Of a stretch of DNA of 64,000 bases, positions 1 to 64,000 are shown in pieces; the stretch's first letter is position 1, and every line of letters starts with the position of its first letter. Below the pieces are notes generated by a model, which was not told the DNA's origin, did not search any database, and saw nothing but the letters and a program-made list of their open reading frames with translations. Origin of the DNA: Brasilonema angustatum HA4187-MV1 (GTDB lineage Bacteria > Cyanobacteriota > Cyanobacteriia > Cyanobacteriales > Nostocaceae); NCBI GenBank assembly GCA_019359695.1, contig JAHHGV010000009.1, forward strand, positions 124,001-188,000, read 5' to 3'. The translations under genes were made by a program, and so were the position numbers.

Positions 1-1
1 T

Positions 2-340
2 TCTATTAGTGGAAATATCAATACTCTTGGGAATGATTCTTTGAGCTATCAGAATAGTTCAGATATTACCTTAACCGAGAATTATAAAGAAACTGATTTT
101 GAAGGAAATGAAGAATACACTCTGGCTGAGTATCAGGGCTTTTTCCAACGCTATTTTGAAAAACAAACAAATCTTACTTTGATTGCGACTAGGAGAAGTC
201 AGGCAAGAGTGACAGCACCTGAACCTTCAACGAGTTTAGCTTTAGTACTATTTTTGGGATTACTAGCTATAGCTAAAAAAGGTAGATTTAGAGCAAAGAT
301 TTTAAAGGACTCTTCAGGAATGAAGATGGTTAAATTGTAG
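2..340 (+). CDS. PEP-CTERM-type secreted protein, 3' part only
   Basis: The reading frame is open to the left edge of the window, so only the last 112 codons are visible and the true start lies outside. The C-terminus has the tripartite sorting signal of PEP-CTERM proteins: the motif APEPSTS, a hydrophobic helix (about 14 residues, LALVLFLGLLAIA) and a basic tail (KKGRFRAK). Such proteins are exported by Sec and then processed by an exosortase or retained at the envelope in exopolysaccharide-producing bacteria. The tail is longer than usual (about 20 residues after the helix). The next gene is a paralogue: both share the block LTLI..RR.QARV just before PEP. The function of the missing N-terminal part cannot be read here. 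Confidence 0.75.
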   Translation, partial: SISGNINTLGNDSLSYQNSSDITLTENYKETDFEGNEEYTLAEYQGFFQRYFEKQTNLTLIATRRSQARVTAPEPSTSLALVLFLGLLAIAKKGRFRAKILKDSSGMKMVKL

Positions 341-392
341 ATATAAATGACGTCAAGCTCTATACTAACAAATTTGCAAAGAGGTTTTTTTC

Positions 393-1274
393 ATGGCTAC
401 TCCAAACACAGTTACTTCTGAACCCTCCGTGTCACCTACTCAGGCGGCGACTTCTGCTCTTTCCTATGGAGATTTCTTTTTAACAAACTTGAGTCAAAGC
501 TTTTCCACTGTGAATAGTAACAATCAGGCTGATACTTCAGCTCATGCGGATGGTGGTACAGCGACTGTTTACAATAATGCAGTCGTGGAAACTGACGATA
601 CAGTAGTATCGACTTTTGCAACTAGTTCAGCTTCGGGTGAAAATAGAGATTATTTTGGATTCGCAGAAACTAATGCAACTATTGTTGGTAATTTCTTGAT
701 CAATGCAGGAAATACTTTATCTTTCAATTTTACATCTGCCTTAGATTTAGAAGCATTAATAAATGCGGGACAGAAAATAGAGAATGTTAGCGTAATTAGG
801 GAAGTTTCCTTCTTTTTATACGATACTTCTGATATACCGAAACAAACTCTTCCAGACTATCTTGCTAATTTATTATCCAATCCAGATAGTATTGGAAAAA
901 AACCTTTAGTGTTCTTTTCTCTATCTGCAAGTTTAAACACGTCCGGGAATGATAACTTTTTGACAAGCAAGAAAAACGAAAATGTGACAATCACCTCTGA
1001 ATTGAAAGATTCTAATTTTGCCGGAAGTCAAAAATTTGCTAGTACTTTTGTTCGTGGTTCTGTAAAACGCTCTTTTAATAATCAAGCAAATATCACTTTA
1101 ATAGTTTTGAGAAGGGGTCAAGCCAGAGTTGCCGTGCCAGAACCTTCACCTACCTTAACTTTAAGCTCAACAAAGCCTAAGTTACTGAGCGTTCCTACCC
1201 AAGCAAGAGGTCAAAATGCGACTTCAAATCGTTCTTCAGATAGAAAGACTATGAAGGTGACTGTTGGCAAATAA
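393..1274 (+). CDS. Paralogue of the upstream PEP-CTERM protein with degenerate anchor
   Basis: This 293-residue protein follows its paralogue by 52 bp. The start at ATG 393 is preceded by an AGAGG-like ribosome site. No clear Sec signal peptide is present at the N-terminus, which begins with a Ser/Thr-rich stretch, so the true secretory start may have been lost. The body is rich in Asn, Ser and Thr, as expected for an extracellular beta-rich protein. The C-terminal block matches the upstream gene up to VPEPSPTLTL, but the hydrophobic helix is then absent and a polar stretch of about 35 residues follows. The PEP motif is therefore orphaned. Either a small deletion removed the helix or the protein is now soluble. 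Function unknown. Confidence 0.6.
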   Translation: MATPNTVTSEPSVSPTQAATSALSYGDFFLTNLSQSFSTVNSNNQADTSAHADGGTATVYNNAVVETDDTVVSTFATSSASGENRDYFGFAETNATIVGNFLINAGNTLSFNFTSALDLEALINAGQKIENVSVIREVSFFLYDTSDIPKQTLPDYLANLLSNPDSIGKKPLVFFSLSASLNTSGNDNFLTSKKNENVTITSELKDSNFAGSQKFASTFVRGSVKRSFNNQANITLIVLRRGQARVAVPEPSPTLTLSSTKPKLLSVPTQARGQNATSNRSSDRKTMKVTVGK

Positions 1275-1370
1275 TTCCGGTAGCATGACAATCTCATGAT
1301 TAAATTGGTTAGAGTTGGAGTAGCACCAAGGAGGGAAAATATCTTTTAAGTCTGTTCATAAAGATATTCA

Positions 1371-2531
1371 ATGAAAACCTACGACTGGATTGTTATTGGT
1401 GCTGGTATTACGGGTGCTGCACTCGCCTACGAACTGGTAAAAAAAGACTGCAAAGTGCTTTTACTAGAGCAATATGCAACGCCACACAATGCAACTCGTT
1501 ATAGTTATGGTGGTTTAGCGTTTTGGTCTGGTACCACTCCACTCACTCGCCAATTGTGCGACGAAGGTATCGCACGTCACCGCATTCTGTCGCAAGAGTT
1601 GGACGCTGATACTGAGTTCTGGGAGCTAGATTTATTGTTGACCATTTGGGCCGATACAGATCCAGCAAGCGTGGCGGCGTCCTACACTCGTTTTGCTATC
1701 CCTCCCAAATTACTCAATCCAAAAGAAGCTTGTGAATTAGAACCTCTGTTGAATCTGGAGGCTATAGCGGCTGCTTTAACTGTCAAACACGGTCACATCC
1801 ATCCTGGAAAAACCACCCAAGCTTACATTAACGCCTTTTTGCGTGCAGGCGGTGAAATGGCGATTACCCAAGTTGTGAAAATACTGCCAAAAGCAGTGAC
1901 AACAACAAAAGAAACATACAACACTGCTAATACAGTAGTGTGTGCTGGTGGATTGAGCCGACAGCTGCTCAAATCATCAGGCGTTTCTACCAAGCTGTAT
2001 TTCACTCACGCAGAAATGATTGAAACTCCGCCTGTAGATATACAACTGCGTACCATAGTCATGCCAGCAAATCTTAAAAGGTTCCAATTAGAAGCAGATT
2101 CTACTAAAAATGACGAATTATGGAACCAATCAGGTCTTGAGCTAGTACCACCTATCTTAGATGCAGGCGCAGTTCAATTTCAAGATGGTAGTCTTCGCCT
2201 TGGGCAAATCAGCCGCGCCATCACAGATCCTCACGCCAATGTTGACTCCAAGCAAAGCGAAGCTGAGTTAAGAGCAAGCATCGGAAAAATTTTACCGAAA
2301 TTAAACAAATTACCGGGAACTTGGCACCATTGTTTGGTGTCATTCAGTAATGATGCACTTCCCTTGATTGGTCTCATCCCAGAGCGCGAAAGCGTTCACG
2401 TCTTTTCAGGTTTTAACAATCCCCTTGTGATTGTGCCTCCTCTGGCACAACGCTTTGCTAATTGGGCCTTTGGAATGAAAGACGAAATTATTACCAAATT
2501 GTCCCCTGTTCGCTTTCAAAACTTGTCCTAG
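1371..2531 (+). CDS. FAD-dependent oxidoreductase, DAO family
   Basis: The 386-residue protein belongs to the D-amino-acid oxidase/glycine oxidase fold family (DAO, PF01266). The N-terminus shows the dinucleotide-binding Rossmann motif GAGITG (residues 10-15) followed by the acidic end of strand beta-2 (LLLEQ). The C-terminal part contains a FAD-contacting segment (VFSGFNNPLVIVPP) typical of the family. Members oxidise amines or amino acids with FAD and oxygen or another acceptor; the substrate cannot be deduced. A stop codon lies in frame 4 codons upstream, so ATG 1371 is the start. No signal peptide is seen and it is probably cytoplasmic. It stands alone, with a convergent gene downstream. 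Confidence 0.85.
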   Translation: MKTYDWIVIGAGITGAALAYELVKKDCKVLLLEQYATPHNATRYSYGGLAFWSGTTPLTRQLCDEGIARHRILSQELDADTEFWELDLLLTIWADTDPASVAASYTRFAIPPKLLNPKEACELEPLLNLEAIAAALTVKHGHIHPGKTTQAYINAFLRAGGEMAITQVVKILPKAVTTTKETYNTANTVVCAGGLSRQLLKSSGVSTKLYFTHAEMIETPPVDIQLRTIVMPANLKRFQLEADSTKNDELWNQSGLELVPPILDAGAVQFQDGSLRLGQISRAITDPHANVDSKQSEAELRASIGKILPKLNKLPGTWHHCLVSFSNDALPLIGLIPERESVHVFSGFNNPLVIVPPLAQRFANWAFGMKDEIITKLSPVRFQNLS

Positions 2532-2614
2532 GGCTTATAATAAAAACTAATGCTTAAGCCACTTGCTACAAGTACTCAGCAAAATAGGAATTCCTTTTTA
2601 TAACACTCACAACT

Positions 2615-3001
2615 TTAAATGTAGAATCTGTTGGTAGTGTTTGCTGGGATAAGGTCCTGTTCCTCTACCACCGCTTTGACTGCATCAGACGCAGCAAGAG
2701 CTTCGACACCAGCCGCAGAAATTTCAACAGGAATTGTCCCTAAAACATCAGGACTTTCAGCTAACTGTGTGCCTCCAAAGTCCTGAATGATTTTGCGTAT
2801 GTAATCTAGAGCTTGTTTGGCTGAGTTGCGTATCCCTTCCATCGCTGCTTTGCGTTCAGCACGTGACTGCCGCAAGCTTATCGGCTTATCCAAATTTTCT
2901 AGCTTTAAAAATACTATGACGCTAACCTTCTGTTGAGGCGCTAGATTATTAAGCCGACACGCAAACTCAGAACTAATTTTGTTTTTGCCATTATGATACA
3001 T
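2615..3001 (-). CDS. Small protein resembling a subtilisin prodomain (I9-like), downstream of subtilase
   Basis: This 128-residue protein starts 21 bp after the stop codon of the subtilase gene on the same strand, so the two are probably cotranscribed. It has no signal peptide. The sequence pattern (VSVIVFLKLENL, a helical basic middle, then EISAAGVEALAASDAVKAVVEEQDL) resembles inhibitor I9/subtilisin propeptides, which fold as a small alpha/beta domain with the final strand ending near the protease active site. The upstream protease already has its own N-terminal segment of similar type. The likely role is a separately encoded chaperone or inhibitor of the neighbouring protease; this is inference from the sequence pattern and position. 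Confidence 0.6.
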   Translation of the reverse strand: MYHNGKNKISSEFACRLNNLAPQQKVSVIVFLKLENLDKPISLRQSRAERKAAMEGIRNSAKQALDYIRKIIQDFGGTQLAESPDVLGTIPVEISAAGVEALAASDAVKAVVEEQDLIPANTTNRFYI

Positions 3002-3022
3002 GATGCACTTCCCTGATAGTCC

Positions 3023-4375
3023 TCAACTAAGAGCACTCAAAGCTTCCAGGGGTTGGAGTAAACCCCAACCCCATCTATTATCCGGACGACGACCAGATCC
3101 CCCTGGATGTTTTGCCGTTTCCTTCAGTACATTCATGATATCTGTTACAGTTGCTGTTGGCTTAGCTGCCATTAGTAAAGCTGCAACGCCTGCAACATGT
3201 GGAGTTGCCATAGAAGTGCCATCCATATAGTTATATTCGTAGGTTCCGTGAGGTGTTCTCGTCGGCGGTATACAGGAGTAAATCTGAGCACCTGGGGCAA
3301 CAACATCTGGCTTTGTCACCACACCATTTGGCTCGTCTCCAGGAAAGACGAGACTCGCTCCGCTACTAAAGAATGCGACATCAACCTTGTCTAATGGCAG
3401 TTTTTCTATTGCACCCACACTGAAGGCATTATAGGCATTGCCAGGTGAGCTAGTGTTACCGTGGTTTTCGTTGCCGATCGCGACTACAGGTAAAATACCA
3501 TACTGCGTCACCAATATGTCAAGTACTTCAGCAAACAAAGGTTCGTAGTAACTTAAACCAAGGGACATGTTGATAATATCAGCCCCTCTTTCGATCGCCC
3601 AAGAAATACCTTCCAATAAGGTTCGTAAAGTCGTATCTCCGATCAGAACACCACCAACTAGCAAATTAGCTTGCGGCGCAACGCCAATAGAGAGACCCTT
3701 TGGGGTTTTACCTCCGGCGATCGTGCCACAAACATGAGTTCCATGCTGTCCAGAGTCAAAAGCTGGCTTGGCATTAATCCGCCGACCAAGTGGATCAATG
3801 ACCACAAACTCTTTGACTCGTTTTTCGAGTGCTGGATGGGCAGCATACACCCCTGTATCTAGTACCGCCACATTGATGTTCTCGCCCGTGGTTGTCTCCC
3901 ATAATTTAGGAATTTCAAGCTGTTTTAATCCCCAAGTGACGTTGTCTTTGTTTTCTTCGGTGAATAGCTCAGAATACTCGACTTTCCGGGGTTGGATGAG
4001 ATGAATTTTTTGATTTGGCAGAATAGCAACCACATTAGGTTGTTCCACCAGGGCTTCTAGCGTCCTGGGAGTCACTTCAACTGTCGCCATTGGCATTGCG
4101 CCAGAACCGATAGTAGAAACCTCTAAAGGTTCATTTTGATATCCCATGTCTTCTGTTGCTTCCTGGTACTGATCAAAAAGCTTTGCAGCTACTTGACTAG
4201 TAGCCCGCTTTTGAACCTCAAGCAACCTATTTTTTAGTTCACGCAAACGACCTCGTGGCGGCAAACCTTCAACTGGTGGCGCTTTGTAGATCACAATCGC
4301 ATCGCGCTTGTCATCCCGCCCCATCTCGGCAAGAAATGGCTCGAAAGCTGGCGATATCTTATTTTCTGGATTCAT
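3023..4375 (-). CDS. Subtilase family serine protease (S8)
   Basis: The 450-residue protein carries the complete S8 catalytic triad: Asp173 (AVLDTGV), His211 (HGTHVCGT) and Ser388 (DGTSMATPHVAG), with the oxyanion Asn302 (AIGNENHG). Residues about 25-127 form an N-terminal prodomain-like region ending in VVAILPNQKIHLI. There is no signal peptide, so the enzyme is probably intracellular unless exported by a non-Sec route. The length fits a minimal subtilase with prodomain and no C-terminal extension. The gene is followed at 21 bp by a prodomain-like small gene, suggesting a protease and inhibitor pair. Substrate is unknown. Confidence 0.92.
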   Translation of the reverse strand: MNPENKISPAFEPFLAEMGRDDKRDAIVIYKAPPVEGLPPRGRLRELKNRLLEVQKRATSQVAAKLFDQYQEATEDMGYQNEPLEVSTIGSGAMPMATVEVTPRTLEALVEQPNVVAILPNQKIHLIQPRKVEYSELFTEENKDNVTWGLKQLEIPKLWETTTGENINVAVLDTGVYAAHPALEKRVKEFVVIDPLGRRINAKPAFDSGQHGTHVCGTIAGGKTPKGLSIGVAPQANLLVGGVLIGDTTLRTLLEGISWAIERGADIINMSLGLSYYEPLFAEVLDILVTQYGILPVVAIGNENHGNTSSPGNAYNAFSVGAIEKLPLDKVDVAFFSSGASLVFPGDEPNGVVTKPDVVAPGAQIYSCIPPTRTPHGTYEYNYMDGTSMATPHVAGVAALLMAAKPTATVTDIMNVLKETAKHPGGSGRRPDNRWGWGLLQPLEALSALS

Positions 4376-5094
4376 TGCGATCTACCTCTTCTTCAATTTA
4401 TTTTCATCGGCTTAGTTTTTTACCATAGTGTGATTGCGGAATTTTGACTCTATCTACTGTATCATTTTTTCAGACAAATCTTCCCCGCTCAGGTATCCTG
4501 GCAAGGAAAGATGTGCAAACTGTCTGCAAATAGAACCCCGCTTTGCCAAAAAGCCACTATGGAGATGGACGAAATTCTCGTCCATGTGTCTCTCACCTGC
4601 TTCTAAAAATAGCAAAAATTTAAATATTATGAACTTTTGATATTTTTTTTTAGGTTTGTGTCGGAAATATGTTATTCATTAACTCTTCAATTCTACTCAA
4701 GCAAAATAAAGTATTTAAATTTAGGACTAATATTTGATTTTTGAAAAAAACTCCGTACGCTTTTATTGCTTCTTAAGCGTTAAGCGTTAAGCGTTAAGCG
4801 TTCCCTGCCTCTACGAGTCAATTCACCAAATCAAATCGGATTCCTATAGTACTCAAATAAGTAAATATAAAAGTATTGAGGGTGCTATAAACTTTCAAAG
4901 TCGTTAAGTCTGATCGTAAATTAAAGGGTTAGGTGACCCCTACGTCTTCCGTCCCGCCCAACTTTCCAAGACGAATTTTGAATTTGAATTTTGAATTGTT
5001 ATAGCAGTTGCCAGGTAGATTAGGACATCCACTAATGAGAAAATACGGAAACCACGGGACTTTCAAGGCTGCTCCCTGCTATATCTGCCACCCT
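4376..5094 (-). other. Intergenic region, 719 bp, with a dispersed repeat
   Basis: No convincing gene is present; the short open frames here lack family features. The region is AT-rich and holds the dispersed repeat described separately (4773-4848). The 150 bp before 5095 contain T/A-rich duplicated stretches (TTTGAATTTGAATTTTGAAT type) that occur widely in filamentous cyanobacterial spacers. Confidence 0.5.
4773..4848 (-). repeat. Dispersed repeat with heptamer array, copy 1
   Basis: Four perfect tandem copies of TTAAGCG (4773-4800) are followed by about 48 bp that recur, inverted, at 58203-58251 (there with three heptamers). The shared part reads, on the minus strand, TATAGGAATCC then TTTGATTTGGTGAATTGAC and ends at the heptamers. 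Copies differ slightly, so this is a repeat family and not a recent duplication. Confidence 0.8.
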
Positions 5095-5904
5095 TTATTT
5101 GATATAGTGCTGCATTTGTACTTCTGTATCAATTTTTTCTGAAGCCAAAAGCTCTGCGGCTTCTTGTAAAAGGTGATTTTGTTCTTGTTGAATTTCCTCT
5201 AGTCGAGTAGAAATCTCTACCAATCTTTGTTGCTTATCCTTGTGAATTTGTGGAGAGATTGTAGGTAGTACAGTTGGTATACTATCAGTGGTTTTTGTAT
5301 CGGTCAGTTGCTTAAAGGCCAAGTTACCAAGTTTGGTAAATGATACAAAGCTGAGCTTTGCAAAAGCTTGGAGTAATTTCAAAGGAACTTGCAAAACTGA
5401 TAAACTGGCTGACTCAACTATACGACCAATTGCTTTGATCAGGCTCCAAGTAACAGCAAGGGCAAAAAGCAGAACCACTAAACTGATGATTGGGTGGTTA
5501 GCCGCCCAACCAAGAATTTGAACCAACCGCAAAAGTGTAGGATGTTGCTCAAACCAATCACTCATAGCAGAAGAAATAGCTGTTTGAACCGCCACAGATG
5601 TTGTATTTTTGACTTGATCTGCTGATTGGAATGTTTGTTCAACAGAAGTTTTAGCTTGCTCAAGGGTTGTCGTCAGTGTATCAACAGTGCGATTAGTTAC
5701 TTGAGATGCCCTTTCCTGCCAAGACTCGCCAATTTGTTGTGCTGATGTCGTTAAATAGTTAACGCTCTGGTGAACAAAATCTTTCGTCTGCTGAAAACCT
5801 AGACTGATTTCTTTATAGAATTCGGCTAGAAGTGTCATAGAGTATTTCACAACGGACACTGAAAGCAAGATGATGAATTGATGAACTTGCTTCCATGTAA
5901 GCAA
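5095..5904 (-). CDS. Hypothetical membrane protein with coiled-coil C-terminus
   Basis: I do not recognise a named family. The reading frame is 269 codons; an internal ATG at residue 23 (MTLLAEFYKEISLG) is an alternative start because the first 22 residues are poorly typical. The middle contains a long amphipathic helical region (residues about 30-110, rich in Gln, Thr and Ser), a clear membrane helix at about residues 140-160 (ISLVVLLFALAVTWSLI), a second weakly hydrophobic amphipathic stretch, and a C-terminal coiled coil (RLVEISTRLEEIQQEQ). The composition suggests a membrane-tethered helical protein similar to apolipophorin-like stress proteins of cyanobacteria. It stands between two long spacers and appears to be monocistronic. 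Confidence 0.6.
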   Translation of the reverse strand: MLTWKQVHQFIILLSVSVVKYSMTLLAEFYKEISLGFQQTKDFVHQSVNYLTTSAQQIGESWQERASQVTNRTVDTLTTTLEQAKTSVEQTFQSADQVKNTTSVAVQTAISSAMSDWFEQHPTLLRLVQILGWAANHPIISLVVLLFALAVTWSLIKAIGRIVESASLSVLQVPLKLLQAFAKLSFVSFTKLGNLAFKQLTDTKTTDSIPTVLPTISPQIHKDKQQRLVEISTRLEEIQQEQNHLLQEAAELLASEKIDTEVQMQHYIK

Positions 5905-6594
5905 AAATTTGTTCGGTTGATTGTAAACTTTAGGCGATAATGTATTCTATCCCTAGATAGAAATGCATTGATAATAGCTGTTTGTATTTGTCCATTCATC
6001 TTTACTTGTAAGGTTGTTGTCACAGCCTTGTGAAATCATTGAGTACTCTCAAGAATTAGTGCAGTATATCTTTAAACAGAGTGAATTCTCTACTTAGACA
6101 AAAAAATGACAATTCTTTCTTGATTGAAAATGAATTATCATTCCTAGGTTAGAAGCTAAAGACAAGTACTATTTGTTACAAATTAAATAGAGATGATTTG
6201 AAATAGTAAGCGTTCAGCACTTGTAAACATAATACCCATGCACTTAAGCCAGGAGTTTTTTCTAGGGAACACCGACCTTAGCTTTTACGTCAAAATACAA
6301 GAAACAGATACCCCCAGTCTTTTACCAAACTGATATGCCTTAGTAAAATCTTTTAACCTCCGGATAAGCAATTTCTGCTAATTCATGCAAATTAGTAAGT
6401 TTTGTCTTTATTAACATAATAACAACACACTGTTACACACATAATTAAGATAATTGTCTTCCATGTGAAGATTCACAACTTAGTTTACCCTAGCATTTCA
6501 TATGTTATGGGTATGACACTTTAGTAAAAAGTCTTATACTGCCTATTTTTGACTAAGAAACACTTTTTTTGAGCTATACACTGTCACAAACCCC
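5905..6594. other. Intergenic region, 690 bp
   Basis: AT-rich spacer between divergently oriented genes. It presumably holds both promoters, but I see no clear operator, RNA gene or repeat with certainty. Confidence 0.4.
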
Positions 6595-7257
6595 ATGAAT
6601 GTCATTATCCGTTCGCTGAGTGTATTCAGCCTGTCTGTGTCTGCGTTAGCAGCCATACCATATGTTGCAAGAGCTATTGAAACTTCAACGACTCCCAAAC
6701 AGACAACAACACAACAAAATCTTTGTTCATCTGATACCAGGGAGAAATCGCTGTCTTCAGCAGTAGATAAGCAAAGCCCTTCTCCATTTTCCAACCTGGC
6801 AAAGGCAGGTTTTACACAGAAGCCAGATGGATCCTGGGTTTGTTATGTCAAAGATCAAACAAAACAGAAGCGCTATTACACTTTGTTCAAAGTGCAACAA
6901 GTGAATGGAGCGCTAGTTGCTAGTTCCTTCCTAGAAAATGGCACTCTGAGCGAGGGACAGGACGTTCGCAGCTTGGACTTGTTCATGAGCCTGATTTCAA
7001 ACTATACGAATACAAACCAAGGGGATCGTCAAGGTATCCAAAGGTATTTAGAATCCTTTATAACTCTCGTCAAGCAAGGAAAAGTGCCTCCGTCAGGTCG
7101 AGGGTATCTTTTTGATGTAGCAAGCCGTGGATTTGTCCTATATCAGCCTATTACAGGGCAACTTCAGGGCACAGCAATCACGATTAACATCAACTCGCCT
7201 CAAAATTTAGATTCTTCTCCAGTCTCTCAGGCGAAATCCCTTGGAGGGAGAGTGTAG
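6595..7257 (+). CDS. Secreted hypothetical protein
   Basis: The 220-residue product begins with a Sec-type signal peptide: a basic residue (R6), a hydrophobic core (SLSVFSLSVSALAAIPYVA) and a plausible cleavage site near ARA-IE. The mature part is soluble, with the segment WVCYVKDQTKQKRYYTLFKVQQVNG near residues 80-105 and no membrane helix. No cysteine-rich or catalytic motif is evident. It lies 110 bp upstream of another secreted protein on the same strand and the two may be expressed together. I do not recognise the family. Confidence 0.6.
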   Translation: MNVIIRSLSVFSLSVSALAAIPYVARAIETSTTPKQTTTQQNLCSSDTREKSLSSAVDKQSPSPFSNLAKAGFTQKPDGSWVCYVKDQTKQKRYYTLFKVQQVNGALVASSFLENGTLSEGQDVRSLDLFMSLISNYTNTNQGDRQGIQRYLESFITLVKQGKVPPSGRGYLFDVASRGFVLYQPITGQLQGTAITININSPQNLDSSPVSQAKSLGGRV

Positions 7258-7367
7258 AAAAATTCAACATTCAAAACGAAATAAAAAAAACCCTCTCAAA
7301 TAATCTTTTTGAATTAGAAATTGGTTTTTCCTCAATTCCCTACTGCCTTATTAACTGGAGGTTCATC

Positions 7368-8834
7368 TTGTTTAAATCTCGTATTACAAAAAGTCTTATC
7401 GCGTTCTCATCCTATATGGCGGCAATACTGAGTGGGCCTCAACAGGCTTTGGCTCAGCTCAATATTGGGCATTACGGTGTCCAGCCAGGACTGGAGTCAA
7501 ATTATCTTCGGTATCAACTCTCCGGCCAGGATTTGAGTAAAATGCGAGTCATTCCTGGATGTGACGTGGGATTTGGTGCTGCTTGTAACAAGTCTGGAGC
7601 AGTACTACAGCAATTAGTCGAATCTAATAACGGACCTAGTTACAACGACCTCTTGATCCGAGCCGCTGGAGGACAGCAAAACTTTCAAAATTTTGCTTCT
7701 TACTACGGAAATAATCCTAATCTTGAGCAGATACCGTACACCTCGTTCTGGCAGAACGACGACCCTCACATAATGGATGGATATCGGTATACTCTTGGGC
7801 AAACAGTTAGTCGGACACCCCAAGCAGGTTTGGGACAGGTTACCAAGAACTTTTACTGGGCACCCGAAGGATCTGGAAACTCGCTTGACCCTCGGAGTGG
7901 CTTACTGAATTTGAAATACTCCTATGGTAGTTTGCTGTTGCAAGAGGTAGCAAAAATTCCTAATTGGAAGCAGCAGATTCAGGCTCAAGATTTGCCGCCA
8001 GATGTCAAGCAGTATTACGTCAGTAGGGTCTCTCAAGGGTTGCGTGCGTTGAAGAGTGGCAATGAGGAGCAACTAGAAGGGAATCTTCTTAATGTCCTCT
8101 CCTCACCATACTCTCCAGAGGGAGCTCCGTTTAATCGTCCAAATGCTGGTATTCCTGGAGACTTTGACCAGATTGTTGGGCAAGGTCTTCCAGGAGATGT
8201 CGTTGTAGGGGGACTGCCAATATTGCCTGGGGGAGACGTGATTAGCCAAGAATTTGCTCCTATTCCCGAAGCAGATGTTGTCACACGAGGCGGAGGTGGC
8301 GGGTTCCCATACTGGGCACTAGCTGGAATTCCGTTAATTCTTCTACCTTTTCTTTTGGGTGGTGGAGATGATAATTCTTCAAGAAATGTAGCTGAAACTC
8401 CTCCGGGGGGTGGCGTAACTCCTCCGGGGGGTGGCGTAACTCCTCCGGGGGGTGGCGTAACTCCTCCGGGTGGCGGCGTAACTCCTCCGGGTGGTGGCGT
8501 AACTCCTCCGGGTGGTGGCGTAACTCCTCCGGGGGGTGGCGTAACTCCTCCGGGTGGTGGCGTAACTCCTCCGGGTGGTGGCGTAACTCCTCCGGGTGGC
8601 GGCGTAACTCCTCCGGGTGGTGGCGTAACTCCTCCGGGTGGCGGCGTAACTCCTCCGGGTGGCGGCGTAACTCCTCCGGGTGGCGGCGTAACTCCTCCGG
8701 GTGGCGGCGTAACTCCACCACCTCCAGTACAGCGTATACCAGAGTCATCAACCTTAACGCCTCTTTTGTTGCTGACAATGATCATGTCTATACTGAGCTA
8801 CAGAAAGTGGCTCAAGCCTGGTGTACGGATGTAG
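7368..8834 (+). CDS. Secreted repeat protein with PPGGGVT tract and PEP-CTERM-like anchor
   Basis: The start is TTG at 7368, supported by a GGAGG ribosome site 6 bases upstream. The 488-residue protein has a signal peptide cleaved near QALAQ, a globular domain of about 280 residues without a known motif, a Gly-rich hydrophobic segment (FPYWALAGIPLILLPFLLGGG) at about residues 312-332, 15 tandem copies of PPGGGVT, and a C-terminal segment with IPESST, a hydrophobic helix (LTPLLLLTMIMSILSY) and a basic end (RKWLK). The last segment is a variant of the PEP-CTERM sorting signal with the second Pro missing. A wall- or sheath-spanning role for the Pro/Gly tract is inference. Confidence 0.75.
   Translation: MFKSRITKSLIAFSSYMAAILSGPQQALAQLNIGHYGVQPGLESNYLRYQLSGQDLSKMRVIPGCDVGFGAACNKSGAVLQQLVESNNGPSYNDLLIRAAGGQQNFQNFASYYGNNPNLEQIPYTSFWQNDDPHIMDGYRYTLGQTVSRTPQAGLGQVTKNFYWAPEGSGNSLDPRSGLLNLKYSYGSLLLQEVAKIPNWKQQIQAQDLPPDVKQYYVSRVSQGLRALKSGNEEQLEGNLLNVLSSPYSPEGAPFNRPNAGIPGDFDQIVGQGLPGDVVVGGLPILPGGDVISQEFAPIPEADVVTRGGGGGFPYWALAGIPLILLPFLLGGGDDNSSRNVAETPPGGGVTPPGGGVTPPGGGVTPPGGGVTPPGGGVTPPGGGVTPPGGGVTPPGGGVTPPGGGVTPPGGGVTPPGGGVTPPGGGVTPPGGGVTPPGGGVTPPGGGVTPPPPVQRIPESSTLTPLLLLTMIMSILSYRKWLKPGVRM
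8400..8714 (+). repeat. 21-bp minisatellite, 15 copies, inside coding sequence
   Basis: Fifteen head-to-tail copies of a 21-bp unit (CCTCCGGGNGGNGGCGTAACT) encode PPGGGVT. The copies differ only at a few third positions, which indicates recent expansion. Unit length is a multiple of three, so copy-number change keeps the frame and would alter only tract length. Confidence 0.97.
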
Positions 8835-8837
8835 AAA

Positions 8838-9443
8838 TTAAAACAAATCCAAATCCGTTACTGCACTTAGACTGCTGGAAGATACCAACTTGGTATACTT
8901 TGCCAGCACGCCTGTAGTGTAACGGGGTGGATGCTGTTGCGAATTTGCACGACGATGGGCTAGTTCTTCGTCAGATATATGTAAATGTAGTGAACGAGCA
9001 TGGGCATCAATGGTAATGGTATCGCCTTCTTTAACAAAAGCGATCGCCTCCCCCAACTGCTGCTTCTGGCGGAACGTAACCTACAACCATACTGTAAGTA
9101 CCAATCGCACAAAACAGGAACACGAGCGCGGATAGTCTCAAAGTCGTCGAGCGTAAGTTCGAGGGCAATAGTGTGGGCGATTGCCTACGGCAGAGCTACG
9201 CTTAACGCCAGCAGATGCAACACTGCATTTGTGGAATTACCTAGTGCCATGATGACAGAAATAGCATTTTCTATGGATTTGGGAGTTATAATCTGAACTG
9301 GGTAAGATTTGCTTACGAATAGCTTCTACCAACACGAAGGCACATTTTTCAGTACTTTCGGCTTTCTCTTCATCTTCTGCTCCCATCGTGGAGGAGTAAG
9401 GTAAACTGATCCCCATCGCTTCAATGACACTAGACAAAGTGCT
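8838..9443 (-). pseudogene. ilvD: Remnant of ilvD (dihydroxy-acid dehydratase)
   Basis: Two blocks of IlvD are readable on the minus strand. The upstream block (about 9443-9237) matches the middle of the enzyme ([33 protein letters not shown], and, after a frame change, STNAVLHLL and [18 protein letters not shown]). The downstream block (9056-8838) is the C-terminus ([18 protein letters not shown] through [14 protein letters not shown]). The N-terminal part, roughly the first 190 residues, and about 200 residues between the blocks are missing. A GC-rich hairpin repeat (about 9183-9203) is inserted and introduces a stop codon. Intact IlvD is about 560 residues and acts in branched-chain amino acid synthesis; a functional copy must exist elsewhere. 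The remnant directly follows the nuclease gene on the same strand. Confidence 0.88.
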
Positions 9444-9445
9444 GA

Positions 9446-10996
9446 TTACGAACCATTGTTTTTTTGAAAAAAGTTTACCAGCCAGTCTTTCACGCTGCGG
9501 GTTGCGCGGCAGTCGTCTTCGTTGTAACGTTGGATAATTTCAAGTAAGGAGCGATCGCCTGTCTCTAACCACTCGTCATACCAGTAAATACACTTCATAC
9601 CGCTGGCTTCTGGATCACGCCACTCAAACCCCAACCATCGAGCGATCGCTTTTAAAGCATAACTTTCTATAGGCAATGCCACGTTTTGCGTTAAGATTTT
9701 GTAGACATCCACAAACCGATTCAGTACGGGCAATACATAACTCTGTGGAGTCTGGTAAAGCTTTGCGAGTCGTTTGACTGTATCTAGTTCATAAACACAA
9801 AAATGATAAATTGGTGCATCTGGATATTGCCAAACCAAATTCATAAATTGCTGCCAAACAAATTCTTCTTCTTCTGGGCTTTCTGCTAAAAAGGAATAAA
9901 ATTGTTCTGTTTTGGCTTGCCTATCAACAACCAAAACTCCTAACAAAAAATCTAAATTCAAATCTGGTTGCGCCTCAATATCAAAAAACATTTCTACAGG
10001 CGCTGTAGATAAGGTGTCATTCCTCAGGGAAAGCAACTGTGTAGTTTCTCTATGAACTTCTATAGTTCTGTCGAGGTAAACAGAAGTGTCAACCGTACAA
10101 GAATTTAAGACATATCGTTGCTTGGGTGGCAAATTCGGTATGATGAACGGACGGTTTTCCAGGATAGATTTTGCTTGTAGTATCAGCTTGGGTGCGACTG
10201 CGCTGTCGAAACCTGGCAAGTTTTCTAATTGAGTCGGATAAGTTTTTGCCAAAGATTCTACTGTTGTGATCTCCAAAGCTTGCAGTTGTGTGTAGCGAAC
10301 AGGTGTCACTCCTGGTAACAAAGAAAGGTGTTTCTGAGATTGGGCAACAGTATAACAATAATCGTACCAAGGACAAAGATTGCACCGTTGACGAGAGATA
10401 AAGACTTCAGGCGCTTCCTCTGTTTCTAGAGTTTGAATATACTCCTCAAGAAAACGATGCATTTGTGGCATCCATTTGAGTAGATCCACCGAATAACCCG
10501 CCTCTCTACCACGCAGCATCAGCCAAGCTATTTCCAACTCACTTTGTTGCACCATTGCCAACACATACGCGTGAAATGCTGCTACAACCTGATACTCCTG
10601 TTTAGGACGCTTACCCAGTTCAATATTGACTGGAACATACATCCAATCTCCAAAGCGGGACTCTCCTCTATGTTTGACAAGAATATCTGGACGGCTTAGT
10701 AGTGTATGTGTATGAGAATAACCATGCACCAGCACTCCTTGATAAATGGACTCAGCCCCTTGTTCCATTAATTCTAAGGTTGCTGTCACTCCTGTTTTCC
10801 AGTCTCCGTGTCGATAGACTGGTCGCTGATACGTAAACTGTGTCAAAATACTCCTGTGATGAGCAATCCTGTCCTGGTAAAGTTTCAACAGTAACTCACT
10901 CTCAGGTTCTCGCCGACTTTTATCCCCGTGAATGTCTAAAAAAGGTCGGCGCTTACAACGTTGGTATTGCAGCAGCAGTTCAGCATTGATTAACAT
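9446..10996 (-). CDS. TM0106 family RecB-like putative nuclease
   Basis: The start is placed at ATG 10996 because the family begins with ML..AELLL.YQRC; an upstream frame extension of 26 codons has no family features. The 516-residue protein has an N-terminal PD-(D/E)XK nuclease domain with RPDILV and IELGKRPK as likely metal and catalytic residues. Four cysteines (C14 and the [10 protein letters not shown] cluster at 205, 208 and 214) match the iron-sulfur arrangement of Cas4/AddB-type nucleases. A helix-hairpin-helix-like region ([16 protein letters not shown]) follows, and the C-terminus is an RNase H-like exonuclease domain ([13 protein letters not shown] with acidic metal ligands, ending in [10 protein letters not shown]). 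It is probably a DNA or RNA processing enzyme; the substrate is not established. Confidence 0.85.
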
Positions 10997-11252
10997 TCTT
11001 TTAAGGTAACAAGAATTATTACTTTCTGGTAGTGAGCCGATAACTAAAGTTGAAGTTATTGTCAACAGATACATTTCACTCAGAAAAATCAGGGACTACC
11101 TGAAAATTTCTGAGTTTGGCACAATCACCAAATCAGGCTATTACAGACACGTACTTGACAAAGTATGCCTTACGGACACGCACTTGACAAAAAGAATTTG
11201 AAATTTTTGTATAAAAATAATTAATATATCATGACTAAGTAATTAATCACTG

Positions 11253-12452
11253 ATGACTAGTATTTCTGCATCACCAACCACGCTGCTTCAGCATCGAGAG
11301 CTCTTTCCAGGTTTAGCAAATAAAGCATATTTTAACTACGGCGGTCAAGGACCAATGCCACAAACGGCTTTGGATGCGATATCTGACGCGCAAGCTTATA
11401 TCCAACAAATAGGTCCTTTTGGGACTGAAGTGAACAGTTGGATCATACAGGAGACAAAAGCTGTAAGAAATGCGATCGCCTCTGAGTTAAGTGTCCCAGC
11501 CGAAACAATCACCCTGACTGAGGATGTCACCGTCGGCTGTAATATTGCTATGTGGGGTCTTGAATGGCAAGCTGGCGACCATATCCTGCTTAGCGACTGC
11601 GAACACCCTGGTATTATCGCGACAGCTCAGGAAATCGGGCGGAGGTTCGGTGTTGAACTCACCACCTGTCCCCTAATGGCAACTTTAAATGAAGGCGATC
11701 CCGTTGAAGTGATTGCCCAACACTTACGTCCCAAGACTCGTCTTGTGATATTGAGTCACGTTCTTTGGAACACTGGTCAAGTTTTGCCTATTGACAAGAT
11801 AGCTGAGTTATGCATAAGTAAATCAGTCAAACTTCTGATAGATGCGGCTCAATCTGCAGGCTTACTACCATTAAATCTCACTGAATTGAAAGCGGATTTT
11901 TACGCCTTTACGGGTCATAAATGGCTGTGTGGTCCTGGTGGTACGGGAGGTTTGTATGTGCGACCAGAAGCCCGAGACAGTTTAAAACCTACGTTTATCG
12001 GTTGGCGCAGCGTTATTTTAGACAGTAAAGGAAAGCCTATCGATTGGCAAAGCGATGGGAAATGCTATGAAGTAGCGACATCCAACTATCCACTTTACAC
12101 GGCGCTAAGGGAGGCGATCGCAACTCATCAGCAGTGGGGAACACCAGAGGAACGTTATCAGCAAATTTGCCGCAATAGTGAGTACCTGTGGCGACAATTA
12201 CAAGTTTTACCCGATATCAAATGTTTGCGAACTTCTCCACCAGAAAGCGGTTTAGTCTCGTTTCTACTGACAAATCAAACACCATTAGCTAGCCGCCAAC
12301 TCGTGATGTTTTTAGAGTCACAAAAGTTATTAACCAGAACAATAGCCGATCCTGACTGCGTACGTGCTTGTGTTCACTATTTAACTCTAGAATCAGAAAT
12401 CGACGAACTGGTGGAAGGAATTCAACAATTTGTTGAAGAAGGCAAAAGGTAA
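11253..12452 (+). CDS. Class V aminotransferase-fold PLP enzyme (cysteine desulfurase-like)
   Basis: The 399-residue protein has the fold-type I PLP signature of class V aminotransferases: the cofactor-binding Asp197 in LLIDAAQSAG and the Schiff-base Lys223 in FTGHKWLCGPGGTGGLYV. An early motif YFNYGGQGPMP is typical of isopenicillin-N epimerase/cysteine desulfurase-like proteins of the CsdA type. There is no conserved cysteine in the C-terminal desulfurase loop that I can identify with confidence, so desulfurase activity is not assured. The enzyme is cytoplasmic. It is monocistronic, flanked by convergent and divergent genes. Confidence 0.82.
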   Translation: MTSISASPTTLLQHRELFPGLANKAYFNYGGQGPMPQTALDAISDAQAYIQQIGPFGTEVNSWIIQETKAVRNAIASELSVPAETITLTEDVTVGCNIAMWGLEWQAGDHILLSDCEHPGIIATAQEIGRRFGVELTTCPLMATLNEGDPVEVIAQHLRPKTRLVILSHVLWNTGQVLPIDKIAELCISKSVKLLIDAAQSAGLLPLNLTELKADFYAFTGHKWLCGPGGTGGLYVRPEARDSLKPTFIGWRSVILDSKGKPIDWQSDGKCYEVATSNYPLYTALREAIATHQQWGTPEERYQQICRNSEYLWRQLQVLPDIKCLRTSPPESGLVSFLLTNQTPLASRQLVMFLESQKLLTRTIADPDCVRACVHYLTLESEIDELVEGIQQFVEEGKR

Positions 12453-12474
12453 TATTCAAATGCTTTAGATGAAC

Positions 12475-13833
12475 TTAAAGTGGCATCGGGCTGATCTTCA
12501 TCGTGTAGGCTGGTGATTTTTCCATTGAAGACATATCCGGCAGTGTGACAACTAAATTCTCGCCGTTCTGCTGCCACTCAAGTTCACTTTCGGCCCCTAG
12601 CATCGTAATCGTCGCATTTTCCGGCACAGTTAATCCTTGGATAGTAATCGTTTTGCCGCTCGGCGTATCGAGTAAAACAGCGTATAAGTTGCCTTTGTTT
12701 GTTGTATAGCGCACTGAGATGTTTTCGGAACTCATGCCTTCTGAGCGTATCCAGTTCCGTGAACCGAAAATTGCCTCGCCGTTCACCGAAAGCCACTTGC
12801 CCAAGCCAAGCAGGCGTTCTAGCTGCGGCTTGGAAATTTCACCATTGGCATCTGGACCGATGTTGAGCAGCAAATTGCCATTCTTACTGACAATGTCAAC
12901 AAACGAGTTAACCAGTTCGTCAACCGAGATCATGTTAGAGTTAGTGTCGTTCTGGTTGTAACCAAACGAGTAACCCAGACCACGCGTACTTTCCCACTTG
13001 CGAGGGTTAATATCTTTGAGTTTGGCGTATTCTGGTGTAGAGAAGTCGAAATGCAAGCCCAACTGCCCACCCAAATCAAAGCGGTCGTTGACGACACCAA
13101 GAGGCACCTTATTGTAGAAGTAAGCGATAATCTCGCTTGCATTGCCAGCAACTGGATAGCCAATGTCATTCCATAAAATTGATGGCTGATAGCGATCGAT
13201 GAGTTCGCGCCAGTGAGTGTTAGCGTATTTAGCGTAAGCCGGATCTTGGATGACTGCTTTGCCTAGTGTCTCAAAATCTGTCACAGTCGTATCTTGATTA
13301 GACCAGTCAATGCCACCAGAGTAGTACACACCCATGCGCATACCTTCTTTACGCACGGCTTGTGTGAGTTCGCCCACGATGTCACGCGCCGCCACACGTT
13401 CTGGCTTGTTAACGGTTTTGCTGGGCCATAACAAAAAACCATCATGATGCTTGGTCGTCAGCACGACGTACTTTGCACCTACTTTAGAGAACAGTTTGGC
13501 CCATTGTGATGGGTTCCACTTCGTAATAGCTGTGTTAAATGTTGGGATAAAGTCGTCATAAGTGAAGTCCTTGCCGTAGGTTGCACGGTGATCATTATAA
13601 GTGTTGCTACCCTCAAGCTTCATGGAGTTGTAGTACCATTCAGCGTAGGGGTTATGCTTGAACCAATATTCCCAGCCACGTTCTGCAATCACCTGATTCA
13701 GTTCACCAGTCAGTGGTGCCCAAGCGGGTACGGAGTACACGCCCCAGTGAATAAAAATGCCGAGTTTGGCATCGTTGAACCAGTCCGGCACTTTGTGCTG
13801 TGAAAGCGACTCAGTCGTTGGCTGATAAGTCAT
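12475..13833 (-). CDS. Alpha-L-fucosidase, glycoside hydrolase family 29, without in-frame signal peptide
   Basis: The catalytic domain starts at VPDWFNDAKLGIFIHWGVYS, the hallmark of GH29. Further GH29 segments include YVVLTTKHHDGFLLW, which holds the substrate-binding His-His, and GVYYSGGIDW, with SILWNDIGYP carrying the aspartate expected to be the nucleophile. The C-terminus is a small beta domain (YAVLLDTPSGKTITIQGL). The family hydrolyses terminal alpha-fucosyl residues, usually outside the cytoplasm. Here the open frame begins at ATG 13833 (or TTG 13845), but a complete signal peptide with its own ribosome site lies just upstream in another frame (see 13811-13921). The enzyme as encoded would therefore be cytoplasmic or not made. 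Confidence 0.88.
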   Translation of the reverse strand: MTYQPTTESLSQHKVPDWFNDAKLGIFIHWGVYSVPAWAPLTGELNQVIAERGWEYWFKHNPYAEWYYNSMKLEGSNTYNDHRATYGKDFTYDDFIPTFNTAITKWNPSQWAKLFSKVGAKYVVLTTKHHDGFLLWPSKTVNKPERVAARDIVGELTQAVRKEGMRMGVYYSGGIDWSNQDTTVTDFETLGKAVIQDPAYAKYANTHWRELIDRYQPSILWNDIGYPVAGNASEIIAYFYNKVPLGVVNDRFDLGGQLGLHFDFSTPEYAKLKDINPRKWESTRGLGYSFGYNQNDTNSNMISVDELVNSFVDIVSKNGNLLLNIGPDANGEISKPQLERLLGLGKWLSVNGEAIFGSRNWIRSEGMSSENISVRYTTNKGNLYAVLLDTPSGKTITIQGLTVPENATITMLGAESELEWQQNGENLVVTLPDMSSMEKSPAYTMKISPMPL

Positions 13834-13921
13834 GTTGTGCTCCAACGATCGAGGTAGTCAAGTTCAAAATGGTGGTTAGCACCAGTGTAACTAGCAGCAG
13901 ACTTACAAAATACTTAAACAT
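13811..13921 (-). pseudogene. Out-of-frame signal peptide of the fucosidase gene
   Basis: A 36-codon frame starts at ATG 13921, preceded by GGAG 7 bases upstream. It encodes a textbook signal peptide: MFKYF, then a hydrophobic core (VSLLLVTLVLTTI) and a cleavage region ending SIVGAQ. It overlaps the fucosidase start and stops at TGA. The fucosidase frame is shifted by +1 relative to this one. One base too many (or two too few) at the junction splits what was probably a single secreted GH29 protein. Confidence 0.75.
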
Positions 13922-14090
13922 AACAATGCTCCGTGACGTTCTTCTACACTGACCCCTAGCGACACAATCCGGGATCGCCAATAATATTATGTCCGGTTGA
14001 TCAGTCTTGAGGTTAAGTTTGGGTTTACAGCATTAGGCTAAAAAAATTGTGTAAGCTATTTCTAAAACACAAGCAAGACACACTGAAAAA

Positions 14091-14648
14091 ATGCAAACAT
14101 TAGAAACCTGCAAGTTGATTCTTAAAACTGGTCAAACGACAACCGAAAAAGCTTTAGAGCTATTTGACGCTCTCGAACCTATTAATTTAGCTTTTATGCT
14201 CGGTCGTTGGCAAGGATCTGGGCTTCATACCAATCACCCTATGGATGGCTTATTAGAAAAATTTAATTGGTATGGAAAAGAATTTGTTGATCCTGAGAAT
14301 GTTCACCCTTTGTTATTTTTAGATAGCCAGGGAAAAGTTATAAAAGTTGCGCCCAATTACATGGGACTAACGAACTGGGTTTTGAAGTTTCCAATCCTCA
14401 AAAATGATTTTGTGAAACCTTTGGTGATTCTAACTAATTCCTTACTGAAAACACAGAAAAGTCAAGCTAGACTCCGCATGATGGAATATCGAGGAAAAGT
14501 CAGCGCCACGATGATTTATGATCATTTTCCAGTTAATGACTCTTTTCGGAAAGTAGATGACAATACGCTGTTAGGAATTATGGACTTGAAAAATTCACCC
14601 CAACCTTTCTTTTTTATTCTTCGGCGATCGCTCAGTACCGGTCAATAA
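14091..14648 (+). CDS. GXWXG / DUF4334 domain protein
   Basis: The 185-residue protein has two known domains. The N-terminal GXWXG domain is seen as FMLGRWQGSGL with the conserved Gly and Trp, followed by WYGKEFVDPENVHPLLF. The C-terminal DUF4334 domain is seen as LRMMEYRGKVSATMIYDHFP and the end PQPFFFILRR. Proteins with this pair of domains are lipocalin-like in size and of unknown function. No signal peptide or membrane helix is present. The gene ends convergently with the peptide-export ABC transporter gene on the opposite strand and is probably not part of that locus. Confidence 0.85.
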   Translation: MQTLETCKLILKTGQTTTEKALELFDALEPINLAFMLGRWQGSGLHTNHPMDGLLEKFNWYGKEFVDPENVHPLLFLDSQGKVIKVAPNYMGLTNWVLKFPILKNDFVKPLVILTNSLLKTQKSQARLRMMEYRGKVSATMIYDHFPVNDSFRKVDDNTLLGIMDLKNSPQPFFFILRRSLSTGQ

Positions 14649-14772
14649 TGTTGTCAGCTTCTCGCCTAACCAACAGCGGCATGAGCAAACCAGCAGCGCG
14701 TGTTACCATCGAATCGGCAATCATCACCGCATCGAAAGGACAACTGGAAACAAAGCACAAAGCCTTCTTCAT
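14632..14772 (-). CDS. Possible 46-residue ORF coupled to the ABC exporter
   Basis: This frame starts within the stop codon of the exporter gene (ATGA overlap), an arrangement typical of translational coupling. It encodes 46 residues including SCPFDAVMIADSMVTRAAGL and ends 17 bp inside the convergent DUF4334 gene. The composition is protein-like, but I recognise no family. It may be a remnant of a longer downstream gene of the export locus. It could also be a chance frame. Confidence 0.28.
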   Translation of the reverse strand: MKKALCFVSSCPFDAVMIADSMVTRAAGLLMPLLVRREADNIIDRY

Positions 14773-17567
14773 TCCATTTGTCTAGCGACCAGTTGAGAAA
14801 ACAACCCCTCTTGTTCGGCTAATTCCTCAAATGTACCCACCTGTACAACGCGCCCTGCTTCCATCACATAAATTCGGTCAGCATTGCGAATCGTGCTGAG
14901 GCGGTGAGCAATCACTATCCGAGTTGCATTCAACTTATCTAAACTTTCAGTTACGATCGCTTGTGTGCGGTTATCCAAAGAACTGGTCGCTTCATCCATT
15001 AAAATAATTTTCGGCTTATTGACAAGTGCTCTAGCTATCAATAATCGCTGGCGTTGTCCTCCGGAGAGATTGGTACCACCTTCACTAATAACTGTGTGCA
15101 TCCCCATCGGCATTTGCTCAATATCACCAGCAAACCCCGCCATCCGCGCGGCTTCCCAAGCTTCAGTGCGCGATATCAACGCAGAGGCAGATATGTTCTC
15201 AAAAATTGAGCCAGATCCAATTCGACCATTTTGCAGCACTACCCCGAACTGCCTTCGCACCGCTACTAGATCTAATTCTGCCAAATCAAAACCATCGTAG
15301 TACACTTTTCCTGAGAGTGGAGTTTCAAACCCCAACAACAACCTCAATATTGTTGACTTTCCACTTCCTGATGGTCCCACAATCGCGACAAATTCCCCTG
15401 GTTGTGCGTAAACACTGACATCATCAAGAATTGGCGAACCATCGTCACGATAACGAAAGCTAATATGATCTAAAAGGACACGACCCGTCAAGCGTCCTGG
15501 ATCAACCTTGTTAGAATCGTATTCCATCTCCTGCTGCAAAATCGGTTTTGCCCGCTCCCACAGTGGTACAATCGCCAAAATAGTAATCAGAGTATTGCTG
15601 AGGTTGCTGACTCCCCCGATAAAAATTCCCAACGCGGAATTAAACGCCAAAAATGTTCCTGTTGTGAACCCGCCGCTACCACTGGCTTGAGCCTTTTGCA
15701 GAAACACCACCGCCAACCCAAACAACAGTGCCGAAGTAAGCAAAGATAGTATTTCGTTCAACACAGAAACACTGTCTTTAATTTGTTGCGATGTTGCTGT
15801 CAGTCTCGTTCTTTGGCTGTACTGATTTGCCCAAGCTGCAAACGCTCGTTCTTCTGCCTGCGCTACCCGCAACTTGGCGACTCCATTTATAAGTTGTACT
15901 GTTAGCCCACTAATTTCACCATCCAATTCTTGCAGCCGTCGCGAAAAGCGAACTAATAGCAAGCCAGAGACAGCAGTGATTGCAGCTGTTAGCAAAGCTA
16001 CGCCCACCCCAACTAAGGCGAGTTGCCAACTGTAAACAAACATTAGCACTGAGTTGAGTAAAGCAAACAGTCCGCTTAACAGGGTGCGTTGCGTTGCTCC
16101 CGATAGTAGCCGACGAATTTGGTTTACTGATAAAGTCCGGTTTAGTAAGTCGCCAGAGGAATAAGAGCGGAAAAATGCTGGACTTAATCTCAGGAGTCGA
16201 TCCCAAATCGCAGGCTGCAAACTACTATCAGCAGCATTTTCCACTCGCAATGAAATAATCCCTTGAGACAAGCCAAAAGCTGATCTTCCAAAGGCGATCG
16301 CAAACAGTGCCAGTCCTATTTGCGATAATAAACTCTGATCGCTATCTGGAATTGCATTATCCACCAAAAGCGCTGTTGCTTGCGGCACAACCATCCCTAA
16401 CAAACTACCAATTATCCCAGTTACCAGAATTAAAATGATGTCTTTTTCATAACCCTTAATGCCAAACTGAAACAACGCAAGTGCATTATTGATAACTTTG
16501 GGTAACGGTCGGTAAAACTGGTATGCTTGCGGTGCGAGGGTTGCCGCTACTGCTTGATTGACAAACGTGCGAGTTTGTGCAACCGGATCAAAGAAAATAT
16601 AATGTTTACCTGCTGGTAACAAAGCGATCGGACGCTTTTCCTCTTGGGTATAAGCTAAAAGTGGACCATACTCACTCAGCCACCAGTCAGACTCTAACAC
16701 CACGCGACGAGTCCGAATTTGGGAAGAGCGAGCAATAGCCTCCACTGGATCTTTGACTCGGCTGATGTCCTCAGACTGCGCCGGAGGATTTATCGTTATC
16801 CCCATTGCTCGTCCTACAGCACCCGCCGCCACCAGCAGCGGTGTTCCTTGAAAAGATACAGCTTCTTGCTCTGGTTGCAACACAGAAGCTAACTTAGAGA
16901 GTGCGGAATTGACAACCTGACGGTTGAGTTGCTCTCGTTGTTGAAATTGGCGAAACGCTGTCTGTGTTTCCTGCTGTTGCAACGAATTTAAATAGTTGAA
17001 GAATTCAGAATGTAACTCAGCCAAAAAGCTTGGCAGTGAAGCGGCATTTTCTGGTTTTATTAAGGATAAATAATGAGAAAAATTTCCTGCTGAGGGTTCG
17101 GTGCTGAATATTTCACTTAAGTGGTTTATCCAACCCTGTAAAAGCTCGATATGCGTAGCGTCAAGCCAAGGGCTTATTATCGCTCCTGTTTCACCCGCTA
17201 CTGCACCTGATGCTACCAAATCTGCGATGGAAATTTGGGATAATTCTGTTGCTTCAATTGCTATTGCTACTAAACTCAAGGATTCACCGATTTTGGTTGC
17301 GGCACCAAACAACGCTTCGCCTGCACTTACACTGAATAAATAACGGCGATGTTCGTTTGTAGCCGCCTCAGAAAGCCCAGAAGCCAAAGGCATCTCATCG
17401 GAGACTTTTGTGGCAAATAATGACACTTGCCCACTTTTAACGACCCAAACTTTTTCTGGGTCATCTAGCAGTAATCGTTCATTTCCTTTCAGGGAGACTC
17501 TCAAAATAGGATAAATCGTTATTAAGCGGTATAAAACAGATTGTTGACTGAGTGAGGAGTGGTGCAA
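14769..17567 (-). CDS. NHLP/NHLM-type peptide export ABC transporter, permease/ATPase without peptidase (ABC2)
   Basis: The 932-residue protein matches the second ABC subunit of NHLM bacteriocin export systems (TIGR03797 type). The N-terminus has the family segment GNERLLLDDPEKVWVVKSGQ (residues about 28-47), followed by a cyclic-nucleotide-binding-like region, a six-helix exporter domain at about 370-680, and an ATPase domain with Walker A GPSGSGKST, signature LSGGQRQR and Walker B IILMDEATS. It lacks a C39 peptidase domain, as expected for this subunit; the peptidase partner is at 28583-30910, about 11 kb away instead of adjacent. The TTG start lies only 35 bp from the tnpB stop and has no ribosome site, so the native 5' end may have been replaced by the IS607-type insertion. 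Confidence 0.9.
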   Translation of the reverse strand: MHHSSLSQQSVLYRLITIYPILRVSLKGNERLLLDDPEKVWVVKSGQVSLFATKVSDEMPLASGLSEAATNEHRRYLFSVSAGEALFGAATKIGESLSLVAIAIEATELSQISIADLVASGAVAGETGAIISPWLDATHIELLQGWINHLSEIFSTEPSAGNFSHYLSLIKPENAASLPSFLAELHSEFFNYLNSLQQQETQTAFRQFQQREQLNRQVVNSALSKLASVLQPEQEAVSFQGTPLLVAAGAVGRAMGITINPPAQSEDISRVKDPVEAIARSSQIRTRRVVLESDWWLSEYGPLLAYTQEEKRPIALLPAGKHYIFFDPVAQTRTFVNQAVAATLAPQAYQFYRPLPKVINNALALFQFGIKGYEKDIILILVTGIIGSLLGMVVPQATALLVDNAIPDSDQSLLSQIGLALFAIAFGRSAFGLSQGIISLRVENAADSSLQPAIWDRLLRLSPAFFRSYSSGDLLNRTLSVNQIRRLLSGATQRTLLSGLFALLNSVLMFVYSWQLALVGVGVALLTAAITAVSGLLLVRFSRRLQELDGEISGLTVQLINGVAKLRVAQAEERAFAAWANQYSQRTRLTATSQQIKDSVSVLNEILSLLTSALLFGLAVVFLQKAQASGSGGFTTGTFLAFNSALGIFIGGVSNLSNTLITILAIVPLWERAKPILQQEMEYDSNKVDPGRLTGRVLLDHISFRYRDDGSPILDDVSVYAQPGEFVAIVGPSGSGKSTILRLLLGFETPLSGKVYYDGFDLAELDLVAVRRQFGVVLQNGRIGSGSIFENISASALISRTEAWEAARMAGFAGDIEQMPMGMHTVISEGGTNLSGGQRQRLLIARALVNKPKIILMDEATSSLDNRTQAIVTESLDKLNATRIVIAHRLSTIRNADRIYVMEAGRVVQVGTFEELAEQEGLFSQLVARQME

Positions 17568-17602
17568 CGGCTAAGGATTTCGCCTTCCACCCGCGCCAGT
17601 TG
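17560..17602 (-). ncRNA. Possible 3' end of an omega-RNA / right end of the IS607-type element
   Basis: Directly after the tnpB stop the minus strand can fold as nested hairpins: AAGG-CGAAAT-CCTT inside GGGTG...CACC. TnpB guide RNAs end at the transposon right end, and this short structured segment sits where that end should be, just before the exporter coding sequence. This is inference from position and folding potential only. Confidence 0.28.
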
Positions 17603-19099
17603 TTAATGCTGGGTTTTCTTTCTAGTCATTGGTAGACTCCCACCTACCAGTTTTTGAAACTCAGGGTTTTTCCGATGCTTAGAATCGAGCCAACTCAATT
17701 CCACTGCATCTTCCAAGCTCTTACCTTCAAGTTTCAAAAACATTGCAGTACGACGCAATAACACCGCTTGCACTTCACCCGCCTTCATGTAGCGAGTAAT
17801 TTCTTTATCCGTACCTCGATAAAGAATAGCCTTGGCGGCATTGCAGTCAGCCTGTACCACGACCCCAGTATGCCTGATAAAACGATCACCGTCCCGCTTC
17901 CCTAGAAGGGTAAACGTGGCAGCGTCCGTTTGTGACGTGTATGCAGCGTTGACCTCTGAGATCACTGAATCGCTCCAGTCAGCCCATTTCTTTAAACTGT
18001 CTCGCATCTGTCCTTTGACCGAACTGTTCAATTTGCGAGACATTGACTTGGCTTGACGTTTATTTTTGATGGGTTCCGTCAAGTCCTCTGCAAAAACCTT
18101 TAACTTACCTGCACTAAACAGGGATTTGGAAACACGACCAAGCAAGGAACAGATAACAGCTTGGTCTTTTTTGTAGCGCTTGTTTTCAGTTTTTCTGGAT
18201 AGGTTGTTTCCAAGAATGCGTGCGGCTTTCGCCCTGTCATACTCTTTATGCTTGCCAAAGATAGCAAACAGCTTGCCACGTTTATGATTCTTGTTTGTAA
18301 TTCTGTCTGACTTCTTGGTTAATAGCTTGCCTAGCCCTTCACCGTAAAACCTGCCATTAGAGTCAATCAAGGCTTCCGTGTATCCTTTGTCAATGCCGAT
18401 GGGTGTTCTTTCTTCGTCCTTTGATTTGATGTAAGTACCAAAGCTGACTAAAAAGTGAACCTCAAAGCGGTCTAACTCTGAATTGTAAATAACTCTGATT
18501 TGTCCGCTTGGTTTACGATTACTCCTCACATGGAACTGAACACGCTTACCTTTCCTCAAGCCAGACGCACTCAGCCTGTAAACAAAACGGCTGATCCGTG
18601 TTACCGAGTAAGCCTCTGGCTGATAAACAATCTGGTTGCCCACCCAGGTGTGACCACGTTGAAATTGTTCTCTGATAATTCTGCTTAAGAACGGGTCTTT
18701 ACGAAATTCAGTAGACTTGAGCTTTCTGTAAGCCTGATTGCGAGCTTCTTCGTCAGGATATCTAATCCAGATTTTACGAACTACAAGTGCAACTGTTGCA
18801 GCCTGTTGAGCAAGTATCGCCTTGGCGACATCGCTGACCGTCCATTCCATCAATTTGGATGGCAATCCCAATGATTCAGGTGTCCTAAACGAACGAACTT
18901 CAGGGTATGCATTCTGCCAGTTCATCCCCCAATGCCTGACACTGCCAAGCTTATTGTACGATTCAGAACGAACAATTCCTAAGCGCTTCATGAGATCCAA
19001 CAACTCAGATTTGACAGCATCGTCAATCAAGACAACGTTGACAACCTGAGTTGATAGTTTATGAAGCTCGTTTTTGGATTTCTTTTTGCGCCTGGACAT
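17603..19099 (-). CDS. tnpB: TnpB-like RNA-guided nuclease of an IS607-type element, zinc ribbon degenerate
   Basis: The 498-residue protein shows the split RuvC nuclease of TnpB: Asp237 (GIDKGYTEALID), Glu338 (VFAEDLTEP) and Asp418 (VVQADCNAAKAIL). The normal zinc ribbon between the second and third motifs (TSQ.C..C ... C..C) is present in outline (AYTSQTDAAT, RFIRHTGVVVQAD) but has none of its four cysteines. This pattern is also seen in some TnpB-derived, CRISPR-type V-U proteins. No CRISPR array is visible here. A serine-recombinase remnant upstream on the same strand identifies the element as IS607-like. The length is near the upper end for TnpB. Confidence 0.85.
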   Translation of the reverse strand: MSRRKKKSKNELHKLSTQVVNVVLIDDAVKSELLDLMKRLGIVRSESYNKLGSVRHWGMNWQNAYPEVRSFRTPESLGLPSKLMEWTVSDVAKAILAQQAATVALVVRKIWIRYPDEEARNQAYRKLKSTEFRKDPFLSRIIREQFQRGHTWVGNQIVYQPEAYSVTRISRFVYRLSASGLRKGKRVQFHVRSNRKPSGQIRVIYNSELDRFEVHFLVSFGTYIKSKDEERTPIGIDKGYTEALIDSNGRFYGEGLGKLLTKKSDRITNKNHKRGKLFAIFGKHKEYDRAKAARILGNNLSRKTENKRYKKDQAVICSLLGRVSKSLFSAGKLKVFAEDLTEPIKNKRQAKSMSRKLNSSVKGQMRDSLKKWADWSDSVISEVNAAYTSQTDAATFTLLGKRDGDRFIRHTGVVVQADCNAAKAILYRGTDKEITRYMKAGEVQAVLLRRTAMFLKLEGKSLEDAVELSWLDSKHRKNPEFQKLVGGSLPMTRKKTQH

Positions 19100-19184
19100 T
19101 GCCGTACCTCGTTGTACTAATCTAGCACAAATCTGTCCGAATTGTCGGTTTTTGCCTCCGCGTTTATGACTTTTTCATATTTTC

Positions 19185-19370
19185 TCAAAAAGTAAAGTTT
19201 AGAAGAAAAACAGTGCATAATCTCATAAAATCTTCCATAAGTTCCTGGTGCGGTGCTTTATAGGTGTTGTTCAAAACAACGATGTCGCATCTGTGAGCAT
19301 TACAAAACCATTCGATGAAATCAAAACCAAATCTGCATAACCTATCTTTGTGGCGATACAGGACTTCCAC
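19185..19370 (-). pseudogene. tnpA: IS607-type serine recombinase (TnpA) fragment
   Basis: Sixty residues match the region of IS607 serine recombinases after the catalytic domain: HKDRLCRFGFDFIEWFC, then DIVVLNNTY and QELMEDF. Intact TnpA is about 200 residues. The N-terminal catalytic Ser region and the C-terminal part (normally ending SRLYGLR) are missing. The order tnpA then tnpB on one strand is the usual IS607 arrangement. The element is therefore unlikely to move by itself. The fragment is bounded upstream by ATATCAAGTTCGCTNAATCA, a motif repeated at 20832. Confidence 0.85.
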
Positions 19371-19394
19371 ATATCTATTATATCAAGTTCGCTC

Positions 19395-19540
19395 AATCAG
19401 TTGGACTTCGGCGTGAGCGCGGTTCGGCTGAGTTCACCGTCGATAGCCGTAGCCGTGCCGCAGGCATAGCCTCAGTCGTTCGCGCACCGTGCGCTTTGCG
19501 CATATGCTTGAGGCTACGCATATCGCGCACTCGTGGTAGT
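19395..19540. repeat. Cluster of GC-rich hairpin repeats
   Basis: Several short inverted repeats (for example around GCCGTGCCGCAGGCATAGCC and GAGGCTACGCATATCGCGC) interrupt otherwise AT-rich spacer. They belong to the same dispersed hairpin vocabulary found inside genes elsewhere in this window (9183, 24118, 34627, 44766). Confidence 0.65.
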
Positions 19541-19737
19541 AATTTGACATTGTTTCACCCACTGCGGACTATTCACGCTAATAATATTTTTTTACACAGA
19601 ATATTGGCGGCCATACAGTACAGTTATTATACAGCAGATTTATAACAACAAATTTCCCCAACTTTTTTGCATACCTATTGATGTGCCTTAATTTCCAACA
19701 ATTACAACATGGGTACAGTGCATTAACTACACCTTCT

Positions 19738-19998
19738 ATTGACTGTACAGCAAGGATTTCCAGCTTTATTAGTACATGCGTGCAATTAAACTTCACACTA
19801 AAAAAGCACATACTCACTCTATTTATAGAACTATGTCAATCTCTTTTTTTTAGAGATTTGACTACGCATTTTTCAGGTAAATTTGTAACTAAACATAACT
19901 ACCTCTTTAGATAGATAGGAATCCAGAAATAACCGAAATATTATACAAACATGCACTCAATACAGAGTGAAAACACACAAAACACAAGGTAACAGAAA
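19738..19998 (+). promoter_or_regulatory. Conserved 5' region of precursor gene 1
   Basis: This leader shares blocks with the region before precursor gene 2 (21691-21966): ATTGA.TGTA.AGCAAG, GCT.TATTAGTAC, CTTCA.ACTAAAAAAGCACAT, TAGATAGATAGGAA and AAACACACAAAA. The shared order and spacing suggest a duplicated promoter and 5' untranslated region. The last element before ATG 19999 contains an AAGGT ribosome site. Confidence 0.6.
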
Positions 19999-20190
19999 AT
20001 GAGCGCACGTAACGTATCTGAAACCACTGTTGAGCTTAAAGAACTGTCTGATGCTGATTTAATGGTAATCAACGGTGGATCTGTTGGTACTGCTGTTGAT
20101 GATCTTCTAGTTACTCTGGGTGCAGGAGTTACGCCTATTATTCCTCCTGTGGGTGCTTTACTTACTACCCTTGGTACTTTTGGGAAGTAA
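19999..20190 (+). CDS. Double-glycine leader peptide precursor 1 (bacteriocin-like)
   Basis: The 63-residue product has a leader ending ELSDADLMVINGG (Gly-Gly at 26-27), the type recognised by C39 peptidase exporters. The predicted released core is 36 residues, hydrophobic and without cysteine (TLGAGVTPIIPPVGALLTTL). This resembles an unmodified class II bacteriocin or a membrane-active peptide. The leader pattern DADL.......GG is shared with the four tandem precursors and the chaplin-like protein in this window. A shared 5' region and a shared terminator frame the gene. The exporter with C39 peptidase is encoded at 28583-30910. Function of the core is unknown. Confidence 0.75.
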   Translation: MSARNVSETTVELKELSDADLMVINGGSVGTAVDDLLVTLGAGVTPIIPPVGALLTTLGTFGK

Positions 20191-20640
20191 CCCACAATAA
20201 CTTTATATAATGCCTAAACGTGCATCAAATACACAATGCTCGATTAGCAGTGATAAAGTTCTCTACTACTTCCACTCAACAGGGCAAAGCGGTTTTATTA
20301 GCTAAAAGACGCTGATTTAAAGCAGTGTAGGGTAAGCAATCTAAGAAAAATCTGATTGGACAATTATCATGGCGATAAGCCGGAGTCTTGACGCTCCGCG
20401 TAAACACTTTGGAACAATTATCATGGCAATTGTACTTAAATTCCTGGTTAGTTTAAGTCAATTATCATGCCATCGCACTTAAATTTCTGGTTAGTTTAAG
20501 TAGCAATTATTTTATTTCCTACATCTCAAATTTCTCGCTCATGATATTGGCAAAATCCCTACCCAGTACTTAGATACCTGGCACTGCTCCCAAAGTGTCA
20601 ATTGGCACTTGACACTAGCTAACATTATAATAACTTTCTG
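20191..20640 (+). other. Long 3' region of precursor 1 with internal direct repeats
   Basis: No gene is recognised. The block ACTTAAATT(C/T)CTGGTTAGTTTAAGT occurs twice (near 20433 and 20477), and CAATTATCATGGC recurs near 20360 and 20414. The region ends at the strong hairpin terminator at 20641, so it may be transcribed as a long 3' untranslated region. Confidence 0.4.
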
Positions 20641-20691
20641 ACCAGCTAGCAGCTTACTTGACCAGTAAGACTTGCTAGCTGGTTTTGGTTT
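20641..20691 (+). terminator. Hairpin terminator, copy 1
   Basis: Arms ACCAGCTAGCA and TGCTAGCTGGT, with an inner TTACT/AGTAA pairing, form a strong stem followed by TTTTGGTTT. A near-identical copy follows the tandem precursor array at 23771. It can act as a rho-independent terminator on the plus strand. Confidence 0.75.
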
Positions 20692-21690
20692 ATCAGTTAT
20701 CAGTTATAGCAGGGAACACAACGACCGCGCTCAGTGCAGCGCAGGGAACAGGGAACAGGGAACAGGCTTGAAAGTATCGTGATATCCGTATTTTTTTCAT
20801 ATCTACATGTCCTAATCGATACTTAAATGCTATATATCAAGTTCGCTTAATCACTTATAAATCCTGAAATACCCCACCCGCCACAATACGGTTCGGTTAA
20901 GATCCCCCCGCCTGCGGCGACCCATTAAAAAGGGGATAAAAGAGGGTTATAAGCCCCCCTTTTGAAAGCTATGCATTGTCCAGATCTTTCTTAACAATCC
21001 TGAAAGGCTTACTATACAAAGTTTATTTTGATTGACTTTTCGGCAAGACTTGACAATTGACCACTCATGCTTCTCAGGAAAAGAGCATTTTTATTGAGAA
21101 TGTGTTACGGAGTATCAGGGTTTGGTGGGTGGTGAGCGAGTACTCTCGCAAATATTAAGAAAGATCCGGATAATGGATAGCTTTTGAAGGGGAGCCAGTG
21201 CGTTGTCAAGAGTTGTTTGAGCGGTGAGGCAGCGCAGTGGCTCCGGTTTCCGTCACGTTCAAAGTAGCGTCTGTGCAGGAGATTGGGGGACTGGCGTAAG
21301 CGCAAAGCGCACGCCAAGGGCGAACGCGGAGCGTCTCTGAAGGAGATACCCGGAGGGAGGTTTCCTCCGTTGACCACTCATGCTTCTTAGGAAAAGAGCA
21401 TTTTTATTGGGAATGTGTAACGGAGTATCAGGGTTTGGTGGGTGGTGAGCGAGTACTCTCGCAAATATTAAGAAAGATCCGGGTAATAGATAGCCTTAAA
21501 AAGGGGCTAAAAGAGGGTTATAAGCCTGCCTCTAGAAGGGGAGTCAGTGCGTTGCTAAGAGTTGTTTGAGCGGAGGTTTACTCCGTAAGCGCAAAGCGCA
21601 CGCAATCATGCGTTCGCTGTAAGGCGTGCCGTTAGGCATACGCGCGGCGTCTGGTGGAGGAGACTCCAATGGAAACGGGGGGAAAGAAAA
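20692..21690. repeat. Repeat-rich spacer with a 130-bp direct repeat
   Basis: The blocks 21061-21190 and 21373-21502 are imperfect direct repeats (CCACTCATGCTTCT then AGGAAAAGAGCATTTTTATT and a shared GGTTTGGTGGGTGGTGAGCG), 312 bp apart. Between and after them lie GC-rich hairpin repeats (21290-21365, 21585-21660). GGGAACA heptamers occur near 20742. A motif shared with the IS607 flank lies at 20832. No gene is supported; an open frame on the minus strand is made of repeat sequence. Confidence 0.7.
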
Positions 21691-21966
21691 ATTGATTGTA
21701 AAGCAAGATTTTCAAGCTATATTAGTACGTATGTACGGAAGACTTCAGACTAAAAAAGCACATTTTATTATCATATTTATGTAACTATGTAAATCCCTTT
21801 TATATAGATATGTAAGTCCACATTTATATAGATATGTAAATCAGCGTAAATACTTACATAGATAGATAGGAACTCAGCAAAAATTCGGTTATTGTAAAAA
21901 CATAGACTCCAAAACAGCGAAAACAAGCAAAAACAGCAAAAACACACAAAATTTGAGGTTAAAAAA
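21691..21966 (+). promoter_or_regulatory. Conserved 5' region of the tandem precursor array
   Basis: This region matches the 5' region of precursor 1 at several ordered blocks (see 19738-19998). It also contains its own direct repeat of TATATAGATATGTAA(G/A)TC around 21810-21840. It ends with AAACACACAAAA and a GAGGT ribosome site 8 bases before ATG 21967, and this last piece is copied before each later gene of the array. Confidence 0.6.
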
Positions 21967-22194
21967 ATGAACGCACTTAACGTATCTGAAATCGCAACCA
22001 ACGCATTAGCATCTGGAAATTGGGAATTGCAAGACGAACTCAACGATGCTGATTTAATGACCATTTGTGGTGGTGGTGGACTAATAAATGTTGGAGATAT
22101 AGCAAGTAATAATGGAGGAGATGGAATAGGTGTTTTAAATAACGGAGATAATTTAAATAATCTTTTAAAGAATGCAATAATAAAGGTTTTGTAA
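21967..22194 (+). CDS. Gly/Asn-rich double-glycine precursor, array member 1
   Basis: The 75-residue product has a leader with ELNDADLMTICGG (Gly-Gly at 35-36, extended to GGGG) and a core of about 37 residues rich in Gly, Asn and Asp (NVGDIASNNGGDGIGVLNNG) that ends in a hydrophobic basic helix (LLKNAIIKVL). It differs from its neighbours by Cys34 in place of Ser in the leader and by GN in place of VN. The leader type suggests export by the C39 transporter of the locus. No modification enzyme is adjacent. Family not recognised. Confidence 0.75.
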   Translation: MNALNVSEIATNALASGNWELQDELNDADLMTICGGGGLINVGDIASNNGGDGIGVLNNGDNLNNLLKNAIIKVL

Positions 22195-22410
22195 GTTACT
22201 CCCCTTTGGGGGAGGACAAGGTACTGGGGGAGGACAAGGTAGCATGCAATTATAGCGTATAACGCCGATCACAACGCTCAATGCTTCGGTAGTAAATTTA
22301 TCGACAACTTTCTCCACCTCCTTTGCCTTCGATACCTAGCACTCACGCTTACGCTCAAATTCAACGTTTAAAGTATAAAGTCAAAACACACAAAACTTGA
22401 GGTTAAAAAA

Positions 22411-22638
22411 ATGAACGCACTTAACGCAATTGAAACCGCAACCAACGCATTAGCATCTGTAAATTGGGAATTGCAAGACGAACTCAACGATGCTGATTTA
22501 ATGGCAATTTCTGGTGGTGGTGGACTAATAAATGTTGGAGATATAGCAAGTAATAATGGAGGAGATGGAATAGGTGTTTTAAATAATGGAGATAATTTAA
22601 ATGATGCTTTAAAGAATGCAATAATAAAGGTTTTGTAA
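22411..22638 (+). CDS. Gly/Asn-rich double-glycine precursor, array member 2
   Basis: The 75-residue product is nearly identical to member 1, with leader ELNDADLMAISGGGG and the core end DALKNAIIKVL. It starts at ATG with the copied TTGAGGT ribosome site. The upstream 170 bp, including GCGTATAACGCCGATCACAA and the TATAAAGTC-like element near 22375, is repeated before members 3 and 4, so each gene may have its own promoter. A short hairpin-like CTCCCGTTTGGGGGAG follows the stop. Confidence 0.75.
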   Translation: MNALNAIETATNALASVNWELQDELNDADLMAISGGGGLINVGDIASNNGGDGIGVLNNGDNLNDALKNAIIKVL

Positions 22639-22836
22639 GTCACTCCCGTTTGGGGGAGGACAAGGTAGCATGTAATTATAGCGTATAACGCCGATCACAA
22701 CGCTTAATGCTTCGGTAGTAAATTTATCGACAACTTTCTCCACCTCTTTTACCTTCGATACCTAGCACTCACGCTTACGCTCAAATTCAACGTTTAAAAT
22801 ATAAAGTCAAAACACACAAAACTTGAGGTTAAAAAA

Positions 22837-23076
22837 ATGAACGCACTTAACGCAATTGAAACCGCAACCAACGCATTAGCATCTGTAAATTGGGAATTGC
22901 AAGATGAACTAAATGATGCTGATTTAATGGCAATTTCTGGTGGTGGTGGATCACTAGTAAATGTTGGAGATATAGCAAGTAATAATGGAGGAGATGGAAT
23001 AGGTGTTTTAAGTAATGGAGATAATTTAAATAATTTAGGAAAAAATCTTATTGTAAGTGTTTTAGGGGGGTTATAA
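22837..23076 (+). CDS. Gly/Asn-rich double-glycine precursor, array member 3
   Basis: The 79-residue product keeps the leader unchanged but its core reads GGSLVNVGDIASNNGG and ends NLGKNLIVSVLGGL, so the C-terminal hydrophobic helix has diverged from members 1 and 2. Conservation of the leader with change at the core C-terminus is the usual pattern of selection on peptide precursors. Confidence 0.75.
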   Translation: MNALNAIETATNALASVNWELQDELNDADLMAISGGGGSLVNVGDIASNNGGDGIGVLSNGDNLNNLGKNLIVSVLGGL

Positions 23077-23281
23077 GGTAGTTACTTCCGTTTGGGGGAG
23101 GAGGAGAAGGTAGTATGCAATTATAGCGTATAACGCCGATCACAACGCTTAATGCTTCGGTAGTAAATTTATCGACAACTTTCTCCACCTCTTTTACCTT
23201 CGATACCTAGCACTCACGCTTACGCTCAAATTCAACGTTTAAAATATAAAGTCAAAACACACAAAACTTGAGGTTAAAAAA

Positions 23282-23533
23282 ATGAACGCACTTAACGCAA
23301 TTGAAACCGCAACCAACGCATTAGCATCTGTAAATTGGGAATTGCAAGACGAACTAAATGATGCTGATTTAATGGCAATTTCTGGTGGTGGTGGATCATT
23401 AGTAAATGTTGGAGATATAGCAAGTAATAATCCAGGAGATGGAATAGGTGTTTTAAATAACGGAAATAATTTAAATAATCTAGGAAAGAATCTTATTGTA
23501 AGTGTTGGAGGTTCGTTAGGTGGGTTAGTTTAA
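23282..23533 (+). CDS. Gly/Asn-rich double-glycine precursor, array member 4
   Basis: The 83-residue product has the same leader; its core has NNPGDGIGVLNNGNN (Gly to Pro and Asp to Asn changes) and a longer C-terminus (LIVSVGGSLGGLV). It is the last copy; the hairpin terminator at 23771 follows 240 bp later. The 3' flank begins with a diverged copy of the inter-gene spacer. Confidence 0.75.
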   Translation: MNALNAIETATNALASVNWELQDELNDADLMAISGGGGSLVNVGDIASNNPGDGIGVLNNGNNLNNLGKNLIVSVGGSLGGLV

Positions 23534-23770
23534 GGCAGTACCGTTTGAGGAAGGGGGAAAAAGTACCATGCAATTATACCGTATTACCTTGATCACAACG
23601 CTCAATGCTTTGGTGGTAAACTGATTTACAATTTTCTCCACCTCCTTTATATTGGATACACTTGCGCTTCCGCTCAAATTCAATGTTTAAAACTTAAAAT
23701 GTTTAAAACTTAAGATGATAAGTGTTTTTTGATTTTGAATTTTAAACTTTGAATTACCCAAGAAAGGTTG

Positions 23771-23820
23771 ACCAGCTAGCAGCTTACTTCCCTAGTAAGA
23801 CTTGCTAGCTGGTTTTGGTT
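23771..23820 (+). terminator. Hairpin terminator, copy 2
   Basis: Same stem as 20641-20691 (ACCAGCTAGCA / TGCTAGCTGGT) with a different loop (TCCCT in place of TGACC), followed by TTTTGGTTTGGG. It closes the tandem precursor array. Confidence 0.75.
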
Positions 23821-23940
23821 TGGGTTAAGGGGCGCAAGAGTGCGGACGAAAGTGTCCCATCAAAGATTCTTTTTTTTGGAAGTTGTCAGCAACATGATTG
23901 ACCATTTAGAATATATGTACAGAAGTTTGTACATAAATCG

Positions 23941-24279
23941 ATGCTACCCTACAAAATCACATCCCCAACCGATGCCAGAAATGACTTTTTTAAGCTGTTA
24001 GACCAAGTCGTAGAAAATCATCAAGTGTATATCATCAATCGTCGTGATAGCGAAAATGTAGCCTTGATTGCTGAGTCAGATTTAGTGAGTTTGGTTGAAA
24101 CGGTTTATCTTTTGCGTAGACGCGCAGCGGCTTGTCGTTAGACATCGCCTGCAAATGCACGTCACTTACTGGATGCAATAGAAGAGTCAAAAACAGGAAA
24201 GATTCAACCTCAAACTATCGCAGAACTTCAGCAGGAGTTGGGGATTGAACAAGAAGAAGAAAAAGAAAGCCCAAGCTGA
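23941..24279 (+). pseudogene. Phd/YefM-type antitoxin interrupted by a 27-bp repeat insertion
   Basis: The frame begins MLPYKITSPTDARNDFFKLL, a Phd/YefM antitoxin N-terminus, and reads LVETVYLLR at codon 59. It then meets 27 bp (24118-24144) of GC-rich repeat sequence containing TAG. The same frame resumes with SPANARHLLDAIEESKTGK and the usual acidic end, stopping at 24277-24279. Without the insert this would be a normal antitoxin of about 103 residues. The insert keeps phase but adds a stop, leaving a 66-residue product with the DNA-binding half and no toxin-binding tail. Confidence 0.85.
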
Positions 24280-24478
24280 GGAAATTAAGCCAGTTGTAGT
24301 GAATCGCACTCCTGGTTTTAGCTCTAAATTCAAAGAAGATAAGAATTGGTGCTTTAAGCAAGACTTTCAGAAAGCTTCAAAAATCTTGGATTTGGTGACG
24401 GCTGTGATGCAAGATCCATTTGAGGGTAAACAAAAAGATATTTCACAACATACGACTTCAGTTCTTAGACGTTTTTAA
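24245..24478 (+). pseudogene. YoeB/Txe-type toxin remnant
   Basis: The segment EEIKPVVVNRTPGFSSKFKED and KILDLVTAVMQDPFEG matches the first half of a YoeB/Txe-type ribosome-dependent RNase toxin. A normal start codon is not evident (the frame reaches back only to TTG 24245 inside the antitoxin end), and after DPFEG the sequence diverges and loses the catalytic C-terminal part. It overlaps the 3' end of the ATP-grasp gene by 21 bp on the opposite strand. The pair is dead as a toxin-antitoxin module. Confidence 0.75.
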
Positions 24479-25375
24479 CAAAAGCTTAACTAAACTTTGA
24501 GTGATTCCAAAGCCAGTTTGTTGCTCAAAATGTATAAACATCGGACTGGGATTAGCTTCTAGAAATACGTATTCACCTGTTGGTTTTAAACGCCAGTCAA
24601 TCGCCGTCCACTCTAACATCAATGCTTTAGTAATAGCTAGACACTGTTGCTCAATAGCTTCAGGCAAATTCACAGGAATCAACTGTGCTTGTGAATCTTC
24701 ACGAAAGTCTAGAGAATGACTGCGAATTTCTGCAGAATATATCTCGTCGCCAATTACATAGGTGCGGATATTAGTACCAGGAATATACTCTTGGAAAGTT
24801 ACCGGAGAAAGGCGTAACGCCAAATTCAGTCGCTCAAGTTCTAAATGTTTGTCTGTAACCAGCTGAGTATGTGTTCCACCGTACACTGGCTTAAAAATTG
24901 TCTTTGACTGTCTTTTACAGAATTCAATAACTTGCTCTGGGTTATTGCTAATTAATGTGGTGGGAATTTCGACTCCAAGAAGCCTAACTGAGTTGAGTTG
25001 TAAAGGTTTTTCCTTGTGGAATTGGTAAGCTTGCCAGGAATTCACCCAGAAAACTGGTGTCGCTTGGAGCATTGTGCGCAGTACACTCATTGCATCACTG
25101 AAAGCAATTTGTTGCCGTTCCGACTGCTGCAAGGATGGAATGTAAGGAGCAGAGAAACTCCGCCAATAAACGCTTGATATGTCGTCAAGATTTAACTGAC
25201 GTCCCCCTGGCAGAGTAAAACATCCAGCCTGAGTATTGGGCTGCCAAGAAATTTGTATCTGAGTAGGGAATAAACGAGTATCCAAGTAATCTACTACTGC
25301 ACCCGCTTGTCTGAGGGCATCTTTCACATGTGAAGCATGGGCATCAAAAGAATTACCTAAGATGAGGATATTCAT
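24458..25375 (-). CDS. ATP-grasp peptide ligase for graspetide (omega-ester peptide) maturation
   Basis: The start is placed at ATG 25375 because family members begin MNILILG; the frame extends 51 codons further upstream without family features. The 305-residue protein is an MvdC/MvdD-like ATP-grasp enzyme. Visible parts are the N-terminal substrate domain with the family segment SSVYWRSFSAPY, the ATP-binding Lys in TIFKPVYGGTH, and the metal-binding end WTAIDWRLK and YVFLEANPSPMF. Such enzymes join Asp/Glu side chains to Thr/Ser or Lys side chains in a precursor peptide. A precursor with a repeated core lies 169 bp upstream on the same strand. Confidence 0.88.
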   Translation of the reverse strand: MNILILGNSFDAHASHVKDALRQAGAVVDYLDTRLFPTQIQISWQPNTQAGCFTLPGGRQLNLDDISSVYWRSFSAPYIPSLQQSERQQIAFSDAMSVLRTMLQATPVFWVNSWQAYQFHKEKPLQLNSVRLLGVEIPTTLISNNPEQVIEFCKRQSKTIFKPVYGGTHTQLVTDKHLELERLNLALRLSPVTFQEYIPGTNIRTYVIGDEIYSAEIRSHSLDFREDSQAQLIPVNLPEAIEQQCLAITKALMLEWTAIDWRLKPTGEYVFLEANPSPMFIHFEQQTGFGITQSLVKLLLKTSKN

Positions 25376-25544
25376 CACTATACAAAGGGGTAACAGTTGA
25401 GTAGATAAGCTGGGAACATTACCGCTCTTGTTTGAGAATGAGCTTAACAAGCAGCTACTTCTTAATGAAATAAATCTGCTTTCGCCATAAGATGATAACA
25501 GGATGTACACTTCTAGATGAAAGCGCAATCATCAAGCTGTCTTC

Positions 25545-25784
25545 CTAGTAGTGCGGACCACCACCCTCTTCTGCTGCTTCACCCTTTTTGGCAGTAATGT
25601 AATGAGTCGTAGCAACATGACCGCCACCCTCTTCTGCTGCCTCACCCACAGTAGCAGTGACGTAATTAGTCGTAGCTTGAGATCCGCCATGAATGTTTTG
25701 AGCTTCTTCATCTGTCAATTGCTCTTCAAAATCTAGCTCAATCGCTTTCAGGTCAGATAGTTCTAGCTCAAAGGGATGACTCAT
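25545..25784 (-). CDS. Graspetide precursor with two repeated core modules
   Basis: ATG 25784 is chosen because GGAGG lies 6 bases upstream; a TTG four codons earlier overlaps that site. The 79-residue peptide has an acidic leader (FELELSDLKAIELDFEEQLT) ending in NIHGG at 30-34. Two modules follow: ATTNYVTATVGEAAEEGGG (37-55) and ATTHYITAKKGEAAEEGGG (58-76). Each offers Thr hydroxyls at its start and Glu carboxyls at its end, the logic of ester cross-linked graspetides of the TT...EE kind. The microviridin motif T.KYPSD is absent. The leader Gly-Gly may also be a C39 cleavage site. Ring pattern is not predictable from sequence alone. Confidence 0.82.
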   Translation of the reverse strand: MSHPFELELSDLKAIELDFEEQLTDEEAQNIHGGSQATTNYVTATVGEAAEEGGGHVATTHYITAKKGEAAEEGGGPHY

Positions 25785-26071
25785 AAAATCCTCCAAAATC
25801 TGTGATTTCTACTTAAAGAGTGTCCGAATCAATTATTACATATAGCACTCCAAAATGATTTCTAAAAATTGAGTTAAGGTACAATCTTCTAGGTTATGAC
25901 AACGATATGAACCCTATGTGTATCAAGGTTTTTTGATTCAAAAAATGAAGAAACTTATGTTTTATACCTTTTAGATAAACAGTAAAATTTTACTAATGAC
26001 GGTTATAAAAAACACAACTACTATAAATAGCGATATATCACTTGCTACATCAATTAGCAGGGATTTACTAG

Positions 26072-26350
26072 ATGAATGTAAAAAAAGAGTTAGTCATTGA
26101 CCAGACACAAGTTGGGCAACTAATTGGTCAACCTGGCACACAAACAGCGCTGACTCAGGAATAATTTGTAGCATTTTTGGGACTGACATACCCGACAGGA
26201 AATAGTTGGATAAATAGACGTGTCAAGCCGTCTCCTTTAGCTATGCAGCAAATTAAGCAGTTATTAAAGCCAAAGGGCAAAAAAGGCAGGAAATACTCCA
26301 AAAAACCTGTGCAAACTTCTTGCTGCAAGGCATTGGAAAGAATGGAATAA
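26072..26350 (+). pseudogene. XRE-type helix-turn-helix protein with a stop codon
   Basis: A 92-codon frame starts at ATG 26072 and is broken by TAA at 26162-26164. After the stop it continues FVAFLGLTYPTGNSWINRR then KPSPLAMQQIKQLL, the standard Cro/C1-type HTH ending seen in cyanobacterial regulators, preceded by LTQE. A single base change (CAA to TAA) explains the stop. It lies just upstream of the SulP gene. Confidence 0.75.
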
Positions 26351-26395
26351 CACCTGTGCATCAATAAATTGTGTATGAGAGTTGAAACGGACAAT

Positions 26396-28081
26396 ATGGC
26401 AATTTCTGATATCCTCGAAGAACCACAGCTTTTGCGTCTGAGTCGCTGGTTTAGTGGACTGCGCGGCGATTTGACGGGAGGACTGACAGCAGCTGTGGTA
26501 GCCTTGCCTTTGGCTTTAGCCTTTGCGGTGGCAAGTGGAGTAGAACCAAAGGCGGGACTTTACACCGCTATTGTGGCGGGAATTGTAGCAGCAATCTTTG
26601 GGGGTTCGCCGGTACAGATTACAGGACCTACGGGTGCAATGGCTGTCATCTTGGTGGGAATTGTCGCTAAGTACGGCATTGAGAAAGTTTGGATTGCTGG
26701 GGTAATGGCTGGGATTATCCAGATTGCCTTGGGGGTTGCCAAACTTGGACGGCTAGTAAAGTTTATTCCTTATCCAGTGACGGCAGGCTTTACTAATGGT
26801 ATTGCCGTGATTATTTTTTGTGGTCAACTAAATAATTTCTTTGGTTTACAACTGCCGCGTAGCGAACATTTTTTGCCGGGACTTTGGCAAACTGTAACTC
26901 ATGTAGAAGCTGCAAACTGGGCAGCAGTTGTACTGGCAATGCTGGTGATTGCAACCACGGTTTTGTGGTCCAAGGTTAATACTACAATACCAGGTTCTTT
27001 AGTGGGGTTAGTGTTGGCGACAGCGATCGCTTATTATTTTCATTTGCATGTGCCAACAATTGGAGCCATTCCTCAATCTTTACCCATGCCCCAAGGTATT
27101 CCTCACTGGAATAATTTTAGCCTGATTCGAGAACTAATTAATCCGGCTTTGGCTTTGGCTGCACTGGGAAGTATTGAATCATTGCTGTCGGCGGTGGTGG
27201 CTGATGGTATGACGGTGAGTGAGAAACACAATAGCGATCGCGAATTAATTGGTCAAGGCTTGGCAAATATTATTCTTCCATTTTTTGGTGGCATCCCCGC
27301 AACAGGTGCGATCGCTCGTACTGTTATCAATGTCCGTTCTGGCGGGAAAACCCGACTTTCTGGCGTCATTCACGGTGTTGCCTTAGCCATTATTGTGTTA
27401 ACTTTAGCACCCTTGGCGGCGCAAGTACCCTTAGCAGCACTTGCTGGCATTTTGATGGTGGTTAGTGTGCGGATGATTGAATGGAAAGCCATTGGCTTAT
27501 TGATACATGCTACCTACTCCGACTTTGGTGTCATGATTCTTACCTGGTTGGTAACAATCTTGTTTGACTTGGTTCTAGCGGTTGAGGTGGGATTAATTGC
27601 AGCCGGGGCGTTGTTTATCAAGCGGATGAGCAATTTGAGCCTTGTCAAAGTACCTGAAACTGAAGTGTTTCCCCCAGGTACTCCTCTGGAATTAGGCAAA
27701 GAAATTGCTGTTTATCGGGTAGATGGTCCGGTATTTTTTGGTGCTGCGGAAAGGTTTGTTACCTTTGTCCGAGATCAACCAGAAGTGAAGTATTTAATTC
27801 TGCGGTTGCGATTTGTGCCAGATATGGATACCACTGGATTAGTAGCCCTAGAAGATATTTACCACGACTTGGAACGCCACAATTGCCGCTTAATTCTCAC
27901 AGGTTTACAACCCCAAGTCAAACAACTATTAGAACGTTCCGGATTGTTAAAAACAATTGGGTTGTCAAATTGTTTTGAAACAACGACAAATGCTATTTGC
28001 TCTCTGACTGATAATACTGAAGGATGTTCTCTACCTGTAGCGACTAATTTTCACCTCAAAGAATTGATGGATAATGACTGA
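26396..28081 (+). CDS. SulP family anion transporter with STAS domain
   Basis: The protein (561 residues from ATG 26396; upstream in-frame starts exist at 26369 and 26375) is a SulP/SLC26 transporter. The N-terminal half has LRGDLTGGLTAAVVALPLALAF and VQITGPTGAMAVILVG, family signatures of transmembrane helices 1 and 3. The membrane part runs to about residue 420 with 12 or more helices, and a cytoplasmic STAS domain (about 440-550) contains VKYLILRLRFVPDMDTTGL. Cyanobacterial members include the Na+-bicarbonate transporter BicA and sulfate or molybdate carriers; the substrate here is open. It is unrelated to the peptide-export genes between which it lies. Confidence 0.9.
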   Translation: MAISDILEEPQLLRLSRWFSGLRGDLTGGLTAAVVALPLALAFAVASGVEPKAGLYTAIVAGIVAAIFGGSPVQITGPTGAMAVILVGIVAKYGIEKVWIAGVMAGIIQIALGVAKLGRLVKFIPYPVTAGFTNGIAVIIFCGQLNNFFGLQLPRSEHFLPGLWQTVTHVEAANWAAVVLAMLVIATTVLWSKVNTTIPGSLVGLVLATAIAYYFHLHVPTIGAIPQSLPMPQGIPHWNNFSLIRELINPALALAALGSIESLLSAVVADGMTVSEKHNSDRELIGQGLANIILPFFGGIPATGAIARTVINVRSGGKTRLSGVIHGVALAIIVLTLAPLAAQVPLAALAGILMVVSVRMIEWKAIGLLIHATYSDFGVMILTWLVTILFDLVLAVEVGLIAAGALFIKRMSNLSLVKVPETEVFPPGTPLELGKEIAVYRVDGPVFFGAAERFVTFVRDQPEVKYLILRLRFVPDMDTTGLVALEDIYHDLERHNCRLILTGLQPQVKQLLERSGLLKTIGLSNCFETTTNAICSLTDNTEGCSLPVATNFHLKELMDND

Positions 28082-28582
28082 CACTATTTTGCCATCAAGT
28101 GAGTAAAATATAGCGGTTTTCATTTGAATCATATACACTGCCACGCATAATGTAGAGACGTAGCATGCTACGTCTCTACAGCCGTGTATTGCTCTGGGAA
28201 GCAATCGCAACCCACTGTTTTTAGTAGCGCGTGCGTAAGTCCTAAATTATTTACGATTCAAGCAGCGACAAATTTATTCTCTCACCAAACATGGCTTGCG
28301 TTGCGTTTTTGCTTGCGTTTCAAGCTGGCGTCTTATTCCTATCGCGACCGCCCCTTTCCCCAATCACTCCCCTCCTACTAACGGCGATACGCGGAGCGTC
28401 AAGCCTTCGGCTTATCGCTCTGATCAAAGTAACCAGATTCTACCCTTTCCACCTAGGATATGCATAAGATCGCAACCTGTCACCCTGTGTACCAGTTGCG
28501 TAAGTCCTGATTATTTGTCGAGATTCAGACAATTCGTTGATTTCTAAAAGTTAACTCCCGCCAAAAAGCAGGCTTGGGTGAA
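28082..28582. other. Intergenic region, 500 bp, with repeats
   Basis: A near-perfect palindrome (GTAGAGACG TAGCATGCTA CGTCTCTAC, about 28150-28178) lies near the SulP end and may act as a bidirectional terminator. Two similar pieces with GCGTAAGTCCT (near 28229 and 28499) resemble ends of MITE-like elements; the inverse AGGACTTACGCAAC occurs at 34261. A GC-rich hairpin repeat sits at 28383-28420. No gene is supported. Confidence 0.55.
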
Positions 28583-30910
28583 TCATTCTTCAGTACGCAG
28601 CAAGCTAGCATATTTCCCCCCTGAGTCCCATAACTCTTCATGCGTACCCCGCTGCACCACTTTACCCTGCTCCAGTACAATAATTTCATCACAATCGCGA
28701 ATCGTACTGAGTCTGTGCGCTATCACAATACAAGAACAACCACGTCGCCGCAAATTCCTATCAATAATCAATTCTGTTTGAGCATCCAGCGCCGAAGTCG
28801 CTTCATCCATAACCAATACCGCCGGATTCCGAACCATTGCACGAGCAATTTCTAAACGTTGGCGCTGTCCACCACTGATGTTCATTCCTCCTTCAATCAG
28901 CTTTGTATCATATCCCCCAGGCATAGATTCAATTAAATCGTGAATGACTGCATCAGAGCAAGCTCGCACCAAATCAGTTTGTGATACTGTTGAATCCCAT
29001 AAGGTAAGATTTTCCCGAACCGTCCCACCAAACAGAAAAATATCTTGTTCTACCATCGCCAAAGAATTCGCCAAAACAGAGCGAGGAATCTGAGTTCTCG
29101 GTACGCCATCAAAGCAAATTCCCCCAGACCAAGGTTCGTATAAACCGCAAACTAGCTTAGCAATTGTAGACTTACCAGAACCACTCCCCCCCACGATCGC
29201 CACTCGTTGTCCCGGCTTGAGAGTTAGGCTAAAGTTCTCAATCAAAGGATCGTCCACACGGCTATAGCCAAAGGTAATATCTTGTAACTCAACATAACCC
29301 TGCAACCGAAAGGATATTGGTAATTGGTAATTCTCCCCTGCTTCCTCTGCTCCCTGCTCCCTGCTCCCTGCTCCCTGCTCCCTGCTCCCTGCTCCCTGCT
29401 CCCTGCTCCCTGCTCCCTGCTCCCTGCTCCCTGCTCCCTGCTCCCTGCTCCCTGCTCCCCCTGCTCCCCCTGCTCCCCGTAAGGCTTCTGCATCGACGGA
29501 GTTTTGCAGTACATCATCGAGGCGGTTTAAGTCAGCCTCTAAATCTTGCAACATACTGCCAAAATTAATCAAACTGTTAATTGGCTCTAGGAAGCTGGCT
29601 GTTAAACTTTGGTAAGCAACCAACATCCCAATACTCAGGTTACCGCTCATCACCCGATAACCGCCGAGAAATAATATAGAAGTTGTTGTCAGCGCCGTCA
29701 AAAGTGTCGGTAATACTGTCAGAATTTGAGTTTGTAAAGCTAATTGCTGCTGAGCGTTGAGGGCTTTGGCATAGTTCCCGGCAAATTTAGCAAACGAGTC
29801 TGATTCAAGCCCAGAAGCTTTGATTGTTTCTATGGTTTGAATACCGGCGATCGCCACCCCGTTGACCTTACCATATTCCTGCGCCAGCTTCATATTGGCA
29901 TCTACTCTCGTTCGCGATAAAAACTGTAGAGCGAAAAAGTTTATCGCGGCAAAACCAAGAGCAACACTCGTCAGTACCCAATCGTACTGGAGCATAATCA
30001 GAAAGTAAAACACCATCATCACCGTGTCAATGATTGTGGTGGCAAGGGTTCCTGAAAGGAGATTAGCAACTTTGTCATTCAGTTGCACACGAGAGCTAAT
30101 TTCACCTGCAAAGCGTTGAGCATAAAACCCAACTGGTAAGCGTAGAATATGCCAGAGAAACTGCCCCGACGTTGTCACCGACAACTTAACCATCAACCGC
30201 CGCAAAGAAGTCAGCCGCAGCCAAGCAAGAAACCCCTGGAGTACAGCGGTGAGAACCATTCCTAACATCAGCGGTCGTATCCAGTCAGAGCGCTCAGTGA
30301 CGAGAATTTCATCAACAAACACCTGAGTAAAAGCTGGCACAGCTAACCTGGGAAAAGTCAGTAATAGTCCTGCCAATAAGCAAAAGAAAATGGTGTTCTG
30401 CGAATTTTGCAAGCGTGAGGCTAAAGCAGAAACAACGTTATTTTTTTTACCTCCTCTTTGAAAGTCTGATCCTGGTTGCATAGCCAGGACGATCCCAGTG
30501 TAGGCGCGGCTAAACTCTTCTAGGGAAGCTGTTCGACGTCCTGTGGCGGGATCGTTGAGGTAAACGCGGTTTTTCGCGAACCCTTCCACCACAAGAAAAT
30601 GGTTGAAATTCCAAAAGACAATGTAGGGGGGAGGAAGGGTTTTGAGGTTTTCCAAAGACGGTTTGAAACCTTTGGCATTTAAGCCATAGTTCCTCGCTGC
30701 TTTGATAACATTAAAGGCGTTGCTACCATCTCGCGAGACGCCACACTCACGCCGTAATTCTGCCAAAGGGACAATGCGCGAGTAATAACCTAAAATAATT
30801 CCCAAAGCAGCAGCACCACATTCCGTTGCTTCGATTTGCAGGAGCGTGGGGGTACGGACGCGACTCGTTTGAGGTCGAGGTAGGAGACTTTTAATGAAGG
30901 CAAAGGGCAT
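28583..30910 (-). CDS. NHLP/NHLM-type export ABC transporter with C39 peptidase (ABC1)
   Basis: The 775-residue protein has three domains in order: an N-terminal C39 peptidase with catalytic Cys31 (QIEATECGAAALGIILG), His in NFNHFLVVEGF and Asp in VYLNDPATG; a six-helix exporter domain at about 165-465; and an ATPase domain with Walker A GGSGSGKST, signature ISGGQRQR and Walker B VLVMDEATS. It matches TIGR03796-type NHLM peptidase/permease/ATPases. C39 peptidases cut after Gly-Gly, Gly-Ala or similar pairs during export. A tract of GSREQGA repeats encoded by a heptamer array lies in the linker before the ATPase. It is the last of four consecutive minus-strand genes with HlyD, the chaplin-like peptide and MauE-Trx. 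Confidence 0.93.
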   Translation of the reverse strand: MPFAFIKSLLPRPQTSRVRTPTLLQIEATECGAAALGIILGYYSRIVPLAELRRECGVSRDGSNAFNVIKAARNYGLNAKGFKPSLENLKTLPPPYIVFWNFNHFLVVEGFAKNRVYLNDPATGRRTASLEEFSRAYTGIVLAMQPGSDFQRGGKKNNVVSALASRLQNSQNTIFFCLLAGLLLTFPRLAVPAFTQVFVDEILVTERSDWIRPLMLGMVLTAVLQGFLAWLRLTSLRRLMVKLSVTTSGQFLWHILRLPVGFYAQRFAGEISSRVQLNDKVANLLSGTLATTIIDTVMMVFYFLIMLQYDWVLTSVALGFAAINFFALQFLSRTRVDANMKLAQEYGKVNGVAIAGIQTIETIKASGLESDSFAKFAGNYAKALNAQQQLALQTQILTVLPTLLTALTTTSILFLGGYRVMSGNLSIGMLVAYQSLTASFLEPINSLINFGSMLQDLEADLNRLDDVLQNSVDAEALRGAGGAGGAGSREQGAGSREQGAGSREQGAGSREQGAGSREQGAEEAGENYQLPISFRLQGYVELQDITFGYSRVDDPLIENFSLTLKPGQRVAIVGGSGSGKSTIAKLVCGLYEPWSGGICFDGVPRTQIPRSVLANSLAMVEQDIFLFGGTVRENLTLWDSTVSQTDLVRACSDAVIHDLIESMPGGYDTKLIEGGMNISGGQRQRLEIARAMVRNPAVLVMDEATSALDAQTELIIDRNLRRRGCSCIVIAHRLSTIRDCDEIIVLEQGKVVQRGTHEELWDSGGKYASLLRTEE
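29348..29459. repeat. Heptanucleotide array (TGCTCCC)16 inside the exporter gene
   Basis: Sixteen perfect tandem copies of TGCTCCC are followed by two imperfect copies. On the coding strand the unit GGGAGCA read over three copies gives GSREQGA. Gain or loss of one or two units shifts the frame of the ATPase domain, three units keep it. Heptamer arrays of this type are known in filamentous cyanobacteria. Confidence 0.97.
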
Positions 30911-30929
30911 GAGATCATTTTGCCCTACT

Positions 30930-31049
30930 TAGCCACTTGGCCGCAAGTTCATCAAACAGTGACCAGTTATCAGTTATCAGTTATCACTGCGATGCACTGA
31001 GCGCGGTCGTTGTGTCCACTGTTGCCTGTTGCCTGTTCACTGTTGAGTG
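30930..31049. repeat. Short heptamer-like repeats between exporter and MauE-Trx genes
   Basis: The spacer consists of CAGTTAT units, a hairpin-type TGCACTGAGCGCGGTCGTTGTG (its complement occurs at 20719-20740) and GTTGCCT/CTGTTCA units. No gene fits. It may separate transcription of the flanking genes or simply be repeat expansion. Confidence 0.6.
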
Positions 31050-31970
31050 TTAACTGTTCACTGTAACAGATAGGTTTGGTTTGACGCGTTGAACAAAGGC
31101 TAGTGGCATCACCCCCAACCATTTTTCCCGAATTATGCCGTTCTCCAGCAATACGCCAGTTGGAAAAGCTTCAGCGAAGCGACTCATAACGAACGGGTTC
31201 ATCGCCACTACCGGAAAGTTGATATTATGAAGTTGAACAAATTCTTGAACTTCTTCCGGCGTTCGGGCAACTCCTGCCACTACATCTGGTAAATCAGGTC
31301 TTTTGTGAACTATTTTTAGCACTTTGATCCAGCTTTTGCACATTTGACAACCCGGCATTAAAAACACAACTAGTTTGTCACCTGTTGTTAAACTATCGGC
31401 GTATTCTTCTATCCATTTGGGTTGCCAAAGGTGATCAACTTTAAGCAGAGATAAGTCCAAGAGAGGTTTTTGTTTCTTCCACAAATACAAATACGAAACA
31501 CCAGTTAATAGACAACTCATTGCCAAAGAAATGAGTAATGCTGTCACTTGCTGGGAAACTGTTAAAATATCGGCGACGGGATAAAACCAAGCCAAGCCAA
31601 TCAAAGCAGTGTAGAGGATGTTGAGGAGTAAACTTTGGTTGGGACTAATATTAATCAGACCGTTATAGCAACCACAATTATTTGTGCGTTTGGTTGAGGT
31701 ACTCCAGTAAGTTAAACCCGATAAGACCAGTAACAGAACAAGTGTACCCGGAAAAAGCCACTGAGGAAATAGCCGTAAAATTAAGGCTATTCCAAGGACA
31801 CACTCTAGAATTGTGAAGGCGATCGCAACAGCTAGATTCACCTTTTGGGAAAACAACTGCAATTTAGTAATGTGGATAATAAACGTCTCTTGTGCGAGTG
31901 CTTTGACAATACCTGTCAGCAGAAATACACTGCCTACCACTAAGGTACTGATGAGAGAAATTGAATACAT
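31050..31970 (-). CDS. MauE/DoxX-like membrane protein fused to a thioredoxin-like domain
   Basis: The start is placed at ATG 31970 (MYSISLISTLVVG), since the upstream codons consist of a hairpin-repeat sequence; GTG 32015 is possible. The 306-residue protein has a MauE-type membrane part with four to five helices and a Cys-X-Cys pair (NNCGCYNG, residues 99 and 101), then a thioredoxin-like domain with Cys-X-X-Cys (LMPGCQMCKSW, 208 and 211) and a cis-Pro-like segment (NFPVVA). Proteins of this type pass electrons or oxidising equivalents across the membrane to form disulfides, as with MauE/MauD and VKOR-Trx fusions. It lies between the exporter and the two-cysteine chaplin-like gene, which suggests the latter is its substrate. 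Confidence 0.78.
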   Translation of the reverse strand: MYSISLISTLVVGSVFLLTGIVKALAQETFIIHITKLQLFSQKVNLAVAIAFTILECVLGIALILRLFPQWLFPGTLVLLLVLSGLTYWSTSTKRTNNCGCYNGLINISPNQSLLLNILYTALIGLAWFYPVADILTVSQQVTALLISLAMSCLLTGVSYLYLWKKQKPLLDLSLLKVDHLWQPKWIEEYADSLTTGDKLVVFLMPGCQMCKSWIKVLKIVHKRPDLPDVVAGVARTPEEVQEFVQLHNINFPVVAMNPFVMSRFAEAFPTGVLLENGIIREKWLGVMPLAFVQRVKPNLSVTVNS

Positions 31971-32100
31971 ACTGCTTGCGATCACCTTTGGTAGCTCCCT
32001 TCGGAGCATCGCCACTTAATTGTCATAGCTAATTAAAGCACAAAAAGTTACTTTCGCACTTAAAGAAAGATACGAGCTACCTCAATTGCTTAAATCTTTT

Positions 32101-32412
32101 TTAAGCTTTAACAGAAGCATCAACAGAAGCATTAACACATGTATTCCCGAAAGCTGGATTAAGCAGACCAATTACGTTGACAGTATTACCACAAACGTTA
32201 ACAGGTACATGAACTGGTACTTGAACAAGATTACCCGAAAGGACACCAGGTGAACCGACAGCAGCGCCCTGCGCACCAGCATCTCCAGCTATTACTGTCA
32301 ATAAATCTGCATCATCAAGTTCCTCAAACCATTCCCCATCTTTTGATGATTGAATCAGTATAGGAGCTTGTTTCGTTGCTTTTTTTTCTTTTGTCTGAAA
32401 CATTTTAAACAT
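32101..32412 (-). CDS. Chaplin-domain protein with a double-glycine-type export leader
   Basis: The 103-residue product has a good AAGGAAAA ribosome site before ATG 32412. Residues 1-43 form a leader ending ELDDADLLTVIAG, aligned position by position with the precursor leaders of this locus (DADL.......GG). Residues 44-95 are a chaplin domain: DAGAQGAAVGSPGVLSGN, VQVPVHVPVNVCGN and VIGLLNPAFGNTC. Chaplins are surface-active amyloid-forming peptides of Streptomyces aerial hyphae, normally exported by Sec. The two cysteines (74 and 92) are spaced as in chaplins, where they form a disulfide. The sequence after the leader starts exactly where mature actinobacterial chaplins start. A short tail (ASVDASVKA) follows. 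Neighbours are HlyD upstream and MauE-Trx downstream. It is an apparent transfer from Actinobacteria. Confidence 0.9.
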   Translation of the reverse strand: MFKMFQTKEKKATKQAPILIQSSKDGEWFEELDDADLLTVIAGDAGAQGAAVGSPGVLSGNLVQVPVHVPVNVCGNTVNVIGLLNPAFGNTCVNASVDASVKA

Positions 32413-32636
32413 TTAAGTTTTCCTTTTAATTGGAGTTTTTATGATTATATAATACATTCTTTCTAAGTGTTCTTCATTAGTCATCTACTATAAGTTAAGG
32501 TGTTGGGTTAGTTTGTTTCTACCTTCAGTAGGAATTCAGAGAGCATATTTGCCCCCTTAAAACCACTTTTAGTTCAGCATGGTGTGCCGAAGACTCTTCA
32601 TTCTGACTCCTGATTACTGACTCCTGAGTTCTTTTG

Positions 32637-34244
32637 TTAATACACACCAGTCCAAGAGCGAAAAAGAGGAATAATGTAAGAAATAGGTGCCACTTCTCCA
32701 ACTTTGACCCGAACTTCTGTAGTCGTACCTGACGAGATTTGTAGTGCTGGTCCATTAGAAGAAGACCATTTGTAACCGCTGACAGTGTTTGGGTCTTTTT
32801 GTAGTTCGACGAAAACTTGCACACGAGCCGCGTTACTATTAGCAAGACTTTTAGCTATGTCTTCGTTGCCAACTTGCGCTGTAATATCGCCAGTTGTCAC
32901 AGGGAAGGGAGAAACTCTTGTTACCAGCCCGACAATTCCACCGAAGCGATCGCGCTTGACAACGCTAGGTGTAACCTGTACCGTCATACCTGGTTTTATT
33001 TGTTTGCCATCCTTATCAGCAAAGTAAACAAGACTTGTTAGTTTGGCTTTGGAGTCAAGAGCTTCGATCGTCCCAATACGAGTGCCAGAATTGACAATTT
33101 GACCAGCGAGAACCCCTACTTCTAAAACGCGACCATCATATTTACTAATAACTTGGCTTGATTGAGTTAATTGCAATTTTAATTGGGCAATTTTGCGTTT
33201 AACTTCCTGAATTTGATTTAATTGATTTATTGATTTTTCTAAATCTTGTTGAACTAGTTTAGTTTTTTGAGTTTCGATATCTTTAATTTTAGTTTTGATT
33301 TCATCAAGCTTATTTTGATTTTGTAGATAATCGCGCTCAGCACTTGTTCTTTGAACTTCAAGCTCTTGAATATTATTTTTGATCTCGTCAGTTTTACTCA
33401 AGTTTTGTAGATATTCACGTTCGCTGGTTGTTTTTTGAACATCAAGGTCTTTGAGTTGTGTTGAAATCTCTGATATTTCCTTTTGAGCGTTCAACAATTC
33501 CTGCTGAGATTGCAGTAGTGTATCCTGGCTAATAATCTTCTGTTCAAAAAGACTACGACGAGTTGAAACTCGTTGTTGCAAGGTTTGTAGCAATGCACTG
33601 ATTTGTTGCTTTTGCTGTTCAAGGCTTTTGCGTTTTTCTACTAGTGCGGTGAGAGTTTGTTTGTACAGCACTGGCGCGACTTGTTCTCTGGACACGCTTT
33701 GCTCAAGGCTTTGTCGTTTTTGCTTTAACGCTTCAAGGGTTTGTGAATGTAGCACTGGTGCGACTGATTCTCGATGCAAGGTTTCTTGAAAGTCTTTTTG
33801 CTGCTGTTGAAGCGTTCTTAGCGCCAGCACTGTTTGCTGCTTTTGCAGCCTATCGGTGTTTAGATTCTGTTCTAGAAGTTGGTTTAACTTTGCTTGTTCT
33901 TGTTGTAGTTGTTGCCTAATATTGGATTGGTCGATGATGGCGAGTACTTGACCTTGCCTAACCACATCTCCTGGCTTGATATTTAAAGCTAGTAATTGAC
34001 CAGCACTGAGTGTTTGAAATGGCACCACATGACGAGGCCGGCTCAACACGCCGGAACCTGTGACAGTGAGTGGAATTCGCCCGACTACACTCCAAATACC
34101 AGCTATAACGACCAAAAAGCCCATAGAAATCAAAGGTAACCAAACTTGCTGGCTTGTGACCTGCATGAGTTGGTCAAGTTGTTCTGGTGACGACAGCTGT
34201 TCTAACGCTTCTTCTCGGAAGAGTCTGCTTGTTTTATTTTCCAT
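32637..34244 (-). CDS. HlyD-type membrane fusion protein of NHLM peptide export
   Basis: The 535-residue protein begins with the family segment LFREEALEQLSSPEQLDQLM, then one membrane helix (PLISMGFLVVIAGIWSVVG, about 37-55). The periplasmic part has a biotinyl-lipoyl-like half (GSGVLSRPRHVVPFQ, VVRQGQVLAIID), a coiled-coil region of about 250 residues (LEQQKQQISALLQ and others, with an internally repeated segment RTSAERDYLQN), and the second half ending in a beta-barrel. It fits NHLM bacteriocin secretion proteins (TIGR03794 type) and bridges the inner-membrane exporter and the outer membrane. It is the first gene of the minus-strand export group. Confidence 0.9.
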   Translation of the reverse strand: MENKTSRLFREEALEQLSSPEQLDQLMQVTSQQVWLPLISMGFLVVIAGIWSVVGRIPLTVTGSGVLSRPRHVVPFQTLSAGQLLALNIKPGDVVRQGQVLAIIDQSNIRQQLQQEQAKLNQLLEQNLNTDRLQKQQTVLALRTLQQQQKDFQETLHRESVAPVLHSQTLEALKQKRQSLEQSVSREQVAPVLYKQTLTALVEKRKSLEQQKQQISALLQTLQQRVSTRRSLFEQKIISQDTLLQSQQELLNAQKEISEISTQLKDLDVQKTTSEREYLQNLSKTDEIKNNIQELEVQRTSAERDYLQNQNKLDEIKTKIKDIETQKTKLVQQDLEKSINQLNQIQEVKRKIAQLKLQLTQSSQVISKYDGRVLEVGVLAGQIVNSGTRIGTIEALDSKAKLTSLVYFADKDGKQIKPGMTVQVTPSVVKRDRFGGIVGLVTRVSPFPVTTGDITAQVGNEDIAKSLANSNAARVQVFVELQKDPNTVSGYKWSSSNGPALQISSGTTTEVRVKVGEVAPISYIIPLFRSWTGVY

Positions 34245-34487
34245 CTTGTCTTATTTTCTCAGGACTTACGCAACTGTCAGGTATGATACATAGTTTTAGC
34301 TTAACTATTACTTCGTTCGCGAAACCTTAAAGGCATCTATAACGGGGTATCACAAAATTGCAAGAGTGTAGTCGTCAGCGCCCACGTTCTCACATAGAGC
34401 TATATGTTTCCATTTTAACTCTAGAACGAGTGGCACTTGTGACTAAACCTAACTCCTTTGTAAGATTAAGAAGCTCTCACCTAACTT

Positions 34488-37400
34488 CTACACTCGTTCT
34501 TTTAAGAGTTTGGTGACAACTGCAATTAATTGAGTTGGCTCGACTGGTTTAGATATATGTGCCTGGAACCCACTTGCAAGAGCTTTTTGGGAATCAGCTT
34601 CGCTAGCATAGGCTGTGAGCGCGATTGCCTTCGGCAGAGCTAGCGCCCTATGCCCAAGCGTGCCGTTAGGCATAGGGCGCGCTGAGTCCTCCGGACACGC
34701 TGCGCGAACGCAAACGCTTAACGCACGAATCTGCTCTGCTTGTTCTTCGGATAACTTCCGGATTTGACGTATGAGCATATATCCGTCCATTTCTGGCATC
34801 CCAATATCGCTGATCAACAAAACTGGTTGCCATTTTTGTAGAACTCGTAACGCCTCCTCTGCTGATGCTAGTGCTTTCACTTCTGCTCCCTCCTGTTCGA
34901 GCACAAAGGCAGTGAATTCCAATGAATCAGGTTCGTCGTCTACAACCATGACCCGTAAGCCAGTTAGAATAGAGGAGCTTTCAGGTGAGGAGAAATTTTT
35001 GTCCTGGTCTTTTTTGTCGCTGTAGTCCTTGCTTGTTTGAATCAGTGGTAGCTGCACTGTAAAAGTCGCCCCCTGTCCTTCCCCTAAACTCTCCGCCATC
35101 ACAGTACCGCCATGCATTTCTACGATATTACGGGCGATCGCCAACCCCAATCCTAAGCCACCAAATTGCCGCGTGGTAGTGCTATCTGCTTGACGAAAGG
35201 ATTCAAACACATAAGGCAGAAACTCTGGACTGATGCCCTTACCTGTATCACTTACTGTGATTTGAGCTATTGACGCAACTTCGTGCAAGCGAACTTCAAC
35301 TCGACCGCCATTGGGAGTAAACTTGACAGCGTTGGAGAGAAAATTCCAAAATACTTGTTGCAGCCGAGTCGGATCGCCTGAAACTTGCCACACACCAACT
35401 TCTAATATTGGTTCCAACTCAATAGATTTTGCTTGTGCTGCCAAGCGGACAGTTTCTAAGGCTGCGTAAATAACAGTTGTTAAATCTATTGCAGAAACAT
35501 TCAGTTTCAGTTTGCCTTGTAAAATCCGCGAAACATCCAGCAAATCTTCAATCAGCTGAGCTTGTGCTTGGGCATTGCGTTCGATAATTTCTAAAGCTTG
35601 CGTCGTCTTGTTTGCGTCAAGCTTGCGGGTTTTCAAGATTTTAGACCAGCCTAAGATTGGATTGAGCGGCGATCGCAACTCATGGGAGAGAACTGCCAAA
35701 AACTCATCTTTAACTCGATTTGCTCGTTCGGCTTCACTTCGGGCGACTTGTTCGAGTTGCAGGATGCGATCGCGCTCACTGGCTAAGCGGACGCGCTCAC
35801 TTACGTCCATAATTAGAGATAGCACAGACACCAGATTACCCGATTCGTCTGTTAACGTTGAGTTGTACCACTCACAATAAACCACCGAGCCATCCTTGGC
35901 ATAGTTGCGATTACAGCAAACAGTTTGCGCTTCATCACCACTGAGGATACGCCGGACAACATCACTCACGGCGGTTGCATCCTCTGGATAAATAAACTGC
36001 CATTCATTCATTTGCTTGCCCAATATTTCCGGCGCTGTCCAACCAAAAATATTCTCTGCTGACTGCGACCAACGGATAATTCGCAAGTCGCTATCCCATT
36101 CAATCACCCCTAGAGGAGAATTTTCGACATGGAAGTTTAGCTTTTGCAGAGCATTTTGCAATGCTTCCTCTGCGTGTTTGCGAGCAGTAATATCTTGAGC
36201 TGTACCAACATAGCCGATGATTTCGCCTAACTGAGAACAGATAGCTGCCCCATTTGCTTGTACCCAGTGCGTTCCGCCTTGAGGCGTAAAAAAGCGGAAC
36301 TCCATTGAAAACTCAGTTCCTTGTTGCGCGCAACGCCTCCACTCAGCCCAAACCTGCTCGCGATCATCAGGATGAACTGCCCTTGCCCAGCCATCACCCA
36401 AACTTTCTTGTAAAGTTAAACCAGCGATCGCTTGCCATTGAAGGTTAGTATAAAGGTAACGACCGGCTCCGTCAGTTTGAAAAATTCCAATTGGAGCGAA
36501 GGCACTAAGCAGACGAAATCGCTCCTCACTCTCGCGTAGGGCTTCTTGGGCTTGTTTGCGAGCGGTGATATCCAAGTCTATCCCTGTCATGCGGACTGGT
36601 CTGCCAGTTTGATCATAAAAGACCTGCCCTTGACTGACTGCCCAGCGAATTCTACCACTAGGACAGAAAAAGCGGAACTCAATGTCATACGGTTCTCTGT
36701 GTTCTACTGCACGGGCGATCGCTTTCTCCACTTGTGCTCGATCCTCTGGGTGCAGCAAGTTAACAAAGGTTTCATAGCGACCATCAAACTCTCCCGCTTG
36801 CATTCCAAACAAGCGTTCAAGGCTAGCAGACCAAACAATTTGGTTGGTGAGGATATTCCAGTCCCAAATCCCCATCCTTGCTGCTTCAAGTGCTAGCCGC
36901 AATCGCTCTTCACTTTCTTGCAGCGCCTGCTGAGTCTGCTGACGCTCCAACAATTCCATTTGTGCTTGCTGATACAGCTGTGATTGTTGGATGGCAATCC
37001 CAACCTGAGTTGCCAATTGAGTCAGCAGGCTAATTTCCATTGCTTGCCACTGCCTTGGTGCTGTACACTCATGGGCAATCAACAGACCCCAGAGTTGAGG
37101 TGTAGAAGAGGGATGATCAATTTGTAATTCTTGAGTGTTATTTACTACATTCAGCAAAATTGGCACGACTAAGTTTGCTCGTACCTGAAACTGAGCGAGT
37201 AAGTTGACGTGACAGGGATCGATCTCACCATTATAGATGTCTGTTCTTGCCGTGGCTTCCCCTTGTAGATAAGAGTCGATGTCGCTTTTGGCGAGGCACG
37301 TATCATAGATGCTAGTTGACAAGATTGGTGTCCAACCGGACTCTACTGACTCTACAACCACTTTGCCGTTCCCCTGTGGTTGCAACTCGAACATAATCAC

Positions 37401-37970
37401 CCGGTCTGTTTGCAAGAACTGCCGTACTAGCTCTACAGTGGTGTTGAGAATTGTGTCCAAGTCGAGGGATTGCCGAATTTGCCCAGCTATCTGTGTGACA
37501 ATCCGCTCTGATTTTAGTTGTTGTTCCAGGGCTGCTTGGCTTTGTTGTAATTGCTGTTGTAATCGCGCATTCTTAATGGCGCTTTTGACTGCCAACCGTA
37601 ATGTCTCTGAAGTTGTCTTACCCTTAATCAGATAGTCTTGAGCGCCACGTTTCATTGCTTGCACGGCAACGAATTCATCGCCTTGACCTGTTAACATAAT
37701 GACAGGCGAGTGATTCTTGCCAATCTGATCCTGCAACTGGCTCAAAAACTCTAATCCGTCTAAATCAGGCAACAAGAAATCGATCAAGATCACATCTGGT
37801 TGCTCTTGGAGACATAAACTCAACCCTGCCTCGCCAGTCTCTTCTTCCAAAATCGTGTATTGATACTCGACTTCTTGCAGCAAGTAGCGGCAATAGGCAA
37901 ATCTGTCCTCTGCACTATCGTCGATAATCAAGATTTTCACTGGTTCTTGTGTATCCATCAACTGCTGCAA
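34488..37970 (-). CDS. Hybrid sensor histidine kinase, REC-GAF-PAS-PAS-PAS-HisKA-HATPase-REC
   Basis: The 1160-residue protein has, in order: a receiver domain with Asp64 (VILIDFLLPDLDG), a GAF domain (about 165-340, with LWGLLIAHECTAPRQW), three PAS/PAC units (about 355-730, with DWNILTNQIVW and similar), a HisKA domain (FLAVLSHELRSPLNPILGW), a HATPase domain (N, G1, G2 boxes: FLSNAVKFTPNG, VSDTGKGI, GGLGLGLAIARN) and a C-terminal receiver (VMVVDDEPDSLEF; phospho-acceptor in LLISDIGMPEMDG). It is cytoplasmic. The C-terminal receiver carries an in-frame 30-residue insertion of repeat origin (see 34627-34723). The stimulus is unknown. Phytochrome genes follow upstream on the same strand. Confidence 0.93.
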   Translation of the reverse strand: MQQLMDTQEPVKILIIDDSAEDRFAYCRYLLQEVEYQYTILEEETGEAGLSLCLQEQPDVILIDFLLPDLDGLEFLSQLQDQIGKNHSPVIMLTGQGDEFVAVQAMKRGAQDYLIKGKTTSETLRLAVKSAIKNARLQQQLQQSQAALEQQLKSERIVTQIAGQIRQSLDLDTILNTTVELVRQFLQTDRVIMFELQPQGNGKVVVESVESGWTPILSTSIYDTCLAKSDIDSYLQGEATARTDIYNGEIDPCHVNLLAQFQVRANLVVPILLNVVNNTQELQIDHPSSTPQLWGLLIAHECTAPRQWQAMEISLLTQLATQVGIAIQQSQLYQQAQMELLERQQTQQALQESEERLRLALEAARMGIWDWNILTNQIVWSASLERLFGMQAGEFDGRYETFVNLLHPEDRAQVEKAIARAVEHREPYDIEFRFFCPSGRIRWAVSQGQVFYDQTGRPVRMTGIDLDITARKQAQEALRESEERFRLLSAFAPIGIFQTDGAGRYLYTNLQWQAIAGLTLQESLGDGWARAVHPDDREQVWAEWRRCAQQGTEFSMEFRFFTPQGGTHWVQANGAAICSQLGEIIGYVGTAQDITARKHAEEALQNALQKLNFHVENSPLGVIEWDSDLRIIRWSQSAENIFGWTAPEILGKQMNEWQFIYPEDATAVSDVVRRILSGDEAQTVCCNRNYAKDGSVVYCEWYNSTLTDESGNLVSVLSLIMDVSERVRLASERDRILQLEQVARSEAERANRVKDEFLAVLSHELRSPLNPILGWSKILKTRKLDANKTTQALEIIERNAQAQAQLIEDLLDVSRILQGKLKLNVSAIDLTTVIYAALETVRLAAQAKSIELEPILEVGVWQVSGDPTRLQQVFWNFLSNAVKFTPNGGRVEVRLHEVASIAQITVSDTGKGISPEFLPYVFESFRQADSTTTRQFGGLGLGLAIARNIVEMHGGTVMAESLGEGQGATFTVQLPLIQTSKDYSDKKDQDKNFSSPESSSILTGLRVMVVDDEPDSLEFTAFVLEQEGAEVKALASAEEALRVLQKWQPVLLISDIGMPEMDGYMLIRQIRKLSEEQAEQIRALSVCVRAACPEDSARPMPNGTLGHRALALPKAIALTAYASEADSQKALASGFQAHISKPVEPTQLIAVVTKLLKERV
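34627..34723 (-). repeat. Hairpin-repeat insertion in the C-terminal receiver domain
   Basis: Between EEQAEQIRAL and AIALTAYASEAD, which are normally joined by a few residues, lie about 30 extra codons (VCVRAACPEDSARPMPNGTL and more). The DNA is GC-rich with inverted repeats: GCCCTATGCC / GGCATAGGGC and GTCCTCCGGAC. The insert keeps frame and is located in a loop after helix 3 of the receiver fold. Confidence 0.8.
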
Positions 37971-38079
37971 GAAGTAGGAGTTCCAATTTCTGTGAAAAAT
38001 TTCTCAAATGATTCTTTAATTTTAGTTTGTTCGAGACGGCTTTCTCGATTTTTCGTCTTTGATGTATAGCTGTGCATAG

Positions 38080-38532
38080 CTATCCATAAGCTTGTGGAAG
38101 CGTAGTGATTTCGAACCAATATTGGATAAATACCTCGATCGTTTCCTTGAGCTTGCTAAGATCTATTGGCTTGACAATATAACCATTAACTCCGTGTTCG
38201 TAACACGCGTCAATATCTTTAGGATTAGAAGATGTTGTAAAAATAATGACGGGAATCATTTTAAGAGTTGCGTTTTGCTTGATCGCAATCAACACATCTC
38301 GTCCGTCCATCCCTGGTAAATTCAGATCAAGCAAAATTATGGCTGGACGCGATCGATCGGTATGATTCGCGTAGTCACCCACTTGAAAGAGAAAGTTTAA
38401 TGCATCTTCCCCATCTACACAACGGTAGATGGGAGTATTAAGTGAGGATTTGCGGACTATCCGTTTAAAGGCTTCAAAATCCTCGTCACTGTCTTCGACT
38501 ACTAATAAGCTATTGTTCAGCACTGGGTTCAT
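38080..38532 (-). CDS. rcpB: CheY-like response regulator of the phytochrome (Rcp type)
   Basis: ATG 38532 is used as start (MNPVLNNSLLVVEDSDEDFE); the frame extends 30 codons further, inside the phytochrome gene. The 150-residue single-domain regulator has the acidic pocket (VEDSDED), phospho-acceptor Asp in ILLDLNLPGMDG, the Thr/Ser in IIFTTSS and Lys in YIVKPIDL. The length and C-terminal helix extension fit the Rcp1 class of phytochrome partners. It overlaps the phytochrome gene by 23 bp, so they are cotranscribed and translationally coupled. Confidence 0.88.
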   Translation of the reverse strand: MNPVLNNSLLVVEDSDEDFEAFKRIVRKSSLNTPIYRCVDGEDALNFLFQVGDYANHTDRSRPAIILLDLNLPGMDGRDVLIAIKQNATLKMIPVIIFTTSSNPKDIDACYEHGVNGYIVKPIDLSKLKETIEVFIQYWFEITTLPQAYG

Positions 38533-40840
38533 AAAGTTGACTTGCTCGCGGTAAGGCGAAGTAGAAAGTACTGCCTTCTCCATAAGTTGACTCCACCCAT
38601 ATTCTACCGTTGTGACGTTCAACTATCTTCTTTGCAATCGTTAATCCAGCCCCTGTACCACCTCCATACTGATTTTTGCCGTGCAGTCGTTTGAAAATAC
38701 GGAAAATAGTTTCAAGATACTGTTGTTTGATACCGATGCCATTATCACGCACATAGAATATGATTGCTATCTCTCCATTGTGAGAGTTTTCTGGTTGTAA
38801 GCAATTATTGGGCGTGTCAGCTTCATCTAAATAGCCAATCTCAACCCATTTTTCGGGACGGCTGTTGTACTTGATCGCATTGCTCATCAAGTTAGTAAAA
38901 ACCTGAGCAAGCTGGATGCGATCGCACCTGACAATCGGTAAAAGGCGAGGAATGCGGAACTCCACGTCCACTGATGTCATGCTCAGTTTCATCACTTGTG
39001 TTGCATGTTGCACCAGTTCGTTTGTGTCTGTCAGTTGCAAATTCAGTTCCATCCGTCCCAGGCGCGAGAAGTGCAGCAAAGACTCGATCAAGTCTTCCAT
39101 GCGATTAGTTAAGCGCAACAGCGTTTGTAACTTCTCCAGTCCATCTTCTTCCAGAACATCGGCGTAGTCTTCGATCAAAAAACTCGCGTAATTATGAATA
39201 CCCCGTAGGGGTTCCTTCAAGTCGTGAGAGGCGATATAAGCAAAGGCATCTAGTTCCGTATTGCTCCGTTCTAACTCAAAATTGAGTTTTGCCAATTCAT
39301 CTGCTTTGCGCAAGACAATGCTGACAATTGCCCCCCGCAGTTCTAAAACTGCCTCAATTTCACAAGGCTTCCAAGGTAAAGACCGTCCTTGGACTGTTTC
39401 TTGCCACAAGGCAAAGGATTTACGCGGTGATAGTCGCACACTACCATTTTGCAGCACTTCCACAGGTTTGTTGGGATTCCCTCCCCAATTCACAGTTTGA
39501 ATCACTTCGGGACGAAACCACAAAATGTAATTGCGCTTGACTTTGGAAACTGCTAATGCTAAACATCCACTCGCAATATATTTGAATTTTTCCGCTTCTA
39601 GAAAAATTTCGGGTAAAGCGTCTGTATATAAAAGATTCTCGCCCTCAATCTTCGTTCCCACCCAAGCCAGCAATGTTTGCAAATTATCAGGTTCGGGAGT
39701 CTGACCGATGGTAGTCCAGCTGTCGTTCCAGCAAATCGCCACTCCTTGAGCGTTAACAATACTTAGCAAATCAGCTTCAGAATGGGTTAACCCGTCCACC
39801 AAATTTTCATGTTGGGGAATCAATTCTATGAATCTAGCCAGAATCGATTTTAAATTCATCTTGTAGTCAAAGTCGTCATTGGCTTGTTTTGTCACTAAAT
39901 CCAAGGACATAACTTGACCAATAAATTCACACGCTGTCCGTGCTTCGTAACTCAGGTATTTGGGCGATGTATGGTGACAAGCGATCAATCCCCAAAGTTG
40001 TTTGTTTTTGACCAGAGATATTGACATCGATGCAGCTACACCCATATTGTTCAAGTACTCTACGTGAAGCGGGGATACGCTGCGTAAAACGGCTAGGCTT
40101 AAATCTGTGGGGCGTTGAGTGAGAGGATGCAGTGGTGGTACTAACGCAACAGGTTGATAATTGCTATCGGGAATCAAGCGCAACCTATTCAATCGGTAAA
40201 GTTGCTTTGCCTGTTTTGGAATATCTGAGGCAGGATAATGTAAACCAAGATAGGGTGTCAACTCATCTTTTGCAGCTTCGGCTATGACGTTACCTGCATC
40301 TTCTGTGTCAAATTGATAGACCATGACACGATCAAATCCCGTTAGCTGCTGCACCTGTTGCACTGCAACTTGACACATTTCCTCAGTTGTCGATGCTGCT
40401 TGAATTTTACAAATAGCGCCTTTTACCAAATGATAAAACCCGAAGAAACTCACATTTTCTTGGGTTTGACTCGGTTCTAACTCTAAAATAAGTACGCCAT
40501 CGAAGCGATGCACAATCCCATCGAAAATCAGGTTTTTCCCCTGTTGATGCAGAACAATTTTCAACGGATTGACGCTTTCAAAATCTTTTGACAAACACTC
40601 TTGAATTGCGTTAAGTTGCTGCGAGTCGAGCAAGTCGTGCAATGCCGTATTTAGCAATTCCTCTGGTTCGCGCCCCAAAAGTTGAGCAGTGTTATTGCTG
40701 ATCTGAATGATCGTTAACTCCGGTTCTTGGAGAACGAACAAAAGACCATGAGGCTGGATGGAACCGGGAATATGAATTGGTTCACGCTCGCAATTGGTTA
40801 AGTCTAGGGTATCTGGTGTGATTGTTTCGTTCTGGATCAT
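38510..40840 (-). CDS. cphB: Bacteriophytochrome-type light sensor histidine kinase (CphB-like)
   Basis: The 776-residue protein has PAS (about 15-115), GAF (135-300), PHY (310-510), HisKA (ASHDLKEPLRGIHNY) and HATPase domains. The bilin-binding Cys of plant and Cph1-type phytochromes is Leu258 here (SVSPLHVEYL), while the N-terminal Cys17 in TNCEREPIHIPGS fits biliverdin attachment as in bacteriophytochromes. PASDIP (Asp206) is intact. This is the pattern of CphB of Calothrix, which has Leu at the GAF position. It probably senses red/far-red light and phosphorylates the downstream Rcp protein. The kinase lacks any receiver domain. Confidence 0.93.
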   Translation of the reverse strand: MIQNETITPDTLDLTNCEREPIHIPGSIQPHGLLFVLQEPELTIIQISNNTAQLLGREPEELLNTALHDLLDSQQLNAIQECLSKDFESVNPLKIVLHQQGKNLIFDGIVHRFDGVLILELEPSQTQENVSFFGFYHLVKGAICKIQAASTTEEMCQVAVQQVQQLTGFDRVMVYQFDTEDAGNVIAEAAKDELTPYLGLHYPASDIPKQAKQLYRLNRLRLIPDSNYQPVALVPPLHPLTQRPTDLSLAVLRSVSPLHVEYLNNMGVAASMSISLVKNKQLWGLIACHHTSPKYLSYEARTACEFIGQVMSLDLVTKQANDDFDYKMNLKSILARFIELIPQHENLVDGLTHSEADLLSIVNAQGVAICWNDSWTTIGQTPEPDNLQTLLAWVGTKIEGENLLYTDALPEIFLEAEKFKYIASGCLALAVSKVKRNYILWFRPEVIQTVNWGGNPNKPVEVLQNGSVRLSPRKSFALWQETVQGRSLPWKPCEIEAVLELRGAIVSIVLRKADELAKLNFELERSNTELDAFAYIASHDLKEPLRGIHNYASFLIEDYADVLEEDGLEKLQTLLRLTNRMEDLIESLLHFSRLGRMELNLQLTDTNELVQHATQVMKLSMTSVDVEFRIPRLLPIVRCDRIQLAQVFTNLMSNAIKYNSRPEKWVEIGYLDEADTPNNCLQPENSHNGEIAIIFYVRDNGIGIKQQYLETIFRIFKRLHGKNQYGGGTGAGLTIAKKIVERHNGRIWVESTYGEGSTFYFALPRASQLYEPSAEQ

Positions 40841-41007
40841 GCTCTAACAGCAATTTTTTGCTCCGCTTTCCAATTGTAGTGAAAATTCCTAAGGTTCAGC
40901 AGCGAGTCAATATCCTGGAACAAAGCTAGGTAGCTTTATTTCCACCGCGTTGTACAAATAGTCTATCGCATTACAATAAATTGATTTCAGGCAAGGCAGA
41001 TACATGT

Positions 41008-41805
41008 ATGACAGAAAGAAACACACAGTTGCGAACGACTTTTGATCGAGTAGCACTGCTTTATGACCAAGCACGACCTGGCTATCCTGAGGAACTGTTT
41101 GACGCTGTTGTGTCTGTGTCAGGAATTCCACCAGATGGACGCATACTCGAAATTGGTTGCGGCACAGGTCTTGCTACAGTACCTTTTGCTCGCCGGGGTT
41201 ATCGTCTCTTGTGCATCGAATTGGGAGAGAACCTGGCTGCCGTTGCTCGACACAAACTAGCTGCCTATCCCTTAGTAAAGGTGCAGACTGGAGCATTCGA
41301 GGACTGGTCGCCACAGACGGGTGCCTTCGATTTAGTGATTGCGGCGACCGCCTTCCATTGGCTTGACCCAAAAATTGCATACCAGAAGACGGCTCAAGCG
41401 CTGAGGGTTGGGGGAACTATTGCTTTGTTTTGGAACGTGCATGTGCACAGTGACACAAGTCAGGGCTTCTTTGAAGCGCTGCAGTCGGTCTACCTGTACT
41501 TTGCTCCATCGCTAACCAAGGACGACTACAAGCTTCTCCATGCGAACGAGGTGCCGGACAAAACGGGCGAGATCGAGCAAACAGGTTTGTTTGACAAAGT
41601 GACAGTTTGCAAGTATCTATGGGATGCAGCTTATGACGCTGCTAGCTATATCGACCTTTTAAACACCTACTCTAATCACATAGATTTGGACAGTAGCAAA
41701 CGAGAGCGTCTGTTTCATGAGATTGTAGAGCTAATTGATACCAAGTTCAACGGTCACATTACTATGAGATACTTAACTACTCTCTACATAGCCCACCGGA
41801 AGTAA
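41008..41805 (+). CDS. Class I SAM-dependent methyltransferase
   Basis: The 265-residue protein starts at ATG 41008 (MTERNTQLRTTFDRVALLYD); the frame also allows TTG 40981. SAM-binding motif I is ILEIGCGTGLATVPFARRG (residues about 47-65), followed by the acidic end of strand 2 (LCIELG) and motif II-like FDLVIAATAFHWL. The end of the domain holds LRVGGTIALFW. It belongs to the Methyltransf_11/25 type; substrate unknown. It is cytoplasmic and monocistronic, starting 130 bp from the divergent phytochrome gene. Confidence 0.88.
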   Translation: MTERNTQLRTTFDRVALLYDQARPGYPEELFDAVVSVSGIPPDGRILEIGCGTGLATVPFARRGYRLLCIELGENLAAVARHKLAAYPLVKVQTGAFEDWSPQTGAFDLVIAATAFHWLDPKIAYQKTAQALRVGGTIALFWNVHVHSDTSQGFFEALQSVYLYFAPSLTKDDYKLLHANEVPDKTGEIEQTGLFDKVTVCKYLWDAAYDAASYIDLLNTYSNHIDLDSSKRERLFHEIVELIDTKFNGHITMRYLTTLYIAHRK

Positions 41806-41950
41806 TTCGCTGCAATTGAAGATTAAAACGCAGCTGACTCCACTATCAACTAGTTTTGACCACACCCGTTCCCTGTTCCCGTTCGGCTGACGCTCACCTT
41901 GGCGTTGCCTGTTCCCTGTTCCTTCGATAACTAAGTGACCAATCACTTCA

Positions 41951-43033
41951 ATGGATAGACCAATTTTATACATAGCAATTACCAATCATGGCTTTGGTCA
42001 TGCTACCCGCGCAGCAGCTGTCGCCGCAACAATTCAAAAATTTTGTCCAGAAGTCCTGCTGATCATAGTGAGTACTGCACCACGATGGTTGCTAGACTGC
42101 TACATAGAAGGCGATTTCATCCAGCGTCCCCGTGCGATGGATTTAGGTGTGGTGCAAGCAGATAGCTTGACAATGGATAAGGCTGCAACTCTAGAAAAGT
42201 TACTTGAGATTAAGAAAAATCAAAATTCTATCATTGCTTCTGAAGTCAACTTTATCCGCCAAAATCGCGTTCATCTTATCTTGGCAGATGTCCCCTTCCT
42301 GGCTTGCGAAATTGCCAAAGCAGCTAAGATACCCTGTTGGATGATGAGTAACTTTGGCTTTGACTTTATCTATCGAGATTGGGGTAGTCGTTTTACAGAG
42401 ATTGCTGATTGGATAAGTGATTGTTACTCGAAGTGCGATCGCCTGTTTCGTCTTCCTTTCCACGAACCGATGCAAGCTTTTAATAATATCACAGACGTCG
42501 GCTTAACAGGCGGTTCTCCTCGTTATGCTCCCCAAGAAGTACGATCCAAATGGGGAATCACAGCCCCAAAAGAAAAAACGATCTTACTCACCTTTGGCGG
42601 ATTGGGTTTACAGCAAATTCCCTACGAGAACCTAAAGCAATTTCCAGATTGGCAGTTTATCACATTTGATAAGTCTGCCCCTGATTTGCCAAACCTAGTG
42701 TCAGCTACTGACCAAAAATACCGCCCAGTGGATTTTATGCCTATTTGTGGGCGAGTTGTATCTAAACCTGGTTTCAGTACCTTTGCCGAAGCAACACGTT
42801 TGGACGTGCCGATTGTTTCAGTTACTCGTGAGGATTTTGCAGAAGCAACTTTTTTATTAGAAGGTATTAGCAATTACAACCAACATCAAATCCTCAAACC
42901 ATCTGAGTTTTTCCGAGAAACTTGGGATTTTCTCAATCAAGCACCCAATCAACCGAAACAATCTCAACTCATTGCTAAGGATGGGAATGAAACTATAGCT
43001 CATGCTGTGCTTAACTATTTACAACTAATTTAG
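41951..43033 (+). CDS. Glycosyltransferase-like protein (GT-B fold, MGT/arabinokinase-N type)
   Basis: The 360-residue protein begins with YIAITNHGFGHATRAAAVA, the nucleotide-sugar glycosyltransferase N-terminal motif found also in the N-terminal half of plant L-arabinokinase. The second half has TILLTFGGLGLQQIP and VVSKPGFSTFAEATRLDVPI, the typical C-terminal UDP-binding region. It is thus a GT-B glycosyltransferase or a related protein; donor and acceptor are unknown. No signal peptide or membrane helix is present. The spacer before it contains GTTCCCT heptamers. Confidence 0.78.
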   Translation: MDRPILYIAITNHGFGHATRAAAVAATIQKFCPEVLLIIVSTAPRWLLDCYIEGDFIQRPRAMDLGVVQADSLTMDKAATLEKLLEIKKNQNSIIASEVNFIRQNRVHLILADVPFLACEIAKAAKIPCWMMSNFGFDFIYRDWGSRFTEIADWISDCYSKCDRLFRLPFHEPMQAFNNITDVGLTGGSPRYAPQEVRSKWGITAPKEKTILLTFGGLGLQQIPYENLKQFPDWQFITFDKSAPDLPNLVSATDQKYRPVDFMPICGRVVSKPGFSTFAEATRLDVPIVSVTREDFAEATFLLEGISNYNQHQILKPSEFFRETWDFLNQAPNQPKQSQLIAKDGNETIAHAVLNYLQLI

Positions 43034-43165
43034 ATGCGTTTGTCCAGTTTGGCAGGTTTGGCAGGTTATTAAGAATAATCGCAGTAAGGATCATTCAGAA
43101 ACCCGCCAAACGCTTAGGGTTATCCGGTTAAGGCTCGGAAAAATTAGGGGCTAATAGCAAAATAT

Positions 43166-45082
43166 TTAGTTTGCTAAATCTATTGACAGAATCCGCACTT
43201 TGCTTTGTAAGTCTAGTGAACTGGCGAACGTAGTTGGCGTCTGTCTGGTGTTAAAGTCGTAACGTCGCCCAACCTCGCGCCCCAACCTTTGCATATACGT
43301 TTGTAAGTTTATAGCGCCGTCGCTTGTGCGTAAGGCTTTCGATGGGTTTTTAATGAGTTTGTTGAGTAGTCCCCTACCACCGAAAACAGCTGCTGCTACG
43401 TATTCAACACCTCTATTTAGGTGACGTTTGATGTGCGGTCTGCTTAAATACTTTTCGACGTACGTCATCTGTCTTTCTGGTGGTAACGAAAGTATCCGTC
43501 TAAGCGTCGTACCAAACTCTTGGGCGTCATCTGTGCCAAAACCTATCAAACCTCCGTACCCACACGAGTTAGTCTTGTGGAACTCTCTCGGGTTGAAGTT
43601 AGTTTCAACGGCGATAACGTCTGCTATCCATGAGCCAGGAATACCGAGTTTGTTAGCGGTAGTGTTTATCGCTCGTCGGAAGGCAACGTTTTTGTGAAGA
43701 TACGCGTAGCCATGTGTATTGTCTATGTTGTTTTCCGGGTAAGCAATGTTTGGAACGTACCCTTTTTTTGCAGGCACTTGAAAATTAAACCACTGTTGTG
43801 TTGAATCTGAATAACCCGATTGGTTCTGATTTTCAACATTGTCGTTAAGCATGTATGAACTCTTGCCCATTTTTGGGACGTTTTCACCATTTTTTTCTTG
43901 TCTTTTTATGATGTTGAAGTTGTATTGCCAACTGTTTGTCTTACCGATAGCTTTTCGAGCAACACTACTAGTTGTGTTTAAGCCAGCAAAAGACTCAATA
44001 GGATCTTCTACACTGTCGTTTCCGTCGAAGGTGTTTGCTTTTGGTATTTTCCAGTGAAGATGCTCACCAGACGAATGTTCTGTACTGCCGACTTGGCTTA
44101 AGTTTGCTTGCTGCGTTAGGCTTTGTGTTTCTTGTTCCGCAACTTTTGGTTTTAGGGGGAATGTTTTCTTTAGTTGCGCTTGAGGTTTATTTAAGCGGTA
44201 GGGAGTGTATTTCTCTGCTATCGTGTTGATTCTCATCTGAAGAAGCGTCGCCTGTTCCTCGTACCTCAGAACTAACTGTTGCAAAGCCCCGGTGTACTGT
44301 TGCGCTTGCTCTTTGGTTAGACCTTGAGACGGTATGTTGAACCCCTCAATCTTTAGCGCTTGTTGTACACTTTCGTCCTTTGAGTTCCGCACGAGCCATT
44401 CGACGCCATTGACGTTAATATCGCCAATATTTTGGCGAAGGCTGTTTAACTCTAGCTGTATCTGCTGTTGCTCTTTGATGTCGCCAGAATACTCGGGAAC
44501 CACACCAACAGGGTTCCCCTGTATCTGTTTGTGAATGGAGTCGTTCTCTATTTGCTGTCCAAGCTTTGCGTTTGTGATTAACTTCCTAGCAAAAACTTCT
44601 GTGCTTTGGTTAGAGAACTTCTGTATTTTTGCCTCGTTAACTAACTTGGCTTGTTGTATCTTGCGGATCTTGTCAATAGGCTGTATGTTGTGCTCTAGAA
44701 GTTTTTGCGCTTCGTAAGGTGTGGAGTCTTGTAGTGTTGAGGGGACTTGCAACCCTTTGCGCGCGATCGCCCGTATATGCCCAGAGGGTTTTCCTCCAGA
44801 AAACCCTCTCCCTGAGCGAAGCTCAGGGCAAGATGCTGGAGGCATCTTGGGGCATAGGGCAGGCGAAGCCATCGCTTGTGCTTGAGCGCTAGTCGTTTGT
44901 TGTGCATCAATCGATTGACGTATCGCCGCGTTCTCTTGACTAAAGGTTTGTTGTGTCTTACCTAAAAGTTCCTGGTTTTGTTCTAGTCCATCAGCTAACG
45001 CCTGGTTAGCCACGTTAAACTTAGCTTGAATCTTATTCTGTAGGGCATTGTTTTGCCCTAGTAATTCGAGTGGAGCCGCCAT
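43166..45082 (-). CDS. Coiled-coil protein with C-terminal lysozyme-like (SLT-type) domain
   Basis: ATG 45082 is chosen since GGGAGAG precedes it; the frame extends 36 codons further upstream. The 638-residue product has a long Gln-rich helical N-terminal part, a low-complexity middle, and a C-terminal domain (about 490-600) resembling lytic transglycosylase folds: GIPGSWIADVIAVETNFNP with a candidate catalytic Glu, then SCGYGGLIGFG. Such combinations occur in phage tail or contractile-injection proteins and in cell wall proteins. There is no signal peptide. Around residues 70-110 the coding sequence is interrupted by an in-frame hairpin-repeat cluster. No phage genes are nearby, so a specific role is not proposed. 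Confidence 0.65.
   Translation of the reverse strand: MAAPLELLGQNNALQNKIQAKFNVANQALADGLEQNQELLGKTQQTFSQENAAIRQSIDAQQTTSAQAQAMASPALCPKMPPASCPELRSGRGFSGGKPSGHIRAIARKGLQVPSTLQDSTPYEAQKLLEHNIQPIDKIRKIQQAKLVNEAKIQKFSNQSTEVFARKLITNAKLGQQIENDSIHKQIQGNPVGVVPEYSGDIKEQQQIQLELNSLRQNIGDINVNGVEWLVRNSKDESVQQALKIEGFNIPSQGLTKEQAQQYTGALQQLVLRYEEQATLLQMRINTIAEKYTPYRLNKPQAQLKKTFPLKPKVAEQETQSLTQQANLSQVGSTEHSSGEHLHWKIPKANTFDGNDSVEDPIESFAGLNTTSSVARKAIGKTNSWQYNFNIIKRQEKNGENVPKMGKSSYMLNDNVENQNQSGYSDSTQQWFNFQVPAKKGYVPNIAYPENNIDNTHGYAYLHKNVAFRRAINTTANKLGIPGSWIADVIAVETNFNPREFHKTNSCGYGGLIGFGTDDAQEFGTTLRRILSLPPERQMTYVEKYLSRPHIKRHLNRGVEYVAAAVFGGRGLLNKLIKNPSKALRTSDGAINLQTYMQRLGREVGRRYDFNTRQTPTTFASSLDLQSKVRILSIDLAN
44766..44872 (-). 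repeat. Hairpin-repeat cluster inside the SLT-type gene
   Basis: Three adjacent perfect inverted repeats lie in frame: AGAGGGTTTTC/GAAAACCCTCT (44783-44809), CCCTGAGC/GCTCAGGG (44810-44828) and AGATGC/GCATCT (44831-44847), framed by TATGCCC and GGGCATA. They encode about 36 residues of unlikely composition (CPKMPPASCPELRSG). Confidence 0.85.
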
Positions 45083-45419
45083 TACTTCTCTCCCTGTAAT
45101 GAAAAGTAGTTGGTTAAAGTCAAACTGCCAGTTGGCGAGTACGTAGAAAATAACGAAAAACGATTTGGTGATGCTTTGAAGTACCTGCATTTGGCGGCTT
45201 ACGCTTATTTTTGTGTAAATAAACTTTCGCGGAAATATTATCGGTAACTATTGTAAAGGATTATACGGCTTTTTCCTATACTAAGTAATCCACTGTGTTC
45301 TTCTTGCCACCACTTTTTAAAGTCAATGCCCTGAGTCCTTACGGACACAGAAGTTTGTAACGGGCAGGGGGTAAGCTTGTTTTAGATAAAATAGGGAATG
45401 ACTAATAATTAATGCAAAA

Positions 45420-45836
45420 ATGACTGACTACCAAAAGCTACTGAGGATTTCTACGACTGGCAAATCTTTGCATAATATTACCCGAAAAGTTGAAGATACA
45501 GTCGCTGAATCAGGTGTTGAAACTGGACTATGTGTTCTGTTTTTGCGCCACACCTCAGCCAGTTTGCTGATTCAAGAAAATGCTGATCCAGATGTCCTGA
45601 AAGATTTAGCCAATTTTATGGCAAAACTCGTACCAGAATCGGCTCAGTACATCCACGATACTGAAGGTCCTGATGATATGCCAGCACATATCCGTACAGT
45701 TTTGACTCATACTTCAGAAATTATTCCGATCAATAGAGGTCACTTAGTACTGGGAACTTGGCAAGGAATTTATATTTGGGAACATAGGCAAAGAAATCAC
45801 GCAAGAGAACTGGTTATTCATATCTCTGGGTCGTGA
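45420..45836 (+). CDS. YjbQ family protein (UPF0047, secondary thiamine-phosphate synthase type)
   Basis: The 138-residue protein has the family motifs LRHTSASLLIQENADP (residues about 41-56) and GTWQGIYIWEHRQRNH (about 114-129), with conserved His and Asp that bind metal. Members form small trimeric barrels; E. coli YjbQ shows weak thiamine-phosphate synthase activity, but the main role is uncertain. It is cytoplasmic. The gene follows a divergent promoter region with the SLT-type gene. Confidence 0.92.
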   Translation: MTDYQKLLRISTTGKSLHNITRKVEDTVAESGVETGLCVLFLRHTSASLLIQENADPDVLKDLANFMAKLVPESAQYIHDTEGPDDMPAHIRTVLTHTSEIIPINRGHLVLGTWQGIYIWEHRQRNHARELVIHISGS

Positions 45837-45918
45837 ACATAACCTTGAATAGGGAACAGGGAAGATAAATTCTACCTAGCTTCGCAAAAATCAGATAGAA
45901 ATCCTATAGTTTAAAACT

Positions 45919-45961
45919 AGTGACCAATGACCAATGACTAATGACCAATGACTAATGACTA
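45919..45961 (+). repeat. Heptamer-type repeat directly before the Nif3-like gene
   Basis: About six degenerate heptamers AATGAC(C/T) run up to the ATG at 45962. The array forms the 5' leader and covers the expected ribosome site, which is not otherwise visible. Confidence 0.8.
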
Positions 45962-46762
45962 ATGAAAATAGCTGATTTCATAACCTGGTTTGAAAAATGG
46001 GCAGACCCAGCTTGGCAAGAAAGCTGGGATAATTGTGGCTGGCAAATTGAGCCAGGAGTATTGCAAGAAAATGCACGGGTTTTGGTGTGTTTGACACCAA
46101 CTTTGGCTGTGATGCAAGAAGCGATCGCATCCCAAAAAGCTGGTATCCCCGTCAATCTGATTTTTGCCCACCATCCTTTGATTTTCAGTCCCCCCAAGTC
46201 CTTACGTTGTGGCGACGCCATCGGCGAAATGGCACAGTTAGCGTTTACCCACAATATTGGTATTTACACTGCTCATACAAATTTCGACCAAGTAGATGAT
46301 GGAACTGCTGACGTTTTGGCTCAAATTCTAGAACTCAAAGAAGTCTCTCCTGTTGTACCCACTCAAGCAGGATTAGGATATGGGCGCGTTGGAAATTTAA
46401 AGCACTCCATTGCTTTAAAAGAGTTACTCACAATCATTCAAACTCGACTTGCGCCTTCTCATCTGATTTCCTCTCCAGTGGTAGATTTAAAGCAGGCGAT
46501 TTCCCGAGTTGCTGTTTTGGGTGGTTCAGGAGCCAGTTTTCTTTCAGCGGTTGTAAAAACAGGTGCTCAAGCCTACTTGACTTCTGACTGTAAGTTCCAT
46601 CAGTTTCAGGAAAGCCGTGATCGCGGTGTGATTTTGATTGACGCCGGACATTACGCTACAGAACGTCCAGCGTGCGATCGCCTCGTGCAAAAGTTTCAGG
46701 ATTTAAATTTAGATTGGGTACAGCTAAGTCAACAAGATGAGGATTTTAGATTGCTTTTTTAA
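45962..46762 (+). CDS. Nif3-like dinuclear metal center protein
   Basis: The 266-residue protein has the NIF3 family metal-binding residues in IFAHHPLIF (the His pair, about 68-76), YTAHTNFDQ, and near the C-terminus DAGHYATERPAC. It is of the short bacterial form without the inserted PII-like domain. Members form hexameric toroids with two metals; the activity is not settled (annotated as GTP cyclohydrolase type 2 in some databases). It probably acts in the cytoplasm. Confidence 0.92.
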   Translation: MKIADFITWFEKWADPAWQESWDNCGWQIEPGVLQENARVLVCLTPTLAVMQEAIASQKAGIPVNLIFAHHPLIFSPPKSLRCGDAIGEMAQLAFTHNIGIYTAHTNFDQVDDGTADVLAQILELKEVSPVVPTQAGLGYGRVGNLKHSIALKELLTIIQTRLAPSHLISSPVVDLKQAISRVAVLGGSGASFLSAVVKTGAQAYLTSDCKFHQFQESRDRGVILIDAGHYATERPACDRLVQKFQDLNLDWVQLSQQDEDFRLLF

Positions 46763-47420
46763 TTTTGATAAACAAAACTGATAGCAGCAAAAGTGTCAAA
46801 GTGCTTCGGGCTGGGGCTCACGGGTGTAAAGGGATAGGAATATAAATGCATTTTCCCTACACCCCTACACCCCTACACCCCTAGTTCCGGTCAAGCAAGC
46901 TTTGTGTGGCTGAGGTTAATATCGAGCAAAGAATTTAAACTTCAGCTGTTGTTGTTTAAAACCATCAAGGTTACAAGAGAATAAGCTAAGATCAAGTACA
47001 TAGGGGTAAAAGTAAAGCAAAGTCCCCGGACTTCCCCACGAAGTCAAGGACTACAAGTAGGCAATTCAAACAACCGCAACTAACGTTTGTTTTGGAGTAT
47101 AAAATATTACATAATGGTTGTTACCACTCACCAATTTATCTTGTCTTTGCCAGGAAAAATCCCGAAATCTGTGACTTCTATGAAGTAAACATTTTTTGAA
47201 TGACCCGACAAAAATGAAGTTTAGCTGGTGCAGTAACCGTGAACTTTTTAGCCCAAAAAGCTGACAAAGCAGACAAAGAAAAACGAGTTTCTGGTTTGGG
47301 TCAAGAAAAATACCTTGACTTGGTTCGGTCAACGAACCATAAAGGGGTATTATATGCTGGGGGAAAAGCCCAGATGTTGTTGACAGATTTAACTTAAGTA
47401 TAAAAAGGCAGAAGCAGTAG
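46763..47420 (+). other. Intergenic region, 658 bp, with short repeats and a possible small ORF
   Basis: The region has an 8-bp array (ACCCCTAC, about four copies near 46858-46884). A plus-strand frame at 47239-47397 starts with GTG and encodes 52 residues (FLAQKADKADKEKRVSGLGQ and on) with protein-like composition, but it has no ribosome site and I do not recognise it. The minus-strand frame over the same place has no support. The 5' region of the downstream gene contains a CTGGGGGAAAAGCCCAG hairpin at 47357-47373. Confidence 0.35.
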
Positions 47421-47732
47421 ATGCTACACCGCAAGATTTATCAATTGTGTTGCGACGGGCGGGAGGTCTGTGTGTTCTTGCGGGACCAACAACGCTGGAT
47501 CGAGCGTGCCCGCATCCTTGATATAGAGGGAGATTTGGTCACCCTACGTTATGAAACAGAAGAAGAAGACGAAGTTTGTTCTTGGGAGGAAATGGTTCGC
47601 CTTGAAAGTATTGGTGCTGTAACGCAAAAATTAGCTTCAGTGCCACGCGGCAATGTAGAACCTCTTTTAACTGAAGACTGTCCAGAAGCTGAGCGTATCC
47701 GTAATCGTTTCACTGATTCAAACCCAGAGTAA
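47421..47732 (+). CDS. Conserved cyanobacterial protein, likely DUF6679 family
   Basis: The 103-residue protein begins MLHRKIYQLCCDGREVCVFL and contains a Glu-rich region (RYETEEEDEVCSWEEMVRLE). I know near-identical proteins from many cyanobacteria as hypothetical; I believe the family name is DUF6679. No membrane helix or catalytic motif is present. The high conservation points to a core function. It is monocistronic; the next gene is convergent. Confidence 0.75.
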   Translation: MLHRKIYQLCCDGREVCVFLRDQQRWIERARILDIEGDLVTLRYETEEEDEVCSWEEMVRLESIGAVTQKLASVPRGNVEPLLTEDCPEAERIRNRFTDSNPE

Positions 47733-47863
47733 TCAGTGCTGAGGGTTCAGTCCTTGTACTGGGATAACCCAAAGGTAGGCAACACTTAAGTGTTGAGTAA
47801 AATTTAGGAAATTCGCACGCCAATCACTCAGCACTTATCTGTTGAAACTCACAGACTGAGCAT

Positions 47864-49540
47864 TCAAGACTCAGGACTCTTTTCGATGTTACGTTCAAAT
47901 GCAGGGCAGTAACCTTCAAGGGTGACTTTGAAATTATACAGTGGGGACGCAGGATTCCAACACCTCTGTCCCCTTTGATGTCGGCAAGTACCGCAGCAAT
48001 CAATATCAGACCAGGTAAAGCGATCGCTATTTTGGTTCAGCAGTTCTCTTTGCGATAGTCCGCGTAATACCAGATCTTCGCCTTGCCATCGGGCTTCAAT
48101 TAAACCTGTGTCCGCAAAGTGTCGCCACCGGGGGTCGGCAGTGATTGCATCGGGTAGGGTGATTGTGACTACAGTTCCTAATTCCGTCAGTTCGCCTTCA
48201 TAATTTGTTTCTGGGGCAGCTGGTTGTAAAAATGTTTCACCAATAGGCAGATCCACAAGTGTGCCAGCTGCCGGAGAATGCAAATGATAACGATTCTGTA
48301 ACTCTTCTAGGCTTGTTAGGTCTGCTAAGTAAGCAGGAGAACCGTGGACGAAAATAACGTGCTGCGGTCGCAAATTATGAATGAGTTGGGTTGTTCCAGG
48401 ACCGTCACTATGCTGAGCAAGAAGATAGGTTTCAACGGTGGTTACTCGTGAGTATTGGTCGTTAATTTTTATATTGGTTTTTTCTGGAACAAGGGTGAGC
48501 CAATAGGCAGTACCTTTTTGGCAGTATTCGTTTAAATCAGCTGTGGAGTCAGTAAGGATAATACAAGGGCTGCTAACATCAGGGAGCTGTTGTGGCTGCA
48601 TTCGCCGCACACGTGGGCGTATCCGTTCATCCCAAAATAAGGGTTGATGGCGAGCAAAGTTTTGTACCGAGGGGGGAAGATGGGATAGCAATTCCAGGTA
48701 AGCGTCACATCCAACAGCGACACTACCATCAACCCAGATATCTAAATCTCTTCCTGTGAAATGGTGATGACTGCGTAAAAGCATCAGCAGCTCTTGACCG
48801 AGTCCCAAAGTTGGTGTAGGAAGTAGCACAGAGCAACGCTCTGCGATCGCTCGGTTAATTCTCTCAGCAAGTTGATTTTCTTGAGTCCGGCGGTGGGGAT
48901 GACGGGAAGTTCCATAGCTTCCTTCAATAATCAGCACATCCAACTCTATTCCCCGCAATTCTTCCAAACGTAAACCTTCTACAAGCCGCGAATTGGATAA
49001 AAAAAAGTCGCCCGTATACAGTAGCCTGTAAGAGCGCTCTTTTGTGGTATACGTGAGTAGAATTGCTACCGCCCCTGGTAGGTGACCTGCAGGAATTATT
49101 TGTGCTACCAGACCATCTTTGAATTCTACTGGCGATCGCAATGGCAGTGCTTGACAAAATGATGGTACTTCCTGGGGATCTTGCTCCTGCCAATTTAGAG
49201 GCAGCAACTTGCTAGTCACTTCGCTGGCGTATATTGGTAGCAGCGGAAATGCCTTATGCAGAGCTAACAACCCTCTGGCATGGTCTGGATGCGCATGACT
49301 CACCAAGACGAAATCTGCTGGTAAGGGCGAACTTCCTCCTCGACGTGCGAATTTTTGAAATCTGTTCACTAGAGTTGAGATATCCGCCAAACCACAGTCA
49401 AGCAAAATGCGATGTGGTCCCATCCGTATTAATAGACAAACACCCTCATCATCGTGATGAACCCCAAAAGGCAAACATTCTAGTTCACTCGCCGTCTCCC
49501 CCGCATCAAATCTGGAGGATACTGACAGGCGATCGCTCAT
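47864..49540 (-). CDS. MBL-fold hydrolase of the beta-CASP/RNA-processing type
   Basis: The 558-residue protein has the metallo-beta-lactamase signature VSHAHPDHARGLLALH (about residues 75-90), a later zinc ligand region (IIPAGHLPGAV, TGDFF) and a beta-CASP-like middle with ILTDSTAD and VFVHGSPAYLADL. The C-terminal 50 residues carry a cysteine cluster (CCGTCRHQRGQRCWNP ... YCPAFE), a cyanobacterial addition that may bind zinc or iron. Enzymes of this type cut RNA or act as CPSF-like nucleases; substrate here is unknown. Confidence 0.85.
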   Translation of the reverse strand: MSDRLSVSSRFDAGETASELECLPFGVHHDDEGVCLLIRMGPHRILLDCGLADISTLVNRFQKFARRGGSSPLPADFVLVSHAHPDHARGLLALHKAFPLLPIYASEVTSKLLPLNWQEQDPQEVPSFCQALPLRSPVEFKDGLVAQIIPAGHLPGAVAILLTYTTKERSYRLLYTGDFFLSNSRLVEGLRLEELRGIELDVLIIEGSYGTSRHPHRRTQENQLAERINRAIAERCSVLLPTPTLGLGQELLMLLRSHHHFTGRDLDIWVDGSVAVGCDAYLELLSHLPPSVQNFARHQPLFWDERIRPRVRRMQPQQLPDVSSPCIILTDSTADLNEYCQKGTAYWLTLVPEKTNIKINDQYSRVTTVETYLLAQHSDGPGTTQLIHNLRPQHVIFVHGSPAYLADLTSLEELQNRYHLHSPAAGTLVDLPIGETFLQPAAPETNYEGELTELGTVVTITLPDAITADPRWRHFADTGLIEARWQGEDLVLRGLSQRELLNQNSDRFTWSDIDCCGTCRHQRGQRCWNPASPLYNFKVTLEGYCPAFERNIEKSPES

Positions 49541-49644
49541 GCTCTTTTCCCCTCTCAGCTCATTTTTATGGACATTTGCCTAATGGGTAACAAAAATACT
49601 TCTAAGTTACGGACTAGGGGCGGTGCTGATTGTTTTTTGTGACT

Positions 49645-49767
49645 TCAGTGGGCGGAGCCATTGCCATGATAGTTATCTGAATCGTAGAATCCATTTTTCG
49701 TACCAAAAAACAAGCACGAAACTGTGAAGACAATTGTCAGTGCAGCTAAAACCAGCTTTACATCCAT
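49645..49767 (-). CDS. Small single-pass membrane protein (40 residues)
   Basis: ATG 49767 is chosen because the first 20 codons of the longer frame are atypical. The 40-residue protein is one membrane helix (LVLAALTIVFTVSCLFFG) followed by a polar tail (TKNGFYDSDNYHGNGSAH). I recall similar tiny proteins as conserved hypotheticals in cyanobacteria. It could be a subunit of a thylakoid complex; that is speculation. An AAGGG-type site lies about 12 bases upstream. Confidence 0.6.
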   Translation of the reverse strand: MDVKLVLAALTIVFTVSCLFFGTKNGFYDSDNYHGNGSAH

Positions 49768-49940
49768 GTGTTTGTTGCCCTTTATGAAAGACTTTCTGAT
49801 TTTAATTGAGTGATTTCTATATCTCAAGAAATCCCCAGAAAATCTTTATCTACTATTGTTTATGAAAATTATGATATAAGTAAATATACTTTTTACAAAT
49901 ATTATTATAAGACTTGTGTGAGACTGATTTTGGACTACGG

Positions 49941-50711
49941 CTAAAACTTATAACTCAAAACTTGAATTATAGTCTTCTCCGGCAATTTACCAGAGCTGAC
50001 AGTAATCGTGTCACTACTGCTAGAACGTACTGTCATTCCGTTCATGAGTTTTAGGAAGTCATCCAAAGGTGATATATCGCAGTTTGCAGCATCTGCTGCT
50101 TGTGTGCGGTAATGGGTAGGAATCACTATTTTGGGATTGAGGGTTTGAATTGCAAGTCTGGCTTCTTCAGGATTATAGGCTTTTGCACCTCCTCCTACAG
50201 GCACTAACGCCACATCAGGACGCCCCATAAGGATTTTTTGTTCAATGGAAATGGGTGCTGCAGCTCCTCCCAAATGAAGGATATTAATTCCCGCTTGCTT
50301 CCAAAGCCAGGCCGTATTTACACCAAATTGCCTGCCACCTTTACGGTCATGGTTTATGGGGATTCCCTGGAACTTAATGTTATTAAACTCGTAAGCTCCC
50401 GCTTCATACATAAGCTTTGGATTTCCAACAAGGTCTTCTACAGCACCTTCATCTAGCAATTGACTGCTAATCAGAGCTAAATCAGCCGCAACCTTGGGCA
50501 CACGATAACGAGCGGTACAGCCAACTGCCCGAAAAGGATTCGTGAGAATTTTGACTCCGCCACCAGTAAATAAAAAGCTAGTATGACCGAGCCACTGAAT
50601 TGATAATGAACCGCCAGATTGGGCATTAGCTTGAAGGGAGGAACCCAAGCTCGTAACTAATGTTGTTGTTAATCCGGCTCCTGCATAGCCCAATAACTGT
50701 CGTCGTTTCAT
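49941..50711 (-). CDS. Exported MBL-fold (UlaG-like) hydrolase with Tat-type signal
   Basis: The 256-residue protein starts with KRRQLLGYAGAGLTTTLVTS, a twin-arginine-like signal with cleavage near ANAQ. The fold is recognised by WLGHTSFLF, then INHDR and PTHYRTQ, which take the positions of zinc ligands in UlaG-like MBL proteins (the HXHXDH signature is incomplete). It is probably periplasmic or thylakoid lumenal. Substrate unknown. Confidence 0.8.
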   Translation of the reverse strand: MKRRQLLGYAGAGLTTTLVTSLGSSLQANAQSGGSLSIQWLGHTSFLFTGGGVKILTNPFRAVGCTARYRVPKVAADLALISSQLLDEGAVEDLVGNPKLMYEAGAYEFNNIKFQGIPINHDRKGGRQFGVNTAWLWKQAGINILHLGGAAAPISIEQKILMGRPDVALVPVGGGAKAYNPEEARLAIQTLNPKIVIPTHYRTQAADAANCDISPLDDFLKLMNGMTVRSSSSDTITVSSGKLPEKTIIQVLSYKF

Positions 50712-51144
50712 GAATTCTTCTCTCTAGACCGCAATTGTTCTGTAAAAGTTTTGCAGTAGTTGCTTGCTTGAAGTTCTCAGGACACTTTCACGTTAAATGA
50801 AACTGGACGCCCTCAATATGAGGATAGTTCCAGTGTCACACCTTTATAAGTGTGCCATCCTTAATTCAAGCAGTGATTTCTAGCACATTTGGACAAGTGT
50901 CACACGAAATCACTAAACTATGATACCTGGTTGCGGTCATCGGAGTTTCTATTTGGGCGAAAATTCCCACGCCTGTATGATACAGGTAAAACTATCGTAG
51001 TTACCGTCGATAACTATTATTAAAAGTTGTTATTTGTTATTATTTCTGGTTTCTAGCAATTAAGATAATTGCGAGTAATTCTCATGACTCAGATTTTCAT
51101 CTTTAGTTTCAGTCATCTTGAAAAAAGACACTTCTGCCCAGCAC
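50712..51144. other. Intergenic region, 433 bp
   Basis: AT-rich spacer with TTATTATT-type runs near 51020-51050. No gene, RNA or strong repeat is supported; the plus-strand frame over its end has only composition of chance. Confidence 0.4.
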
Positions 51145-51624
51145 TTAGGATGATACAGATGCCAACACTAAAGCTAACAGGGGAGGAAGTAAAAGTGTAC
51201 CAGCCACTATCACTGCTACCAAAGCAGAGACAAGCACAGCAGCAGCAGCGCAGTCTTTAGCAATTTTTGCCAACTCATGGTAGGTCTGTTTAACTGTTAA
51301 GTCCACAATTGACTCGATCGCCGTATTCAGCAACTCCAACGCCAAAACTAAACCGCTCGTTAGTCCAATCACAGCGATTTCTACAGATTTAAGATGCAAG
51401 AAAATGCTCAAGGTAATTGCCAAAGTACCAACACAAACATGAATGCGAAAATTACGTTGTGTTTGAAAAGCGTAGCTAATTCCGCACCAAGCATACTTAA
51501 AACTGACAAATAAATTAGAGGCAACTTGCCACGATAATTGACGTTGGCTACTAACAACCGTTTCTAAGCAGTCCGGTACTGGCGGCAGCGAAGCTTTTGG
51601 TGGAGATGAGACTTGTTGAGACAT
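51145..51624 (-). CDS. Diacylglycerol kinase family protein (DgkA type)
   Basis: The start is set at ATG 51624 (MSQQVSSPP), since the frame before it is short and atypical. The 159-residue protein has an N-terminal extension of about 45 residues and a three-helix membrane domain with the DgkA signature ALELLNTAIESIVDL (catalytic Glu) and AKDCAAAAVLVSAL. Members phosphorylate lipids such as diacylglycerol or undecaprenol. A C-terminal hydrophobic helix follows. It is in the same direction as, and 141 bp from, ybeY, a pair often adjacent in bacteria. Confidence 0.9.
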   Translation of the reverse strand: MSQQVSSPPKASLPPVPDCLETVVSSQRQLSWQVASNLFVSFKYAWCGISYAFQTQRNFRIHVCVGTLAITLSIFLHLKSVEIAVIGLTSGLVLALELLNTAIESIVDLTVKQTYHELAKIAKDCAAAAVLVSALVAVIVAGTLLLPPLLALVLASVSS

Positions 51625-51765
51625 AAGTGTAAAGACCAAACAGCAGAGTAGGTGGGGAACAGACAGCAGATGTTAGGAGAATAGTGCACTTATTAGCAAT
51701 TTGTAACAGAAAAATATCAAATATTAAATACAGAATAACACTTAGATTCTAATGGTAAGTCATTG

Positions 51766-52293
51766 CTATTCAAAGTCAGTGTCAATACCTATCGCCTTCA
51801 GTAATATGACTTGTTGCTTAAGCATTTGGCTCAAACTTTGTTCATCAGGATGATCCCAACCCAAAAGATGCAGTAACCCATGAGCTGCTAACCAAGCGAG
51901 CTCTGTTGGCAAAGGATGTTCTTGCTGTTGAGCTTGCTGCTGAGCAGTTTCGACAGAAATAACAATATCACCGAGATACAACGATTCTTGAGTGTCTATT
52001 TCTGTCAGTTCAGGGCTATCTACCTCTAGTGCTGCAAAAGATAAAACGTCTGTCGGTTTATTTTGATGACGATACTGCTGGTTGAGTGTCATAATTTCAC
52101 AGTTGTCTGTTAAACGTAGTCCAACTTCATAAGTAGGCGCTAAAGAAATACTCGGCTGTAGTATTTCTAACCAACACTCAAACCAGTCTTCCCAAGTTTC
52201 AGCAGTTATATGGGCGTCCTTTTCTCCAGAGCGAAGAGCTTCTGGCTGGGATGATTCATGATAATAGTCCTGCACATACAGTTCAACTCGCAC
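51766..52293 (-). CDS. ybeY: rRNA maturation RNase YbeY
   Basis: The 175-residue protein has the metal-binding motif HGLLHLLGWDHPDEQ (H-x3-H-x5-H) near residues 137-151, and the family motif LNQQYRHQNKPTDVLSF. YbeY takes part in 16S rRNA 3' end maturation and ribosome quality control. The start codon is GTG 52293. It lies upstream of the DgkA-type gene, the usual bacterial neighbour. Confidence 0.96.
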   Translation of the reverse strand: MRVELYVQDYYHESSQPEALRSGEKDAHITAETWEDWFECWLEILQPSISLAPTYEVGLRLTDNCEIMTLNQQYRHQNKPTDVLSFAALEVDSPELTEIDTQESLYLGDIVISVETAQQQAQQQEHPLPTELAWLAAHGLLHLLGWDHPDEQSLSQMLKQQVILLKAIGIDTDFE

Positions 52294-52333
52294 CAGCTAC
52301 AAAGTCTCCTAAGCCCACGTATAAATTTCATCC

Positions 52334-52489
52334 TTAGCGAGTGAGGTAAGCCAGACCTACTAGTACTGCTAAAAGACCTACTATCGTTAATACAAAATGC
52401 TTCAAAGAGGTCAGACGCTTTTGCACCATGTTTCGCATGGCGAGTTTGACGTAGGAAGGTTGAGGTTCTGTAGAACGAGAGTCACTCAT
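52334..52489 (-). CDS. DUF3285 family small membrane protein (51 residues)
   Basis: A 51-codon frame encodes MSDSRSTEPQPSYVKLAMRN, a basic region (MVQKRLTSLKHF) and a C-terminal membrane helix (VLTIVGLLAVLVGLAYLTR). This matches the DUF3285 proteins of cyanobacteria in length and motif (PSYVKLAMRNMV). Function unknown. It stands 40 bp upstream of ybeY on the same strand and may be cotranscribed with it. Confidence 0.85.
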   Translation of the reverse strand: MSDSRSTEPQPSYVKLAMRNMVQKRLTSLKHFVLTIVGLLAVLVGLAYLTR

Positions 52490-52644
52490 AATGATGATTT
52501 GTTAACAAACTCTTCTCATAATGTAACAGTTCTTATAGCACCAAGTTGCCATTGTGCCCCCTTTGGAAAGGAGTGAAGCAGGGAGGGAAACACCGAACAA
52601 AGGATTTATTCCCACACTCCCACACTTTCTCTTGCTGATTCTAA

Positions 52645-53764
52645 TTATGCAGAAGCTTCTACCAACTGGTTCTCTTGCCGTAAATAGGCTTGGATAAACA
52701 TATCGATTTCACCGTTCATTACATCCGCGATCGCAGTTGTTTCCTCAGCAGTCCGCAAATCCTTCACCATCTGGTAAGGATGAAAAACGTAGTTACGGAT
52801 TTGGTTACCCCAGGAGGCTTCTACCATATCACCCCGGATTTCAGCGACTTCTTTGGCGTGTTGCTCTTGAGCGATAACCAGCAGTTTTCCCTTCAAGCGA
52901 GCGAGGGCTTTTTCTTTGTTTTGTAATTGGCTGCGTTCCTCCGTACAACGCACAGCTATACCAGTTGGAATGTGAACAATACGTACTGCGGTTTCTACTT
53001 TATTAACGTTTTGCCCACCTTTACCTCCAGAACGAGTTGTGGTTATTTCCAAATCTTTCTCTGGAATTTCTAGTTGTATATTATTATCTATCTCGGGCAT
53101 CACTTCCACGCCAGCAAAGCTTGTTTGCCGCTTACCGTTGGCGTTGAAGGGTGAAATCCGCACGAGACGATGTGTGCCTGTTTCGGAACGCAGGTAACCA
53201 TAGGCATAGCGCCCGGTAATTTCTACAGTTGCAGATTTGATCCCCGCCTCATCACCTTCGGAAAGTTCGCTTAAACTGACTTTATACCCATATTTTTCTC
53301 CCCAACGCGTGTACATTCGCAGCAACATATCTGCCCAGTCTTGAGCATCGGTACCACCTGCCCCGGCGTTGATTGTGAGTACTGCGCCCTTTTGATCATA
53401 AGGACCAGAAAGCAACTGGAGTAACTCCCATTGGTCTAATTCGCGCTTTAGCTTATCAACATTAGACTCAGCTTCTTGCAAAAGCCCTTCATCTGTGTCT
53501 AACTCCAACAGTTCTAAAACTGCTTTAGTGTCTTCCAAACTGGCTTGCCACTGGTGATATTGTTGTAAATGTGCTTTGAGATCGTTGAGTTCTTGCAGTG
53601 TTTTTTGTGCCTGCGTTTGGTCATTCCACAACTCTGGTTGAGCGGCTATTTGTTCTAAATCTTGAATTTTGGCAGAAAGTGCAGGTATGTCAAAGATAGT
53701 CCTGGGTTTTACCCAGGCGATCAGACAACGTTTCAATTTCGCGTTTGAGTTCTAAAACTTCCAT
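52645..53764 (-). CDS. prfB: Peptide chain release factor 2 with programmed +1 frameshift
   Basis: Translation starts at ATG 53764 and gives 24 residues ([18 protein letters not shown] and on) before the in-frame TGA at 53692-53690 in the context TATCTTTGAC. A +1 shift at CTT leads into the main frame ([14 protein letters not shown]), total about 366 residues. The GGQ motif for peptide release is seen in [16 protein letters not shown], and the stop-codon recognition SPF in RISPFNANG. This is the autoregulated RF2 arrangement: low RF2 favours the shift. The upstream Shine-Dalgarno stimulator is weak (AGGA). Confidence 0.96.
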
Positions 53765-54046
53765 ACTACCTAATTGATAATAAGCGCTTTGAATGTGCTA
53801 GTGCGTCCCGACGGTTGCTTTACACTATTGCTCTCTATTTTATTTGTTTTTACTTTAGCAAATATAGACCTGTGCGGCGTTTTTTCTGTAACAAGTTTTA
53901 CATTAAATTTACTGATTCTTGACAAGATTAAATCAGGGAACAGGGAACAGGGAAACTGATACCTGTTGAGAGTTGTACTGTAGGTTTTCTGCTTTAAGTT
54001 TTGTCGGGTGGGTAATATTTTGTCATACCCACCTGATGGAAAATCT

Positions 54047-54415
54047 TTAGCCGACGGTAACTTGATTGCTGTCAACTGCAGTCGCACCATTAACTGAACG
54101 CGCTACAGAAACCATCTTGTTGAGAATGTCTTGGCTGGGAACTTTGCCTTTGAGGACTACAGTGCCACCTGTTTGAGCTACCCAGAGAGTTTCTATATCA
54201 TCTAATTGTTGGTCTTGGTCAAATGCAAGTGCCACGCGCTTTGCCAAACCACTCTGGTCATATTCTCCATTCAATCCTACACGCTCTGGGGCGATTTGTT
54301 GAGTTGCAGCTGCAGGAGCAGCAGTTTGCTGAGCTTGTTCTACTGGTTGTGGTTCTGGATTAACTTGTGCTTCTTGAGGTTTCTCCATTCCAAAAAGTCT
54401 TTTTAACCAGCCCAT
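54047..54415 (-). CDS. BON domain protein
   Basis: ATG 54415 is used because AGGAGG lies 10 bases upstream; the frame extends 22 codons further. The 122-residue protein has a hydrophobic start (MGWLKRLFG), a Pro/Gln/Ala-rich linker (QPVEQAQQTAAPAAATQQIA) and a BON domain (about 50-120) with LDDIETLWVAQTGGTVVLKG. BON domains bind membranes or other macromolecules and occur in osmotic-stress proteins. No cleavable signal peptide is seen. Confidence 0.85.
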   Translation of the reverse strand: MGWLKRLFGMEKPQEAQVNPEPQPVEQAQQTAAPAAATQQIAPERVGLNGEYDQSGLAKRVALAFDQDQQLDDIETLWVAQTGGTVVLKGKVPSQDILNKMVSVARSVNGATAVDSNQVTVG

Positions 54416-54695
54416 AATACTATTGCCTCCTATCAGGGTTTCATTACATTTGAGTATAGAAGGCTGGATAAATGGTGACATCTGCCTGGAAAAATATATG
54501 CTGTATTATTAATTACTGCTTTGGGGGTAAATTTCTAATGTCTCTGTCGCAGGGAGGGTTTTGAGGAGAGTTTAAGGAACCGCAGAGGCGCAGAGAAGAG
54601 GAGGGGAGAGGTAATAGCGTGCACTTCTCACCACCGCACTTCTAAAGCACAGTTTAGAATAAGTGACAAGTGTTTAGTGATACTAATTATTAAAA

Positions 54696-54878
54696 ATGAT
54701 AAATATTGATCCCGTAATTAGTGCGATGAAACCTTTTGTCGGTTCTGTTGGAAAGCAAGTTATCAAAAACGCTCAGCATAATGAAGCTGTGATCCAAGTT
54801 TGAAAAAGTTTGAAACTTGATCCAACACAACCCCCTAAAGATGTTGATGGTGTTTATGCTTATACCAATTCTTTATGA
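54696..54878 (+). pseudogene. N-terminal remnant of a STAND/NACHT-type protein
   Basis: The frame reads MINIDPVISAMKPFVGSVGK, hits TGA after 35 codons, and goes on with LKLDPTQPPKDVDGVYAYT. I know this combination from the helical N-terminus of large cyanobacterial NACHT or similar proteins. The rest of the gene is absent and the sequence ends in a palindrome (54863-54903). The assignment is from memory of the motif and is tentative. Confidence 0.5.
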
Positions 54879-54903
54879 AGCTGCGCTACATAAAGAATTG
54901 GTA
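54863..54903. repeat. 41-bp palindrome at the truncation point
   Basis: Arms TACCAATTCTTTATG and CATAAAGAATTGGTA are perfect inverted repeats with an 11-base loop (AAGCTGCGCTA). It is probably a small mobile hairpin repeat that ended the remnant gene. Confidence 0.9.
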
Positions 54904-54985
54904 TTAGTTCTGTTGAATACAATAAATTTTATTTTTGAATTTTGAATGTTAGCGTAGCGTGCCGCAGGCAGCGAATTTTGAATTC

Positions 54986-55564
54986 TTAAGACTCTCCGTC
55001 AACTTTTGAAACACGACGTTTACGGAATATTCTTGTCATATTTATTCCTGTCACCAACATTGCTAGTAAACCCAAACCAAGTAAAAGTACATAAAAAGGT
55101 CTAAAAAATGATCCTAAATATGATCCTTGGTGAATCCTTAAAAAAAGAGCAGCTTGTTCACCAGACATTCCGAACCAATTTTTTCCAACTCGAAAAAGAA
55201 TACCTGTTACTGCTGTTACAGCTAGAGGTAGAAATATAATTGGGGCAATAATGCGATGAATGACGCGAAAATCAGGTTTGGAATTATTTGATTTAGACGA
55301 AATTCTTCTGAATTTCATCATATTTAAACCAGTGACTATCATCCCCAACAGTCCCAAACCAACTAAAAGCACATAAACAGGTATTAGTGGTTTACCAAGG
55401 TATTCACCTTGGTGAATCACCATCATGAACTCTGCTATATTGCTTGGCATCCCAAACCAACTTCTTCCCAAACGATAGATCATTCCTGTTAAAGCACTAG
55501 CAAGTAAGGGTAAAAAAATAATTGGAGCAACTTTGTGGTGAATTTTCCGAAAGTTTATTTGCAT
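54986..55564 (-). CDS. PepSY-associated membrane protein with internal duplication
   Basis: The 192-residue protein consists of two homologous halves: each has HxxAPIIFLPL, GMIYRLGRSWFGM or GILFRVGKNWFGM, and a membrane segment (VLLVGLGLLGMIVTGLNM or VLLLGLGLLAMLVTGINM). Four membrane helices are expected. The pattern matches the membrane helices of PepSY-associated iron uptake or reductase proteins, but the PepSY domain itself is not visible. The conserved His residues might bind heme. The neighbour is a PiuC-type hydroxylase, which suggests a link to iron transport. Confidence 0.78.
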   Translation of the reverse strand: MQINFRKIHHKVAPIIFLPLLASALTGMIYRLGRSWFGMPSNIAEFMMVIHQGEYLGKPLIPVYVLLVGLGLLGMIVTGLNMMKFRRISSKSNNSKPDFRVIHRIIAPIIFLPLAVTAVTGILFRVGKNWFGMSGEQAALFLRIHQGSYLGSFFRPFYVLLLGLGLLAMLVTGINMTRIFRKRRVSKVDGES

Positions 55565-55658
55565 ATATTTATGGTGAATATATCAATTATAAATCGATCA
55601 GTAGCTTAAATCGTTGAACAGCCAACAGTGAACAGTAAACACTAACAACTGATAACTG

Positions 55659-56327
55659 TTAAATCTCAGCCCATTTCCGCAACAAATTTGCATGAGTTTT
55701 ACAAATCAAGTCAAATTCTGGTGTTATTCCATGCTTCTGAAAAAGGGCTTGGCGTGCAGTTTCTAAATCGAACAAAATTTCCCTCTCTCCGGTATCGCGA
55801 ATAATACTTTGTACCCAACTAATAGCGGCAAATCTCGTACCTTCAGTTACAGTTGTCACTTGATGCAGCGTTGAAGATGGATAAACAATCATCGAACCTG
55901 CTTCTAGTTTGAAAACTTGTTCACCCAAAGAAGTATCAATCATTAATTCTCCACCAACATAACTGCTAGGAGAACTGAGAAATAGAGTTAATGAGACATC
56001 AGAACGAGTCAAAACTTCATTTCCCATCAGGGCATTATCGGTATGATAACCGTAGTACATTCCCGGTTCATAGCAACTAAATATAATAGGTCGAATAATT
56101 TTTGGTCTGACGGCTGCTTGAAACAAGCGATTGCGTTGCAGTGCCTGCATGACAATGCTTGTCATTTCTTCTGTGAGTGCATTTTGTGGTAATTGTAGAT
56201 TATTTTTCACTTCTTTTGCGTACCATCCTGCTGTTTCTTTGCCGTCTCTCAATTCCGAATTTGTCAATTTTGAATGAATTAATTCTAACTCCTCAGAGTT
56301 AAGAATATTATCAATACAAATAATCAT
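55659..56327 (-). CDS. PKHD-type Fe(II)/2-oxoglutarate dioxygenase, PiuC family
   Basis: The start is ATG 56327 (MIICIDNIL); the frame has 12 more codons upstream. The 222-residue protein has the iron-binding HxD (YHTDN), the distal His (STLHQVTTV) and the 2-oxoglutarate Arg (GTRFAAISWVQS). PiuC proteins are often encoded next to iron-siderophore receptors; here a PepSY-type membrane gene follows downstream. The reaction is hydroxylation of an unknown substrate. Confidence 0.92.
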   Translation of the reverse strand: MIICIDNILNSEELELIHSKLTNSELRDGKETAGWYAKEVKNNLQLPQNALTEEMTSIVMQALQRNRLFQAAVRPKIIRPIIFSCYEPGMYYGYHTDNALMGNEVLTRSDVSLTLFLSSPSSYVGGELMIDTSLGEQVFKLEAGSMIVYPSSTLHQVTTVTEGTRFAAISWVQSIIRDTGEREILFDLETARQALFQKHGITPEFDLICKTHANLLRKWAEI

Positions 56328-56516
56328 GATAAGAAGTTTTTTTTCTTTATTTCCAACTCTCAAAAGAGATTTCTTTATTAACCGGTCAAAACTGTCATTT
56401 TTTGCATAAAAAAGGGATAAAGTGAGAGCACTTTATACCTGTGAAATCAAAAAAGTATAAATTTTATAGTATTTATACTTTCAGGAGTTAACTTTCTTCA
56501 TCAAAACTTAAAATAA

Positions 56517-56726
56517 TTACTTGCCTTCACCACCTTCACCACGTTCACCAGCTTCACCAGCGTCATTTGATTTTGTAGGTGCTTTAGTTTGTTGGGTTTT
56601 GGGGGTATTTCCCTTTCCTTCGCCACCTTCACTACCTTCCCCAGCATCATTTGCTGGGCTACAGGCGGTAGTAGTTGCTGCTAGACCTAGGGCAAGAAAT
56701 AATGCAATTGCTTTTTTAGAACCCAT
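56517..56726 (-). CDS. Small Gly/Glu-rich secreted (lipo)protein
   Basis: The 69-residue product has a signal peptide (KKAIALFLALGLAATTTAC) ending at a Cys, a weak lipobox (TTAC). The mature part is low-complexity with two related blocks, NDAGEGSEGGEGKG and NDAGEAGERGEGGEGK, joined by a TQQTKAPTK linker. It lies upstream of the PiuC-type gene in the same direction, separated by 190 bp (its stop at 56517 precedes the 56327 start). The function is unknown; the acidic tail could bind metal ions (speculation). Confidence 0.65.
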   Translation of the reverse strand: MGSKKAIALFLALGLAATTTACSPANDAGEGSEGGEGKGNTPKTQQTKAPTKSNDAGEAGERGEGGEGK

Positions 56727-57075
56727 AATAGACTCCCTAGTGGCTTGTGAATAATTGCATATTGTTAATTGTACAGAATCAGGCTGTCACAAACGATAAA
56801 CAAGCACGTAATTTTTGCTATAGAGAAAATACTCTATGAACACCCCACCTCTAAAACGCACAAAAAGAGAAACCCGTTACAGTCTGTATCATTTAAGTTT
56901 CCGTACCTGGTTGAGTTAGCAACTAAGTATTTTGTAGGCAGTTCATAGCCCTCAATCAACATAATACTATGAAGGCGAGAGTCGTCAATGCTGCACCTGC
57001 AATTTTGTGTTTTCAACAAAATATTAAACAGGCTACAGAAACTATTAAATTCCATGATAGATTTTTACGTCTACC
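56727..57075. other. Intergenic region, 349 bp
   Basis: Spacer between divergent genes, AT-rich. It should carry the promoters for the lipoprotein and ssuA directions. No specific site is recognised. Confidence 0.4.
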
Positions 57076-58200
57076 ATGCGAAAATCTCAATATAACCAGG
57101 GTTGTTGTGGAGCTATGAATCTTTTAATTCTCTTAAAGATGTTTTCAAGCATCAGAAGTTTTTTTCGTGAGTTGATCAAGGTACTGAAGCCAGATTCCGC
57201 TAAATTTTTTGCAGTGCTATTTACTTTTGGTTTGTGCCTAAGTTTGAGCTTTTCTGCTTTTAGTCCGAGTTACGCAAAAAGTTCTACTCAAAATTCTGGT
57301 GCGAATCTTGCAGCTAATACCTCGATCGCTGCTGTTAACGTTGTGCGGATGGGTTATCAAAAATCTGCAGTTCTGGCTTTGGTGAAGCAACAAGGCACTT
57401 TAGAAAAACAATTGTCCCCTTCTGGGGTTAGTGTCAAGTGGCTAGAATTTCCCTCTGGTCCTCCGATGATGGAAGCCTTGAATGCAAACAGTATCGACTT
57501 CGCGGCTGTAGGCGAGGGACCACCAGTATTTGCTCAATCAGCTGGTGTTCCACTGGTGTATGTTGGTAACTCTTCAGCAAGTCCAGAAGGTTTGGCAATT
57601 CTAGTTCGCAACAATTCGCCAATTAAGACTTTAGCTGATCTCAAAGGTAAAAAAGTTGCCGTTGCTAAAGGTTCAAGTGCTCATTTTTTGTTGGTGCAAG
57701 CGTTGTCATCTACAGGATTACAGTACAGTGACATTCAGCCGACTTATCTTTCTCCAGCAGATGCTCGTGCTGTCTTTGAACAAGGCAAGATTGATGCTTG
57801 GGGAATATGGGATCCATTTTTAGCAGCAGCTCAAAAGAGTGGGGGAGCGCGGATATTAAGAGATGCTAAGGGTTTGGCGTCATGGAGGGAATTTTATGTG
57901 ACGTCGCGAAGCTTTGCGGACGCAAACCCACAGCTTGTTAAGCAAATTCTTGAATCAGTTGACAAGGTAGGGAAGTGGGCAAAGAAAAATCACCGCCAAG
58001 TTGCTGAAGTATTATCACCGCAAATGGGCATTGATGTTGCTTCGTTAGAGTTAGCAGAAACTCGCCGCAAACGCTACGATGTACTACCCTTTAGCAATGA
58101 AGTGGTTGCAGAGCAACAAAAAGTTGCTGATACTTTCTTACGTCAGAAATTAATACCCAAACAAATCAAAGTAGCAGATGCTGTTTGGAAACCTAAATAG
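57076..58200 (+). CDS. ssuA: Aliphatic sulfonate ABC transporter, substrate-binding protein
   Basis: The 374-residue frame has several possible starts; the hydrophobic signal segment (FFAVLFTFGLCLSLSFSAF) ends near SYAKSS at about residue 67, so a start at residue 14 (MNLLIL) or 22 (MFSSIR) is likely. The mature part is an SsuA-type periplasmic binding protein: VRMGYQKSAVLALVKQQG, WLEFPSGPPMMEAL, VAVAKGSSAHFLLVQAL and IDAWGIWDPFLAAAQ. It should deliver alkanesulfonates to SsuBC. It is the first gene of the ssu locus and is separated by 510 bp from ssuD. Confidence 0.93.
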   Translation: MRKSQYNQGCCGAMNLLILLKMFSSIRSFFRELIKVLKPDSAKFFAVLFTFGLCLSLSFSAFSPSYAKSSTQNSGANLAANTSIAAVNVVRMGYQKSAVLALVKQQGTLEKQLSPSGVSVKWLEFPSGPPMMEALNANSIDFAAVGEGPPVFAQSAGVPLVYVGNSSASPEGLAILVRNNSPIKTLADLKGKKVAVAKGSSAHFLLVQALSSTGLQYSDIQPTYLSPADARAVFEQGKIDAWGIWDPFLAAAQKSGGARILRDAKGLASWREFYVTSRSFADANPQLVKQILESVDKVGKWAKKNHRQVAEVLSPQMGIDVASLELAETRRKRYDVLPFSNEVVAEQQKVADTFLRQKLIPKQIKVADAVWKPK

Positions 58201-58711
58201 TGATATAGGAATCCGGTTTGATTTGGTGAATTGACTCGTGGAGGTAGGGAACGCTTAACGCTTAACGCTTAACAGAAAGTGTACCTAGCTTCGTCAAAAA
58301 TCAAATACGAGTCCTATACCAAGTCGCTCAATGACTTCACCCCAGTCGCTATGCTCAAATTCACGCATTAGCACAGTGATAAAAATAATTTTTACGCATG
58401 AGGTGTGGGGTGAAGTGATGCGTATGAATGCAACTCACTTATCAAATAAAACTGCTATGGGGTGGTATTCAGAATAGATGCAAATGTTTGATTTTTTTAG
58501 CAGTTCAAACAGATATAGCAATTTTAAAATCATAAGGCCTAGGGGCACGCACTCGCGTTCGTGAAATATTCGATTGAGGCTGTAAAAAGTCTAGTGTCCT
58601 TAGTTAAAAGTAGTATAAAAAGATAAATAACTAAGGACGTTCATAATCAGGAATTTTACAACTCAAACAAGACTGCCATAAAGACGTAATTAGTAATGAG
58701 CACAGAGGGAC
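58201..58711. other. Intergenic region, 511 bp, with dispersed repeat copy 2
   Basis: The first 72 bp are copy 2 of the repeat at 4773-4848. The rest is AT-rich and holds TTCGTGAAATATTCGATT-type sequence near 58558 but no gene. It breaks the ssu cluster, so ssuD may have its own promoter here. Confidence 0.5.
58203..58272 (+). repeat. Dispersed repeat with heptamer array, copy 2
   Basis: Inverse of the sequence at 4773-4848: ATAGGAATCC, TTTGATTTGGTGAATTGAC, then three CGCTTAA heptamers (58252-58272). Confidence 0.8.
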
Positions 58712-59845
58712 ATGGAATTACTTTGGTTTATTCCAACACATGGAGATGGTCGTTATTTAGCAACAGCAGTTGGTGGTCGTGAATGCAACTTTTATTACTT
58801 TCAACAAATTGCTCAAGCTGTAGATAATTTGGGCTTTACTGGGGCTTTGCTACCCACTGGACGCTCTTGTGAAGATGCTTGGGTATTGGCTTCGTCTCTG
58901 ATTGCTGTGACTCGTCAAATGCGTTTTATGATTGCAATCCGTCCAGGGTTAATGTCTCCTGGATTGTCAGCACGAATGGCAGCGACATTTGACCGCGTAT
59001 CTAACGGACGCTTGCAAATTCACGTTGTAACTGGTGGTGATCCCGTAGAATTGGCAGGGGATGGCGTGCATCTTTCTCATGATGAGCGTTATGAATTAAC
59101 CGACGAATTTTTGAGAGTGTGGAAAGACATTTCAAGTGGTTTAGAAATTAACTTTAGTGGGAAGTATTTCCAAATAAAAGGTGGTAAAATATTATTTACT
59201 TCTGTACAAAAACCTCATCCACCCTTATGGTTTGGAGGTTCGTCATTTGTTGCACAACAGATTGCGGCTAAGCATGTTGATGTTTATCTGACTTGGGGAG
59301 AACCACCGCAACAAGTGGCAGAAAAGATTGCATCTGTGCGTCAATTAGCAGCAGAACAGGGCAGAACTCTACGCTTTGGTATTCGGCTACATGTCATTGT
59401 GCGGGATACTGAAAGTCAAGCTTGGGACGCAGCAAATGATCTGATTAAATATGTGAGTGATGAGGCGATCGCCAATGCACAAAAAATCTTTGCCAGAATG
59501 GATTCTGAAGGACAGCGCCGGATGACGCAGTTGCACAATGGCGATCGCAAAGCACTAGAAATTAGTCCAAACTTATGGACAGGAGTTGGGTTAGTGCGGG
59601 GTGGTGCAGGTACCGCTTTGGTAGGAGATGCCGACACAGTCATTGCCAGAATGGAGGAGTATGCAAAACTGGGAATTGATATCTTTATTCTTTCTGGTTA
59701 TCCTCACTTAGAAGAAGCCTATCGAGTTGCTGAATTACTATTTCCTCGCCTACCGCTGCAAAAACCGTCTAACATAAATCAAACACAAATGTTCAGTCCT
59801 GTTGGCGAACTTATCGGCTTTGAAAACTTTCCAAAACAGCAATAA
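58712..59845 (+). CDS. ssuD: FMNH2-dependent alkanesulfonate monooxygenase
   Basis: The 377-residue protein is a luciferase-like SsuD: it begins [16 protein letters not shown], and contains [29 protein letters not shown] and [21 protein letters not shown]. It uses reduced flavin and oxygen to release sulfite from alkanesulfonates. The start ATG has an AGAGGGA ribosome site. Length and motifs are standard. It is followed at 24 bp by the permease gene. Confidence 0.96.
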
Positions 59846-59869
59846 CAGATAGTCCAAGGGACCTGGATA

Positions 59870-60652
59870 ATGAAAAGAAAATTTCTCAAGCCATACTTCG
59901 ATAGATTAGCTCCTTGGTGCGTCCCTCTTCTGTTAGTTGTCCTTTGGCAGTTACTTGTGCAATTTGGTTTTGTTTCTGAAAGAGTATTACCCGCTCCCAC
60001 AAATGTTTTGCTGGCAGGAATTCGTCTTGCTAAATCGGGAGAACTTTTTTTTCACCTTGGTATTAGCGCACAACGGGCAGTTCTTGGCTTTTTAATTGGT
60101 GGTAGCATTGCTTTTGTTTTGGGATTATTAAATGGCATCCTTCCCATCGCAGAAAAGTTGTTAGATACACCGATTCAAATGTTGCGTAATATTCCACATT
60201 TAGCCATGATTCCCTTGGTTATCTTATGGTTTGGAGTTGGAGAAGAAGGGAGGATTTTTTTGGTTGCGATCGGTGTATCGTTTCCCATTTATATAAATAC
60301 GTTTCATGGTGTCCGAACCGTTGATCCAAACTTGATTGAGATGGGAAAAGTATACGGACTCAAGCCTTGGTCTTTGTTTTGGGAAATCATTTTTCCTGGC
60401 GCATTGCCCTCAATTTTGATTGGCGTACGTTACGCTTTGGGAGTTATGTGGTTGACTCTGATTGTTGCTGAGACAATTTCCTATGACTCTGGTATCGGTT
60501 ATATGGCAATGAATGCTCGTGAATTTATGCAAACGGATGTGGTCGTCTTGAGCATTCTACTCTATGCATTGTTAGGAAAGTTAGCAGATGTATTTGCAAA
60601 ATTTTTAGAAAAGAAATTGCTTTCTTGGCATCCTAGTTACCAAAATCTGTAA
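59870..60652 (+). CDS. ssuC: Sulfonate ABC transporter permease
   Basis: The 260-residue protein has about six membrane helices and the binding-protein-dependent permease EAA-like loop (GKVYGLKPWSLFWEIIFPGA, about 160-180). It is the membrane channel of the SsuABC importer. It is cotranscribed with ssuD and ssuB, with short spacers of 24 bp on either side. Confidence 0.94.
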   Translation: MKRKFLKPYFDRLAPWCVPLLLVVLWQLLVQFGFVSERVLPAPTNVLLAGIRLAKSGELFFHLGISAQRAVLGFLIGGSIAFVLGLLNGILPIAEKLLDTPIQMLRNIPHLAMIPLVILWFGVGEEGRIFLVAIGVSFPIYINTFHGVRTVDPNLIEMGKVYGLKPWSLFWEIIFPGALPSILIGVRYALGVMWLTLIVAETISYDSGIGYMAMNAREFMQTDVVVLSILLYALLGKLADVFAKFLEKKLLSWHPSYQNL

Positions 60653-60676
60653 CCCAAAGTTGATAGGAGTTTTTTT

Positions 60677-61480
60677 ATGATTAAACCCAAGCGCGTAGGA
60701 GTCGATTTAAAAGTAATCGGTCTGAGTAAAACCTTTGGGAATATTCGTGTATTGCAAAACTTGGATTTAGAAATAGCTAAAGGCGAATTTGTAGCTATTG
60801 TCGGGCGTAGTGGCTGTGGAAAAACTACCCTATTAAAGCTATTAGCAGGATTAGAACCCGCGAGTGACGGCAGTATACTACTTGATGGCAAGCAATTGCG
60901 TAAGCTCAATCCAGAAACACGAGTGATGTTTCAGGATGCTCGTCTTTTGATGTGGAAACGAGTGATAGAAAATGTGGGGTTGGGATTAAAGGAACACTGG
61001 CGACAAAAGGCACATTGGGCGTTAGAACAAGTCGGACTTGCCGAACGTGCTTTTGAATGGCCAAGTGTGCTTTCGGGAGGACAACGCCAACGGGTAGCAC
61101 TGGCAAGAGCATTAGTGAGTGAACCACGTTTACTCTTACTAGATGAGCCTTTGGGAGCGTTAGATGCCCTAACTCGGATTGAGATGCAGCGTCTAATAGA
61201 ATACATTTGGCAACAACAGCAGTTTACTGCATTATTAATTACTCATGACGTAGAAGAGGCAGTGACTTTAGCTGATAGAATTATTCTCATAGAACGAGGT
61301 GAAGTGGCTATGAATTTATCTGTGCCCCTGGCTCGTCCTCGTCAACGAAGTGATGCTATATTTGCAACATTAGTCGAAAAAATCTTGGAGCGGGTGTTGA
61401 ATACAAAACCCAGTTGCCAAAAATCGACAAAAGGGGAATCTACCATAGCACCAATTGCTACCTACAACATACTCCCCTAA
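60677..61480 (+). CDS. ssuB: Sulfonate ABC transporter ATP-binding protein
   Basis: The 267-residue protein has Walker [11 protein letters not shown]-loop VMFQDARLL, signature [15 protein letters not shown] and Walker [14 protein letters not shown]. It powers the importer. Its C-terminus ends about 8 bp before the next gene's likely start. Confidence 0.94.
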
Positions 61481-61488
61481 GAAATTGG

Positions 61489-62643
61489 ATGAATACTGAC
61501 GAATCGAATACCAAGGGAAACATCATCTGTGGTCGGTGTGCTTATGATGCAAATCCTCGTGGAGCTACACATTGTAAAAAGTGTGGCATGCCCCTTGTTA
61601 TTGCTTCTGTACCTAACAGCGATCCAAGTCCTGGCTCTGACTCTACACTGCTCGTAGGTGGGATTAGTCTAGTAGCCACAGTGTTGTTTTTTGCTACCGG
61701 AGGTTATTTTTTCTGGCAGCAAGTCCGAGTCGCATCAACCCCAAGTAATCTCAACAATTCCGCCGATAACATTTCCTCGGATATCCGACTCTACAATTCT
61801 ATGAAGGAAGTCCCGAAGGTGCCGGAAGGAACATTCAATTACGGTGGTGCTGTTGTCTTCGCACCTCTGAGGAAGGATGCACATAAAGTTATCAACCAAG
61901 TTTACCCAAAGTTTAGGCTGCGGTTTACCGAACCTAAGTACAACAACCCTGGTCAAAATACTGGGATCACTATGTTGCTTGATGGCGAACTTAGCTTTGC
62001 CCAATCTTCTAAGCCATTAGAGGATACTCATTACAGCAAGGCAAAGCAACGGAATTTTTCTCTACAGCAGGTGGCAATAGGTATCGACGGCTTCCTGTTG
62101 TTTACCCATCCAGATGTTTCTATCCCTGGACTTGCAGTTGAACAAGTTAAAGATATTTTTAAAGGAAAAATTACCAATTGGAAGCAGGTGGGAGGACCGG
62201 ACTTAGCAATCACAGCTTTTGCTTTCAACCCGAAGTTTGGTTCCTCACTCAGCATTCTTCTTGGTCCGGAATTGGATCAACTCAGCCCTAAAGTACAGTT
62301 TATGCGCGATTACACTGATGGTGTTCGTAAAGTTTCCTCAATTCCAGGTGCGATCGGCATTGGCTCTACTGGAGCAATTCTCGGTCAACAGTCAATCCGC
62401 CCTCTTGCTGTCGCTCATGGCAACTCTAAGAATTACGTGCGACCCTTTACAGATGATGGCAAGCAGGTGAACGCTGCGGCTTTACGGGATGGCACATACC
62501 CCCTGACTAGGCGTCTGTTCATAGTCATTCGCCGAGACGGTACTATCGATGAGGCTGCTGGAGTGGCATATACTAATTTGTTACTATCTCAAGAAGGGCA
62601 GCAGTTTATTGAGAAGGCTGGTTTCGTTCCTATTCGTAATTAG
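61489..62643 (+). CDS. Zinc-ribbon, membrane helix, PstS-like substrate-binding protein
   Basis: ATG 61489 is chosen because the alternative frame starts inside ssuB. The 384-residue protein has a cytoplasmic zinc ribbon (C14-x2-C17 and C29-x2-C32), a membrane helix at about 53-75 (VGGISLVATVLFFATGGYFF) and a PstS-like PBP domain (about 115-380) with ITMLLDGELSFAQSSKPL and AFNPKFGSS. The PBP half resembles phosphate-binding proteins, but it is attached to the membrane and joined to a zinc ribbon, so it could be a sensor instead of a transport receptor. The end of the gene is duplicated (62588-62717). Confidence 0.82.
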   Translation: MNTDESNTKGNIICGRCAYDANPRGATHCKKCGMPLVIASVPNSDPSPGSDSTLLVGGISLVATVLFFATGGYFFWQQVRVASTPSNLNNSADNISSDIRLYNSMKEVPKVPEGTFNYGGAVVFAPLRKDAHKVINQVYPKFRLRFTEPKYNNPGQNTGITMLLDGELSFAQSSKPLEDTHYSKAKQRNFSLQQVAIGIDGFLLFTHPDVSIPGLAVEQVKDIFKGKITNWKQVGGPDLAITAFAFNPKFGSSLSILLGPELDQLSPKVQFMRDYTDGVRKVSSIPGAIGIGSTGAILGQQSIRPLAVAHGNSKNYVRPFTDDGKQVNAAALRDGTYPLTRRLFIVIRRDGTIDEAAGVAYTNLLLSQEGQQFIEKAGFVPIRN

Positions 62644-62717
62644 TCGTTCAAACTCAAGAAGGGCAGCAGTTTATTGAGAAGGCTGGTTTCGTTCCTATTC
62701 GTAATTAGTCGTTCAAA
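62588..62717 (+). repeat. 65-bp perfect tandem duplication across the 3' end of the PstS-like gene
   Basis: The 65-bp unit (from CTCAAGAAGGGCAGCAG to GTCGTTCAAA), including the stop codon, is repeated head to tail. The second copy (62653-62717) is noncoding. It seems very recent. Confidence 0.95.
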
Positions 62718-62758
62718 TTCATCACTATATATACGTATAAATTTAGATGCCTGATCAG

Positions 62759-63646
62759 TTAATTGTCTATTGCCATGACATCATGAAAGCGCGTGTAGTC
62801 AATGCTGCGCTTGCCATCCCGCTTCGATAAAATATCGACAAACCGCATATTCCAAAGAATTTGCTTTGGAATATACGAGTGACGGGCATGGATAGTTTGG
62901 GATACAGTTTCATCAAGCCCAGTGAAGGTGACTATCACTTCCATCTCATCCTCAAGCATCTGCTCAAGTGAGACTCCATACAAAGGACTACTCTCGTCTA
63001 TTGGGTGCATGATTGTCCAAGTCAGAGCAAAAAGTGGAGAGTGACTGCGAAGCAAATACATATCATAAAATCGACGCATCACATCTCCTTCTTTGGTGAT
63101 TTGGGTGCGTACCAAGCTCACTTTGACTTGTGCTTCTAAAATCCAGTTTTGACGTTCATTGGCAACCCGCAACATGAGAGTTGGTATACCGTTATACGGG
63201 GTAATAACCGCTACATGGCTAAACAAGACTCGCGCTCTGGGAAGAGAAAAGCGAGCAAACATTAACCCAGTTGCCATCGCCAACCCCATCAGTCCTAACA
63301 GCGATTCGATAGTCACTAAGGTGTTAGCATAAAATGTTTTGGGATACATTGCCCCATAGCCGATAGATGCCATAGTCTGGACACTGAAAAAAAAGACATC
63401 CAGGAAATTACCCGGACGCGCATTTTCAATACCATTGCCTCCTGCAAGATACGCTAAAGCAAACAAGGCGTTAGCGAGTATATACCCAAAACTGATAAGT
63501 GCTATAGTTTTAGACCAGGAAAGAGTGAGCAGCACATGATATGGATCCCGCCAACGGTTGTTGGATACACCAATACGTACGACATTGTAGCTGCCCTCCC
63601 GATTAATCTTCCGAGTTTTTGGGCTTTTTCCACGGATCTTTTTCAT
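62759..63646 (-). CDS. Inward-rectifier potassium channel (KirBac type)
   Basis: The 295-residue protein has a first membrane helix (about 46-68), pore and selectivity filter SIGYG (residues 95-99), a second helix (about 108-130), and a cytoplasmic C-terminal Kir domain with ARFSLPRARVLFS and SPLYGVSLEQML. The filter has Ser in place of the usual Thr and an Ala after the final Gly, where many Kir channels have Asp. Gating ligand is unknown. Confidence 0.95.
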   Translation of the reverse strand: MKKIRGKSPKTRKINREGSYNVVRIGVSNNRWRDPYHVLLTLSWSKTIALISFGYILANALFALAYLAGGNGIENARPGNFLDVFFFSVQTMASIGYGAMYPKTFYANTLVTIESLLGLMGLAMATGLMFARFSLPRARVLFSHVAVITPYNGIPTLMLRVANERQNWILEAQVKVSLVRTQITKEGDVMRRFYDMYLLRSHSPLFALTWTIMHPIDESSPLYGVSLEQMLEDEMEVIVTFTGLDETVSQTIHARHSYIPKQILWNMRFVDILSKRDGKRSIDYTRFHDVMAIDN

Positions 63647-63730
63647 CGACGACTGAGTTATGGTAGCTGGAAGTGAGGATGTTTATTACTCATTATGTGA
63701 CATATATCTATCAATCAATAGCTTGCGTGT

Positions 63731-63868
63731 TTACTCAGCACTTTTCAAAGTATCGCCAATTGCCACTGTACCACTGGTAATAACTTGTGCTAAAACTCCT
63801 GTCTGTGTGTGTTGAAAATTCTTTTGTAGCAGACTCAGCAGGGAGATGTTACGTTTTATCCATTTTGG
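63731..63868 (-). pseudogene. Possible C-terminal fragment of a MOSC domain protein
   Basis: About 44 codons (LSLLQKNFQHTQTGVLAQVI, TSGTVAIGDTLKSAE) resemble the end of MOSC-domain proteins (GV.A.V...G....GD.). The frame is closed upstream by the stop codon of the next gene. No start codon fits, so it looks like a remnant. The match is short. Confidence 0.4.
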
Positions 63869-64000
63869 CTAATCCTTTAGAGAACCCATCGATTTCTGTG
63901 CAGCAGACTGCTTTTTAGGACGACCACTTCCTGTACCAATGATACTACGCAAATACAAACCACCAACTGTTACTAAAAATACGATATATCCCACTGCTTG
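63869..64000 (-). CDS. C-terminal part of a membrane protein at the right edge
   Basis: The last 43 codons of a minus-strand gene run off the window. They encode a membrane helix (GYIVFLVTVGGLYLR) and a basic tail (GSGRPKKQSAAQKSMG). Family not recognised from this piece. Confidence 0.55.
   Translation of the reverse strand, partial: QAVGYIVFLVTVGGLYLRSIIGTGSGRPKKQSAAQKSMGSLKD

Follow-up and report, generated by a model that had tools for sequence, protein, structure and literature searches.

How does a cyanobacterium come to encode a chaplin, the coat-forming surface protein of Streptomyces, behind a leader of the kind found on bacteriocin precursors? The question is raised by an open reading frame at positions 32101–32412 of the 64,000-nucleotide stretch of contig JAHHGV010000009.1 of Brasilonema angustatum HA4187-MV1 analyzed here (hereafter the window), for which a first-pass annotation had proposed an actinobacterial-type chaplin whose Sec signal had been exchanged, at the mature N-terminus, for a double-glycine (GG) leader directing it to an NHLM exporter. 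We examined in turn the domain, the leader, the neighboring genes and the distribution of the combination. The features concerned are listed in Table 1.

Table 1. Location of the features described in the text (window positions unless a retrieved locus, L011, L014 or L105, is named)
Feature	Location	Strand	Characteristics
Chaplin-domain precursor	32101–32412	-	103 aa, ATG to stop; PF03777 at residues 42–94
Double-glycine-type leader	32284–32412	-	residues 1–43, ending ELDDADLLTVIAG (residues 31–43)
Predicted mature chaplin	32104–32283	-	residues 44–103, Cys74 and Cys92
Membrane MauE domain plus thioredoxin-like domain, probable disulfide catalyst	31050–31970	-	CGC and CQMC motifs; PF07291 57.5 bits (cut-off 27)
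NHLM-type HlyD adaptor	32637–34244	-	TIGR03794 337.7 bits (cut-off 156.2)
NHLM-type ABC exporter with C39 peptidase	28583–30910	-	TIGR03796 1156.2 bits (cut-off 853.3); PF03412 120 bits; Cys31, His104, Asp120
In-frame run of EQGAGSR repeats inside the NHLM exporter gene	29360–29443	-	
Other GG-type precursors (starts)	19999, 21967, 22411, 22837, 23282	+	
Other GG-type precursor (start)	25545	-	
Four similar tandem GG precursors	21967–23533	+	starts 426–445 bp apart
TnpB-like protein	17603–19099	-	Cas12f1-like_TNB PF07282 24.6 bits, just under the cut-off of 26.3
NHLM_ABC2 gene	14769–17567		
Nostoc chaplin with a Sec-like N-terminus	L014:9263–9622	+	
Second GG precursor	L011:9177–9407	+	
Orphan chaplin C-terminal half	L011:9438–9500	+	
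NHLM cluster of Nostoc G509 (HlyD, C39 exporter, MauE-thioredoxin)	L105:5052–10256	+	
GG-like precursor of Nostoc G509	L105:11899–12210		two cysteines after the GG

A chaplin domain behind a double-glycine-type leader

The observation made in the first-pass annotation is confirmed, with two corrections. The reading frame lies on the minus strand, which had not been stated (the plus strand over the same span contains stops), and we count six, not five, other GG-type precursors in the window. The sequences SPGVLSGN, VPVHVPVNVCGN and IGLLNPAFGNTC are present and the two cysteines are 18 positions apart. The profile search that the annotation had named as its test identified a single Pfam family, PF03777, at 100.2 bits (gathering score 21, E 5.8e-29), whereas NCBIfam gave no match at E ≤ 1. 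The six cyanobacterial relatives described below score 83.1–95.8 bits, and both cysteines are invariant in the seven cyanobacterial copies; two conserved cysteines are present in all S. coelicolor chaplins except ChpE (PMC5618241). A sequence search against solved structures returned nothing meaningful for the chaplin (best E 0.49).

The search for related loci retained 80 of 574 confirmed stretches, of which 2 are cyanobacterial and 78 actinobacterial by title, so that other phyla are not excluded. The best actinobacterial match, from Streptomyces xanthophaeus, is 96% identical over residues 44–96. Of the 78 actinobacterial loci 76 could be read through the domain (L036 and L066 lacked a readable one); all 76 have AxA followed by D or E within 16 residues upstream of it, and 10 have DAGAQGAAVGSPGVLSGN to the letter. 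Similarity thus starts at Asp44, where Streptomyces signal peptides end: ...AVA|DAGAQGAAVGSPGVLSGN in Streptomyces corresponds to ...VIAG|DAGAQGAAVGSPGVLSGN here, and the replacement is at the mature N-terminus, as had been proposed. Chaplins are exported by Sec; the papers cited here speak of signal peptides. Residues 1–43 are instead charged, end in a GG-type motif and show no hydrophobic core, as judged without a signal-peptide program; the N-terminal signal peptide that is typical of known chaplins, although not part of the Pfam definition, is therefore not found in this copy.

To test whether the resemblance of the leader to those of the other precursors could be due to chance, a matrix was built from four of the six window precursors. 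It scores the chaplin leader 16.2, whereas the best position outside precursor leaders, among 17,695 positions in 581 window ORFs, scores 6.7; 2 of 20,000 shuffles of the protein reach 16.2, and the equivalent 16 residues at the signal-peptide ends of the 75 of 78 actinobacterial loci that could be read here score −11.7 or less. An HMM of all six leaders ranks the chaplin seventh of the 581 ORFs, just after the six themselves, but only at E 0.092. Moreover, the window copy ends in AG and, at E ≤ 1, matches no Pfam GG-leader model. On the other hand, the leader is conserved in six species: five relatives have GG at this position, score 16.9–29.8 with the matrix and match the ComC or Bacteriocin_IIc models of Pfam at E 0.003–0.05, below the cut-offs of these models.

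Genomic context and the probable redox partner

The chaplin gene lies downstream of the HlyD adaptor gene and upstream of genes for a MauE-thioredoxin membrane protein and an NHLM exporter. That the four genes form one transcript is inferred from order and strand. Cys31, His104 and Asp120 of the exporter fit the catalytic triad of C39 peptidases. The cassette resembles the NHLM/NHLP bacteriocin export systems (TIGR03794, TIGR03796, TIGR03797) in its adaptor, its exporter and the type of leader, but its cargo is a surface-amyloid domain and no peptide-modifying enzyme was recognized among the four operon genes.

The MauE-thioredoxin protein had been overlooked in the first-pass annotation. Four cysteines (Cys102, 104, 211 and 214), forming CGC in the membrane part and CxxC in the thioredoxin part, are invariant in nine of nine sequences. 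The structural model is weak overall (mean pLDDT 62.5, with ten-residue blocks of 61–88 over residues 181–300), but the modelled C-terminal domain matches thioredoxins of the FetE and ResA type in a Foldseek search (E about 1e-5, TM by target 0.51–0.64 over about 110 columns); Pfam thioredoxin-like matches stay below cut-off. Compared with MauE/MauD, BT_3928-like and ResA/FetE-type thiol oxidoreductases, the MauE membrane domain and the thioredoxin-like CxxC domain are here fused in one protein, which remains below the NCBIfam cut-offs for BT_3928 (67.8 of 250) and MauD (19.3 of 188.6) and is tied to GG-leader cysteine peptides. A partial literature search on MauE gave nothing useful apart from a title on a Campylobacter fet cluster.

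Distribution among cyanobacteria

PF03777 matches 3 of 7 genomes of the genus, 7 of 217 genomes of the family (Nostocaceae) in 2 of 56 genera, 2 of 388 in an order sample and 1 of 386 in a phylum sample, these sets being overlapping; the window's own genome has this single match at E ≤ 1. Six copies carry the GG-type leader, in Brasilonema genomes G000, G001 and G005 (the last equated with Brasilonema sp. CT11) and in Nostoc genomes G484 (equated with Nostoc sp. 'Peltigera membranacea cyanobiont' 210A), G495 and G512, the other genus names following from kinship to these two. The seventh, in Nostoc G489, has an N-terminal hydrophobic stretch ending in AFA that looks Sec-like by eye and no MauE-thioredoxin neighbor; it may be a separate capture or an earlier form. 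Neither the Nostoc relatives nor this Sec-like copy had been noticed in the first-pass annotation.

All six GG-leader genes lie upstream of a MauE-thioredoxin gene, in the three Nostoc loci with a second GG precursor between them. These second precursors have 2, 2 and 4 cysteines in the mature part, while the six other precursors of the window have none. Among the 217 Nostocaceae, close MauE-thioredoxin homologs (74% identity or more) occur in 7 genomes, namely the six with a GG-leader chaplin and Brasilonema G002 (Fisher p 5e-11, uncorrected for and inflated by kinship), and none was found at E ≤ 1e-15 in the genome with the Sec-like chaplin. We therefore read the protein as a disulfide catalyst for exported cysteine peptides, the direction of the reaction being an inference.

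Adaptor and exporter are found alongside in the window and two Brasilonema relatives only. In the three Nostoc loci neither is adjacent, a point missed in the first-pass annotation, although intact NHLM_ABC1 matches over the cut-off exist elsewhere in G489, G495 and G512; in G484 the only such match has four internal stops. Across genomes G000–G006, G484, G489, G495, G509 and G512 there are 8 to 17 matches to the NHLM_ABC1 model per genome at E ≤ 1e-100, most below the family cut-off. Furthermore, G002 keeps adaptor, MauE-thioredoxin and exporter without a chaplin, the gap holding unrelated sequence with short repeats, so that these parts do not need it. Distant MauE-thioredoxin homologs (46% and 43% identity) occur without chaplin in G509, inside another NHLM cluster (L105), and in G084, beside PqqD-like genes.

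Relation to the Streptomyces chaplins

Contamination or misassembly with Streptomyces DNA, for which only the protein similarity speaks, is refuted. Against the S. xanthophaeus copy the window domain is 94% identical in protein over 54 residues but 72% in DNA, third-position GC is 0.22 against 0.91, only 7 of 36 fourfold sites agree, and the same operon is present in three Brasilonema assemblies. These identities compare only copies of equal length, so that for 5 of the 7 cyanobacterial copies none of a different length is listed. The transfer is old at silent sites, hence not recent, while the protein stays within the Streptomyces range.

An origin in Actinobacteria is favored by distribution, since five Streptomyces records have 12, 9, 4, 9 and 13 domain matches against the few cyanobacterial ones. 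In a plasmid collection 19 records match (16 Streptomyces, 2 Embleya and 1 Streptomycetaceae). The domain phylogeny does not support a donor or a single origin. The tree rests on 41 columns and 76 distinct rows, 7 of them cyanobacterial; 7 of 73 inner branches are starred, the bootstrap had not settled, and the cyanobacterial rows are scattered, requiring 7 changes against a shuffled mean of 6.8. Starred branches force at least 2 label changes, and one of them (97/80) places G005 with two Streptomyces copies, which speaks against one capture or shows that the few columns converge. More than one capture is thus possible.

Within Brasilonema, dN/dS is 0.97, 0.46 and 0.63 for the three chaplin pairs, against 0.11 to 0.30 for the operon neighbors (MauE-thioredoxin, HlyD and ABC); the highest value, based on 27 changes, is that of G000 and G005, a pair in which the three neighbors give 0.14–0.26. 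Many of the changes are swaps such as V, L, I or S, N that also occur among Streptomyces copies. This may reflect exchange among allowed residues, relaxed constraint, diversification or repeated capture, the counts being small. A non-functional or dying fusion, joined by recombination and of no use, would agree with the value near 1 in one pair, with the absence of the chaplin from 4 of 7 Brasilonema genomes and with Nostoc G512, where an orphan chaplin C-terminal half follows a second precursor sharing the chaplin's leader start, a sign of recombination between leader and cargo. We consider this unlikely, as the gene is intact in six genomes of two genera, with 49 invariant positions including both cysteines and the same downstream gene each time.

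Proposed export and function

The explanation that we favor, with a probability of about 0.66, is that a Streptomyces-type short chaplin was acquired by a heterocystous cyanobacterium and that its signal peptide was replaced, at the mature N-terminus, by a double-glycine-type leader. In this view the Brasilonema precursor is made from an operon with its own exporter: the C39 domain of the NHLM ABC protein would cut after residue 43 and export the peptide through the HlyD adaptor, the MauE-thioredoxin protein would oxidize Cys74 and Cys92 outside the cytoplasm, and the mature chaplin would assemble at the cell surface or the air-water boundary as a hydrophobic amyloid film. The domain, the leader, the junction, the gene order and the co-occurrence are established by the present analysis, whereas the direction of transfer, co-transcription, cleavage, the export route, the disulfide, amyloid and coat assembly, and any benefit to the cell are inferred. 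The interpretation given in the first-pass annotation is therefore supported in those parts that sequence can address.

Compared with the short chaplins of Streptomyces (ChpD-H), the protein shares the single domain, the two cysteines 18 apart, the small mature peptide and the mature N-terminus, but differs by its GG-type leader, by the exporter and MauE-thioredoxin genes in the operon and by being one gene in the genome instead of 4–13 domain matches per record. The chaplin domain is in essence the mature short chaplin, and the cysteines of ChpH are needed for aerial hyphae, although reduced chaplins still form fibrils in vitro (PMC5618241, PMC3079736), so that disulfides are not required for fibrils in vitro.

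The first-pass annotation held that chaplin secretion through a C39 transporter was not known to have been described. No cyanobacterial or C39-exported chaplin appeared among the titles and abstract beginnings in our literature searches, although these were partial and did not cover most subscription journals, so that absence from print is not proved. On the other hand, C39 export of amyloid-forming proteins as such is already known in a cyanobacterium: in Synechococcus elongatus PCC 7942 the small GG-leader proteins EbfG1–4 are released with the help of a C39 protein (PteB) and EbfG1–3 form amyloids (PMC9981879, PMC4997328). Mature EbfG is described as lacking known domains and homologs in other cyanobacteria (PMC4997328), whereas here the cargo is a chaplin and a redox partner is present. 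What is new here is the MauE-thioredoxin partner, probably a disulfide catalyst.

By analogy with EbfG, and because some chaplins act in the attachment of mycelium to surfaces (PMC4255298), the exported protein might be an adhesin or matrix amyloid for attachment and filament aggregation rather than a coat. This remains possible but less likely, since no anchor is recognized in the sequence (Pfam finds the chaplin domain only) and mature EbfG proteins are said to show no homology to proteins of other cyanobacteria (PMC4997328). A bacteriocin-like product aimed at neighbors, for instance a decoy that co-assembles with and spoils Streptomyces coats, could be suggested from the bacteriocin-type operon, the six other GG precursors in the window, the near-identity to Streptomyces sequences despite scrambled silent sites, and the mostly amino-acid-changing variation within Brasilonema. 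It is however improbable: no immunity gene was recognized in the operon, albeit without a dedicated search, and chaplin fibrils restore aerial growth to a chaplin mutant rather than block it (PMC3079736). In the same unlikely but not excluded direction, a captured Streptomyces amyloid, re-addressed to a bacteriocin exporter and given a dedicated disulfide catalyst, would be used outside the cell against or among Streptomyces, joining and spoiling their coats or letting the cyanobacterium pass as coated; the cassette would then show that GG leaders and C39 exporters can serve as a general exchangeable route for foreign surface amyloids.

The locus is a natural case of an export signal swapped exactly at a mature N-terminus between two unrelated secretion routes, with a chaplin in an organism that has an outer membrane. 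It makes testable how an amyloid surfactant crosses an outer membrane, whether a MauE-thioredoxin protein serves disulfides in GG peptides and whether cyanobacteria build hydrophobic protein coats, and it offers a predicted C39-exported amyloid cargo for material engineering.

Other features of the window

The four tandem GG precursors share the leader ELNDADLM..GG and a GIGVLNNGDNLNN-like mature part without cysteines. The TnpB-like gene lies next to the NHLM_ABC2 gene. As to the exporter of the chaplin operon, which contains the run of EQGAGSR repeats, its counterparts in the three Brasilonema relatives are 33–36 aa shorter.
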